A DNA stretch of 42,952 bases from Bacteroidales bacterium. Lineage in GTDB: Bacteria > Bacteroidota > Bacteroidia > Bacteroidales > UBA4181. Shown piece after piece: positions 1-42,952 of this stretch. The notes below the pieces were generated by a model that saw only the letters and a program-made list of their open reading frames with translations, did not search any database and was not told where the DNA came from. The position numbers and the translations under genes are program-made. The stretch lies in the NCBI GenBank assembly GCA_031275285.1, contig JAISOY010000058.1, positions 1 through 42,952 on the forward strand, written 5' to 3'. Position 1 is the stretch's first letter, and each line of letters starts with the position of its first letter.

Positions 1-569
1 ATTTCCTTTGCCAGCTCGGGAATAGCGATGGTTTTTTCGGACATAATGGAGATCAGCGCATCCTGTACTTCGGATGCACAACGGGAAATTTCCTCGAAAC
101 GTGCCACCGAACCAGTTTCCATTGCCCTGTAGATGGGGCTTTTAATCAACGCCTCGTTGGATGGACCGTTGGCCAGCAACATGGCATAATTCCACGAATA
201 GCGGATATGCTCCTCGCTGGTCCCTGCCGTGCCTTGTATTACTTTGGCCGAATCGCCGCAAATGGCTGCGGTAAGGTTTTCAGACAACCACGATTTGGCG
301 GTTCCCGGTTCCCCGATGAGCAGCAATGAACGGTCGGTGAGCAACGTAGCTATGGCAATTTCCACCAAACGGTTATGTCCGATATACTTGGGAGTAATAT
401 CGACGCCTGAGGCTTTGCCACCGGTAACAAATTTTAACACGGCTTTGGGCGACAACTGCCAGCCTGCGGGTTTTTCTTCCTTTTTATCTTCATCCTTAAG
501 CGCTCCAAGCTCATTTGCATAAAGCAATTCGGCGGGCAGCCTCAAAACATCTTCTTTCTTTTCTGACAT
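1..569 (-). CDS. MoxR-family AAA+ ATPase, YehL-like (C-terminus beyond window)
   Basis: Only the first 189 or so codons are present; the gene runs off the left edge. The ATG at 569-567 opens a protein beginning MSEKKEDVLRLP. A Walker A motif GEPGTAKS is followed by a QGTAGT segment and a MoxR-type Walker B/sensor stretch around ETGSVARFEEISRCASE, then DALISIMSEKTI. This pattern (PKYIGHNRLVEIA before Walker A) is that of the MoxR ATPases found with SWIM and vWA proteins, such as E. coli YehL. Such ATPases are thought to act as chaperone-like remodelers with a vWA partner. It follows the HEAT gene by 44 nt and is probably the third gene of the operon starting at 3981. The vWA partner is not in view; I would expect it left of position 1. 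Subfamily call is from recall of the motif, not from a search. Confidence 0.88.
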   Translation of the reverse strand, partial: MSEKKEDVLRLPAELLYANELGALKDEDKKEEKPAGWQLSPKAVLKFVTGGKASGVDITPKYIGHNRLVEIAIATLLTDRSLLLIGEPGTAKSWLSENLTAAICGDSAKVIQGTAGTSEEHIRYSWNYAMLLANGPSNEALIKSPIYRAMETGSVARFEEISRCASEVQDALISIMSEKTIAIPELAKE

Positions 570-613
570 GTGTATGAATTGAATGTTGATTATCAAATAT
601 TGGAGAATGGTTC

Positions 614-2452
614 TTATTTCAGGCTTCCGAACTCTATTTCATCGGCGATACTCTCAAAAAGATCTATTTTTGTTTTCAGGAACAGGTCGCGGAATTTTGG
701 TGCATATTCTTTCGGGAATCGCGTCCATAAACCTGTATTTTTCAAACGATTTAAAGCGTAATAATAGGTGTTTTTCGGATATTTCTCCATGACAGAATAA
801 ATAATACTGAACCGGTCGGCAATTTCCCGTTCCATGATGAGCTTAAAAATGGTAACTTCTTCGGCAGGTGCAACTTTTGCAGCCAGATGAATCAACAATT
901 TATCGAACTTTTTGCTTTTCGGTTCAATGGCATTGATGAGTTGAAGCGCCTGATCGTATGCGTAATCCCATTTCATTTTGCCCGAGAACATATCGTACAG
1001 AAAATCCGTCCAGCGTGGATCGATCCTGTCGGTATATATTTCCACATCCTTATCGTTGTAATAATAAAAGTTGCTGCCGTTGCTGTACACGTCATACAGG
1101 TTGCTGACGCCGATCATTCCTTTTTTGAAGACATCGCGGAACGTTTTATACACCTTGTCCTTAGGATATCCTGATTCGACTGCGGAATAGAAATAATTAT
1201 TCCACAAAGGCGTTTTCCAGTTCTCGTCGGGAATATCGCCGATGTTCTTTTCATAAAAAGCTACGGCCGTGGCTTTGTTGAATGTATTCAGACTGCCGAT
1301 GATACTGTGGGCTACCGAGTAAGCATGGTTTTCGAGCAATGCTTTTTTGGCAGCGATCAATTGGCGGTATTTCTTGTTTTTCAACACGTCGGCAAAGAAA
1401 TTCAGCACATGATCGTTTTCCTTATTCTCAAAGACATCCAACAATGTTTTGAAACGATCCAGCTTTTCCATCAGTATTTTATCATCCGTCGATTTATCCA
1501 GCGCAATAAATTCCTCGAAAGCCACCGAAACCATGTCGTATACCTCGCGGAAAAAGAACGGGAGCTTCGACGTAGCTAATGCGGCAATAATAGCGGGCAG
1601 ATTGGTCTTGTTCTTGTTTTTCAGGTATATTGAAGTCAGTTTTTCAAGGCTTGTTTCGGTATTCAATTTTGCCAAAGCCATGTATGCGGCTTCGCGAACC
1701 AACTTATTTTTGTCGTTGGCAAGAGAAATGATGAGTGTTTCATTTTCGGGATTACCACTCAGGATATGAATCACTTCTGCCTGCAACAGGGGCAGCGGTT
1801 CGGACAATATTTTTTCCGTCATTGCTTTTATTTCCGTACAACCGAACCTGTTCAGCAACCTCAACCGCCGCACGTTTTCTGCTTTATCTTCATACGTAAA
1901 GTTCTGTAAAAGAAAAGGAAGCATCGGCATCCCGACCTTGGGAATAATGGTGTCGGCCACATATTCGCTCAGTTCCGAATATTTATCGGCCAACGCAAAG
2001 TCGAGGTACAGAAAGGTACGCGAGTCCTCGAAAATATTCCGTTCCAAAGCATCTTTAAGGATTTCCAACCGCCCCGAACTGGCAGTGGTCAACGCTTCTA
2101 TCACGGGTTTCAGTTGCAGGTACGAAAATACGGTGTTCACATTTCCGATATCGATACCTGGTACCTGTTCCTTTACTTCCACATCCACCTCCACCGAGTC
2201 GCCCTGTGTGTATAGCACGGAATAAAGCAATGTGGCAACGGACATTAATTTTTCCGCCGATTGTCGGCTGTCCGCCTGAATCAGGTCTTCGATGTCGCCC
2301 GAGAGTTTCTTGAAAACGGGCGCTTTTTCGCCCAGCTTGGCCAATATCGGGATATGTTTCTGCAAACGGGGATCGCCTTTGGCAAATTTGCTGCCTGCAA
2401 TGAACAAACGGTTAATATCCTGTTGAAGATCGTATAATGGTTGTAATCTCAT
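614..2452 (-). CDS. HEAT-like repeat protein of the MoxR-SWIM operon
   Basis: A 612-residue soluble protein with no signal peptide or membrane segment. It is built almost wholly of paired amphipathic helices; the clearest HEAT-like unit is near residues 225-290 (LVREAAYMALAKLN and neighbours). The family role is presumably a scaffold or substrate adaptor for the ATPase encoded 44 nt downstream; this is inferred from position only. It lies 86 nt after the SWIM gene and on the same strand, with no terminator-like hairpin between them, so the two are probably one transcript. I do not recognise a named enzyme domain. The start at 2452 is the first ATG and no closer alternative fits better. Confidence 0.75.
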   Translation of the reverse strand: MRLQPLYDLQQDINRLFIAGSKFAKGDPRLQKHIPILAKLGEKAPVFKKLSGDIEDLIQADSRQSAEKLMSVATLLYSVLYTQGDSVEVDVEVKEQVPGIDIGNVNTVFSYLQLKPVIEALTTASSGRLEILKDALERNIFEDSRTFLYLDFALADKYSELSEYVADTIIPKVGMPMLPFLLQNFTYEDKAENVRRLRLLNRFGCTEIKAMTEKILSEPLPLLQAEVIHILSGNPENETLIISLANDKNKLVREAAYMALAKLNTETSLEKLTSIYLKNKNKTNLPAIIAALATSKLPFFFREVYDMVSVAFEEFIALDKSTDDKILMEKLDRFKTLLDVFENKENDHVLNFFADVLKNKKYRQLIAAKKALLENHAYSVAHSIIGSLNTFNKATAVAFYEKNIGDIPDENWKTPLWNNYFYSAVESGYPKDKVYKTFRDVFKKGMIGVSNLYDVYSNGSNFYYYNDKDVEIYTDRIDPRWTDFLYDMFSGKMKWDYAYDQALQLINAIEPKSKKFDKLLIHLAAKVAPAEEVTIFKLIMEREIADRFSIIYSVMEKYPKNTYYYALNRLKNTGLWTRFPKEYAPKFRDLFLKTKIDLFESIADEIEFGSLK

Positions 2453-2538
2453 TTCAATTGATTATTTTTTATTGATTATTGAATATTGTCACTCAGACTA
2501 CTGGAAATAATTTTCCATTTTCAACTTTCCTTTTTCCA

Positions 2539-3981
2539 TTAATAAAACAGTCTGATGATTTTTTCCGATGTGATGAGTGACATGGGTTGTGCGGACAACA
2601 ATCCTGTAGCCACATCGTTGTTGACCATCACCAATAGCGACATGCCTGCTGGATTTGCCGGTAACATGGATTTCAGGTTGTTTTCGGCAGAAATATTCAG
2701 ACCTGTCATATCAATTAATGTAAGTTTGCTACCTTGCCCGTCTTCCACCACCAGATGTTCGCCGTTGACGTACACTTTGTGTAGGGCGAGCAACACGACA
2801 GGATTTTTATCCATCAGCGGATTTTTCATTGTATTTTTCACAGATTTGATGGTTTCGGCATAGTTTACCGATGCAAACGAATGTATGTTGGCCAGGTCGT
2901 CAGCATCGACTTTCCGTTCCTTCACCGATTCCTGCTCCCAGCGTATCCGTGGATTCTGGTCGCCCGGATAGATAAACAATTCCTTCAGTTGCAACACATC
3001 GAAGGCACTGTTGTCTTCCTTGATATATTTGGCAGCCCTGTATGGACGGTAATTCTTCGTTTTATAAATTTTCCCGTTTTTCAGATTGATCCAGGTGCCT
3101 TCGTCCACATATTCCCTGCGGGCGCGATTGTCGCTGCTGTTAAATGATAATTGTACAATTTCCGCGTTTTCCTCATAAAGTCCGTGTTGCATCAGTTCCG
3201 TCAGCTTCCACACATACCCGATCTGTTCCTCGATAGCGGAGTCGAGTTCGGGTGGTGCTTCGGGAGTTTCTTTCTTTTGACTGAGATATGCCCTGCCTTT
3301 TTTCAGCAAAACCGAGATAAAATTGATCTGGTTGATCACATCGGTGTACTCTTCGCCTGTTACATCGGCAAGTTCCAGCATCAGGTTGTTGAAGGCCGTC
3401 TGGACACCGTTGATGTAATAATTACCCAGTTCCTTGATTTGGCTGTTCAATGTCCGCGTTTCTTTGGCATCGACAGACGAAATCCCCGTCTGTACGATAT
3501 TTGCCAGGATCTTTTCCGCCATGTCGATACCAGAAAGCTGTACATCGATCTTTTTCGCCAAAGCTGCTGTGTTCACTTTCTTCGGCTTCGACGCTTTGGT
3601 CTTGATGTCTTCTTTTTCCTGTTCCTTCTTTTCCTGCTTTTTATCGATTTTTTCCCGTTTGGAAACAATATCGGCAGGTATTTCACCGCTTTCCGCGAAC
3701 GCCAATCCTTTTTCGTAAGCATACATCAGCCCGATAGCATGTTTACATGGAAACTGTCGACTGGGACAATTGCAGCGGAAGACGGGATTATTTTCATCGA
3801 CATAATCCGCAGAACAGGCGTAGGGATTTTTCCCGCTACCCGCACATTCACCCCAGATGAGTGTCTTGTCCGTCGATATTTTCAGATTGGAGAATTTATT
3901 TTTGGTAACCAGGTCGCGGCCGTTTTTGGCTGCACTTGCATTCGGAGCAAGCTCTTCGATTTTCTTTGAAGTGATTTCCAT
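2539..3981 (-). CDS. SWIM zinc-finger protein, YehQ-like
   Basis: 480 residues. The SWIM signature CxCx(n)CxH is seen as C70-N-C72 and C79-K-H81 (FRCNCPSRQFPCKH), a zinc-binding fold used for nucleic-acid or protein contact. A Lys/Glu-rich, probably coiled-coil linker follows at about 110-140. The C-terminal half (about 150-480) has no motif I know. SWIM proteins of this size occur beside MoxR and vWA genes (E. coli yehLMPQ), which fits the HEAT and MoxR genes downstream. The start at 3981 lies 137 nt after the last tRNA-like RNA (4118), and I see no TAnnTTTG promoter or T-tailed hairpin in that gap, so the mRNA may continue from the RNA array. Confidence 0.85.
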   Translation of the reverse strand: MEITSKKIEELAPNASAAKNGRDLVTKNKFSNLKISTDKTLIWGECAGSGKNPYACSADYVDENNPVFRCNCPSRQFPCKHAIGLMYAYEKGLAFAESGEIPADIVSKREKIDKKQEKKEQEKEDIKTKASKPKKVNTAALAKKIDVQLSGIDMAEKILANIVQTGISSVDAKETRTLNSQIKELGNYYINGVQTAFNNLMLELADVTGEEYTDVINQINFISVLLKKGRAYLSQKKETPEAPPELDSAIEEQIGYVWKLTELMQHGLYEENAEIVQLSFNSSDNRARREYVDEGTWINLKNGKIYKTKNYRPYRAAKYIKEDNSAFDVLQLKELFIYPGDQNPRIRWEQESVKERKVDADDLANIHSFASVNYAETIKSVKNTMKNPLMDKNPVVLLALHKVYVNGEHLVVEDGQGSKLTLIDMTGLNISAENNLKSMLPANPAGMSLLVMVNNDVATGLLSAQPMSLITSEKIIRLFY

Positions 3982-4117
3982 TGGTTGGTTCTTGTTGAGA
4001 ATAAGGTTCCGTTTTTAGAATGAAACTTCCATTATCGAAACATGAATTTTATACGTTCTTTTTCCCTGACAGGTTACAACAATGTGTAATGGCTATAGCA
4101 TATTTTGAAAATCACGT

Positions 4118-4315
4118 ATCCCCGATGAGATTCGAACTCACATTCCCCTTGCAGGGCAGTACGGCTCTAAATGCGCTTCCCTACTTACAAATGAATGTTT
4201 TCGGTGCTTCTGCAAAATCTACCCATACCAGCGCGCAGCCGATACGGGGATATCCATACACTCTACGGCACGATCAATCTTTTTCCGCAGGCTTTTCCTT
4301 TTAAGCTACGGGGAT
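4118..4315 (-). ncRNA. tRNA-like RNA C: class-II tRNA fold with about 120-nt insert in the anticodon loop
   Basis: Read on the minus strand this has a full tRNA skeleton in normal order. Acceptor AUCCCCG (4315-4309) pairs perfectly with CGGGGAU (4124-4118); U8-A9 follows; the D arm is GCUU/AAGC with GG in the loop; the anticodon stem is UGCGG (4289-4285) with CCGUA (4164-4160); an 18-nt variable arm contains CCC/GGG; the T arm is GUGAG-UUCGAAU-CUCAU. The anticodon loop is replaced by positions 4284-4165. That insert holds the UGCCGUAGA motif (4270-4262) also found in RNAs A and B, a bulged UCGUGC/GCACCGA stem and a hairpin repeating the 11-nt ATATCCCCGTA. No CCA is encoded. Hand-folded; it may be a functional Y-like RNA or a degenerate one. 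Confidence 0.6.
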
Positions 4316-4322
4316 ATATTAC

Positions 4323-4462
4323 AAAACAACAAGGTAACAAGCAAAAAGGGCGATATTTACTGAGCTACATCCTTGTAGATGATGAGAATCGAACTCACGC
4401 ACACCATTCTTTCGAACGGCCGCTCTACCATCGAAGTAACCCTTCTTTACGGCACTCGTTGT
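4323..4462 (-). ncRNA. Y-RNA-like, permuted tRNA mimic B
   Basis: An outer 8-bp stem ACAACGAG (4462-4455) with CUUGUUGU (4333-4326) encloses a 10/12-nt internal loop (UGCCGUAAAG opposite UUUGCUUGUUAC), an inner stem AAGGG/CCCUU and a 6-nt bulge UUACUU. Beyond that is a tRNA-like body in permuted order: second half of a D arm (GGUAGAGC), anticodon-like hairpin CCGUU/AAUGG, variable bases, T arm GUGAG-UUCGAUU-CUCAU, acceptor-like stem CAUCU/GGAUG closed by an ACAA tetraloop, UA, and the first half of the D arm (GCUCAGU). The Y stem thus emerges from the D loop. This matches the known plan of bacterial YrlA RNAs (Ro-binding stem plus tRNA-like module) and a Ro gene lies 3.4 kb away. Ends are defined by the stem only. 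Confidence 0.72.
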
Positions 4463-4468
4463 ATATTG

Positions 4469-4620
4469 AAAAACAAGGCGACAAGCGAAAAGAGACTATA
4501 TCCTGCTCTACCGTCTGAGCTACACTTCCGTTATTTTTGCAAAACAGGAAGTGACGGGAATCGAACCCGCGACCCGGGCAGTGGAAGTGCGAAGTAACTC
4601 TTATCTACGGCACTTGTTTT
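4469..4620 (-). ncRNA. Y-RNA-like, permuted tRNA mimic A
   Basis: Outer stem AAAACAAG (4620-4613) pairs with CUUGUUUU (4477-4470); inner stem AAGAG (4602-4598) pairs with CUCUU (4494-4490). Internal loops are 10 and 12 nt, as in RNA B, with shared UGCCGUA and GCUUGU. The far end fits canonical tRNA numbering but permuted: 39-43 UGCCC, a 5-nt variable loop, T arm GCGGG-UUCGAUU-CCCGU, 66-72 CACUUCC, a 17-nt closing loop, then 1-7 GGAAGUG (7/7 pairs), U8-A9, D arm GCUC-AGACGGUA-GAGC and 27-31 GGAUA. The Y stem takes the place of the anticodon loop. Compared with B, paired positions change together (A-U to C-G in the outer stem, A-U to G-C in the inner stem). No CCA is encoded. Likely YrlA-type Y RNA. 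Confidence 0.78.
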
Positions 4621-4656
4621 ATTGATATCTTGTCAATGAACATCTGTATGATGTTG

Positions 4657-4680
4657 CAAAGTAAAAAGTGCGATGCGCAA
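4657..4680 (-). promoter_or_regulatory. Probable promoter of the tRNA-mimic RNA array
   Basis: On the minus strand TTACTTTG ends at 4657, close to the Bacteroidota -7 box TAnnTTTG, and a TTG lies at 4680-4678 inside the palindrome. RNA A would start about 35 nt downstream, after a small hairpin (AACAUC/GAUGUU). The TTTG lies 23 nt from the palindrome centre, against 24 nt at the Ro promoter. The box is one base off consensus. Confidence 0.5.
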
Positions 4681-4692
4681 TATTTTTGCGTA
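4674..4692. promoter_or_regulatory. Operator-like palindrome at the RNA-array promoter
   Basis: TGCGCAA-TATTT-TTGCGTA, an inverted repeat with 6 of 7 matching pairs and a 5-nt spacer. It is the same element as the perfect palindrome at 9460-9478 beside the Ro gene. It overlaps the upstream element of the RNA-array promoter. The WYL regulator at 10011-11033 is the obvious candidate binder, by inference. Confidence 0.65.
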
Positions 4693-4745
4693 GTTATAAA
4701 AAATTACCTTTTTATGATTATTTTTTATTTATCGCTGTAAAATGA

Positions 4746-4774
4746 AAAAGGCGACCCGCTTTTGAGTCACCTTT
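4746..4774 (-). terminator. Rho-independent terminator after the pyridoxamine-oxidase-like gene
   Basis: On the minus strand AAAGGTGAC pairs with GTCGCCTTT (9 bp with one G-U, 10-nt loop) and is followed by TTCATTTT. It closes the transcript of the 4924-5322 gene and so separates it from the RNA array promoter. Confidence 0.7.
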
Positions 4775-4819
4775 ACCTGAAAAATCATCCTGCCCCCGCT
4801 TCATGAGAACGCTGGTAGT

Positions 4820-4908
4820 ATTTAGTAAATCTTGAAAGGCCAACTACGAAGACAAAAGCCCACCGTAAGTAAATACCCTTTTCTACTGGCTCAACCGATT
4901 TACTAAAT
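4820..4908. repeat. 89-bp element with 12-bp terminal inverted repeats
   Basis: ATTTAGTAAATC (4820-4831) and GATTTACTAAAT (4897-4908) are perfect inverted repeats around 65 nt that hold no gene. It lies just beyond the stop of the 4924-5322 gene. It may be a small MITE-like element or a long RNA hairpin. No target duplication is obvious. Confidence 0.55.
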
Positions 4909-4923
4909 CCATGAACATACCAC

Positions 4924-5322
4924 TTATACGGCAAATGTTTCGGGTTCGCCGGTAAAAGAACTGATTGTCGCTGTTCCGCTTTCAAAATAGAGCACTTCGA
5001 AAATACCGTCATCAGCTTTATATATCGGTAAAGGAACCTGTTTCAGAAATTCCGCCCTTACTTCAGTGCGCGAATCGACTTTTACAATTCCGTTGATACG
5101 AAACCATTTATCCTCACCCAACAAGCCACTGATTTCTACTTTCGGATTTGCCTGCATTTGCCTGAATGATGGCTTTTTATTATTTGTACAGATATACAAC
5201 TTCCCATCAATTTCGGCAACAGCGCCATAAGGACGTACACGAGGCTGATCACCGTCTATCGTGGCGATATAAAAAACTTTACTCTTCTGTAATAATTCTA
5301 CTGCTTTGTTCATCATATTCAA
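4924..5322 (-). CDS. Pyridoxamine 5'-phosphate oxidase-family flavin protein
   Basis: 132 residues, about the normal length for small split-barrel FMN proteins. The opening (KVFYIATIDGDQPRVRPYGAV) is the typical first strand and turn of this family, followed by LYICTNNKKPSFRQMQANPKVEI, which usually forms the FMN phosphate site. Members bind FMN or heme and act as small oxidoreductases; the substrate cannot be told. The start may be any of the clustered Met codons at 5322, 5316 or 5313. A -7 box lies 36 nt upstream and a terminator follows at 4746-4774, so it is a single-gene unit lying between Ro and the RNA array. Nothing in it suggests an RNA role. Confidence 0.85.
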   Translation of the reverse strand: MNMMNKAVELLQKSKVFYIATIDGDQPRVRPYGAVAEIDGKLYICTNNKKPSFRQMQANPKVEISGLLGEDKWFRINGIVKVDSRTEVRAEFLKQVPLPIYKADDGIFEVLYFESGTATISSFTGEPETFAV

Positions 5323-5357
5323 TATTTAATGGGTTTGCTGTAAATCCTGTCTCCAAA

Positions 5358-5365
5358 CAAAAATA
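5358..5365 (-). promoter_or_regulatory. -7 box TATTTTTG of the pyridoxamine-oxidase-like gene
   Basis: Perfect TAnnTTTG on the minus strand, about 36 nt before the first start codon at 5322. No clear -33 TTTG at the usual distance. Confidence 0.55.
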
Positions 5366-5475
5366 CATATTTTCTGCCAATATCACGGAATCGTAAATCG
5401 AAGGGGAAAAATATCTCTCAAGATTGTGTTGACAATCCCAATTAAAGTTTAAAGTTCAAGATTCAAGATTAAGTG

Positions 5476-5495
5476 AAACGAAACCCGTTTCGTTT
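5476..5495. promoter_or_regulatory. Near-perfect palindrome AAACGAAAC-CC-GTTTCGTTT
   Basis: Two 9-nt arms separated by two bases in the 311-nt gap between 5322 and 5634. Its dyad shape suits an operator better than an RNA hairpin. It lies about 110 nt upstream of the -7 box at 5358 and just past the terminator at 5506-5544. The rest of the gap shows no ORF I can support. Confidence 0.4.
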
Positions 5496-5505
5496 TGATT
5501 GTTTG

Positions 5506-5544
5506 AAAAAAATAGGAGATCGTCCTTGCATGAACAATCTCCTA
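5506..5544 (-). terminator. Rho-independent terminator of the InlB-repeat lipoprotein gene
   Basis: On the minus strand TAGGAGAT (5544-5537) pairs with ATCTCCTA (5520-5513), loop 16 nt, followed by seven T. It stands 90 nt after the stop at 5634. Confidence 0.85.
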
Positions 5545-5633
5545 TCCGTTAATAATTTATGTTTTACAATTCCCGGTTAATATTGTCACTGGAATTTACA
5601 CTATCGTTTTTACCAGACGCCCTTTACTGTTGG

Positions 5634-7589
5634 TTATGTTCCGGTAAGATCGTACCACTTCAACGGCCCCCGGTATGTTCCCTTCACTTTACCGTCATTT
5701 TCGAGCATACAGTCTACCGTGATAGTGTAAACCGCGTCATCGCCCGTTCCCGTAACTGTTACCTTTACCGTCCCGCCGGTCATTTTAAGCTTGTTGCCAT
5801 CAGCATCCTGTACATAGCTTGTGTAGTCGTTGTCCACGAAAGTGTACGCGACAGCAGAAGTTCCGGCCGTACCGAATGTATATGTCCCTGCAACTAACCT
5901 GTTCCTGCCGTCGGGAACCAACATATCGAGCGCGATCCATTCACCGTATATCGTGGTTAAACCTATAAATACATTTTCGGTAGCAGCGTTGAAGAAATGA
6001 CCCCAGTAATCCATTCCTCCGCGATAGGGATGCAAGGTTTTGCCATTCGCTTCGAACCGGTTGAGTCTGACTCCATCGGCAATCTCAATATTCCTCTCGA
6101 TATGAATACTGTTTCCAAAACTACCGGTCTGCGTAAAAGTTTCTCCTGTGAAAGTACCGTAGTGATTATCTCCAGCCGGACTATACAAAGCCGCTCCGAA
6201 GCTACCCATTGCAGTAACGCCTATAACTACCGAATTGCAGTTATCGCGTATATTCAAATCACCTGAATAGTGTTCCGGCAAATCGATGACGTTTCCGTGT
6301 ATCCAGTCGTATCCGGTAATTCTGCCGCCGCTCATGTAAAAATCTCCTCCTGAGTTATATACTCCGCCGCCGCGTGCGCCCGAACTCGCCGCCCAGGCTG
6401 TATTGCCGAAAATATTACCGCCTTTCATAGTAAAGCGTGCAAAAAGATCCACATATACACCACCACCCTGGCCGTAAACTTTGTTTCCGCTGATATTACC
6501 GCTTACCATAATTAATTCACCAAAGTCATCTACCCATATGCCGCCACCATGACCGTTCGTTGCACTGGCAGTTCCGGAAACATTACCAACGATTTCACCG
6601 CCATCCAAAATGAGTTTACCACCCACATCCACGCCTCCGCTACCACCGGCGGTGTTGGTATTTCCGGTAATAACGGCTCCGTTCCCAATGACCAGTTCTC
6701 CGGTCTTCACACAAAGTACCGCCGCGTTATTGCTGGGATGACCTTTCAGAACAATGTCTTCCAGCACGATTTTTTGTGATACAGATGCAAGATAAATCAG
6801 ATATCCCCTTTTGTCGGTTGTTACACTTATTTCCGGGGCAGGACTGCCCTGTCCTTTGATGGTTACCGCAATATCGGTCAACTCTTTGGTAAATAACGTA
6901 GTAGTACCTACCCCCGGAAGACTGAAACTTTTGGTAACAGTAAAGGTATGTGTTTTATTGTTACCGGCAGTGTTGACAGCATTCACGGCGGCATTCCATT
7001 CCGCTGCACTGCTTATGTTGTGGTTGACAGAAGAAGGATCGCCGCCGCTGTTTTTCCACTTAGCGTAAAGGATAAAGTTACCTGTCACGGTGCTTACATC
7101 ATAAGGGAAAGTGATTCTATTGGTAAAATCCGCTTCCTTGTACCAGCCTTCAAAAGTATCGTCAGATTTGACGGGAACAGCAGGCTCGGCAAGTGTTCCG
7201 CCTTTTACCACACGGGACACATGGTTATCTTCCGAAGGCCATTTGCCACCATTCAACTCCCAGCTAACCTGCCAGTATTCGGCAGCTGATTCGTCTTCCC
7301 ATCGGGCATAAAGTGTAATGTTCCCAATTACAGGTGTCTGGAAATTATAAGCCGTTTTTACACCATCCAGGTACCAGAAAAGAAATACATAACCTGTTTT
7401 AACCGGATTTACATTCGGTGCAACAGCCATATCACCGGCTTTCACCTGTTGGACGGAAGGACTGGGGCTGCCGCCATCTGTGTCGAAAGTAACTGTATAA
7501 ACCGTTTCATCTTCGGAATCGTCCTTCGATGAGCAGGAAACAAACCCTAATAGAATGCTTATTAATATGATGATCCAAATATTCTTCAT
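5634..7589 (-). CDS. Surface lipoprotein with InlB-type repeats and beta-helix
   Basis: 651 residues. A signal peptide ends in a lipobox (LLGFVSC, Cys19) followed by SKDDSEDE, typical of surface-exported Bacteroidota lipoproteins. Two InlB B-repeat/Listeria-Bacteroides units follow at about 30-93 and 105-178 (VTFDTDGGS, TLYARW; WELNGGKW, LYAKW). Residues 200-430 carry Gly-rich turns of right-handed beta-helix type (GGGIWVDDFGELIMVSGNISGN and repeats), and the C-terminal 150 residues are beta-rich and unassigned. It is probably a surface adhesin or binding protein; no catalytic motif is seen. It has its own promoter (7624-7654) and terminator (5506-5544), so it is not co-transcribed with Ro. 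Confidence 0.85.
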   Translation of the reverse strand: MKNIWIIILISILLGFVSCSSKDDSEDETVYTVTFDTDGGSPSPSVQQVKAGDMAVAPNVNPVKTGYVFLFWYLDGVKTAYNFQTPVIGNITLYARWEDESAAEYWQVSWELNGGKWPSEDNHVSRVVKGGTLAEPAVPVKSDDTFEGWYKEADFTNRITFPYDVSTVTGNFILYAKWKNSGGDPSSVNHNISSAAEWNAAVNAVNTAGNNKTHTFTVTKSFSLPGVGTTTLFTKELTDIAVTIKGQGSPAPEISVTTDKRGYLIYLASVSQKIVLEDIVLKGHPSNNAAVLCVKTGELVIGNGAVITGNTNTAGGSGGVDVGGKLILDGGEIVGNVSGTASATNGHGGGIWVDDFGELIMVSGNISGNKVYGQGGGVYVDLFARFTMKGGNIFGNTAWAASSGARGGGVYNSGGDFYMSGGRITGYDWIHGNVIDLPEHYSGDLNIRDNCNSVVIGVTAMGSFGAALYSPAGDNHYGTFTGETFTQTGSFGNSIHIERNIEIADGVRLNRFEANGKTLHPYRGGMDYWGHFFNAATENVFIGLTTIYGEWIALDMLVPDGRNRLVAGTYTFGTAGTSAVAYTFVDNDYTSYVQDADGNKLKMTGGTVKVTVTGTGDDAVYTITVDCMLENDGKVKGTYRGPLKWYDLTGT

Positions 7590-7623
7590 AAGTAAATGGA
7601 TAAGATTTACAATTTATTTCAGA

Positions 7624-7654
7624 CAAAAGTATTGATGATAAAAACACCCGTCAA
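7624..7654 (-). promoter_or_regulatory. Promoter of the InlB-repeat lipoprotein gene
   Basis: Minus strand: TTG at 7654-7652, 20-nt spacer, then TACTTTTG (7631-7624), matching TTG-N19-21-TAnnTTTG. The start codon is at 7589, about 35 nt on. Confidence 0.65.
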
Positions 7655-7701
7655 TCACCCAAAAGGGTGATTTTTGAGTATGCCCGGAAGGTTCACCCTT
7701 T
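7654..7701. other. Overlapping alternative hairpins downstream of the Ro gene
   Basis: Three short arms compete. ATCACCC (7654-7660) pairs with GGGTGAT (7665-7671) around AAAA; AAAGGGTGA (7662-7670) also pairs with TCACCCTTT (7693-7701). The two folds exclude each other. The element lies between the Ro stop (7869) and the lipoprotein promoter and may end or protect the Ro mRNA. No T-run follows on the minus strand; TTTT follows on the plus strand. Confidence 0.45.
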
Positions 7702-7868
7702 CGGGGATTTAATTGACATTAAAAAGAAGTATATTTCTGAAATTCAATAAAGTAAACAATAGGTCATTTTTTTCATTAAAAAAGTTTTGTGGAGTGACAT
7801 ACGTATAGGGTTTTTAGAGTGACAATCTGAAGTATCCCTTTACTACGACATCCACAAAACTTCTTAAG

Positions 7869-9392
7869 CTACAATTCTATTTTCCGGATTTCGTCCAGCG
7901 CATTACCACCATTATCGATGGCGTCAACGATGTCGAAAATCTTATCCGACCAGCCTGCGATCAGGTACACATCTTCGCGGGTGATATCCAGCGGAGTGGT
8001 ACCGTAGCCCGAAAGGTCAAACAGGTGCAGTTTACTACCGGGAGAAATTGTTTTATAGGTATTCCACAAGCTGGAAATCTTCTCGTCGTTACGATTGTTC
8101 CACAACTGACAATCGGTAAATACCATTACCTTATCCACTGCTTGTTTACACCTGATCAGGTCACTGATCACCAGATAACCGTTGGTGGAATATCCGACTT
8201 CACCTTCGCGGCGGTAGAATGCATCTACATTGGCAAGAATACCCCGGGTCGGCACATTGATCACTTTCCAGGTATCACCGAACATACCCGTGATGGCATT
8301 TTTGCAACGCGATTTCAAAAGCATGGCCAGCATCAGCCCGATATCATACGACAATATCTTGCTTTTCGGCGATATGGCTTTTTGCATTGAACCCGAAACA
8401 TCACAGGCGATCAAAACCTTCGTATCATTATCGAACCCTTTGATGTTTCCGGCTGAAATACTGACAGCCTTTTCCAATGCATCCATTACATTGCCGGCAT
8501 CTCCCGATTTTACTTTCGATATTTCACGGTAAGCCGCAAGGAAGCGGAATGGCAACTGTTTCGAACGGCGAACGGCTTCGGCATCCGACAGGATTCCACA
8601 TACTTTCGTAATGTGCTGCTGCGATACTTCCGTTTCCAGGATATTACGCAGGTTTCGCATCAAGGCCATATAGCCGATTTTCCCGCTGTCGATCAACTCT
8701 TCCCACTTCATGCGGAAAGCGACATTCTTTTCTTTATCACTCGCATATTTAGTCTGTCCGAGCATCGACAACTCCGTTTCCCAGGTATACGGTGTTTCGA
8801 GCATATCATTGATGATTTTGTCGAACAACATTTGTTGCGCATCATCCTTCGATTTCGGATGGACCAGAAACAAGGCATCACGCAGCTTGATCTCCGCATC
8901 GCGGTTATATTTGGCAAACTGGTATTCGTCGAAACGGTTGAACGCTGCCTGCAAACCTGCCTGCAGCTGTTTCGACAGATGGTTCAGTTTTTTCGTACCC
9001 TTCCGCTCGTTGGCAAACTGATAATAAGCCAGCAATTCGGTGATTTCATCGGCACGTTGTATGATCCGTGCTACCATCTTTTTCACGGTCGAATCGCCCT
9101 GATGTACCTTTGCCAATTCTACGGCCAGCACCAGGGGTATGGAACGCAGGTTCATCTGCTGGCGGGTGTACACCGCAAGCTTTGCCACAAACACGGGATC
9201 GCATTGTACAATCAGCCGGCGCAATGTTTCGATGCGTGTCTGCGCACCTTCATAAAACTTGTCACCCAGCGAAGAGGTTACAGCTGCAACATATAATTGC
9301 CATTCAGGCGACAAGCGGTATGCTTCCGCTCCTTCGTAATTTGTCACCTTACTTTTTCCTTTGGTTACATAATTAAACTTCATCTTATTCAT
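7869..9392 (-). CDS. rsr: Ro60 ortholog (TROVE + vWA), Rsr
   Basis: 507 residues, close to known bacterial Rsr and to human Ro60. Residues about 10-310 form the helical TROVE ring, with the typical RIETLRRL, AKLAVYTRQQMNLRSIPLVLA and QQHITKVCGILSD segments. The C-terminal vWA domain keeps the MIDAS motif D331-V-S333-G-S335 (IACDVSGSM) and a later VFTDCQLW. Ro proteins bind misfolded RNA ends in the ring hole and Y RNAs on the outer face, and in bacteria help exonucleases degrade or mature rRNA. A second ATG at 9383 (MKFNY) could be the true start. It is divergent from a WYL regulator across a perfect palindrome, and Y-RNA-like genes lie 3.2 kb downstream with the same palindrome. Family call is firm. 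Confidence 0.95.
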   Translation of the reverse strand: MNKMKFNYVTKGKSKVTNYEGAEAYRLSPEWQLYVAAVTSSLGDKFYEGAQTRIETLRRLIVQCDPVFVAKLAVYTRQQMNLRSIPLVLAVELAKVHQGDSTVKKMVARIIQRADEITELLAYYQFANERKGTKKLNHLSKQLQAGLQAAFNRFDEYQFAKYNRDAEIKLRDALFLVHPKSKDDAQQMLFDKIINDMLETPYTWETELSMLGQTKYASDKEKNVAFRMKWEELIDSGKIGYMALMRNLRNILETEVSQQHITKVCGILSDAEAVRRSKQLPFRFLAAYREISKVKSGDAGNVMDALEKAVSISAGNIKGFDNDTKVLIACDVSGSMQKAISPKSKILSYDIGLMLAMLLKSRCKNAITGMFGDTWKVINVPTRGILANVDAFYRREGEVGYSTNGYLVISDLIRCKQAVDKVMVFTDCQLWNNRNDEKISSLWNTYKTISPGSKLHLFDLSGYGTTPLDITREDVYLIAGWSDKIFDIVDAIDNGGNALDEIRKIEL

Positions 9393-9441
9393 TTTAATGG
9401 TTAAAAGCCTCTTACGACACTCTTTTTCCTGTTTGACTTTA

Positions 9442-9466
9442 CAAAGATTTCAATGCAGGTACGCAA
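9442..9466 (-). promoter_or_regulatory. Probable promoter of the Ro gene
   Basis: On the minus strand AATCTTTG (9449-9442) resembles TAnnTTTG, and TTGCGTA from the palindrome (9466-9460) lies upstream. The TTTG is 24 nt from the palindrome centre, almost as at the RNA array (23 nt). Leader to the ATG at 9392 is about 40 nt. Confidence 0.5.
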
Positions 9467-9478
9467 CGTTTTTGCGTA
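9460..9478. promoter_or_regulatory. Perfect operator-like palindrome between Ro and WYL units
   Basis: TACGCAA-CGTTT-TTGCGTA: 7-bp perfect inverted repeat with a 5-nt spacer. It overlaps the -33 box of the plus-strand promoter and the upstream element of the Ro promoter, so one bound protein could control both. The related copy at 4674-4692 points to a shared regulator, probably the WYL protein. Confidence 0.75.
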
Positions 9479-9503
9479 ATAAAAAATATTTTCATTATTT
9501 TTG
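9471..9503 (+). promoter_or_regulatory. Promoter of the STM3941-like/WYL operon
   Basis: TTTG at 9471-9474 (inside the palindrome), 21-nt spacer, TATTTTTG at 9496-9503: a full match to the Bacteroidota TTTG-N19-21-TAnnTTTG promoter. Start codon at 9518, so the leader is under 15 nt. Confidence 0.75.
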
Positions 9504-9517
9504 TAGAAAAAGTAAAA

Positions 9518-10027
9518 ATGGAAGATAAAATTGTCATTCCTGTCAGCAAAGCAAAGATCATTCAGTTGTTTGCAGGTGCCGCTTTATTTGTACTTGCAGG
9601 GATTTGGATACTTCTGGATCCGCAATTCGGAATATTTCAGAAAATAATTGCATCCGCCTGTATTTTGTTTTTCGGAATTGCCATGATCATATTTCCCCGA
9701 AAATTATTCGATAACACACAAAATCTGGTTATCGACAGGTACGGTATTACCGACAATATTACCCGACCCAGAGCGGGTACCATTGAATGGAATGACATCA
9801 CACATGTGGAAATTACCAAAATTTCAGGTAATAAAATGCTGTTGATATTTGTTATAGATCCCGAAAAATACCTGAGTCGTGTTAAGGCAAAGGGACTGAG
9901 AAATAATTACTATATGGCAGGTACTCCCTTTGTTATTCCCTCCTCGATGCTGAAAATAAAACTGAACGATTTGGAATCACTGATCAATACAGGAATAAAA
10001 GAATACCATCATGCCTGTAAACCGTAA
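9518..10027 (+). CDS. STM3941-family membrane protein
   Basis: 169 residues. Two membrane segments (about 13-32, FAGAALFVLAGIWILL, and 38-57, IIASACILFFGIAMIIF) are followed by a beta-rich cytoplasmic domain of about 105 residues (WNDITHVEI, LLIFVIDPEKYL, GTPFVIPSSMLKI), the plan of the STM3941 family, whose soluble part resembles a PH-like domain. Molecular role is unknown. Its 3' end overlaps the WYL gene by 17 nt, implying translational coupling, so a membrane signal could feed the regulator; that link is inferred. Confidence 0.75.
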   Translation: MEDKIVIPVSKAKIIQLFAGAALFVLAGIWILLDPQFGIFQKIIASACILFFGIAMIIFPRKLFDNTQNLVIDRYGITDNITRPRAGTIEWNDITHVEITKISGNKMLLIFVIDPEKYLSRVKAKGLRNNYYMAGTPFVIPSSMLKIKLNDLESLINTGIKEYHHACKP

Positions 10028-11033
10028 TGCATTAATCCGTTATAAAACCATCGATACCTGTTTACGCAACAGGTTCCGTCAATGGACGCTCGAAGACCTG
10101 ATCGATGCATGTTCCGATGCATTGTATGAATACGAAGGAATCGACAAAGGCATCAGCAAACGTACCATCCAGATGGATATCCAGATGATGCGCAGTGAAA
10201 AACTGGGATACAATGCGCCCATCGTGGTTTACGACAACAAGTTTTATAAATATGACGATCCTGATTACAGCATTACCAATACGCCATTGTCCGAAAAGGA
10301 TCTGAAAGTGATGTCGGAAGCCGTTGAAGTTTTGCGGCAGTTCAAAGGATTCTCGTATTTTTCGGATATGGGAGATATTGTAAGCCGGCTGGAAGACCAT
10401 GTTACTTCGGCACGAAAGAAAACAGTCCCTGTGATTGATTTTGAAAAGAACGAAAGCCTGAAGGGGTTGAACTATCTGGATACGGTTTATCACGCTATTG
10501 TCAACAAACAAGCGCTACACATCAAATACAGGTCGTTCAAAGCCCGTTCCGCAAGCAATTTTGTTTTCTATCCGTACCTTCTGAAAGAATACCGTAACCG
10601 CTGGTTTGTTTTCGGGACAAAGAAGAAACACGAAACCCTGATCAACCTGGCACTTGATAGGATACATCACATAGAGATCGCAGAGGGGGAATATTACGGG
10701 GAAAATAAGCTCTTTGATCCTGTCACCTTCTTCGATGACCTTGTCGGTGTGACTAAAAATACCGGTATGAAAGCCGAAAAAATTCGTTTTTGGGTAGACA
10801 GGCAGAATGCTCCCTATGTGCAAACCAAACCTTTCCATAAAAGCCAAAGACTGATAGAAACACAAGAAGACGGCGCCATGGTTTTTGAACTGGAAGTAAT
10901 CATCAATCAGGAACTGCAACGGGAGTTTTTTGGTTTTGCCGATACCATCAGAATATTATCACCACCATCACTGGCAGATTTTATGGCATGGAAATATAAA
11001 GCGGCAAAGGAAAGGTATGAAATCCGTTCTTAA
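10011..11033 (+). CDS. WYL-domain transcriptional regulator
   Basis: 340 residues. An N-terminal winged-helix region (about 1-85; GISKRTIQMDIQMMRSEKLG is the recognition part) precedes a WYL domain at about 155-240 (LNYLDTVYHAIVNKQALHIKYRSF, then YLLKEYRNRWFVFGTKKK) and a WCX-like C-terminus ending around FGFADTIRILSP. WYL proteins bind nucleic-acid or nucleotide ligands and control DNA-damage, RNA-repair and defence genes. Its gene overlaps the preceding membrane-protein gene and is divergent from Ro. It is the best candidate to bind the palindromes at 9460-9478 and 4674-4692. Family call firm; ligand and target are inferred. Confidence 0.9.
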   Translation: MPVNRNALIRYKTIDTCLRNRFRQWTLEDLIDACSDALYEYEGIDKGISKRTIQMDIQMMRSEKLGYNAPIVVYDNKFYKYDDPDYSITNTPLSEKDLKVMSEAVEVLRQFKGFSYFSDMGDIVSRLEDHVTSARKKTVPVIDFEKNESLKGLNYLDTVYHAIVNKQALHIKYRSFKARSASNFVFYPYLLKEYRNRWFVFGTKKKHETLINLALDRIHHIEIAEGEYYGENKLFDPVTFFDDLVGVTKNTGMKAEKIRFWVDRQNAPYVQTKPFHKSQRLIETQEDGAMVFELEVIINQELQREFFGFADTIRILSPPSLADFMAWKYKAAKERYEIRS

Positions 11034-11104
11034 TTTCTTTTGTCTTCATCTTGAAACATCAGAGACACAATCATCAACCATATCTGTAAATAATTATTTA
11101 TGAC

Positions 11105-11112
11105 TATCTTTG
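11105..11112 (+). promoter_or_regulatory. -7 box TATCTTTG at the PAS-LuxR gene
   Basis: Perfect TAnnTTTG only 4 nt before the ATG at 11117; no good -33 box. If used, the mRNA would be nearly leaderless. Confidence 0.55.
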
Positions 11113-11116
11113 CATC

Positions 11117-11881
11117 ATGATTCACCATAAAATAACGCCTGAGGAACTGTGGGCAAAACAGCAGATAAGCAGTCTTGATGTGGATTATGATTGCTGGAGT
11201 AAAAAAAGAGAATCCGTCCGGAAATTTTCCCAAATAAGTCAAAGTTGTATTTTTACTGTCGATGTATTCAAAAAAAGGTATGATTTCGCTTCTGATAATT
11301 TTTCCTGCATTTTCGGATATCATCCTGTCCGGATACAAACAATAAGAAAACAGGGTGACTTATTGGAAGAAAGAATCCATCCTGATGACAGGGCTCAGCT
11401 GATAGAATACCAGATCGATCACGGGCAGTTTATCTATTCGCTTCCTGTGGAAAACAGAAATGATTACCAGCAGATATTTCAGTTCCGCATGTTGAATGCA
11501 AAACAGCAGTATGTAAATGTGATCAGCCGCCAACAGGTAACCCAGAAGGATAAAACCGGTAAGGCATGGATGATCATGGGGGTAATGGACATATCACCGG
11601 ACAGGACTCTTTCCGAAAAGGTCAGACGCACTGTGGTAAACAGGCAAACAGGTGAGGTATTAACCTCAGCAGATATTCCTGCAGAGAAGCAATTAACCAA
11701 TCGGGAAAAAGAAATACTGTTATTTATTCGTCAGGGTCTCCTGAGTAAAGAAATTGCATCCAGGCTGAATTTAAGTATTTTTACGGTTAATAACCACCGG
11801 AAAAACATACTGGCAAAATTGCAGGTCGATAATATCATCGAAGCAATCAATACGGCAAGGGATTATGGCATCATCCTTTGA
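11117..11881 (+). CDS. PAS-LuxR transcriptional regulator
   Basis: 254 residues. A PAS-like sensor occupies about 35-165 (IFTVDVFKKRYDFASDNFSCIFGYHP, then RIHPDDRAQLIEYQ and a VMDISPD ending), and a LuxR-type helix-turn-helix lies at about 188-250 (LTNREKEILLFIRQGLLSKEIASRLNLS, TVNNHRKNILAKL). It has no receiver domain, so it probably senses a small molecule or redox state directly. This architecture is common in Bacteroidota as a stand-alone regulator. The gene starts 83 nt after the WYL stop and has its own -7 box. Confidence 0.88.
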   Translation: MIHHKITPEELWAKQQISSLDVDYDCWSKKRESVRKFSQISQSCIFTVDVFKKRYDFASDNFSCIFGYHPVRIQTIRKQGDLLEERIHPDDRAQLIEYQIDHGQFIYSLPVENRNDYQQIFQFRMLNAKQQYVNVISRQQVTQKDKTGKAWMIMGVMDISPDRTLSEKVRRTVVNRQTGEVLTSADIPAEKQLTNREKEILLFIRQGLLSKEIASRLNLSIFTVNNHRKNILAKLQVDNIIEAINTARDYGIIL

Positions 11882-11908
11882 TTTTCGGCCATCAATTTAA
11901 ACTGTTTT

Positions 11909-12385
11909 TCAGTAATTTACCTTCACCATTTCTACCATCGGGAGATCAGACTGTGTTTCATCCTGATATTGCCGGCAGACCTGATAACCGACAGATTCAT
12001 ACAAGCGTATATTATGTATACTTGATGCGGCTGTAAATAACTGAAATTTTTTAGCTTCGGGATTGACATTCTCTACTTCCGTAAGTAATTTTCTGCCTAA
12101 TCCCTGCCTTCTATAGTCCGTATCCACAATAAGTTTTCCAATCCATACCCGGTCATCCAACATCCTGTACTTTACAGAACCTATGATCTTCCCATCATAC
12201 ATTGCCTTAAGAAATGTATAATTAGTAAAGTCAGACAAAATAGATTCATAAGTTTGCTTTAAGGGTTCAATATCATAATTCCCATGCGATTCCGCTTCTG
12301 TCCTGAATGCCCGTTTCTGGAGATGAAGTATTTCGCTCAAATCCTCCAGGCTGGCTATACTAATATGGATATGTTCATTTTTCAT
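11909..12385 (-). CDS. GNAT N-acetyltransferase
   Basis: 158 residues, a single GNAT domain. Motif A is seen as VWIGKLIVDTDYRRQGLGRKLL, with the acetyl-CoA pyrophosphate loop RRQGLG. A final IRLYESVGYQ is the usual last helix and strand. The substrate is unknown. It converges on the LuxR gene and is divergent from the HelD-like gene. A TAGCTTTG -7 box ends 10 nt before the ATG, so the leader is very short. Confidence 0.9.
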   Translation of the reverse strand: MKNEHIHISIASLEDLSEILHLQKRAFRTEAESHGNYDIEPLKQTYESILSDFTNYTFLKAMYDGKIIGSVKYRMLDDRVWIGKLIVDTDYRRQGLGRKLLTEVENVNPEAKKFQLFTAASSIHNIRLYESVGYQVCRQYQDETQSDLPMVEMVKVNY

Positions 12386-12394
12386 TTACTCTGG

Positions 12395-12402
12395 CAAAGC
12401 TA
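12395..12402 (-). promoter_or_regulatory. -7 box TAGCTTTG of the GNAT gene
   Basis: Perfect TAnnTTTG on the minus strand, 10 nt before the start at 12385. No clear -33 box. Confidence 0.6.
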
Positions 12403-12519
12403 CATAATTACTAGCTATAAATAGCCATTTCCGAAAAGGAAATGATGTCCTATTTTTACTATTTTTTTGAAAGAGCAAAGTTTACTTTCACCATTTTTTT
12501 AATTGATAAGGTAAAGAAC

Positions 12520-14577
12520 ATGATCATCAACAAGAGCGAAGAACAGGAAAAGAAATATTTGAAGTATGTCATAAATACCATAAAGGAAACAATCGACCAC
12601 GCCAATGTTTCCGTAAAAGACCATGTTGATACCCTGCAGGAATACAAGAGTTATTTATGGACGAACAAAGATATTGATCCGCACGAAATCCGGTCAATGC
12701 GCGAAAGTATCCTGAATCATTTTGCATTGGGTGAAAAAGTAATTGATAAACGTAACCGATTGGGCAGCATATTGGACATTCCTTTTTTCGGACGGATAGA
12801 TTTTAAAGAAAAGGATAAGAATGCTGAAACACTGCCCGTATATATCGGAATCCATACATTTTACGATCCAAATAGCAAAACCAATCTGATTTACGACTGG
12901 CGGGCGCCCATATCAGCCATGTTCTATGATTACGAACTGGGAAATGCTTCTTATAGCTCTCCTGCAGGAAAGATAGATGGGAATATTTCGCTTAAACGTC
13001 AGTACAGGATCCGTAAGGGCAAAATGGAATTCATGATCGAAAGTTCCCTGACTATTCATGATGATATTCTGCAGAAAGAGCTGAGTGCAAATGCCGACGA
13101 TAAAATGAAGAATATAGTGGCCACTATCCAACGGGAACAAAACCAGATCATCCGTAATGAAGATGCCCAACATCTGATTATCCAGGGAGTAGCAGGATCG
13201 GGAAAGACATCTATTGCCTTGCATCGTATTGCCTATCTGCTATATGCGATGAAAGATACGCTTTCATCAAAAGACATACTGATCATTTCACCCAACAAGG
13301 TCTTTGCCGACTACATTTCAAATGTATTGCCGGAGCTGGGAGAAGAAAGTGTTCCTGAAACCGGCATGGAACAGATACTCTCAGGTATATTGAACCACAA
13401 ATATAAATACCAGACTTTTTTCGAACAGGTAAATGAATTGCTTGGAAAGCCTTCGATGGATTTCATCGGACGGATTCAATTCAAAGCTACCTTTGATTTC
13501 ATAGTACAACTCGACCGTTTTATCCTGTACATCGAAAACAACTATTTTAAGGCCAATGATGTACAACTGACCAGATATATTACCATTCCATCCGAATTTA
13601 TCGAAGAACAATTCAAACGTTTCAGCCGTTACCCGATGCGCCGGCGTTTTGATGCCATGACCAGATATATCCTGGAGATGGCACATAATCAATACCATAT
13701 TAATGTTACCACCGCCGAACACAATTTGCTCAAAAAAGAAATAAAGAAAATGTTCGCCGGTAATAACGATCTCCAGGTATATAAAGCCTATTTTGAATGG
13801 ATCGGAAAACCTGAAATGTTCAAAATGCGGAAGAACAGGACACTCGAATATTCCGATTTAGCTCCTTTAGCATACATTCACATGGTTCTGGAAGGTAATT
13901 ATGTGCAATCCCAGGTGAAACACCTCCTGATCGATGAAATGCAGGATTATTCTCCCATTCAATATAAAGTTTTACAAAAGCTCTATCCTTGCAGGAAAAC
14001 TGTTCTTGGAGATGCAGGACAGTCGGTGAATCCGTATGGTTCATCTACAGCCGGCATGATACAAAAATCGCTCATAAACGGAAAGGTCATGAAATTATGT
14101 AAAAGCTACCGCTCCACTTATGAGATTACCGATTTTGCACAGAAAATCCGGACAAACGATGACTTAGAACCAGTGGCACGACATGGCGAACACCCGAGAG
14201 TCATACAACTTAAGAATAACGAAGAGGAGATCTCTACTATTATCCACCTGATCAAATCATTCAAAGCATCCGGGCATAAATCACTTGGAATAATTTGTAA
14301 AACTGAATCCCAGGCAAAAGAAATGGCAGAACAACTAAATGTATACACTGATGATGTTTATTTCTTATCGAACCAGAGTTCGGCTTTTGTAAAAGGCATC
14401 ATTATTACTTCGGCTCACATGGCCAAAGGTCTGGAGTTCGACGAAGTAATCATACCACAGGTCAACGACAGAAATTATCATACGGAGATTGACAGAAGTA
14501 TGCTCTATGTTGCTGTAACAAGAGCAATGCACAGATTGACATTGACTTATTGCGGAACCAAAAACAAATACATTTAA
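12520..14577 (+). CDS. helD: HelD-like superfamily 1 helicase (RNA polymerase recycling)
   Basis: 685 residues from the ATG at 12520. An upstream ATG (12442) would add 26 unlikely hydrophobic residues and lies before a promoter-like TATTTTTTTG (12460-12469), so I prefer 12520. The N-terminal 60 residues are helical and charged like the HelD coiled-coil arm. Walker A is GVAGSGKTS (about 223-231), Walker B is LLIDEMQDYSP (about 469) and the motif VI region is VAVTRAMHRL near the end. HelD proteins release RNA polymerase from DNA and nucleic acid; UvrD/Rep repair helicases are the alternative, but the RDWRAPIS-like segment (YDWRAPISAMFYDY) favours HelD. Single-gene unit. Confidence 0.85.
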   Translation: MIINKSEEQEKKYLKYVINTIKETIDHANVSVKDHVDTLQEYKSYLWTNKDIDPHEIRSMRESILNHFALGEKVIDKRNRLGSILDIPFFGRIDFKEKDKNAETLPVYIGIHTFYDPNSKTNLIYDWRAPISAMFYDYELGNASYSSPAGKIDGNISLKRQYRIRKGKMEFMIESSLTIHDDILQKELSANADDKMKNIVATIQREQNQIIRNEDAQHLIIQGVAGSGKTSIALHRIAYLLYAMKDTLSSKDILIISPNKVFADYISNVLPELGEESVPETGMEQILSGILNHKYKYQTFFEQVNELLGKPSMDFIGRIQFKATFDFIVQLDRFILYIENNYFKANDVQLTRYITIPSEFIEEQFKRFSRYPMRRRFDAMTRYILEMAHNQYHINVTTAEHNLLKKEIKKMFAGNNDLQVYKAYFEWIGKPEMFKMRKNRTLEYSDLAPLAYIHMVLEGNYVQSQVKHLLIDEMQDYSPIQYKVLQKLYPCRKTVLGDAGQSVNPYGSSTAGMIQKSLINGKVMKLCKSYRSTYEITDFAQKIRTNDDLEPVARHGEHPRVIQLKNNEEEISTIIHLIKSFKASGHKSLGIICKTESQAKEMAEQLNVYTDDVYFLSNQSSAFVKGIIITSAHMAKGLEFDEVIIPQVNDRNYHTEIDRSMLYVAVTRAMHRLTLTYCGTKNKYI

Positions 14578-14605
14578 ACTAGTCAATAAGATGAATAATT
14601 AAAAT

Positions 14606-14626
14606 TTCACCGGAATATCCGGTGAA
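14606..14626. terminator. Perfect 9-bp hairpin after the HelD gene
   Basis: TTCACCGGA-ATA-TCCGGTGAA, 29 nt after the HelD stop. No T-tract follows on the plus strand, so it may be a 3' end stabiliser or a weak terminator. On the minus strand ATTTTAATT follows. Confidence 0.45.
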
Positions 14627-14719
14627 CACAGAATGAACTTTAGAGCAAAATTATTTGAGCCTGAGAGGAAAGTAGAAAATATTGTCATCTATTACATTTG
14701 CACTTGACATTAAAGAAAT

Positions 14720-14827
14720 ATGATCAATACATCAGAAAACATCAAAGGAAATGCAATAGAAGTTATTGAATACCGATCAAGTATTGTAAACACATATATT
14801 TTTGTTATGTTTGATTTGAATAAGTGA
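14720..14827 (+). CDS. Small ORF (35 aa), unrecognised, possibly a gene remnant
   Basis: In the 414-nt gap between HelD and the aldo/keto reductase, an ATG at 14720 opens MINTSENIKGNAIEVIEY and ends in FVMFDLNK. A TACATTTG box (14693-14700) lies 19 nt upstream. The last codons (FDLNK-stop) recur in the sequence right after the reductase stop (15855-15872), so this may be the fused ends of a lost gene rather than a working small protein. The remaining gap (14828-14956) shows only AT-rich sequence. Confidence 0.25.
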   Translation: MINTSENIKGNAIEVIEYRSSIVNTYIFVMFDLNK

Positions 14828-14844
14828 TGGTTTGAACTGCACTA
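14808..14844 (+). repeat. Imperfect direct repeat, left copy (flanks aldo/keto reductase)
   Basis: Starts TGTTTGATTTGAA, then A/TAAGT and ATG-like bases, ending ACTG(C/T)ACTA. About 30 of 34 alignable positions agree with the copy at 15851-15884. Confidence 0.6.
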
Positions 14845-14892
14845 AGCACTCAGTGCTATTTATTATTTACTTAAGTCACATTGATCAAATAG

Positions 14893-15840
<948 letters not shown>

Positions 15841-15850
15841 ACTCATTCAT

Positions 15851-15884
15851 TGTTTGATTTGAACAAGTAATGATGACTGTACTA
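15851..15884 (+). repeat. Imperfect direct repeat, right copy
   Basis: Second copy of the repeat at 14808-14844, starting 10 nt after the reductase stop. Both copies encode FDLNK followed by a stop in one frame. Confidence 0.6.
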
Positions 15885-16057
15885 GATCATATACTTTTAT
15901 ATTGGTATGTATCATAGTATAAAAACGTTACCCGGAAGAATCGGAACGGGCGACAGATTTATATGCATACATATAACAGGAAAAAAATTAAAATTTTCAT
16001 CATAACGCCCGTTTTTTCCGACAGTAATGAATATATTCGTATGTAAAAATTACCGGA

Positions 16058-16651
16058 ATGGATGTAGAGCAAATAAAGCAAATCATGTTGTCAGGAGCCA
16101 TGTATAACGACCTGAGCGAAGAGCTGGTGAAAGCCAGGCAGGAAGCGGTCTTTTTAACAACAGCATATAATGCCACTTTTGGGGAGCCAAATGAGATGAG
16201 AGTAGAAGTGTTGAGAAAACTTCTAAAGAATGTAGGTAAAAGAGTCCACTTCGAACCGGTATTCCGTTGTGAATTCGGGTTCAATATCTCCATTGGTGAT
16301 AATTTTTATGCCAATTTTGATTGCATCCTACTGGATGGTGCCGATATTGAAATCGGCGATAATGTATTGTTCGGTCCCCGTGTGGGAATATATACCGCCA
16401 ATCATGCTATTGATGCCGGAGAGCGGATAGCCGGAGGATGTTATGCCAGGCCTGTGAAAATTGGAAATAATGTATGGCTGGGCGCCGGAGTATCGGTCAA
16501 CCAGGGAGTCACTATCAGGGATAACAGCATTATCGGATCGGGCAGCGTAGTCACCAGGGATGTCCCTCCGGGCGTGATTGCTGCCGGGGTTCCCTGTAAA
16601 GTGATACGTCCCATTACCGGGCAGGATAAAACCGGATATCAGCCTTATTAA
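16058..16651 (+). CDS. Sugar O-acetyltransferase, maltose/galactoside type (LbH)
   Basis: 197 residues. An N-terminal Mac-like helical part (about 5-60) leads to left-handed beta-helix hexapeptide turns (ISIGDN, IEIGDNVLFGP, VKIGNNVWLGAGVSV, NSIIGSGSVV). The catalytic His is H116 in YTANHAID. The end VIAAGVPCKVIRPI is typical. It transfers acetyl from acetyl-CoA to a sugar hydroxyl, generally as detoxification or in polysaccharide building. No partner gene nearby on this strand. Confidence 0.92.
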   Translation: MDVEQIKQIMLSGAMYNDLSEELVKARQEAVFLTTAYNATFGEPNEMRVEVLRKLLKNVGKRVHFEPVFRCEFGFNISIGDNFYANFDCILLDGADIEIGDNVLFGPRVGIYTANHAIDAGERIAGGCYARPVKIGNNVWLGAGVSVNQGVTIRDNSIIGSGSVVTRDVPPGVIAAGVPCKVIRPITGQDKTGYQPY

Positions 16652-16680
16652 GATAACCATAGTAAGGTATATGCTTGAAA

Positions 16681-18972
16681 TCATTCATATACGACTTTAA
16701 TTGTGTGATTTCCCGAAGAAATAATATATACTCCCTGAACTTTTAATGATATATCCGCTTTATCGGATGTAACTATGCTGTGGTATACCCGTGCTCCGGT
16801 TGTGGTATATATACTCAATATTTCATTGGGAATAAGGCCGGTTACAGATAATAATCCATTACGAACCCATGCCTTCAACTGATTTGCCTGCAGTATTTCT
16901 CCGCTGCTTGTTATATCACTAACAGTTACAATCAGGTCAACACCGCGTAAAATGTTATAATTATCAGTATCATCCGGGGTAAAGCGCGCTTTGTGCGTCT
17001 GCTGTCCCACATTGCCAACCAAAGCAGTTTCATTTTCCCATTTCCAGCCATCAGGTAATTCAACACTTGCAAGTAACTGTCCGCGATTCGCGTATAATTC
17101 CATTGGTATTATGGCCGGATTCGCTTTGACCACTGTAAATCTCAACGGGATCTTCATTGAAAACGGATTTCCCTGATTATTTCCTGCAAGAGTAAGTACA
17201 TCAGTATAGGTTGCAACGAAAAGCAAATCTTTAGGTTTAATGCTTATTGTTGCAAAATATCCGCCATTTCCGGTTGCTTCTTTGGCCAGATTTGATGAAA
17301 TTTCAAAATCTGATAATTCTCCTTTTTCCAATTTTGCATTCAACCCACTTATATCACCATACGCAACAAGTGTAAATGTTTGGGAGGCAACTTCCGTTCC
17401 GAATTCCTGAGTTTGAAAGGATTTGCTCCCCGGCAAAACTTCCGCCTTATTTATTTCTGCATTCAGATAAGAAATATGTGCATTCAGGTAACTTTTTATG
17501 TTCGCAATCTGCTGCCGAAAGTTATTATCCTCTGTCGGATATCTTGTTGTCCACCAGGAAGAAATTACCCGATACCACCATGTTTTAAAATTTTCAATGG
17601 CGGAACGCTCAATTTTATTTGCAGTCATTTCTATAAAATTATCAATGGAAGCAATATCCGAATGCTTTTCATTCCATCGCTCCTTATATTTCATCAGAAA
17701 TACCGGGTCTTCAAAAAATCTTCGAAAAAATGATTGCATTGGAGTCCGGCTATTGGGATCTTTAAAGTGATTATAATTATAGTCGTAGCCATACCCGCAG
17801 TCAAAGTCCCATAAAGGGCCCATATTGATTGTACTGCCCTTATCTTTGTATACATACGTGCTCATTGGGGATCGGATTTCTTTATTGTCAACAATTTCTG
17901 TGATCATAAGAAAGTCAATAAAGGTGTTCATATTTATCAAATCCCTGTATCCGTTTTCTGGGAATTCCGCCGTGGTCATCAGGTTACATAACTGGTTAAT
18001 ATCGTTCCTGACAAAATGATAAGCAGGATTACTGATTTGAGAAGGCTCAATTTCAGGCGATTTTACCATAACAGGCAAATTGTATTTTTCCGTTCTGAAT
18101 TTTGGTTCTTCGTCATAATAATCATCCATTTCAACGAACCAACCTTCATTTTCATCTATATCCACTCTCCCTTCCCCCACCTGATTTTGTTCCGTAAGCA
18201 GGTAATTTCCCTTATATTTACCATTCAGATACAATTCTACGAAGTTATAGGAATGATTAAAAGGTAATTCAAATCGACTCCCAAGTTCAAATGCAATAAC
18301 ATTAAACAACAAGGTCGGGTCCCGGTATTGAGCGATCAATACCCAGGATTTTGCACGAGCCAGGCCAAATAAACTGGTCTTTTTATCAAATTTTACCCTA
18401 TATGACTTTTTCAAGGAATTAGGGTTAATCCAACTGTCATTCCCTCGTCCCCTGACTCCATCCTTAAAGTCGGTTTTTGAAATATTGTTCCCGGAATTAT
18501 TCGGATCGGTTAAATTGAATGTCATATTCACGTAGTTTTCTTTACTGGTTATAGAGACAGCGTTTTGGGTATTGATCCTAATTATTGGAAGTCCACTTGC
18601 CTGGGGGGATTCGAAAATTACTGTGTATTGTACATGACCGCCTACCGTATAAATAACATTTTTGCGAAAGTCATTTGTTGTGATTCCGCTTTCCTGCACG
18701 ATACTGCCCACTTTCACTTCATAATTGCCGTCAAGTGTGAATGTTGCAGGAAGTTGTGATATATTTTCAATCCATTCCTGTGTGGTAACGGTTATTGTAT
18801 ATTTTTCATGATCAATCACACCATTGAGGTTTTTGCTCAAGCCAGTAGCTTCGCCAGGAAAACCGAACCCCGTAATCGTTTGTGATTGCGCCGGCATAGC
18901 AAGGCAAAATACGATGATCAGTGTAATCACTTTCATTATCCCAGAAATAGTGTGATTTTCAGATATTTTCAT
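16681..18972 (-). CDS. Secreted CotH-type protein kinase with T9SS-like C-terminal tail
   Basis: 763 residues. Signal peptide most likely from Met13 (KVITLIIVFCLAMPAQSQ), so the start may be 18936. The CotH kinase domain spans about 125-510 with the family motifs RGRGNDSW (174-181), KKSYRVKFDKK and WDFDCG (388-393), the probable metal-binding Asp residues. CotH kinases are atypical, secreted or coat-bound phosphotransferases. Residues about 520-690 are Ig-like or beta-rich. The last 75 residues (LSIYTTTGARVY, VQGVYIISSGNHTIKVVYE) match the type-A T9SS sorting tail, so export through T9SS and surface anchoring are expected. The gene converges on the acetyltransferase. Confidence 0.88.
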   Translation of the reverse strand: MKISENHTISGIMKVITLIIVFCLAMPAQSQTITGFGFPGEATGLSKNLNGVIDHEKYTITVTTQEWIENISQLPATFTLDGNYEVKVGSIVQESGITTNDFRKNVIYTVGGHVQYTVIFESPQASGLPIIRINTQNAVSITSKENYVNMTFNLTDPNNSGNNISKTDFKDGVRGRGNDSWINPNSLKKSYRVKFDKKTSLFGLARAKSWVLIAQYRDPTLLFNVIAFELGSRFELPFNHSYNFVELYLNGKYKGNYLLTEQNQVGEGRVDIDENEGWFVEMDDYYDEEPKFRTEKYNLPVMVKSPEIEPSQISNPAYHFVRNDINQLCNLMTTAEFPENGYRDLINMNTFIDFLMITEIVDNKEIRSPMSTYVYKDKGSTINMGPLWDFDCGYGYDYNYNHFKDPNSRTPMQSFFRRFFEDPVFLMKYKERWNEKHSDIASIDNFIEMTANKIERSAIENFKTWWYRVISSWWTTRYPTEDNNFRQQIANIKSYLNAHISYLNAEINKAEVLPGSKSFQTQEFGTEVASQTFTLVAYGDISGLNAKLEKGELSDFEISSNLAKEATGNGGYFATISIKPKDLLFVATYTDVLTLAGNNQGNPFSMKIPLRFTVVKANPAIIPMELYANRGQLLASVELPDGWKWENETALVGNVGQQTHKARFTPDDTDNYNILRGVDLIVTVSDITSSGEILQANQLKAWVRNGLLSVTGLIPNEILSIYTTTGARVYHSIVTSDKADISLKVQGVYIISSGNHTIKVVYE

Positions 18973-19169
18973 ATTGATTATTCCTTAGTCGTCAGAAAAT
19001 AAGCCGAATAAGCAAAACATCCTGATAATGTACATCATTGAGATATACAGTAATTGTCCACAGAATGTTAAAAAATTGTGATTATTGATAGAGAGACAGA
19101 AATATTGACAACAGATAAAATCCGGAACGATACAACGGATTTGACACACATTTTATGTTGAAATCATTT

Positions 19170-19230
19170 GATGGCTATCTACCTAAACAATAGCTATCCC
19201 GAACGGGTCGATTACATCAAAATAGCCATC
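19170..19230. other. Long inverted repeat after the first Gfo/Idh gene
   Basis: GATGGCTAT (19170-19178) pairs with ATAGCCATC (19222-19230), enclosing a small CCCG-AA-CGGG dyad. It lies 25 nt past the 19255 stop and may be the 3' end structure of that operon. No T-run on the minus strand. Confidence 0.4.
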
Positions 19231-19254
19231 TCTATATCAATAACATGACACTTG

Positions 19255-20580
19255 TCAGGATTTTTTAATTTTCAATTTTTCCGGATCCCAATACACCGGC
19301 TTACCTGAAAGATAGCTTTCAAAACACATAACAGCCGGAACTGCTGTCTGGACTGCAAACATGACGTCTGCATCGACCTTTGTTCTTTTACGGATGCCAT
19401 CAAAAAAACGGGTGAAATGATCCAGGTGACACCTATTATAACCCTTTTCCACAAATAGTAGCTCATTATCGCTTATCTGTTCCGGCTTGTCTATAGTGTT
19501 TCCTAACGAAGCTAATCCGTTGAAATCGGAAACCGAAACCTTTCTTGGTTTTTTCAAGGTCACTTTATCCCATTGCACCCTGAGCGTCCCTTCACTTCCT
19601 ATGATAGTGAAATCTAAACTGCCCCACTTCCCCGATACACCGTCAGCATAATTTGCCGTTAATGCCGCTTTGAAAGCATTTTTTCCATTTTTGGCAGGAT
19701 AGTCGAAATATCCCAGCATGATGTAGGGTGTATCGCCTATACCGTCTACATCTCCTGTGGTATATACTTTTCCGGGTCCGGACGAATCCATAATATATTG
19801 CAAACTCGATAACACATGTACAAATAAATCGCCTGCGATACCCGTTCCGTAATCTTTCCAGTTCCGCCAGCAGAAAAAGCGGTCAGGTGCAAAGGCGACC
19901 TTGGGTGCATTCATGATATAGCGGTCCCACCAGATATCTTCCGGCGATATACCGTCAGGTACTCTACAAGCCTGACGCGGTCCGGAAGTAAACGCCGCTT
20001 CGATTAAATTGACCTGGCCGATCGCTCCGCTTTGTACCAGCTGCTTTGCTTTCCGGTTACCAATCGAAGCGATGCCCTGACTCCCCGACTGAAAAACACA
20101 TCCGCTCAATTTCTGCGCTTTGATCAGGTCTTTGGCTTCGGAAATTTTGTGTATTACCGGTTTTTCACAATAGACGTGTTTCCCGGCCTTCATGGCATCA
20201 ATACTGATCTTTTGGTGCCAGTGATCGGAGGTACCCACAATTACGGCATCTACATCATTGCGCGACAAAATTTCCTTGTAATCGCGCGTCACAAAAATAT
20301 CGTCACCCCATTCTTTCTTTGCACTTTGCAACCGTTCATCGTAAAGATCACATACTGCAACGAGCTTTACACCAGGCACCTGCAAAGCCGTACGTGTATC
20401 GCCCGTCCCCATACCGCCTTTTCCGATAAGTGCTATGCGAACAGGTGCATCGTCCTGTAGCGGGGTACTCACACCCTGATATCCTTTTACTGTTCCTTTG
20501 CCCGAAAGCAGATGAGGTAAAGCGGACGCTGCAACACTACCGGCTACCATTTTCTTGATAAATTGCCTTCTTTGTTCCAT
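19255..20580 (-). CDS. Tat-exported Gfo/Idh/MocA oxidoreductase (1)
   Basis: 441 residues. A Tat signal (RRQFIKK, then AGSVAASALP) starts the protein. The Rossmann NAD(P) loop is GKGGMG (53-58), the EKP motif is 139-141 (YCEKPVIHK), and the C-terminal sheet domain follows. Such periplasmic Gfo/Idh enzymes with bound NAD oxidise sugars, in several gut Bacteroidota at C3 of glycosides, feeding DUF1080 enzymes. It lies 49 nt after the HEAT/DUF1080 gene on the same strand, which fits that role. The substrate cannot be told. Confidence 0.9.
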   Translation of the reverse strand: MEQRRQFIKKMVAGSVAASALPHLLSGKGTVKGYQGVSTPLQDDAPVRIALIGKGGMGTGDTRTALQVPGVKLVAVCDLYDERLQSAKKEWGDDIFVTRDYKEILSRNDVDAVIVGTSDHWHQKISIDAMKAGKHVYCEKPVIHKISEAKDLIKAQKLSGCVFQSGSQGIASIGNRKAKQLVQSGAIGQVNLIEAAFTSGPRQACRVPDGISPEDIWWDRYIMNAPKVAFAPDRFFCWRNWKDYGTGIAGDLFVHVLSSLQYIMDSSGPGKVYTTGDVDGIGDTPYIMLGYFDYPAKNGKNAFKAALTANYADGVSGKWGSLDFTIIGSEGTLRVQWDKVTLKKPRKVSVSDFNGLASLGNTIDKPEQISDNELLFVEKGYNRCHLDHFTRFFDGIRKRTKVDADVMFAVQTAVPAVMCFESYLSGKPVYWDPEKLKIKKS

Positions 20581-20628
20581 ATCTTTTTAATTATTATGTG
20601 TTTTTGAAAAGTTTGTTATCATGATGTT

Positions 20629-23600
20629 CTATTTGGATAGATCTTTTATCCTGAGATTCCGGAATGCCAACTTCGAATCATGCCCAAGGAATGCAATATG
20701 TCCGCGTTTAACCGACAGCATCGGATGAGAATTTTTACTGGCTTCAGCTATGTTTCCATCAAGAATCACTGTTCCATTCAGTGTAACCTTAATATGGTGG
20801 CCATCAACAACGACTTCCTGAGAATTCCATTCCCCGACAGGTTTCAGGAAGCCTCTTTTAGCAGGAATAAGTCCATATACTGATCCATGATATTGATAAG
20901 CAGCTAAATTGGCATATACATCTGCTTCGCTGTCCAGTATCTGCAGCTCCATTCCTGCGCCATTGAGCGCAGCACGAATACCCAGACCATTGTTGGCAGC
21001 GGGAGTCAATTGAAATTCAAAACGAATAATAAAATCCGAGTATTCCTTGTCTGTATAAAGATTACTATACGATCCGGGTGCAGGTTCACAAACGATCATC
21101 CCGTCCCGTGCCGAATAATCATTAAAATTACCTATCCAACCCGTCATATCCAGTCCGTTAAATAAGGGGACAAAACCATCTGCTTTTTCGGCTGCCGGAA
21201 CCTCATAAGGTTCGGGTCTCGGTATTTCGCGAACATACACATCGCGGTATTCTACCCTTTCTCCATGCGCTTGAAGTTCAATAGCTTCTTTTGGGAAAAT
21301 AGGTATCGAACGATCCCAGTAATTTTCAAGCACTACATTGTCCACCACCAATATCCCGTTAAGGTATACGGTCACTTTTTCGCCAATCATTTTTATATAA
21401 AAAGAATTCCATTCATTTACAGGGTTGTCGGCAACCACTAAAGGATCTTTGGGGTTTTTATTGTTGTTGAACAAACCGCCCGACCCTATCTCCGGCCTGT
21501 CCCATATCTGAACCTGCGGCGAACCGCGCAGATATATACCGGCGTCACCTTTGGCAGCAATCTTCCAGTCGACATACATTTCGAAATCACCATACATTTT
21601 TTCAGAACAAAGATTATCATAAGCCGGTCCGTCGAAAACCAATATTCCATCTACCACATGCCAGTCCCGCCTCATAATTTCATCGGCTTTCTTTTGTTTT
21701 TGTGCCAGTTCTTTAGAAGTCATTTTACTGCGTTTTACCGGATCTTCCACCAATCCTTTCCAGCCGTTTAAATCTTTGCCGTTAAACATAGACACAAAAC
21801 CTTCGTCTTTAGGTAATGCTGCCAAATGATTTTGTATGGCTTCTTTTTGGTATCCGGCCTCCGGATCCTGATTTACAGCCATTGCTTTATTTAATAAAGC
21901 GGTAACTTCAGTACCATAGTATTCCGGATGATCTAAAGATATCGTACGGACGACCTGTACCGCTGCCTGTTGCACGCTGTTATCAGCATCATCAAGATAT
22001 TTTCCGGCCGTGATCAATCCGATAAAAGTGCCTGTATGTGCAATCTGGTTTAAAATACTTCTTTTTGTGGTAGATGTTTTGGCTATTTCCAAGGCTTTTC
22101 TTAACAATAATAATTTCTGTTCGGGTGTTTCCTTCGACGCACCTACTTTTGATACATAACTGTTTATCGCCCTTTCAAAATAATCGCCTGCCGGATTTTT
22201 TACAGCAATTTCATATAACCCTGTAAGTACGGTAGCATCGTTCCAGGCAGTAAGCGCTTCAAATGCTGCCGGGCGGGTACCGGCATTATCGTTAAACCCG
22301 GTCATTACTCTTTTCAAGGCATCCTGACCACCAACCATTGCCAGGACGTTATAGTAGGATGACGGGTTCGGGCTTTTATCCATTTGTGCCAATATCCATT
22401 GTGTTTGTTGTGCCTGGCTCGAAGATGCTATGGAGGAATACATCACTTTTTGTAATACCGCCGTTTCTTTTTTATCTGTTGCCTTATTCAATAACTCTGC
22501 TATACGGGGAAAATCCTTTTCCGAAACCACCGGTGCCAATGCTTCATAAGCAGCCAACCGCACTTTTGTATCTGTTGATGAGGTTTGGGCAAAGATCGTC
22601 TCAAGCTGTGATTTGGCACCCCGCGCTGCCATTATTTCCAAAAAAGCCACTTTAGACAATGCAGATGTCTGACTTATCACCGACGCCAGATCATCAGCCA
22701 TCTTATGGTCGTTCATTGTCAACAAGGTGTTTTTTCCAGTTTCTACAATTTTTTCATCGTCGGTATTCATTGATTTTATAATGGATGGGACTGCGTTTGC
22801 ATCTCCCAATTTTCCGGCAGTAATAATTGCCGATTGACGAATGTTGCTGTTAACATCTGTCAGGCATTCTTTTACGAATGGCCATGCGGCTTTATCGCCC
22901 CGAGCTCCAAAAGCAGTCAGTATTTCAGCTTTTACCTCAGTACGTTTTTCGCTTTTTGCCTTTTTCATCAAGGCTTCGTACATTTTCGGCGACTGAATAT
23001 GGACCGAATATTTTAATGCGGCTTCACGATATTGTCTGTCTTTGCTTGCCAGCGCCTGAACCACATAGTCGACAGATTTCCCGCCCAACGATAATACCAC
23101 CAATTCCAACGCTGCTGTTTTAGCTGCTATCTGTGATGTCTCGGAAGTCGTTTTCAGCATCTTTTTAGCAGCTTTAGCTACCATATCTGAATGTGAACCG
23201 AGACTGTTCCTCAAATACAAAACATACGAACCGAAAGCATCAGTGGACTCGTACTTATATCCGGCATTTTCGGCTGCAGTCAATAATGTTTTTTCGGAAA
23301 CAGGGGAAGCAATCTCAGCCAGACTATGCAGCACCACTTTCTTCAGTTTCACATCATTGTTCTTTAACAATCCGGTCAATGCATCCATTGCAGGAAGGTA
23401 GTGCATGTCGCCCAATGCCTTTGCAATAGTGATTTGCTGTGCACCGCTCGCCACGTCAAGTGCCGATAATAATGCTTTTCCGGAAGCATCATTACCTACA
23501 TGCACCAATACACGTGCAGCAGCATCGGCAAGGCGGTTGTTCCCTAAATATTGTACAGCCGTTTCCACTGATCCGGCACCAGCCACATATTGTAACTGAA

Positions 23601-23958
23601 TGAATAAAAAATCACGTATTTCGTCTGATTTTGCCTGAGGGATGACCTTACAGAGATCTCCGGCTACTGCTGCTCTTTTATCTGGGTCTTTCGAAGAATA
23701 CATGGCAAGACCGCTGATGGCATAACGGATCTGAGCATCATTTCCGCCGGGATCGGTTAACTGGGGCGCCAAATCAATGATAACACCACTTAAACGGCTT
23801 AATTCGTCCATCAATTGATTAAAGACTGCCGTATTTTCTGCAGGTAATTTCATGACCAGATCCGCGATCCTGGTTACACGTGTTCTTGTGTCGGTTTGGG
23901 AAAATCCCGATATGAACAAACTCACCGTTAATAGAATGGATATAACTATTTTCTTCAT
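20629..23958 (-). CDS. HEAT-repeat protein with two DUF1080 (3-keto-glycoside lyase/hydrolase) domains
   Basis: 1109 residues with a signal peptide (KKIVISILLTVSLFISGFSQ). Residues about 30-710 are HEAT-like helical repeats. Two DUF1080 lectin-like sandwich domains follow: 718-915 (FVSMFNGKDLNGW, WHVVDGILVFDG, DAGIYLRGSPQVQIWD, EWNSFYIKM) and 926-1109 (FVPLFNGLDMTGW, NNGLGIRAAL, GEWNSQEVVVDG). DUF1080 proteins include 3-keto-disaccharide hydrolases or lyases. The second domain lacks the clear RGSPQVQIWD-like stretch of the first, so it may bind rather than cut. It forms an operon with the Gfo/Idh gene downstream. A decayed relative of its 5' end lies at 31585-31777. Confidence 0.88.
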   Translation of the reverse strand: MKKIVISILLTVSLFISGFSQTDTRTRVTRIADLVMKLPAENTAVFNQLMDELSRLSGVIIDLAPQLTDPGGNDAQIRYAISGLAMYSSKDPDKRAAVAGDLCKVIPQAKSDEIRDFLFIQLQYVAGAGSVETAVQYLGNNRLADAAARVLVHVGNDASGKALLSALDVASGAQQITIAKALGDMHYLPAMDALTGLLKNNDVKLKKVVLHSLAEIASPVSEKTLLTAAENAGYKYESTDAFGSYVLYLRNSLGSHSDMVAKAAKKMLKTTSETSQIAAKTAALELVVLSLGGKSVDYVVQALASKDRQYREAALKYSVHIQSPKMYEALMKKAKSEKRTEVKAEILTAFGARGDKAAWPFVKECLTDVNSNIRQSAIITAGKLGDANAVPSIIKSMNTDDEKIVETGKNTLLTMNDHKMADDLASVISQTSALSKVAFLEIMAARGAKSQLETIFAQTSSTDTKVRLAAYEALAPVVSEKDFPRIAELLNKATDKKETAVLQKVMYSSIASSSQAQQTQWILAQMDKSPNPSSYYNVLAMVGGQDALKRVMTGFNDNAGTRPAAFEALTAWNDATVLTGLYEIAVKNPAGDYFERAINSYVSKVGASKETPEQKLLLLRKALEIAKTSTTKRSILNQIAHTGTFIGLITAGKYLDDADNSVQQAAVQVVRTISLDHPEYYGTEVTALLNKAMAVNQDPEAGYQKEAIQNHLAALPKDEGFVSMFNGKDLNGWKGLVEDPVKRSKMTSKELAQKQKKADEIMRRDWHVVDGILVFDGPAYDNLCSEKMYGDFEMYVDWKIAAKGDAGIYLRGSPQVQIWDRPEIGSGGLFNNNKNPKDPLVVADNPVNEWNSFYIKMIGEKVTVYLNGILVVDNVVLENYWDRSIPIFPKEAIELQAHGERVEYRDVYVREIPRPEPYEVPAAEKADGFVPLFNGLDMTGWIGNFNDYSARDGMIVCEPAPGSYSNLYTDKEYSDFIIRFEFQLTPAANNGLGIRAALNGAGMELQILDSEADVYANLAAYQYHGSVYGLIPAKRGFLKPVGEWNSQEVVVDGHHIKVTLNGTVILDGNIAEASKNSHPMLSVKRGHIAFLGHDSKLAFRNLRIKDLSK

Positions 23959-24098
23959 TTTGAATTTTATTTTTAATTTTTTCGACTCTGCTTCGTGAAA
24001 TAAAGTATCTGAAAGGATGTATCATTTATTTTGATTGTTCCATCATCGTCAAATTTACAGGGATCATTTATTGTTGTTTTACAGATATAAAAAATATT

Positions 24099-27000
24099 CT
24101 ACTCTACCACTATCTTATCTCTCTGATACACAATCTTCCCATCTTCAGTCATCCCCTCAATCACAACCGTATAAGTTGAAGGATCATCTGCCGTATAGAA
24201 ACTGAAACTGGCTTTTCCCTCCTCATCAGTAGTAAGGTTGGATTGCCAATGTATGGTCGTTCTCAAATCGGGTTTGGCATTTTTTATTGGCGTATCGTAT
24301 TCAGGAACATAAAATTCAGACGGTTTCTGAAATCCCAACGGCATAAAATATTTGATATAAGGTGTTTCTTTGGGCTTTCTTGAAGTGGTAGTTATTGATA
24401 TCGTATATCTTTCCAGTATAAATCCAACTTGTCTAACTAAAAAATCTACTTGAATAACCTGGGAAGGAACGATTTCATCCAACGGAACCGCACCCGGCGG
24501 AAAATCATCAACAACAACTGCAACAGGTTCTCTTGCATATTCGAATACACTATCTTTGAGATGTACACCCGGTATTCGCAATATGAGGTGTGTAATATTT
24601 GTCGGCGGTAATTTTTTCAAATCATTCTCTGTTATAACATAGTGAACGTCTTTCGGTTGATAATAACGGGAATAATCTCTGCCCATCTTTTTTGGCGCCG
24701 TAATGGTCACCTCCGGTATGTGTCTGATCCGGGTTCCAAATTCATCCACATATTGTTGTTCCGCTTTATCGGCATAATTGGCAAACTGCACGCGGTCAGG
24801 CGCACCGTTGGCAACAACAGGAAGCATCCGCTCAGGATAAGACACATCGTCGAGTAGCAATTCATATTTGACCGGTCTGTCTGCTCGCGCATCAGTCTTA
24901 ACAATCAGTACAGTACTATCCGGTGTTTCGCTGTCAGGAAGGTAGAAACGGCCGTTATAGTCGGTGGATGTTTCATATGTAAAACCGCCACCCATCGAAA
25001 GGATGCTCACATTGGCGTTTTCCACCGGTCGCCATCCTAAGGCATATCTTACCATTCCGGACAATCCATATCCTTTTGCCTGTAATGTGTCGAGGCTCAT
25101 TAAATCATTCTTTACTATTCTTTCTGTATCGTAGCGTCGCCAACCCTGTGTGAGCATCAGCAAATCAAGCGCATATTCAGACGATCGTCCTTTTTTGCGG
25201 AAATAAAATCCCGGATCGGGTATATTTCCGCGTAAATCGGAGGTCAGCAAAAGCGAAGTCAATATATTCATCATTGTATCAGCAGCAACTTCGTTGTCGC
25301 AGGTTACTGAAACCGAAAAATTTCCAGGCAAGGGTCCGCCTGTTTCGTCAGTAATGCTGACCATATAATCCACCGGACTTCGGGTGACATAATTCTCTTT
25401 GTCTGTTTTAGAAACCACCTTCGCCTGATCGTCATTTTGAACAAATACTAACCGTTCGCATACAGGAACCATGTCTTTGGTCAAAAGGAGCAAATGGCTT
25501 ACCCCCGAAGGAAAATTTTTCTTTTTGAAAATTACCGGTTCGTTTGCATTTTCCAAAACAAATACATCCTGTACCACACCACGCGTGTGAATGAGTAAAC
25601 ACAGCGTATCGGCAATTTTAGGCTGAACATTTACACTTAACAGGTCTCGGCTCCATACCGCCGAAAGCGCATAACCATCTTCGCGGGCGGCTGGTAACTC
25701 AAAACGTTTGGATTTTCCCTTGCCGTTGGTACAAACGGCATGATAAGCCTCTCCCGTATCATACTTCAGCATGAATAATCCCATACCGCGCATGTCTGTT
25801 TTAAACTGGGTAATTTCATTTCCCCTACTGTCGTACACCGTTCCTTCCACGTCAATTTCCGTTCCATCACGTTGTGTCGACTTGAATGCTATTCGTCCCT
25901 CAATGCCATACAGGGCGGAACCACCTTCGGGATAAAACGATACGTCGAAATCATCATCCGGCAATGGTATTTTGATGTATTGACTAAACGGTATCGTTTC
26001 GTATTCAGCGTCCAACAGCATCACTCGCTGTTTTTCATCGGGTGTAAGATTGAAACTAAACCCTGATTTTCCGTCCACAGTTCGCAGATTTGCCGGCTTT
26101 TCGCTGTTAACGGTGATTTTTAGTGATTCAGGGTTGACAGGTACCAAAGGGCGGATGAGTGAGAAACGAAAATCAGCGTCGATTGTTTTATCCGATAAGA
26201 ATTGAAATTCAGGCTGAACCTGCATAATGCGTGATAATGGATCGCCAATTCGGATATTTTTCATAAAGAAATAATCTTCATCCAAATTCCTCATTCCGGC
26301 GGTGTAGGCCCTAAGGGTATAATCGCCTTCCGGCACATCCTCAGGAATAGAGATATATCCGCTGTACAAATCGTTCCCAAGTCCTGTTTTGATGCGGCTG
26401 ACCGCCGAATCTTTCGCATTGAACAGTTCCACATAAACGCAGTTCGACGAAAAAGAGGGAATGTGCGTTGCAGCATCCACAATATGAGCGCGAAACCAAA
26501 TTCGCTCGCCCGAAAGATAGTACGGTTTGTCGGTATGCAAATAAACCTTTTCCTGAGGGAAAACGGATAATTGATGGTCGAAAAGTTTGGCAATATCTAA
26601 AAGTGGAGTGGTAAAACGATTTATCGGCATAATATCCTTCTGGGGCTCATTTTCCGAAAATGTTTCCACAACAATATCATCAACGTCTAACTGATATTCT
26701 ATTGGCAGAATCATATTAAGCCCGTTTAAAGATTCTGAAGAAAGCATGGAAGTCAACTTCAATGGATTCTTGTATGTACCGTCAGGAAAAATATTAATCG
26801 GTTGTGGCGTGTTGACAGCATTTCGAAATAAGCCAATCTTTCTCCAGCCTGTTTTTAACTTTTTTGCTGCCGTTATTTCCTGTATTTCTTTATCGGTGAT
26901 CGGTTTGCCGAAACAAAATAGCATTATTTCATGTCCTTCCGTAAGTTCCGGTATATTTACCATTTTATGGTTAGTAGAGTCTGTAGATAAAAAGTCATCA

Positions 27001-27842
27001 GGATTTACTGCATGGATCTCATCCGGTTCATAGTCTACAATGACTTGTTGCAGACCGGAAACGGGTAATAATCTCTTGAGTGTGGTTACTGACTTCATAC
27101 GAACATCTAACAACATAAATCCATTCTCAGACAATGTGTTTTGATAAAATGACCTGATAAAATTTGAAATGGAGACCAGATATATCTTTTTTCTTTTTTT
27201 TTCCCAGATCAGTTTTTGTTTCAAATTTACAGGTTCAAGCTCTGTGAACATTGACTGTAACTGCCATGAGGTGATATCGGCCTGATAGTCATGCGTGAAA
27301 TGGTCAAGCACACATTGGATATGGTATCCTGTTTCATAATTGACAATTTGCAGCGGCCTACGGCAAGTAACTGTCAGTTTCTGTGTTTCCGGATTGTAGT
27401 AAAAGAAAACGTCGTCGGGATTGGTCGCATGGATGGTTCTTTTAGATGGAGTTGTTCCCAGTATGCTTTTCCAGAAAAGGTCAATATCTTTTTTACGGGC
27501 GCTGACTTTCAAAGCTATCGTTGCTTCTTCTATTTCACGCACCTGCAATGTTGCATTAAATGTATGAGAGATTCTTCCGGGTTCAATATCTTGGAATATT
27601 GATTGATAACCCGCATGCGAAACCACTAGTTGGTAACTTCCTCCGCTGGGTATTTTAAGATGATAATAACCGGCAGCGTTTGTAGTAGTACCGGCAGTGG
27701 TGTTGGAAACGAAAACCGATGCGTCGGGAATTGGGCTGCCGTCACCAGCATCGGTAATACACCCGCTGATGATATACTGTGCGGACAGAATGAATGGTAA
27801 AATACACAGTAGAAAAACTAAAACTATTTTGTTTGGGCTCAT
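24099..27842 (-). CDS. Giant periplasmic/outer-membrane protein: carboxypeptidase-like domain, MG2, TonB-plug-like
   Basis: 1247 residues. Signal peptide (IVLVFLLCILPFILSAQ), then a CarboxypepD-regulatory-like domain at about 22-105 (ISGCITDAGDGSPIPDASVFV). A macroglobulin MG2-like segment begins near 430 (VYLHTDKPYYLSGERIWFRA), further beta domains follow, a second regulatory-like domain lies near 900 (GLSGMVRYALGWRPVENANV), and a plug-like segment near 1080-1150 (TENDLKKLPPTNITHLILRIPGV, PVAVVVDD). The C-terminal QSNLTTDEEGKASFSFYTAD is typical of this Bacteroidota family. There is no transmembrane barrel. Function unknown; perhaps a surface envelope or peptide-handling protein. It begins 34 nt after the GT-C gene and may belong to the same operon. 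Confidence 0.8.
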   Translation of the reverse strand: MSPNKIVLVFLLCILPFILSAQYIISGCITDAGDGSPIPDASVFVSNTTAGTTTNAAGYYHLKIPSGGSYQLVVSHAGYQSIFQDIEPGRISHTFNATLQVREIEEATIALKVSARKKDIDLFWKSILGTTPSKRTIHATNPDDVFFYYNPETQKLTVTCRRPLQIVNYETGYHIQCVLDHFTHDYQADITSWQLQSMFTELEPVNLKQKLIWEKKRKKIYLVSISNFIRSFYQNTLSENGFMLLDVRMKSVTTLKRLLPVSGLQQVIVDYEPDEIHAVNPDDFLSTDSTNHKMVNIPELTEGHEIMLFCFGKPITDKEIQEITAAKKLKTGWRKIGLFRNAVNTPQPINIFPDGTYKNPLKLTSMLSSESLNGLNMILPIEYQLDVDDIVVETFSENEPQKDIMPINRFTTPLLDIAKLFDHQLSVFPQEKVYLHTDKPYYLSGERIWFRAHIVDAATHIPSFSSNCVYVELFNAKDSAVSRIKTGLGNDLYSGYISIPEDVPEGDYTLRAYTAGMRNLDEDYFFMKNIRIGDPLSRIMQVQPEFQFLSDKTIDADFRFSLIRPLVPVNPESLKITVNSEKPANLRTVDGKSGFSFNLTPDEKQRVMLLDAEYETIPFSQYIKIPLPDDDFDVSFYPEGGSALYGIEGRIAFKSTQRDGTEIDVEGTVYDSRGNEITQFKTDMRGMGLFMLKYDTGEAYHAVCTNGKGKSKRFELPAAREDGYALSAVWSRDLLSVNVQPKIADTLCLLIHTRGVVQDVFVLENANEPVIFKKKNFPSGVSHLLLLTKDMVPVCERLVFVQNDDQAKVVSKTDKENYVTRSPVDYMVSITDETGGPLPGNFSVSVTCDNEVAADTMMNILTSLLLTSDLRGNIPDPGFYFRKKGRSSEYALDLLMLTQGWRRYDTERIVKNDLMSLDTLQAKGYGLSGMVRYALGWRPVENANVSILSMGGGFTYETSTDYNGRFYLPDSETPDSTVLIVKTDARADRPVKYELLLDDVSYPERMLPVVANGAPDRVQFANYADKAEQQYVDEFGTRIRHIPEVTITAPKKMGRDYSRYYQPKDVHYVITENDLKKLPPTNITHLILRIPGVHLKDSVFEYAREPVAVVVDDFPPGAVPLDEIVPSQVIQVDFLVRQVGFILERYTISITTTSRKPKETPYIKYFMPLGFQKPSEFYVPEYDTPIKNAKPDLRTTIHWQSNLTTDEEGKASFSFYTADDPSTYTVVIEGMTEDGKIVYQRDKIVVE

Positions 27843-27875
27843 AGCTTTAACCAGTTTACTTTTTCTTTATCGAAT

Positions 27876-29162
27876 TCACAGTTTAAAATCATTATCAAAT
27901 TTATTGGGACTATAATCCGGTCTCTGTTCAAGCAGTTCCCGTAAATCTTTTTTGATGGTTTCAAAATCTTCCCATTGCCGGCAGCGTAGATTGGAACGAA
28001 TTCCAAAGCATAATATAATTCCGGCAAAAAGAATGACAGATAGTCTTTTTATAGCTTTTCTCTCTGATTTTAGAAACAGAACGAAATAATAAGCAACAAT
28101 GAACGATAATCCAATACTTGCCATGTAGATGTATCTATCGGCAACAATGGCAGATCTTGAAATCGGCACAATGTGCAATACAAGGGCAATGTGTATGAAA
28201 AAAAATGCAAGACCACAAGCAATATACCATTTTTTGATATATTTCCATAAACAAACCCCAGTTACAAGAATTAACCCCGGATACCACAGCATCCATACGG
28301 GTACCGGTTCGCCGCTCGTTATGGGGAAAGGATAAATATAGAGAAGGTTATATGGAAATACGAACTTAACTAAATACTCTACAAAAGAGTAACAAGCAAA
28401 AAGAAATCGCTGCCATAAGGGAAAAGAAGGTTCAACTATTACACCCACACCTGTCGGCTGTGCCATCATGGTAATGACTCCGAAAAACAGGGAGATAAAA
28501 AAGAATGGCGCTACTTCCAACCAGCATTTCCGACACTTTAAATCACTACCCAGCAACCATTGCAGCATCAAGAGCCATATCGGAAAAATTACCGCCTGTT
28601 CCTTTCCGCCACAGGATAGGATAAACAGCAATAAGGCAAAAATATAATACTGTATTTTTCTTGTTTTCCAAAAGCATAGGAAAGAGTATGTTGCCGCCAG
28701 ATAAAAAAATGAATAATTCAGCACTTTCACCGCGCTGATCCATGCTACAGATTCCACATTGAGCGGGTGAACGGCAAAAAGAAGAGCCGTGAAAAATGCG
28801 ACTTCGTTTGCATAAGGATAACGAATGCGTGGCGTTAAAGCGAAAAGTTTCCTGATTATCGTATAAACCCAAAGGATACAACCAATGTGCAGGAGAAGGC
28901 TAGTCAAATGAAATGGAAGCGGATGATAACCGAATATCGTGTATAAAAAAAGAAACAATAATTGATTCACCGGTGCGTATTGCCCATGATAACGTTCAGT
29001 CAGAAGCGCCCAAATATTTGCGAAATTGACACCGCCTTCAACATATTGATTCACTACCATCCAGTTATCATCCCATCCGAAAGTAAAATTGTTGCCCAAT
29101 ATCGGATAATATACCGCAAGGGCGGCAATCGCCAAAGTCAGTTTCGTTAAGCTATTGCTCAT
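27876..29162 (-). CDS. Polytopic GT-C-like membrane protein (TMTC/ArnT-like)
   Basis: 428 residues with about 10 hydrophobic helices. The first loop holds FTFGWDDNWMVVNQYVEGG, the Asp-Asp pair typical of lipid-dependent GT-C glycosyltransferases of the PMT/TMTC type, followed by YHGQYAPVNQLLF. It would use a polyprenyl-phosphate sugar to modify exported proteins or lipids. The TPR tail often found in relatives is missing; the protein ends LLEQRPDYSPNKFDNDFKL. It overlaps the thioredoxin-like gene by 11 nt, so the two are translationally coupled. Confidence 0.78.
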   Translation of the reverse strand: MSNSLTKLTLAIAALAVYYPILGNNFTFGWDDNWMVVNQYVEGGVNFANIWALLTERYHGQYAPVNQLLFLFLYTIFGYHPLPFHLTSLLLHIGCILWVYTIIRKLFALTPRIRYPYANEVAFFTALLFAVHPLNVESVAWISAVKVLNYSFFYLAATYSFLCFWKTRKIQYYIFALLLFILSCGGKEQAVIFPIWLLMLQWLLGSDLKCRKCWLEVAPFFFISLFFGVITMMAQPTGVGVIVEPSFPLWQRFLFACYSFVEYLVKFVFPYNLLYIYPFPITSGEPVPVWMLWYPGLILVTGVCLWKYIKKWYIACGLAFFFIHIALVLHIVPISRSAIVADRYIYMASIGLSFIVAYYFVLFLKSERKAIKRLSVILFAGIILCFGIRSNLRCRQWEDFETIKKDLRELLEQRPDYSPNKFDNDFKL

Positions 29163-29757
29163 TTTCCAACTTTTTTTTGATTTCCGAAAAGTAGTTTTGG
29201 GTCAGATGCAGCTTGGATGCTTCAGGAAAAAAAACCATACTAAGATTCCCTTCTTTGTTGATGAAAGCAAAAAAACGCCTTAATTCCTTATCATCACAAT
29301 CCGCTGGCATTGAAAATTCTTCAAGCGGAATGATCCTGTAATTAAAATAATGCAACATATTCAACAGTTTGATCCGGTTGTTCCGCGTATCGTCGTAAGC
29401 CGGCAGAATCCAAATATATTCTTTCCCGATTTCATTCTGCAAGTTGCGTAATTCTTCCAATTCAGCCTGAATACAATCGTCACAAATAAATTGAGAATAT
29501 CTGTATATCAAAACAGGCGCTTGCACCAACAAAGAATCTGATTCTTTTCTAGTTATAAATTTCTGAAATTGTTGGACAATTTCTGCTATTCTGTTACTGT
29601 AGCATAAAAAATCAGTGTCCGAAATCGCATTTTTTTTCATCTCCGATTGGATATGTTTTGCCTCTGTTAATTGATTGTTGAGAATCAAACAATAATACAA
29701 CAAACAACAGCAAAGAAACGCCGGTATGGCAACGGCTATTTTAGTTTTTGTATTCAT
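29152..29757 (-). CDS. Membrane-anchored thioredoxin-like protein with CDDC motif
   Basis: 201 residues. One N-terminal membrane segment (IAVAIPAFLCCCLLYYCLIL) and a periplasmic part. A CxxC motif (FICDDCIQAEL) follows a beta strand (VLIYRYSQ), as in thioredoxin-fold proteins, with a later EYIWILPAYDD and NLSMVFFPEAS strands. It could form or reduce disulfides in the Cys-rich protein encoded at the head of the operon; that is inferred. It overlaps both neighbours (17 and 11 nt). Confidence 0.7.
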   Translation of the reverse strand: MNTKTKIAVAIPAFLCCCLLYYCLILNNQLTEAKHIQSEMKKNAISDTDFLCYSNRIAEIVQQFQKFITRKESDSLLVQAPVLIYRYSQFICDDCIQAELEELRNLQNEIGKEYIWILPAYDDTRNNRIKLLNMLHYFNYRIIPLEEFSMPADCDDKELRRFFAFINKEGNLSMVFFPEASKLHLTQNYFSEIKKKLENEQ

Positions 29758-31024
29758 AATACAAAATCACATGGTTAGGTTTTTCGTTCAATTGTATGAT
29801 TTTTTCAATTTGATCGGAAGGCAGCGAAAGTAAACCGGCACGAGCATGATTCACTAATAATTCAAAATCATCAATATCTATATAAGTATACAATCCTTTG
29901 CTGTTGGCACAGAGATAACTCTGATACACTCTTTCCTGGATTTCTTCTTTATAAAGAACATCATTGATCAGGTATACCTTTGATGTGGCACCTGTTTCTT
30001 TATGATACAATATTTGCTCCCCTCTGTATTCTCCATCATGGTAACGAAAAAATAAAAAATCCTTATGCAGTACAATGTTTGATATACCCCAGATTACATC
30101 CATACCATACAAATCTTCGAAAGGGATCTTATTTCCACGATTCCTGCGATTTTTGTAAATTTGCTTTATCTGATCATTGGTAACGAACCGCTTTGATTTT
30201 AAAATCGCGTAAGGAAATATTCGATTGTTTTGAATCATCATGATGGTATCCATAAACTGTTGATGGAACAGTACTCCTTCATTTCCGCCAAAATCGGAGA
30301 AAACACTTTTTTCGACAAAGTCTATGTTATTCCATCCTTTGTTATAATCTTCTGTTCTCAAATGTTTGGTGCGTTGTATACCTCTGTCGGAAAATGAACG
30401 CAACAGATAATTCCTTGGAGAAGGAAAATCAAAATATGCATCGGTATAAATCACACCGTCTTGATAATGGATATGATAAGCTCTGACCAACCTGTCCACA
30501 TCGCCCTTTAATCTTATTGAGCCTGTGTATATACCGGTTTGCAGATCATATACATTGATTTTTTGCGACCATGTATCCAAAAGCATCAAACTACGATTTA
30601 TCGGATCATATGTTATATCATAAACCGTAAGATACTCTCCAGGTCCCTTACCAATCGAACCTATTTTCCTGATAAAATTACCTTTATGGTCGAAAACGAA
30701 AACAGAATTGCTAATACCAATATCCAATACAATCAACAAACTGTCAATAACAGCCATTTTACTGAACGTGCCAAATAAGGCTTCAGGAATATCATCCAAA
30801 ATCGTCGTATGTACGCTGTGAAAAAAATCCGAAAGATACTTCACTTCCGTATCTTGAATCGAGTCAACATCAACCACGAACAACGAATCATTTGCAGATA
30901 TGGAATCAACAGGATATTTACGCCTGTCGGAACAACCATTGATCAGGATAAAGATATACAAAACCGCACAACAGTTTCTCAATAGGTAAAACCAAAAAGA
31001 TGTTGTATGACGTAAAAAACACAC
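29741..31024 (-). CDS. 6-bladed beta-propeller lipoprotein
   Basis: 427 residues. A hydrophobic N-terminus ends in a lipobox-like INGCSDRR. The body has NHL/6-bladed propeller repeats typical of Bacteroidota (VFDHKGNFIRKIGSIGKGPGEYL, MLLDTWSQKINVYDLQTG). Such proteins are common next to NVEALA-type genes. The role is binding or scaffolding at the outer membrane; no catalytic residues are seen. It starts 2 nt after the Cys-rich gene and overlaps the next gene by 17 nt. Confidence 0.82.
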   Translation of the reverse strand: MCFLRHTTSFWFYLLRNCCAVLYIFILINGCSDRRKYPVDSISANDSLFVVDVDSIQDTEVKYLSDFFHSVHTTILDDIPEALFGTFSKMAVIDSLLIVLDIGISNSVFVFDHKGNFIRKIGSIGKGPGEYLTVYDITYDPINRSLMLLDTWSQKINVYDLQTGIYTGSIRLKGDVDRLVRAYHIHYQDGVIYTDAYFDFPSPRNYLLRSFSDRGIQRTKHLRTEDYNKGWNNIDFVEKSVFSDFGGNEGVLFHQQFMDTIMMIQNNRIFPYAILKSKRFVTNDQIKQIYKNRRNRGNKIPFEDLYGMDVIWGISNIVLHKDFLFFRYHDGEYRGEQILYHKETGATSKVYLINDVLYKEEIQERVYQSYLCANSKGLYTYIDIDDFELLVNHARAGLLSLPSDQIEKIIQLNEKPNHVILYYEYKN

Positions 31025-31026
31025 AG

Positions 31027-31482
31027 CTAATCAGCCAATTTACATTGTTTCGTATAGGCTCTTAGTTCGTAGTATGGAGAACTAAGCCTACAACATGCAT
31101 CAACATCATAGGTAACAATTTCTTTTCCCTCCCTACAAATACTTTTTGGATCATGATTATCGGGCTTAACACATTTCAAAGTATAAGATGCTGAAATAAG
31201 CAAATTAATACGATCGCAGGGACCTCGGTAACAGGTTAAATTTAATGGGCTCACACAATAAAAGCAGTCATAAAACTTTGGCTCATAACCCATTGTCTCT
31301 GTCAGACAAGGTACCAACATCGATCCGTCAGAACCATTACTACCAGATCCGTTTTGCGCCCAAATGACATTCTTCAATGAAATATTTTGAATACCATAAT
31401 CATCCAAAGTATTTCGCACATTCAAAGAAAAGCATAGCACTAAAGCCACGCAACCAATCGCAACAAAAAATTTCCGATTCAT
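31027..31482 (-). CDS. Cys-rich exported protein, NVEALA-like
   Basis: 151 residues. A signal-like N-terminus (KFFVAIGCVALVLCFSLNV) is followed by a segment LKNVIWAQNG that sits where NVEALA-family proteins carry their NVEALA motif, then a Gly/Ser spacer. The mature part has 10 cysteines (including C-x2-C spacings and an ACC pair) in about 95 residues, with no known catalytic motif. NVEALA proteins are small exported Bacteroidales proteins of unknown job, often next to 6-bladed propellers as here. The cysteine richness and the CDDC protein two genes on suggest disulfide folding. Family assignment is by plan rather than exact motif. Confidence 0.6.
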   Translation of the reverse strand: MNRKFFVAIGCVALVLCFSLNVRNTLDDYGIQNISLKNVIWAQNGSGSNGSDGSMLVPCLTETMGYEPKFYDCFYCVSPLNLTCYRGPCDRINLLISASYTLKCVKPDNHDPKSICREGKEIVTYDVDACCRLSSPYYELRAYTKQCKLAD

Positions 31483-31584
31483 AAGATATAGATTTTTAAA
31501 GGTTTATTTATTAAAATGATTAAATTGTCAAAAAAATAATTTATAATTTTCACTCTCCGTAACGCTTTGTTCAATCATTATTGC

Positions 31585-31777
31585 AGTCCAAATCCATAAT
31601 AATAATACCTAATCAGCTTTATTCATCCATCAATTGATTCGAACCCGTCGTATTTTCTATGGATAATTTCATAACTATATCCGCAATCCTGTCCACACGG
31701 ATCCTTGTGTCGGTTTGGGAAAACGTTACTGATAATATCCCGACTATTAATATGGATGATATTAATAACTTCTTCAT
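31585..31777 (-). pseudogene. Decayed 5' end of a second HEAT/DUF1080 gene
   Basis: In the 402-nt gap between 31482 and 31885, an ATG at 31777 opens a 52-codon frame beginning MKKLLIS and holding FSQTDTRIRVDRIADIVMKL and NQLMDE. It matches the start of the 20629-23958 gene (FSQTDTRTRVTRIADLVMKL, NQLMDEL). A TTA Leu codon has become TAA at 31619-31621, and a second stop follows soon after. Similarity runs on to about 31585 and also into the upstream leader (to about 31830). The rest of the gene is gone. It follows the second Gfo/Idh gene on the same strand. Confidence 0.85.
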
Positions 31778-31884
31778 TTTCGATTATAAATTTTTGGTTC
31801 TGATTCCTGCGTGAAGATTTTTATCGGCAATAAAAATCTTCAACTAAGTAAAGCGGTCTCATGAACGTAAACGAATAATTAAAA

Positions 31885-33153
31885 TCAGATATTCCACGGA
31901 GCACGCATCGGTTGATTTATTAAGGCATTGGCACCCGGATCATCTATAAATTGAAGTTTCTCAGGATCAAATTTCAATGACCGCCCTAATCGTACAGCTA
32001 TGATCGCCATATTTACAATCGTGGATGAACGGAAGCCATTTCGCTCGTTTAAAGCAAAAGTAGTACGACTTCGCACGGTTTCTGCAAAATTAACCATTTG
32101 CTGTTCAGGATCGGGAAAAGCGGCCAGCTTTTTCTCCAGATCAGGAATATCCGAACGAAATCCCGGATAAAGTTTACCTTTAGGGCCTTCAATATAAGCA
32201 GCGTCCTTATCTTTGTTTTCACCGTCGAGTATAATACGGCATCCGTCGGCATATATCAGTTCTATACGTTTCCATGTCCCACAGGCATCGGCATCCTGTT
32301 GTTCTCCGTCCACGATCACTTCTACCGGGCTGGTATGGTCCTTCCCGAGAAAATACTGTACCGGGTCAAGATAATGTTGTCCCATATCTCCAAGTCCGCC
32401 GCCGTCATAATCCCAATATCCACGGAATGTATTGTGCGTACGGTGGGCATTGTATGGTTTGAACGGAGCCGGGCCCAGCCACATCTCATAATCCAGTCCG
32501 GCAGGTATGGGTTCGACTGCCAGCCCTGTCTTTCCGACCCAGAAGAATTTCCAGTCAAAGCCTGTAACGGCACTTACCGTTACTTTTAACGGCCAGCCCA
32601 ATAATCCGCTTTCGACCAGCTTTTTAATCGGTTTCACAGTGGTTCCCATCCCATAAAAATTATCGGCAAAACGAAACCATGTATTCAGCCGGAACATACG
32701 GCCATATTGTTCCATGGCTTCCCGGACACGAATACCTTCCCCGATGGTACGGGTCATCGGTTTCTCACACCACACATCTTTTCCGGCTTTAGCCGCATCG
32801 ACCGACATGATACCATGCCAATGTGGCGGAGTAGCAATATGGACAATGTCAATGGAAGTATCCAGAAGCAATTCCCGGTAATCGTGGTATGTTTTGGTTC
32901 CGGCGGGACACATCCCGAGCGCCGTTTCAAGATGATTTTTATCCACATCACAGATAGCTGTCAGGCGCGCACCGGGATAAGAGATATGGTTACGCCCCAT
33001 GTTGCCTACGCCGATAATTGCTTTAGTAAGCTCGTCGCTTGGCGCCCAAAAACCTTTCCCTCCCAAAACATGGCGGGGAATAATTGTAAAAGCCGCCGTT
33101 CCTGCAATTGCTGTTTTAAGGAAACTACGCCTATTTTGAATTGTCTGATTCAT
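31885..33153 (-). CDS. Tat-exported Gfo/Idh/MocA oxidoreductase (2)
   Basis: 422 residues. Tat motif NRRSFLK (7-13) with a following Ala-rich stretch; NAD loop GVGNMG (48-53); EKP at 130-132 (WCEKPMTR). A later YWDYDGGGLGDMGQHYLDP is typical of glycoside-acting members of this family. It is a distant paralog of the enzyme at 19255. Together with the truncated DUF1080 gene after it, it forms a second 3-keto-glycoside-type pair, now broken. The 321-nt gap upstream (33154-33474) shows only AT-rich repeats and the terminator of the SusCD operon. Confidence 0.9.
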   Translation of the reverse strand: MNQTIQNRRSFLKTAIAGTAAFTIIPRHVLGGKGFWAPSDELTKAIIGVGNMGRNHISYPGARLTAICDVDKNHLETALGMCPAGTKTYHDYRELLLDTSIDIVHIATPPHWHGIMSVDAAKAGKDVWCEKPMTRTIGEGIRVREAMEQYGRMFRLNTWFRFADNFYGMGTTVKPIKKLVESGLLGWPLKVTVSAVTGFDWKFFWVGKTGLAVEPIPAGLDYEMWLGPAPFKPYNAHRTHNTFRGYWDYDGGGLGDMGQHYLDPVQYFLGKDHTSPVEVIVDGEQQDADACGTWKRIELIYADGCRIILDGENKDKDAAYIEGPKGKLYPGFRSDIPDLEKKLAAFPDPEQQMVNFAETVRSRTTFALNERNGFRSSTIVNMAIIAVRLGRSLKFDPEKLQFIDDPGANALINQPMRAPWNI

Positions 33154-33425
33154 GGTAAGTAATTGATAATTGATAATCGATTATTGTTTATTGTTTATTT
33201 ACACAGAGCGTTATGACACTGTAACAAATTAATACACAAAAAGTTAATTGATAGGTTTCTCCAATCCCAGATACAGGTTCTTAACAGGATTAAGAAACGT
33301 TACTTTTCTAAGTTGCATAATGATTTAAGTTCGCCTGAAAGATCATCCTCAACATTTACATAAAAATTAATTCTACAATGCTGATTTACTATACCCTGTC
33401 AATATTCAATAATAAAGTATCAATA

Positions 33426-33464
33426 ATAAAAATCCTGCCGTAAGAAAAAAACTCACGGCAGGAT
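33426..33464 (-). terminator. Rho-independent terminator of the SusCD operon
   Basis: On the minus strand ATCCTGCCGT pairs with ACGGCAGGAT (10 bp, 13-nt loop) and TTTTTATTATT follows. It stands 11 nt after the stop at 33475. Confidence 0.9.
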
Positions 33465-33474
33465 ATAAAAATCA

Positions 33475-35022
33475 CTAATCTACTATTTCAAGTGTTAACC
33501 GTTGATTGTTGGCATCATAAGTTACCTTATAGTAGCCCGGAATAAATCCACCTTCCGGACCCATCTCGTTATTAGCGGGTTTGGTTAATGGAGCGCCAAC
33601 AATAGTTAATCCGGGAGCAGAAACTTTACTGTCCCAATCGCCACCAACCAACTCCCAACCTCTAACAATCATAATTGCAAACGATGCTTGATCCAACAAT
33701 ATATGCGCCTGATAAACACCGTCACGAATCTGAACCATGTATGCGCGATTTTTTGGATTTCCTCTTTGACCACTATAGTTGCCATTGCCAAAGTCAGGAT
33801 GCCATACGGGAGCGGATGCAAAATTAGCCCCCATGATCCAGTTGCAAGCAGGGCGCAAATCATTTTCCCTGGTAATCCAGATGTACTTGTATTTTTCAGA
33901 ATACATAACATCCCATTCGCCTGATGCTCCTGTAAATATTAATTTGTTTTTATCACGATTGTAAAAGAAAAAATCGCGATTGTAAATTTCTGCAACATCT
34001 TCAGGAGCCATTCCTTGTATTTCCACTTCACTGTCTTTACTAAAATTAACTTTCTTATAAATGAAATCATGCGCTTCGTTACCTTGAGTTGCAACGAAGG
34101 AAGAAAAAGTCGAGAAATCAAGAGTGGTAACACCTGGAGAAACCGCCGTTACAGTTACGGCAATATCCTTGAATACGCCAGGATCGGCGGTCAACGAAAC
34201 TTTTACAGTAGCCGTACCTGCGCCAATGGCTTCTAATTTACCATCAGTGGCCGTTACTACGGATACATCGGATGAGGCCCATACGAGTGATTCGTCTCTA
34301 ACGCTGTAGTCTGTCGGCAGGAAGGAGGTCAATAAGGTGACGATCTGATACTGTAATAATTCCAGAGAAGTTTGAGCTACTACGATTTCAGTAATCGGAA
34401 TCACCAGTACTTCTACCGGAATCACTTTTTTCACATCCGGCTTTTCCACAGATGAAACGATAATCTCAGTACTGCCAAAGTCAAGCGCCTGCAATGTGCC
34501 TGTAACTTCATCAATGATCACAATACTTTCGTCTCCTGACTCCCAGATTACATTGAAAGGTATTTCTTCATTATAATTTTCTGGTAAGGCGTTTGCTCCC
34601 AGGCTCATAGACTGACCGAGTAACATGGATATTGTTTCTACGGTTGTAAGATTTGCGGGATTGATTACTTCAATCCCGGCAAGAGGAATAAACTCAACCA
34701 CATCAACAGGTATGGTCCTTTTTAAACCTTCACTACTGGTAACATAAATAAAACATGCTCCATCGGCAACGGCTTTTACCAGACCGGTTGAACTGACCGT
34801 AACCACCGCTGTATTGCTGCTTTCCCATATAAAGGTCTGATTCGTGGGGCTTGCAATGACCTGAACTTCGTCACCTGCAATCAGGTTTAATTCCGTATGG
34901 GTGACAAAAATTTTATGTTCTATATCCCTGTCGGGACCTTCGGCACAACCCGAAAGCATCAAACAGCCGACAAAGACAACGACGCATGCATGAAACAAAA
35001 ATCTATTCTTATCCTTATTCAT
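33475..35022 (-). CDS. Lipoprotein with tandem Big_2 Ig-like domains
   Basis: 515 residues. Lipobox LMLSGC, then about three bacterial Ig-like (Big_2) domains at 40-115, 115-205 and 210-295 (TFIWESSNTAVVTVSSTGLVKAV, VIWESGDESIVIIDEVTG, LVWASSDVSVVTATDGKLEAIGAGTATV). The C-terminal 220 residues (DFSTFSSFVATQGNEAHDF to the end) form a beta-rich domain I cannot name; Trp and Tyr residues there (YKYIWITREN, CNWIMGANF) would suit glycan binding. As the last gene of the SusCD operon it is likely the surface glycan-binding protein. Confidence 0.82.
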   Translation of the reverse strand: MNKDKNRFLFHACVVVFVGCLMLSGCAEGPDRDIEHKIFVTHTELNLIAGDEVQVIASPTNQTFIWESSNTAVVTVSSTGLVKAVADGACFIYVTSSEGLKRTIPVDVVEFIPLAGIEVINPANLTTVETISMLLGQSMSLGANALPENYNEEIPFNVIWESGDESIVIIDEVTGTLQALDFGSTEIIVSSVEKPDVKKVIPVEVLVIPITEIVVAQTSLELLQYQIVTLLTSFLPTDYSVRDESLVWASSDVSVVTATDGKLEAIGAGTATVKVSLTADPGVFKDIAVTVTAVSPGVTTLDFSTFSSFVATQGNEAHDFIYKKVNFSKDSEVEIQGMAPEDVAEIYNRDFFFYNRDKNKLIFTGASGEWDVMYSEKYKYIWITRENDLRPACNWIMGANFASAPVWHPDFGNGNYSGQRGNPKNRAYMVQIRDGVYQAHILLDQASFAIMIVRGWELVGGDWDSKVSAPGLTIVGAPLTKPANNEMGPEGGFIPGYYKVTYDANNQRLTLEIVD

Positions 35023-35043
35023 TTCATTTTTATTTTTAATTGA

Positions 35044-35982
35044 TTAATCTTCTTCTACACGTATCAATCTTTCTTCTACTTCCCTCCATGCACCAAAATT
35101 AACACCATCGGCACTTTGACGAAACCTGTAGCTCAGCCAGAATACGCGCATTGGGGTAAGGCCTTGTATCAGGGCAGGATCGTAACGGTTGTAATCCTCT
35201 TTAGGAATCATTTCCACTTCCATCATGGAATCATCATAAGGTGTAACGGTAACGGTGTTATCCTCATGTATCTGAACCACAACGGAGTTTTTGGCAAGAC
35301 CTGCAGTAGTGATTTCGCTTGTATACGATTCGTTGCCGATCAACATCCTCACCTTATCTTTCGTTAACGGATGTACTGTTTTTGTACCGCTCATCACAAG
35401 CAATGGGTTGGACAGTTGGCCGCTTTTGGTGTATTCGGTTTTCGGATACTGGGTGGCATAATCATTCTCAATCGCTACACGGAACAGGACATCCTGTTTT
35501 TCCTCGTTCACCTCGTATTCCGATATGCTTACGATTTTCAGCGGAACGAAGTAGATCGAATCGGGCGACAGCCCATCCGGCCTGACTTTCACGGGCATTC
35601 TTGCATAGTGATCATCCGACTGCGCAGGTAATGTTACCGAGTAAGAGGAAATTTCATACCTATATGCTGGCAACAGTCTGGCATATTGATGCTCGTAATC
35701 ATAGTTCAACATGTTGTACCTGTCTAACATTTCAGGATTCGGCTCGATGTTCACTTCGATTGCCTTCTCGTTGGTTTCGGAACCTCCACATCCGACGGTA
35801 ACATACTGTTCCGAACTTTCTTCATTGAGCGTATAGGATGCAACATATACATTTTCCGTACCGCTGCTCAGAAGATAAACCATAGGTTTGTATTGTTCGT
35901 CCTGATAAATGGCATCGCTGTCACAACCGGCAAAGTTGAATGCAATGATGCCGGCGATGAATATTTTTACTGATATTTTCAT
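35044..35982 (-). CDS. DUF1735/DUF4361-type SusCD-associated lipoprotein
   Basis: 312 residues from the Met at 35982, which gives a clean signal peptide (KISVKIFIAGIIAFNFAGC) with a lipobox; the ATG at 36000 adds six residues. The N-terminal domain (MVYLLSSGTENVYVASYTL, VNIEPNPEMLDRYN, LLPAYRYEISSYSVTLPAQSDD, KVRPDGLSPDSIYFVPLKIV) is the DUF1735 pattern. Such proteins occur after SusD and are thought to bind glycan or glycoprotein ligands at the surface. The gene begins at the SusD stop (36001). Confidence 0.85.
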   Translation of the reverse strand: MKISVKIFIAGIIAFNFAGCDSDAIYQDEQYKPMVYLLSSGTENVYVASYTLNEESSEQYVTVGCGGSETNEKAIEVNIEPNPEMLDRYNMLNYDYEHQYARLLPAYRYEISSYSVTLPAQSDDHYARMPVKVRPDGLSPDSIYFVPLKIVSISEYEVNEEKQDVLFRVAIENDYATQYPKTEYTKSGQLSNPLLVMSGTKTVHPLTKDKVRMLIGNESYTSEITTAGLAKNSVVVQIHEDNTVTVTPYDDSMMEVEMIPKEDYNRYDPALIQGLTPMRVFWLSYRFRQSADGVNFGAWREVEERLIRVEED

Positions 35983-36000
35983 ATTACTTTCTGTTTTCAA

Positions 36001-38007
36001 TTAATACTGGTAACCCGGATTTTGATCTAAGGAAGGTGTTTTCCTTACTTCATTCAGATCAAGAGGAACAAGGATCAGTTTCTTGTCTACTACTCTGTTT
36101 CTGGCAACCACCTGATTGACCGGAACAATATTGTAGAAGGCTAATCCGTCAGCATCCATATCCATACCCATGATCGGCTCCCTTTCAGTGGTTTCGTACT
36201 TGCCCCAGCGCCGCACATCCCAGAAACGTGCGTTTTCATGAAGCAATTCCACCATGCGTTCTGTTTCTATCAAACTCTGCATCGTTTCCGGCGAAGCGAG
36301 CTCTCCAGCAGTCAATCCCGGCAAGCCTGCCCTGAAACGTACCATGTTGAAATATTTCGCCATTTCGCCCATATCCCTCGAAAGCGTATAGGTTTTATTA
36401 TCGCTGCCCTGAATGGTATGAGTAGTGGTCAGGTTGTTCAACGCTTCCACATAAGCAAGCAAGATCTCTGCATAACGTATAATAGGATAAGCTTTAGCCA
36501 TCCGCCGGGAATTTTCGTAATCTGTTCCCTGGCCGGTTGTTCCCCATGAGTCTTCAGGGTGTACGAATTTTCTCAACGTATAACCGGTAGTATTTACGTT
36601 GTAGGGCAGGTTACGGACAGTGTTTTTGCCCGCGTTACCGCTTGAATTATACCAGAACTGCACATTTTTTCTTGCGTTGTTTGCAGTGGAAAGCATAGGC
36701 CAGTGCGCTCCGCTGAATCCGATGCTGGCATAGAACCTCAACTCGCGATTGACATACATTTTGTGAACATTTGCCTTCAGCGTATAACCGGAGAAAGCAG
36801 TATCCCTTCCATTCCATATCCCATCTGTTTCGTAAGGATATTCAGCGCTTGAATTATTGATAGGACGTCCGTCGGCCATACGGAATGCATCGATCATTTT
36901 TTGCGGTACGGAAACTGTGCCATATCCGTTAAATGTTTCGTACGGAAAGGAATGCCGCGTATAGTTTTCTATACCGGGACCGTCCGACCGTTGTGCCCAC
37001 AGGAATTCGGGATTACGCATCATCGGCGATTCCCCGTCGAACATATCGTGAAACGATCTGAAAGGGTCAATATTTCCGGCTCCTTCGGGAAAATCAGCGG
37101 TAGGTACATTGTCGGGTAATTCCGGAGTATCTGTACGTTTCTGGATGGTGTGCAAAGCATAAAGATCGGAATCTATGATACGCTTGCAAACCGCCGCTGC
37201 CTCAGCCCATCTCTGCTCGTTATAGGTTTGCGAAACATAGTTTACCCCGTCGGTCGACCGTAACCATGTTCCGTAGGTTCTGCGGGCCGCAAGACCTCCA
37301 TTCCATAGCGGACTTGCCTGTATCAGCCGCAGGCGGGCGCTCAGCCCCAGCGCGGAGCCGGATGTAGGCCGACCGAAATAGCTGGCCGAAACAGTCTCCG
37401 GCATAAGCGCCGCCGAACGTTCCAATTCTCCACAAACGTAATCTATCGTCTCGTCGAAGGTTGCTCTGTGGCGGTCATAATACTCGATCTCCTCGTTGTT
37501 CTCCAACACCTCGTCACCTACAATCACTACAGGACCGTAATATGTCACCAGCCTGTAATATGCGTAGGCGCGCATAAAATAGAGATAACCCAGCAATTCG
37601 TTCTTTTCCTGGCTACCATCTTCCAGATCGACCGTCAGATGCATATTGGCAAGAACCGTATTCACCCTGCGGATGACAATGTACATGTCGTTCCAGATAT
37701 TAAACGTCCTGAGATTGGTGGGCGTTATTTTTCCCTGTATATAATCGAGCGCGGTATAATCGCTGACCATGATCGAAAAGGCCTCGTCGCAGGCAAACGA
37801 ACCCAGGTGGATGAATTTCTGGCCTTCATCCGGAAACATCGTCGGTATATTCCAGATATAACGTTCCAGATGCCTCTTGTAGGTAAAAATAGAATCCCAT
37901 TTAAACGACTCTTCAAAATTATCGGCAATGTCGAGATAATTGCATGAAGGCATCGCCATGATGGCCACGCACGTAAAAATGATAATATGCTTTAACATTT
38001 TTTTCAT
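36001..38007 (-). CDS. SusD/RagB nutrient-binding lipoprotein
   Basis: 668 residues. Lipobox MAMPSC, then the helical TPR-like fold (YLYFMRAYAYYRLVTYYGPVVIV near 150, ALGLSARLRLIQASPLWNGG near 240) and the C-terminal RYAEILLAYVEALNNL and ERMVELLHENARFWDVRRWG typical of SusD. It binds the substrate and caps the SusC barrel encoded 12 nt upstream. Larger than classical SusD (about 550), as is usual in non-starch loci. Confidence 0.95.
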   Translation of the reverse strand: MKKMLKHIIIFTCVAIMAMPSCNYLDIADNFEESFKWDSIFTYKRHLERYIWNIPTMFPDEGQKFIHLGSFACDEAFSIMVSDYTALDYIQGKITPTNLRTFNIWNDMYIVIRRVNTVLANMHLTVDLEDGSQEKNELLGYLYFMRAYAYYRLVTYYGPVVIVGDEVLENNEEIEYYDRHRATFDETIDYVCGELERSAALMPETVSASYFGRPTSGSALGLSARLRLIQASPLWNGGLAARRTYGTWLRSTDGVNYVSQTYNEQRWAEAAAVCKRIIDSDLYALHTIQKRTDTPELPDNVPTADFPEGAGNIDPFRSFHDMFDGESPMMRNPEFLWAQRSDGPGIENYTRHSFPYETFNGYGTVSVPQKMIDAFRMADGRPINNSSAEYPYETDGIWNGRDTAFSGYTLKANVHKMYVNRELRFYASIGFSGAHWPMLSTANNARKNVQFWYNSSGNAGKNTVRNLPYNVNTTGYTLRKFVHPEDSWGTTGQGTDYENSRRMAKAYPIIRYAEILLAYVEALNNLTTTHTIQGSDNKTYTLSRDMGEMAKYFNMVRFRAGLPGLTAGELASPETMQSLIETERMVELLHENARFWDVRRWGKYETTEREPIMGMDMDADGLAFYNIVPVNQVVARNRVVDKKLILVPLDLNEVRKTPSLDQNPGYQY

Positions 38008-38019
38008 TTTTTTTATTTT

Positions 38020-41000
38020 TTAAAAGTTAAGATAAAGCTGCAGCGTATATCTCGCCGGTATCGGATATGCGCGTCCGTTTCTGTAACCCTGTTCCGGGTC
38101 CCAGTCTTTTACTTTGTCCCAGACATAAAGGTTACTGCCGACAAACTGTATATCCACCGACGACAATCCTACCTTTCTGAGGAAATCGCTGTTGAGGTTG
38201 TAATTGAGCGTGACTTCCTGAAGGCGCAGGAAGCGAGCGTCATTTTTCCAGAATGTGGACAACTGCGAATTATTATTATTATATCCGTACGACAGTCGTG
38301 GGAAACGGGCATCCGGATTTTCTGCCTTAGAGAGGTCTATGCCATTTGCCAGGGCATAGTCCTTCGGCACCCAACGGTTGGAAGGGTCGTTAGCCATGGT
38401 CAGGACATTACCGACACGTCCATTGTTGAAAGGTACATAACCGGGACCATTGGTACCATATCCATCAGTATAGCCAACATGGTAGAAGGTTGTTTTACCC
38501 CTGCCTGTGAACAATATACCCAGCGTAAAGTTTTTATACCTTACTTCACCGCCGAATCCGTACATCAGCTGTGGGTAAGTAGGGTCGGAAAGATACACCA
38601 TATCGTCGGTATTGACCACTCCGTCACCATTGACATCTTTATACTTAATGTCGCCCGGCATCACTTTGAATCCGCCGAAAGACTGGGCGGCGCTATTGTC
38701 TACATCTGCTTCGTCAGTAAATAACCCCGTGGAAATATAACCGCGTATAGCGCCGTGAGGATACCCGTCACGTAGCTGGTAGGGATATGGTGTAGGCACA
38801 TCTTCCCAGAATAAAACTTCATTTCTCGAATACGTATAATTTCCTCTGACCGTAAAACCCCAGTTGTTGAAGTCATGCGTGTAGGAAATATTTCCATCAC
38901 TACCGAAACTGCGCATACTCCCTACGTTACCATATGGACGTGCAGACCATACCAGACCGACATGACCGGGTATAGTTTGGCGACGCTGAAAAATATTTTC
39001 ACGCTTGTCGTTGAAAAAGTCGGCTACAAGCTGCAGTCTGTCGTTAAGAAAACGTACTTCAATACCTACATTGGACTTCAGCGCTTTTTCCCATACCAGG
39101 TTACCGGCGCCAAATTGTGCTTCAACAATACCATTGAGGTTACTTCCCCATCCTGTGGACCGATTTTCCGTTATAATGGTCAAAAAAGGGAAGCGGAAGT
39201 CGGCTATACGGTCGCTACCCACCGTTCCATAAGAAGCGCGGATCTTCAGGTAGCTGAGCCATCCCGCATTATCCCTCATCCATTGATACTGGGTAGGGAT
39301 CCACCCGAGAGCCACTGAGGGGAAAAACCCGAATTGTTTGCCGGGTTCAAAGTTTTCAGAACCGGTGTAGCCAAAGTTTACATCAATCATGTAAGTATCC
39401 TTGAACCCATAAGTAAGCCGGCTTGAAAGTCCCTGATACCGTTTCGGCAAAGCTTCCAATGCTACACGGCCATCAGCTGCGTTTGCAGCGTAGTTGGTAT
39501 CCATCTCATCGCTCATATAATAATATACCAACGCACTTACGCGATGGTCGGTTGCAATAACTTTATCCCATGTCACCGTACTTTCAAGGTGGAATTTTCT
39601 CGCCTGGCGCTGCGAATCTGCGTATGACGGGCTTCTGGCATCAAAACTTCGGGATAACTGCAAATCGCCCCACTCAGTACGTCCGGTCGCTAAGTACAAA
39701 TCAGGCATTACGTAGCGTATTTCGTTTTTCCACGAATTAATATCATATGCTCCCTGTACCCTTAGTTTCAGATTTTCCAACAAATATGAAAAATCATGTA
39801 CAACAGCTATAGTTTGCTTACCTGTATAAGCCTGCTTATTTGCTCTTCCCGTAAAATTCAGCAACACATAAGGCGAAACATTTGAGAAACCAGCCGCATT
39901 ATTGTAAGCAGAAAACGCACCATTCGAATATCTAACGGGAACGGTAAGCGGGGTGAGATTCGCCTGAGCAGCCCACATGGCATCAGTATCGGCAAAACCC
40001 GGCTCTATTTTCATAGACATAAAGCCATCAGTACCAAAATACATTGTTGTATTTTTGGTCAGATTGATATCCAGATTCATACGAAAATTGTAGGTGTTGT
40101 ATCCAACTTTCTTCCTGATATTGTTTTCAGAAGCTATTTTGTATGCTGCATCTTCAATAGAAGCGCCCAAACTGACAAAGTAGCGCGCCACATCGCCGCC
40201 ACCCTGCGCACTCATATAATAAGTTTGCTGAAATCCTACTCGTTTCATGATTTCTTTCTGCCAGTTAACATCCGGGTACAGGTCGGGGTCCAGGCCGTGC
40301 TGGATGATTTTCATTTCAGTATCGTTATACAGAATTTCTTCTCCGCGTACAGATCTCGCTTCATTGGCTAAACGGGCGTAATCATATGCTCCCAGATATT
40401 CAGGCATCTTGTTCAGATGAGACAATGTCACATTTGCCCTTGCTGTGATCCTCAGTCTTCCGCTGACTCCACGCTTGGTAGTCACCAACACCACGCCGTT
40501 GGCGCCGCGGACACCGTAAACAGCCGTTGCTGAAGCGTCTTTCAGTACAGAAAATGACTCCACATCGGCAGGGTCAATATCCGAGAGTTTTCCTTCCAGT
40601 CCGTCAATCAATACCAATGCTTCGCTACTGGCACCGAATGTTCCGATACCCCGAACCCAGAATTCGGCAATATTTTTACCGGGCTCACCGCTGCTCAATG
40701 TGGTAATCATACCTGCAACCCGTCCCCCAAGCATATTGGACATGGAGGTTGCCGGAACCTGCAGTTCTTTTACATCCACTGAGGTAACAGCGCCTACAAC
40801 GCTTATTTTACGCTGGGTCCCCAAGCCTGTAACTACCACCTCCTCCAATTCGGTACCAGCGGAGACCATCATCACCTGAATATTATTATCTTCCTGATCC
40901 ACCAGATATTCAACGGTTTCGTAGCCGATAAAGGAAAATACAATAACATCGCCCTTGGATGCCCTGATCTTGAATGTACCATCCGTATTGGTGGTCGTAC

Positions 41001-41160
41001 CTATAGTAGTACGGCCTTTCAAATGTATGCTCACTCCGGGCATAGGCCCTTCCTCGTCGGATACCACGCCGCCCATGTTCAGCGTTCGTTGCGCCGAAAC
41101 CAGAAACGGGAACAGGCACAGCAAGCAAATGACCAGAAATTTCTTATTTATGATTTGCAT
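38020..41160 (-). CDS. SusC/RagA TonB-dependent transporter
   Basis: 1046 residues. Signal peptide (FLVICLLCLFPFLVSAQ), carboxypeptidase-like domain at about 28-112 (GVVSDEEGPMPGVSIHLKG), plug domain at 113-235 with the SusC box (LKDASATAVYGVRGANGVVLVTTK), then the beta-barrel ending in RYTLQLYLNF. There is no extra anti-sigma signalling domain. It imports the ligand held by SusD using TonB. Part of the operon 42489-33475. Confidence 0.97.
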   Translation of the reverse strand: MQIINKKFLVICLLCLFPFLVSAQRTLNMGGVVSDEEGPMPGVSIHLKGRTTIGTTTNTDGTFKIRASKGDVIVFSFIGYETVEYLVDQEDNNIQVMMVSAGTELEEVVVTGLGTQRKISVVGAVTSVDVKELQVPATSMSNMLGGRVAGMITTLSSGEPGKNIAEFWVRGIGTFGASSEALVLIDGLEGKLSDIDPADVESFSVLKDASATAVYGVRGANGVVLVTTKRGVSGRLRITARANVTLSHLNKMPEYLGAYDYARLANEARSVRGEEILYNDTEMKIIQHGLDPDLYPDVNWQKEIMKRVGFQQTYYMSAQGGGDVARYFVSLGASIEDAAYKIASENNIRKKVGYNTYNFRMNLDINLTKNTTMYFGTDGFMSMKIEPGFADTDAMWAAQANLTPLTVPVRYSNGAFSAYNNAAGFSNVSPYVLLNFTGRANKQAYTGKQTIAVVHDFSYLLENLKLRVQGAYDINSWKNEIRYVMPDLYLATGRTEWGDLQLSRSFDARSPSYADSQRQARKFHLESTVTWDKVIATDHRVSALVYYYMSDEMDTNYAANAADGRVALEALPKRYQGLSSRLTYGFKDTYMIDVNFGYTGSENFEPGKQFGFFPSVALGWIPTQYQWMRDNAGWLSYLKIRASYGTVGSDRIADFRFPFLTIITENRSTGWGSNLNGIVEAQFGAGNLVWEKALKSNVGIEVRFLNDRLQLVADFFNDKRENIFQRRQTIPGHVGLVWSARPYGNVGSMRSFGSDGNISYTHDFNNWGFTVRGNYTYSRNEVLFWEDVPTPYPYQLRDGYPHGAIRGYISTGLFTDEADVDNSAAQSFGGFKVMPGDIKYKDVNGDGVVNTDDMVYLSDPTYPQLMYGFGGEVRYKNFTLGILFTGRGKTTFYHVGYTDGYGTNGPGYVPFNNGRVGNVLTMANDPSNRWVPKDYALANGIDLSKAENPDARFPRLSYGYNNNNSQLSTFWKNDARFLRLQEVTLNYNLNSDFLRKVGLSSVDIQFVGSNLYVWDKVKDWDPEQGYRNGRAYPIPARYTLQLYLNF

Positions 41161-41184
41161 AAATTCTTAATTATAAATGATTAA

Positions 41185-42489
41185 TTATTCTTGGGTTAAT
41201 TTTCTGACTACATTATTACCCCGGTCGGCTATATATATGGTGCCGTCGGGCAACACAGCCACTCCTCTCGGGTCGTTAAACAATGCATCATCGGGGTTGC
41301 CGTCCTGATAACCGGCTACGCCTCCCTTGCCGATAATTGTTCTCACCATACCGCCTTCGCCGTTTTCATCGGGAAGAACAATCTCACGGATACAATGATT
41401 AGCCCTGTCTGCTACATACAGATTGCCATTGGGCGCTACGATCATCTGGCTTGGGTTGCGGAATCTGGCTTCCTTCAACCGCCCATCCATCCATCCTGCC
41501 TGTCCTGCCGCGCCTGCGAAAATAGTATGCTCCTTTGTCTCAAGATTATACAAACCGATGCAACTTATTTGGTCATATGCGATATACAGAAGATTCGGAT
41601 TAACAGGGTCGAAAACAAGGTATGAATCGGACGGAGATACTGTTTCAGACTCAAGCGTCGCTTCCCTGGTTTCAGCATTGATCCTGATGAGATACCCATT
41701 CCCCTGATAACGTGTATATAAATCGCCTGTTACCGGATGGGCTGCAATACTGTGCGCATTTGATTTTGTATAGGTCCCATCGGATAAAATAGTCCGTTCC
41801 CTTGGTGTCCAGCTTTCAATAGGATCAAAAGAGAAATAGACAGCACCGTCGTCATTAATTGCGGATACCACCCCGTTTACATTCACTGTGGGTGCTCCCA
41901 ATGCATAATATGTAGCATCGCTTCCGGGCAATACCGCTTCCACGATGTCTTCTTTTTCGTTGATCCGGACCAAGCAGAACGGAACACGCCAATGTGATAA
42001 AAAGAGGTTGCCATTCTGGTCGGCTACTAATGTAGACGGCTGATGAAATTCTGCTTCCGTCAGTTTACCCGCTTTAAACTGTGTGGTCCCCTTTTTCCCG
42101 GTAACGGTACGGACAATGAAATTGACTGTGTACGTAAACGTCTTATCTTCAAATACTGTACTATCATTCTCCACAACAACGGATATGTGCCTTGATCCGT
42201 CTTGCTGGCGCGGAGAAAATACGTAGAGGTACTCTCCCGAAGAGCTGATTACCGGAGCAGGCGTTTCACCGAAATATACTTTGATCTTTGATACATCTGT
42301 GCCGAAATTACTTCCGGAAATAAAGACCTTAGTCGCCAGGCCTCCCGCTTCAGGTTCTATATTGGTTATCAGGACAGGCTTTGTAGGGTCGTAATCTGTT
42401 TTGGATCCGTCACTGTCTTTGCACGACGAATATAGAAGCATCATAACTGCAATAAAACAGAGAATACTTAGTTGCTTTTTTCTTTTCAT
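41185..42489 (-). CDS. IPT/TIG and NHL-repeat lipoprotein
   Basis: 434 residues from Met at 42489, which starts a good lipoprotein signal (KQLSILCFIAVMMLLYSSC); an ATG at 42570 adds 27 charged residues and is unlikely. An IPT/TIG domain covers about 35-115 (PVLITNIEPEAGGLATKVFISGSNFG), and NHL-type propeller repeats run to the end (MIVAPNGNLYVADRANHCIREI, VAVLPDGTIYIADRGNNVVRKL). Such proteins often lead SusCD operons and are thought to bind polysaccharide at the cell surface. It is the first gene of this locus. Confidence 0.88.
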   Translation of the reverse strand: MKRKKQLSILCFIAVMMLLYSSCKDSDGSKTDYDPTKPVLITNIEPEAGGLATKVFISGSNFGTDVSKIKVYFGETPAPVISSSGEYLYVFSPRQQDGSRHISVVVENDSTVFEDKTFTYTVNFIVRTVTGKKGTTQFKAGKLTEAEFHQPSTLVADQNGNLFLSHWRVPFCLVRINEKEDIVEAVLPGSDATYYALGAPTVNVNGVVSAINDDGAVYFSFDPIESWTPRERTILSDGTYTKSNAHSIAAHPVTGDLYTRYQGNGYLIRINAETREATLESETVSPSDSYLVFDPVNPNLLYIAYDQISCIGLYNLETKEHTIFAGAAGQAGWMDGRLKEARFRNPSQMIVAPNGNLYVADRANHCIREIVLPDENGEGGMVRTIIGKGGVAGYQDGNPDDALFNDPRGVAVLPDGTIYIADRGNNVVRKLTQE

Positions 42490-42726
42490 TTTAGTGTAAT
42501 TTTTTATAATTTTTATAAACGCATTTTTACGTATATCAGGAATATGCTTTTTATTGTCAAATAACCACATTCGCAGAATACACGATTTCAGCTAGTTACA
42601 TTCAATCTATCATCTTTCTCTTCATTAATATTGAATATTATTTCTTGTCCCAGTTATTGTCATTGAATGCGACAACATTTATTTCATAAGCTGTTATTTA
42701 TCTGATCATAGGCATAAGATTTAGGG

Positions 42727-42822
42727 GTGGATGACTTGGATAATATTTCAGGGATAGACGCACTGCATCTATCCTACAACAAATTCGTTGTGGAACAGAT
42801 ATGCCAAAATCCTGACGAATGA
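42727..42822 (+). other. Short open frame, unrecognised remnant
   Basis: In the gene-free 463 nt upstream of the SusCD operon, a GTG-started frame reads VDDLDNISGIDALHLSYNKF and then VVEQICQNPDE before a stop. It has protein-like composition but no start context; it could be a transposase or other gene fragment. The rest of 42490-42900 is AT-rich with no ORF I can support. Confidence 0.2.
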
Positions 42823-42897
42823 CCAGATATAAAAAATGATTTCGGGATGTTGCTTTTCCTGAAAAGTAGTTGTAGCTTTAGGGGCTCTCTTTTTTTA

Positions 42898-42952
<55 letters not shown>

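Follow-up and report, generated by a model that had tools for sequence, protein, structure and literature searches.

Tandem RNA genes beside a Ro gene of Bacteroidales: predicted Y RNAs with rearranged tRNA bodies and a separate tRNA-like RNA

The DNA analysed here, called the window throughout, is a contig of 42,952 nucleotides (JAISOY010000058.1) from a Bacteroidales bacterium, and its central features are an rsr gene, a divergent gene for a WYL-domain protein, and several small RNA units on the strand of rsr (Table 1). Units 1 to 3 lie in tandem, beginning 3.2 kb downstream of rsr, with units 2 and 3 at 3.2-3.5 kb. A sequence-only reading of this region had described three T-arms and three D-arms on the minus strand that add up to no ordinary tRNA gene, and both statements held: the three T-arms, three D-arms and acceptor strands were found within 4114-4620, and ARAGORN called 0 tRNAs across the whole window. 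Absent from that reading was a fourth unit, unit 0, located behind rsr; the run of T that follows it (window 7775-7858, minus strand) could double as the rsr terminator. A second array, consisting of two units, is found elsewhere in the same genome directly in front of rtcB (PF01139, E 7.4e-56). Rfam returned nothing over its cut-offs in the window, and matches to the tmRNA covariance model were confined to units 2 and 3, at 9.2 to 20.5 bits, all below the cut-off. A scan for consensus sigma-70 promoters gave 13 matches, compared with 10.9 expected.

Table 1. Features of the rsr locus and its RNA units, in window coordinates
Feature	Position	Strand	Score or sequence
Unit 3, predicted Y RNA, YrlA-like	4469..4620	-	module score 79; RF02553 35.9 bits, E 5.9e-6
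Unit 2, predicted Y RNA, D-loop-grafted design	4325..4462	-	module score 71
Unit 1, tRNA-like RNA with extra multibranch domain	4114..4316	-	model R1 208.8 bits (own seed member)
Unit 0, short hairpin with the Ro module and no tRNA guest, immediately 3' of rsr	7785..7858	-	module score 45
rsr, Ro60 orthologue (TROVE; vWA-like part)	7869..9392	-	PF05731 E 1.9e-32
Palindromic operator-like site upstream of array	4674..4692	-	TACGCAAAAATATTGCGCA
Same palindrome upstream of rsr	9460..9478	.	TACGCAACGTTTTTGCGTA
WYL-domain protein, putative regulator, divergent from rsr	10011..11033	+	PF13280 E 5.4e-14

The structural relatives of the rsr protein are PDB 9l5y, 9kop and 2nvo, and a match to PF25045 reached 22.2 bits, below the cut-off of 27.7. 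Two TROVE proteins, 9l5y and 9kop, are the nearest solved relatives and are closer by sequence than the Deinococcus Rsr (2nvo). Of 295 genomes of the order searched for Ro, 3 gave a match, including the genome of the window, and the set of Ro relatives used below is the best 80 of 379 encoding stretches from GTDB genomes. The leader of rsr (window 9408-9421, minus strand) contains AGTGTCGTAAGAGG, which resembles one half of the Ro module described next and may serve self-regulation.

In units 0, 2 and 3, the 5' and 3' ends form a helix that carries a conserved module, and this stem is the predicted Ro-binding site. The closure of two tandem units by their own ends, as the sequence-only reading had it, was borne out, since units 2 and 3 each form every scored pair (outer stem, 6 of 6; inner stem, 5 of 5). 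To scan 82 sequences, we used a position matrix that also scores pairing and was trained on the first regular-expression matches in the same loci; the sequences were the window, L006, the distant Ro locus L007 (Ro 36% identity) and 79 of the 80 loci of the relative set; L019, which is the L006 contig, was dropped from the unit counts. The scan found 315 units, an approximate figure since some of the 83 guests classed as 'other' below are two units run together, compared with a single one when all 82 sequences were shuffled by a first-order Markov model, and that sole match scored between 22 and 24, against the values given for units 2 and 3 in Table 1. The preceding regular-expression scan had given 236 units versus 1 in shuffles. 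At the 81 rsr loci (L007 set aside), at least one unit was found in 78, at least two in 71, at least three in 60 and at least five in 28, with a maximum of nine; arrays accompany rsr in relatives, and a three-unit array, which had been thought unusually elaborate, is not exceptional among these loci. No unit was found in L024, L041 or L072, and looser thresholds added one in L072 and none in L024 and L041; the distant locus L007 had no unit, looser thresholds included. The units share the strand of rsr in 311 of 315 cases, and 281 of 315 lie within 3 kb downstream of it.

Covariation of the module was computed on 177 non-redundant copies. The six scored outer-stem pairs are formed in 79-97% of copies, with mutual information of up to 1.2 bits and up to six pair types, and a C stands at position 2 in 176 of the 177 copies, where it is required by both the pattern and the matrix; because the loci were picked for rsr, the matrix was trained there and the scan rewards pairing, these pair rates and the constancy of the C are biased in favour of the model. 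Pairs outside the scoring also covary, being formed more often than expected both next to the outer stem (position -8, 69% paired versus 42% expected; position -9, 59% versus 44%) and at inner-stem positions 6 to 8 (88%, 85% and 80% versus 66%, 57% and 46%).

The association of the module with rsr was also assessed in a sample of 395 Bacteroidota genomes, 27 of which have rsr. The exact 5' motif occurs in 16 genomes, that is, in 13 of the 27 with rsr compared with 3 of the 368 without it (Fisher p 1.4e-14), and a reversed-pattern control matched 2 genomes; in this strict form the motif is missing from 14 of the 27 rsr genomes. The three motif genomes without rsr are G544, G568 and G656. In G656, which has no rsr match, tandem copies of GCCGTAGAGACGCGATACTTCG at mostly 68-base spacing (G656:C22:35028-35604) look like an unrelated palindromic repeat.

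The surroundings of the units were compared in the rsr loci. A palindrome of the form TACGCA-N7-TGCGYA occurs with zero mismatches at three sites only in the genome, before rsr, before this array and before the second array; within the window, 2 matches with up to 3 mismatches were found versus 0.05 expected. Of 11 relatives scanned with one mismatch allowed, 9 (L006 and L009-L016) have it at a distance of 65-94 bp upstream of the rsr match, and it was not found upstream of rsr in L017 and L018; in L011, L013 and L016, it also precedes separate units or rtcB. Relatives of the WYL protein are found in 42 of 81 rsr records and candidate relatives of RtcB in 34 of 81, with L019 counted beside L006 and many contigs short; three of the RtcB relatives are 80-81% identical to the query, and the other 31 of 34 are 24-31% identical. 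Adjacency to rsr makes the WYL protein a putative regulator, and the common palindrome together with the WYL gene suggests a regulon, which could be switched on. HEAT-repeat and SWIM zinc-finger genes lie directly behind the array (window 614-3981), and PNPOx and repeat-domain (List_Bact_rpt) genes lie between rsr and the array (window 4924-7589). These four kinds of gene were tried as members of the system and rejected, as they have no relative in the 81 rsr records; in L006, the array stands directly 3' of rsr with no intervening genes.

Within its Ro stem, unit 3 has, in this order, a T-arm, the first acceptor strand, a linker, the second acceptor strand and a D-arm, and the acceptor strands form a helix of 7 bp (GGAAGUG/CACUUCC). 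When aligned to the YrlA family (RF02553), it shows the T-arm, acceptor and D-arm inside the stem and no anticodon arm. A permissive search gave 35.9 bits (E 5.9e-6) for unit 3 and 17.6 bits (E 1.2) for unit 2, both under the curated cut-off of 69, and unit 1 gave no match; the expected likeness to YrlA was recovered for unit 3, below the family's threshold. YrlA itself is described as a stem for Rsr joined to a tRNA-like domain, the circular permutation of YrlA relative to tRNA is already published (PMC11472068), and an operon of Salmonella is reported to unite rsr, Y RNAs and rtcBA. The present units share with YrlA of the Salmonella rsr-yrlBA-rtcBA operon the end-formed stem, the permuted order of T-arm, acceptor and D-arm, the position adjoining rsr and the repair-operon setting; they differ in the low RF02553 score of unit 3, in the up to nine units per locus, in a second design that retains the anticodon arm and has the stem in the D-loop, and in the WYL gene as neighbour. 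The kind of RNA is an already known one, the bacterial Y RNAs. Vertebrate Y RNAs, too, have an end-formed helix with an unpaired C, a feature that the units here may share; in contrast to the units here, they are not known to have a tRNA-like body.

The sequences enclosed by the stem, here called guests, were assigned to classes by simple patterns, which gave 100 YrlA-type, 15 D-loop-grafted, 40 T-arm-only, 29 GGGG...CCCC-type, 48 short and 83 other guests (n = 315). Of the 262 guests that are 44 nt or longer, 215 have a T-arm. Among the 98 YrlA-type guests with both ends found, 70 form at least 6 of 7 acceptor pairs, compared with a mean of 6.2 and a maximum of 12 when the 3' strands were dealt to other units in 200 deals. 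Guests of 60-180 nt (n = 228) were then closed into circles after removal of nine inner-stem letters, and 69 of 228 were read as tRNA, versus 1 in linear form and an average of 0.0 over ten shuffles. The guest of unit 3 was called a tRNA in the circular mode of ARAGORN. In the YrlA-type calls, the anticodon arm arises at the closure point, and 25 of the 69 calls are 'tRNA-???', with no clear identity. Counted from the 5' end of the tRNA, the opening point of the 69 lies at 28-42 nt in 55, at 16-25 nt (the D-loop) in 6, at 45-47 nt in 7 and at 8 nt in 1. These data bear on the proposal that the units arose by the decay of tRNA genes or by misassembly of a tRNA cluster, for which the lack of an intact tRNA in the window could be cited. 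One linear tRNA among 228 guests, permuted acceptor pairing far over the control, covarying stems, and the finding that units 1 and 3 are conserved in records from other genera all argue against decay, which the covariation already contradicts, and we regard this explanation as extremely improbable.

Unit 2 represents the second design, in which the Ro stem encloses, in order, the 3' half of the D-arm, the anticodon arm, the T-arm, the acceptor and the 5' half of the D-arm. The stem is grafted onto the tRNA at two different points in the array, the anticodon region in unit 3 and the D-loop in unit 2. The acceptor of unit 2 forms 5 of 7 pairs, and ARAGORN did not call the unit a tRNA in circular mode; among all 15 D-loop-grafted units, 7 form at least 6 of 7 acceptor pairs. 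Fourteen units of this class were aligned (A3; L052 omitted); the alignment has 93.4% of cells paired and two-sided changes in 20 of 26 pairs, and it exceeds all 500 shuffles on all five measures; the varying pair of the D-stem is A-U in 7 and G-C in 7. The class was chosen by D-arm patterns, and the T and anticodon stems, which were not selection criteria, nevertheless covary. Several D-loop-grafted guests retain anticodon loops with U33, for example CUUAUAA and UUCGUAA.

Two further explanations of the array were considered. The units could be circularly permuted tRNA genes, in which case cleavage of the precursor RNAs in the acceptor linker, followed by ligation, perhaps through RtcB, would yield replacement tRNAs. 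Such genes are known from other organisms (PMC3978253), and the units resemble them in having the 3' half before the 5' half and a linker between the acceptor strands; the circularised guests read as tRNAs, the U33 loops and the RtcB relatives near 34 of the 81 rsr genes all fit. However, the ends of the array units make a Ro-type stem, most units, the YrlA-type guests among them, have no anticodon arm, and fewer than 6 of 7 acceptor pairs are formed in 28 of 98 YrlA-type and 8 of 15 D-loop-grafted guests, so that we consider replacement tRNAs a very unlikely product. Alternatively, the guests could form a library of decoys, tRNA look-alikes that bait tRNA-attacking nucleases or toxins, with guest diversity reflecting several targets. 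The tRNA bodies do differ among guests, U33 loops are on offer in several of the D-loop-grafted ones, and competitive nuclease inhibition is named as a possibility for YrlA by Hughes et al. 2020 (PMC7790460); however, the anticodon arm is missing in most guests, and the same article reports that YrlA fragments were not detected while tRNAs were cut. We judge a decoy role unlikely, less so than replacement tRNAs.

Four long guests (L032:13007-13230, L042:9184-9386, L011:8907-9121 and L010:16565-16778) hold a 23S-like stretch, which we take to be the H71 region of 23S rRNA. Exact words in common with the 23S rRNA of L101 extend to 19 letters in L032, to 13 in L042 and to 11 in L011, and the longest one in L010, of 14 letters, lies elsewhere; given these word lengths, the stretch is clear in L032 alone. 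That the four guests mimic 23S rRNA throughout was rejected, as the short stretch alone matches (11.6 bits, E 0.022, with a best shuffle E of 0.19, for a profile that also included guests of L065 and L070 caught by the same short word).

Unit 1 is a different RNA. Its acceptor, D, variable and T arms are accompanied by a long-looped arm of the anticodon type and by an extra multibranch domain; the big insert that had been claimed for the remaining unit of the array is present as approximately 110 nt in place of a plain anticodon arm. No Ro module was found in it at standard or looser thresholds, and for this reason unit 1 is not classed as a Y RNA. The earlier suggestion that the whole array consists of Y RNAs survives for units 2 and 3, in which a Ro-type stem that recurs beside rsr phylum-wide surrounds a tRNA-like body, and not for unit 1, which is a conserved RNA of its own. 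Rfam gave no match to unit 1 up to E 10, and relatives were found in ten other loci, the seven longest matches being 69-80% identical over 184-197 nt. In an alignment of nine sequences, the structure, which was derived from the same alignment it was scored on, has 45 pairs, 28 of them with two-sided changes (shuffle mean 13.2), and 96.3% of cells paired; on four of five measures the alignment lies above every one of 500 shuffles, and on the fifth it lies above all but one, while slid versions of the structure drop to 37-43% paired. Unit 1 would represent a new family of RNAs built on a tRNA body. A tmRNA likewise combines a tRNA-like domain with a large structured insert; unlike a tmRNA, unit 1 has no Rfam match. 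The idea that the insert imitates domain II of 23S rRNA has been rejected, as the insert profile was unmatched in the two 23S-bearing loci searched and its best match was to a shuffle.

The covariance model built for unit 1 (R1) was searched in 83 sources and gave 60 matches, 11 of them full-length (at least 116 bits), of which nine are its own seeds. Across the 395 Bacteroidota genomes, R1 had matches in 213, and among the matches listed, full-length ones (at least 178 bits) occur in 4 genomes, the window's own included; the other matches listed reach up to 42 bits, and many are approximately 77 nt long, the length of an ordinary tRNA. Two of the 4 full-length genomes, G381 and G385, have no rsr match at E <= 1e-20. 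Unit 1 could then be an RNA partner to the WYL regulon, not to Ro, and might for instance sense tRNA-processing enzymes; in G381, the copy of unit 1 lies near a WYL gene, and the acceptor, D and T arms of the RNA are complete. The copy in G385, however, has neither a WYL gene nor rsr in the 14.5 kb covered, and although we lean against a WYL partnership, we hold it the most plausible of the alternatives considered here. Unit 1 is, in any case, a part of the locus.

Altogether, we read the array, with a probability of about 0.6, as two Y RNAs, each with a stem predicted to hold Ro and a rearranged tRNA body that would dock tRNA-handling enzymes, accompanied by a separate tRNA-like RNA. Rows of such RNA genes beside Ro genes across Bacteroidota likely serve RNA repair. 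Ro would clamp the constant stem of the units, and the projecting tRNA elbow might recruit an elbow-recognising enzyme, by analogy PNPase as in Deinococcus, which would in this way reach the damaged or misfolded RNAs that Ro carries. The WYL protein could turn on rsr, the arrays and rtcB together after RNA damage, RtcB would reseal the RNA that can be salvaged, and through different guests a single Ro would be able to attach several partners. As guests vary widely and most have no anticodon arm, one common partner would be a guess. The model for this scheme is the Rsr-Y RNA-PNPase machine of Deinococcus radiodurans (RYPER), in which the Rsr-Y RNA complex is reported to direct PNPase onto structured RNA; a Ro protein with a tethering RNA is common to both, and the present loci differ in having several RNAs with tRNA bodies. 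A bolder version holds that one Ro displays interchangeable mimics of structural RNAs on a standard stem, within a regulon that coinduces RtcB and with the unit 1 family encoded alongside. The displayed set would comprise T-arms on their own, tRNAs interrupted either in the anticodon region or in the D-loop and, for one locus or more, part of a 23S rRNA; taken as a whole, we find this version doubtful, somewhat less so than the decoy library, and the narrowing of the clear 23S match to L032 lowered its odds slightly.

The purpose of the tRNA part of bacterial Y RNAs has been little studied, and according to PMC7790460, the function of bacterial Y RNAs has been studied in Deinococcus only. Arrays in which the Ro stem is constant and the tRNA body and its opening point vary offer a ready-made test set. 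No description of arrays this large, of D-loop grafts or of unit 1 turned up in searches of open-licence papers, and other Y RNA papers may cover part of these. Lupus sera are reported to pull down Ro60 particles of Bacteroides thetaiotaomicron, Y RNAs included (PMC11277228), which makes the Bacteroides particles medically interesting and indicates that Y RNAs of some design are made in Bacteroidota. Ro-like proteins are also encoded in 97 phage records, 20 of which are named as Bacteroides phages.
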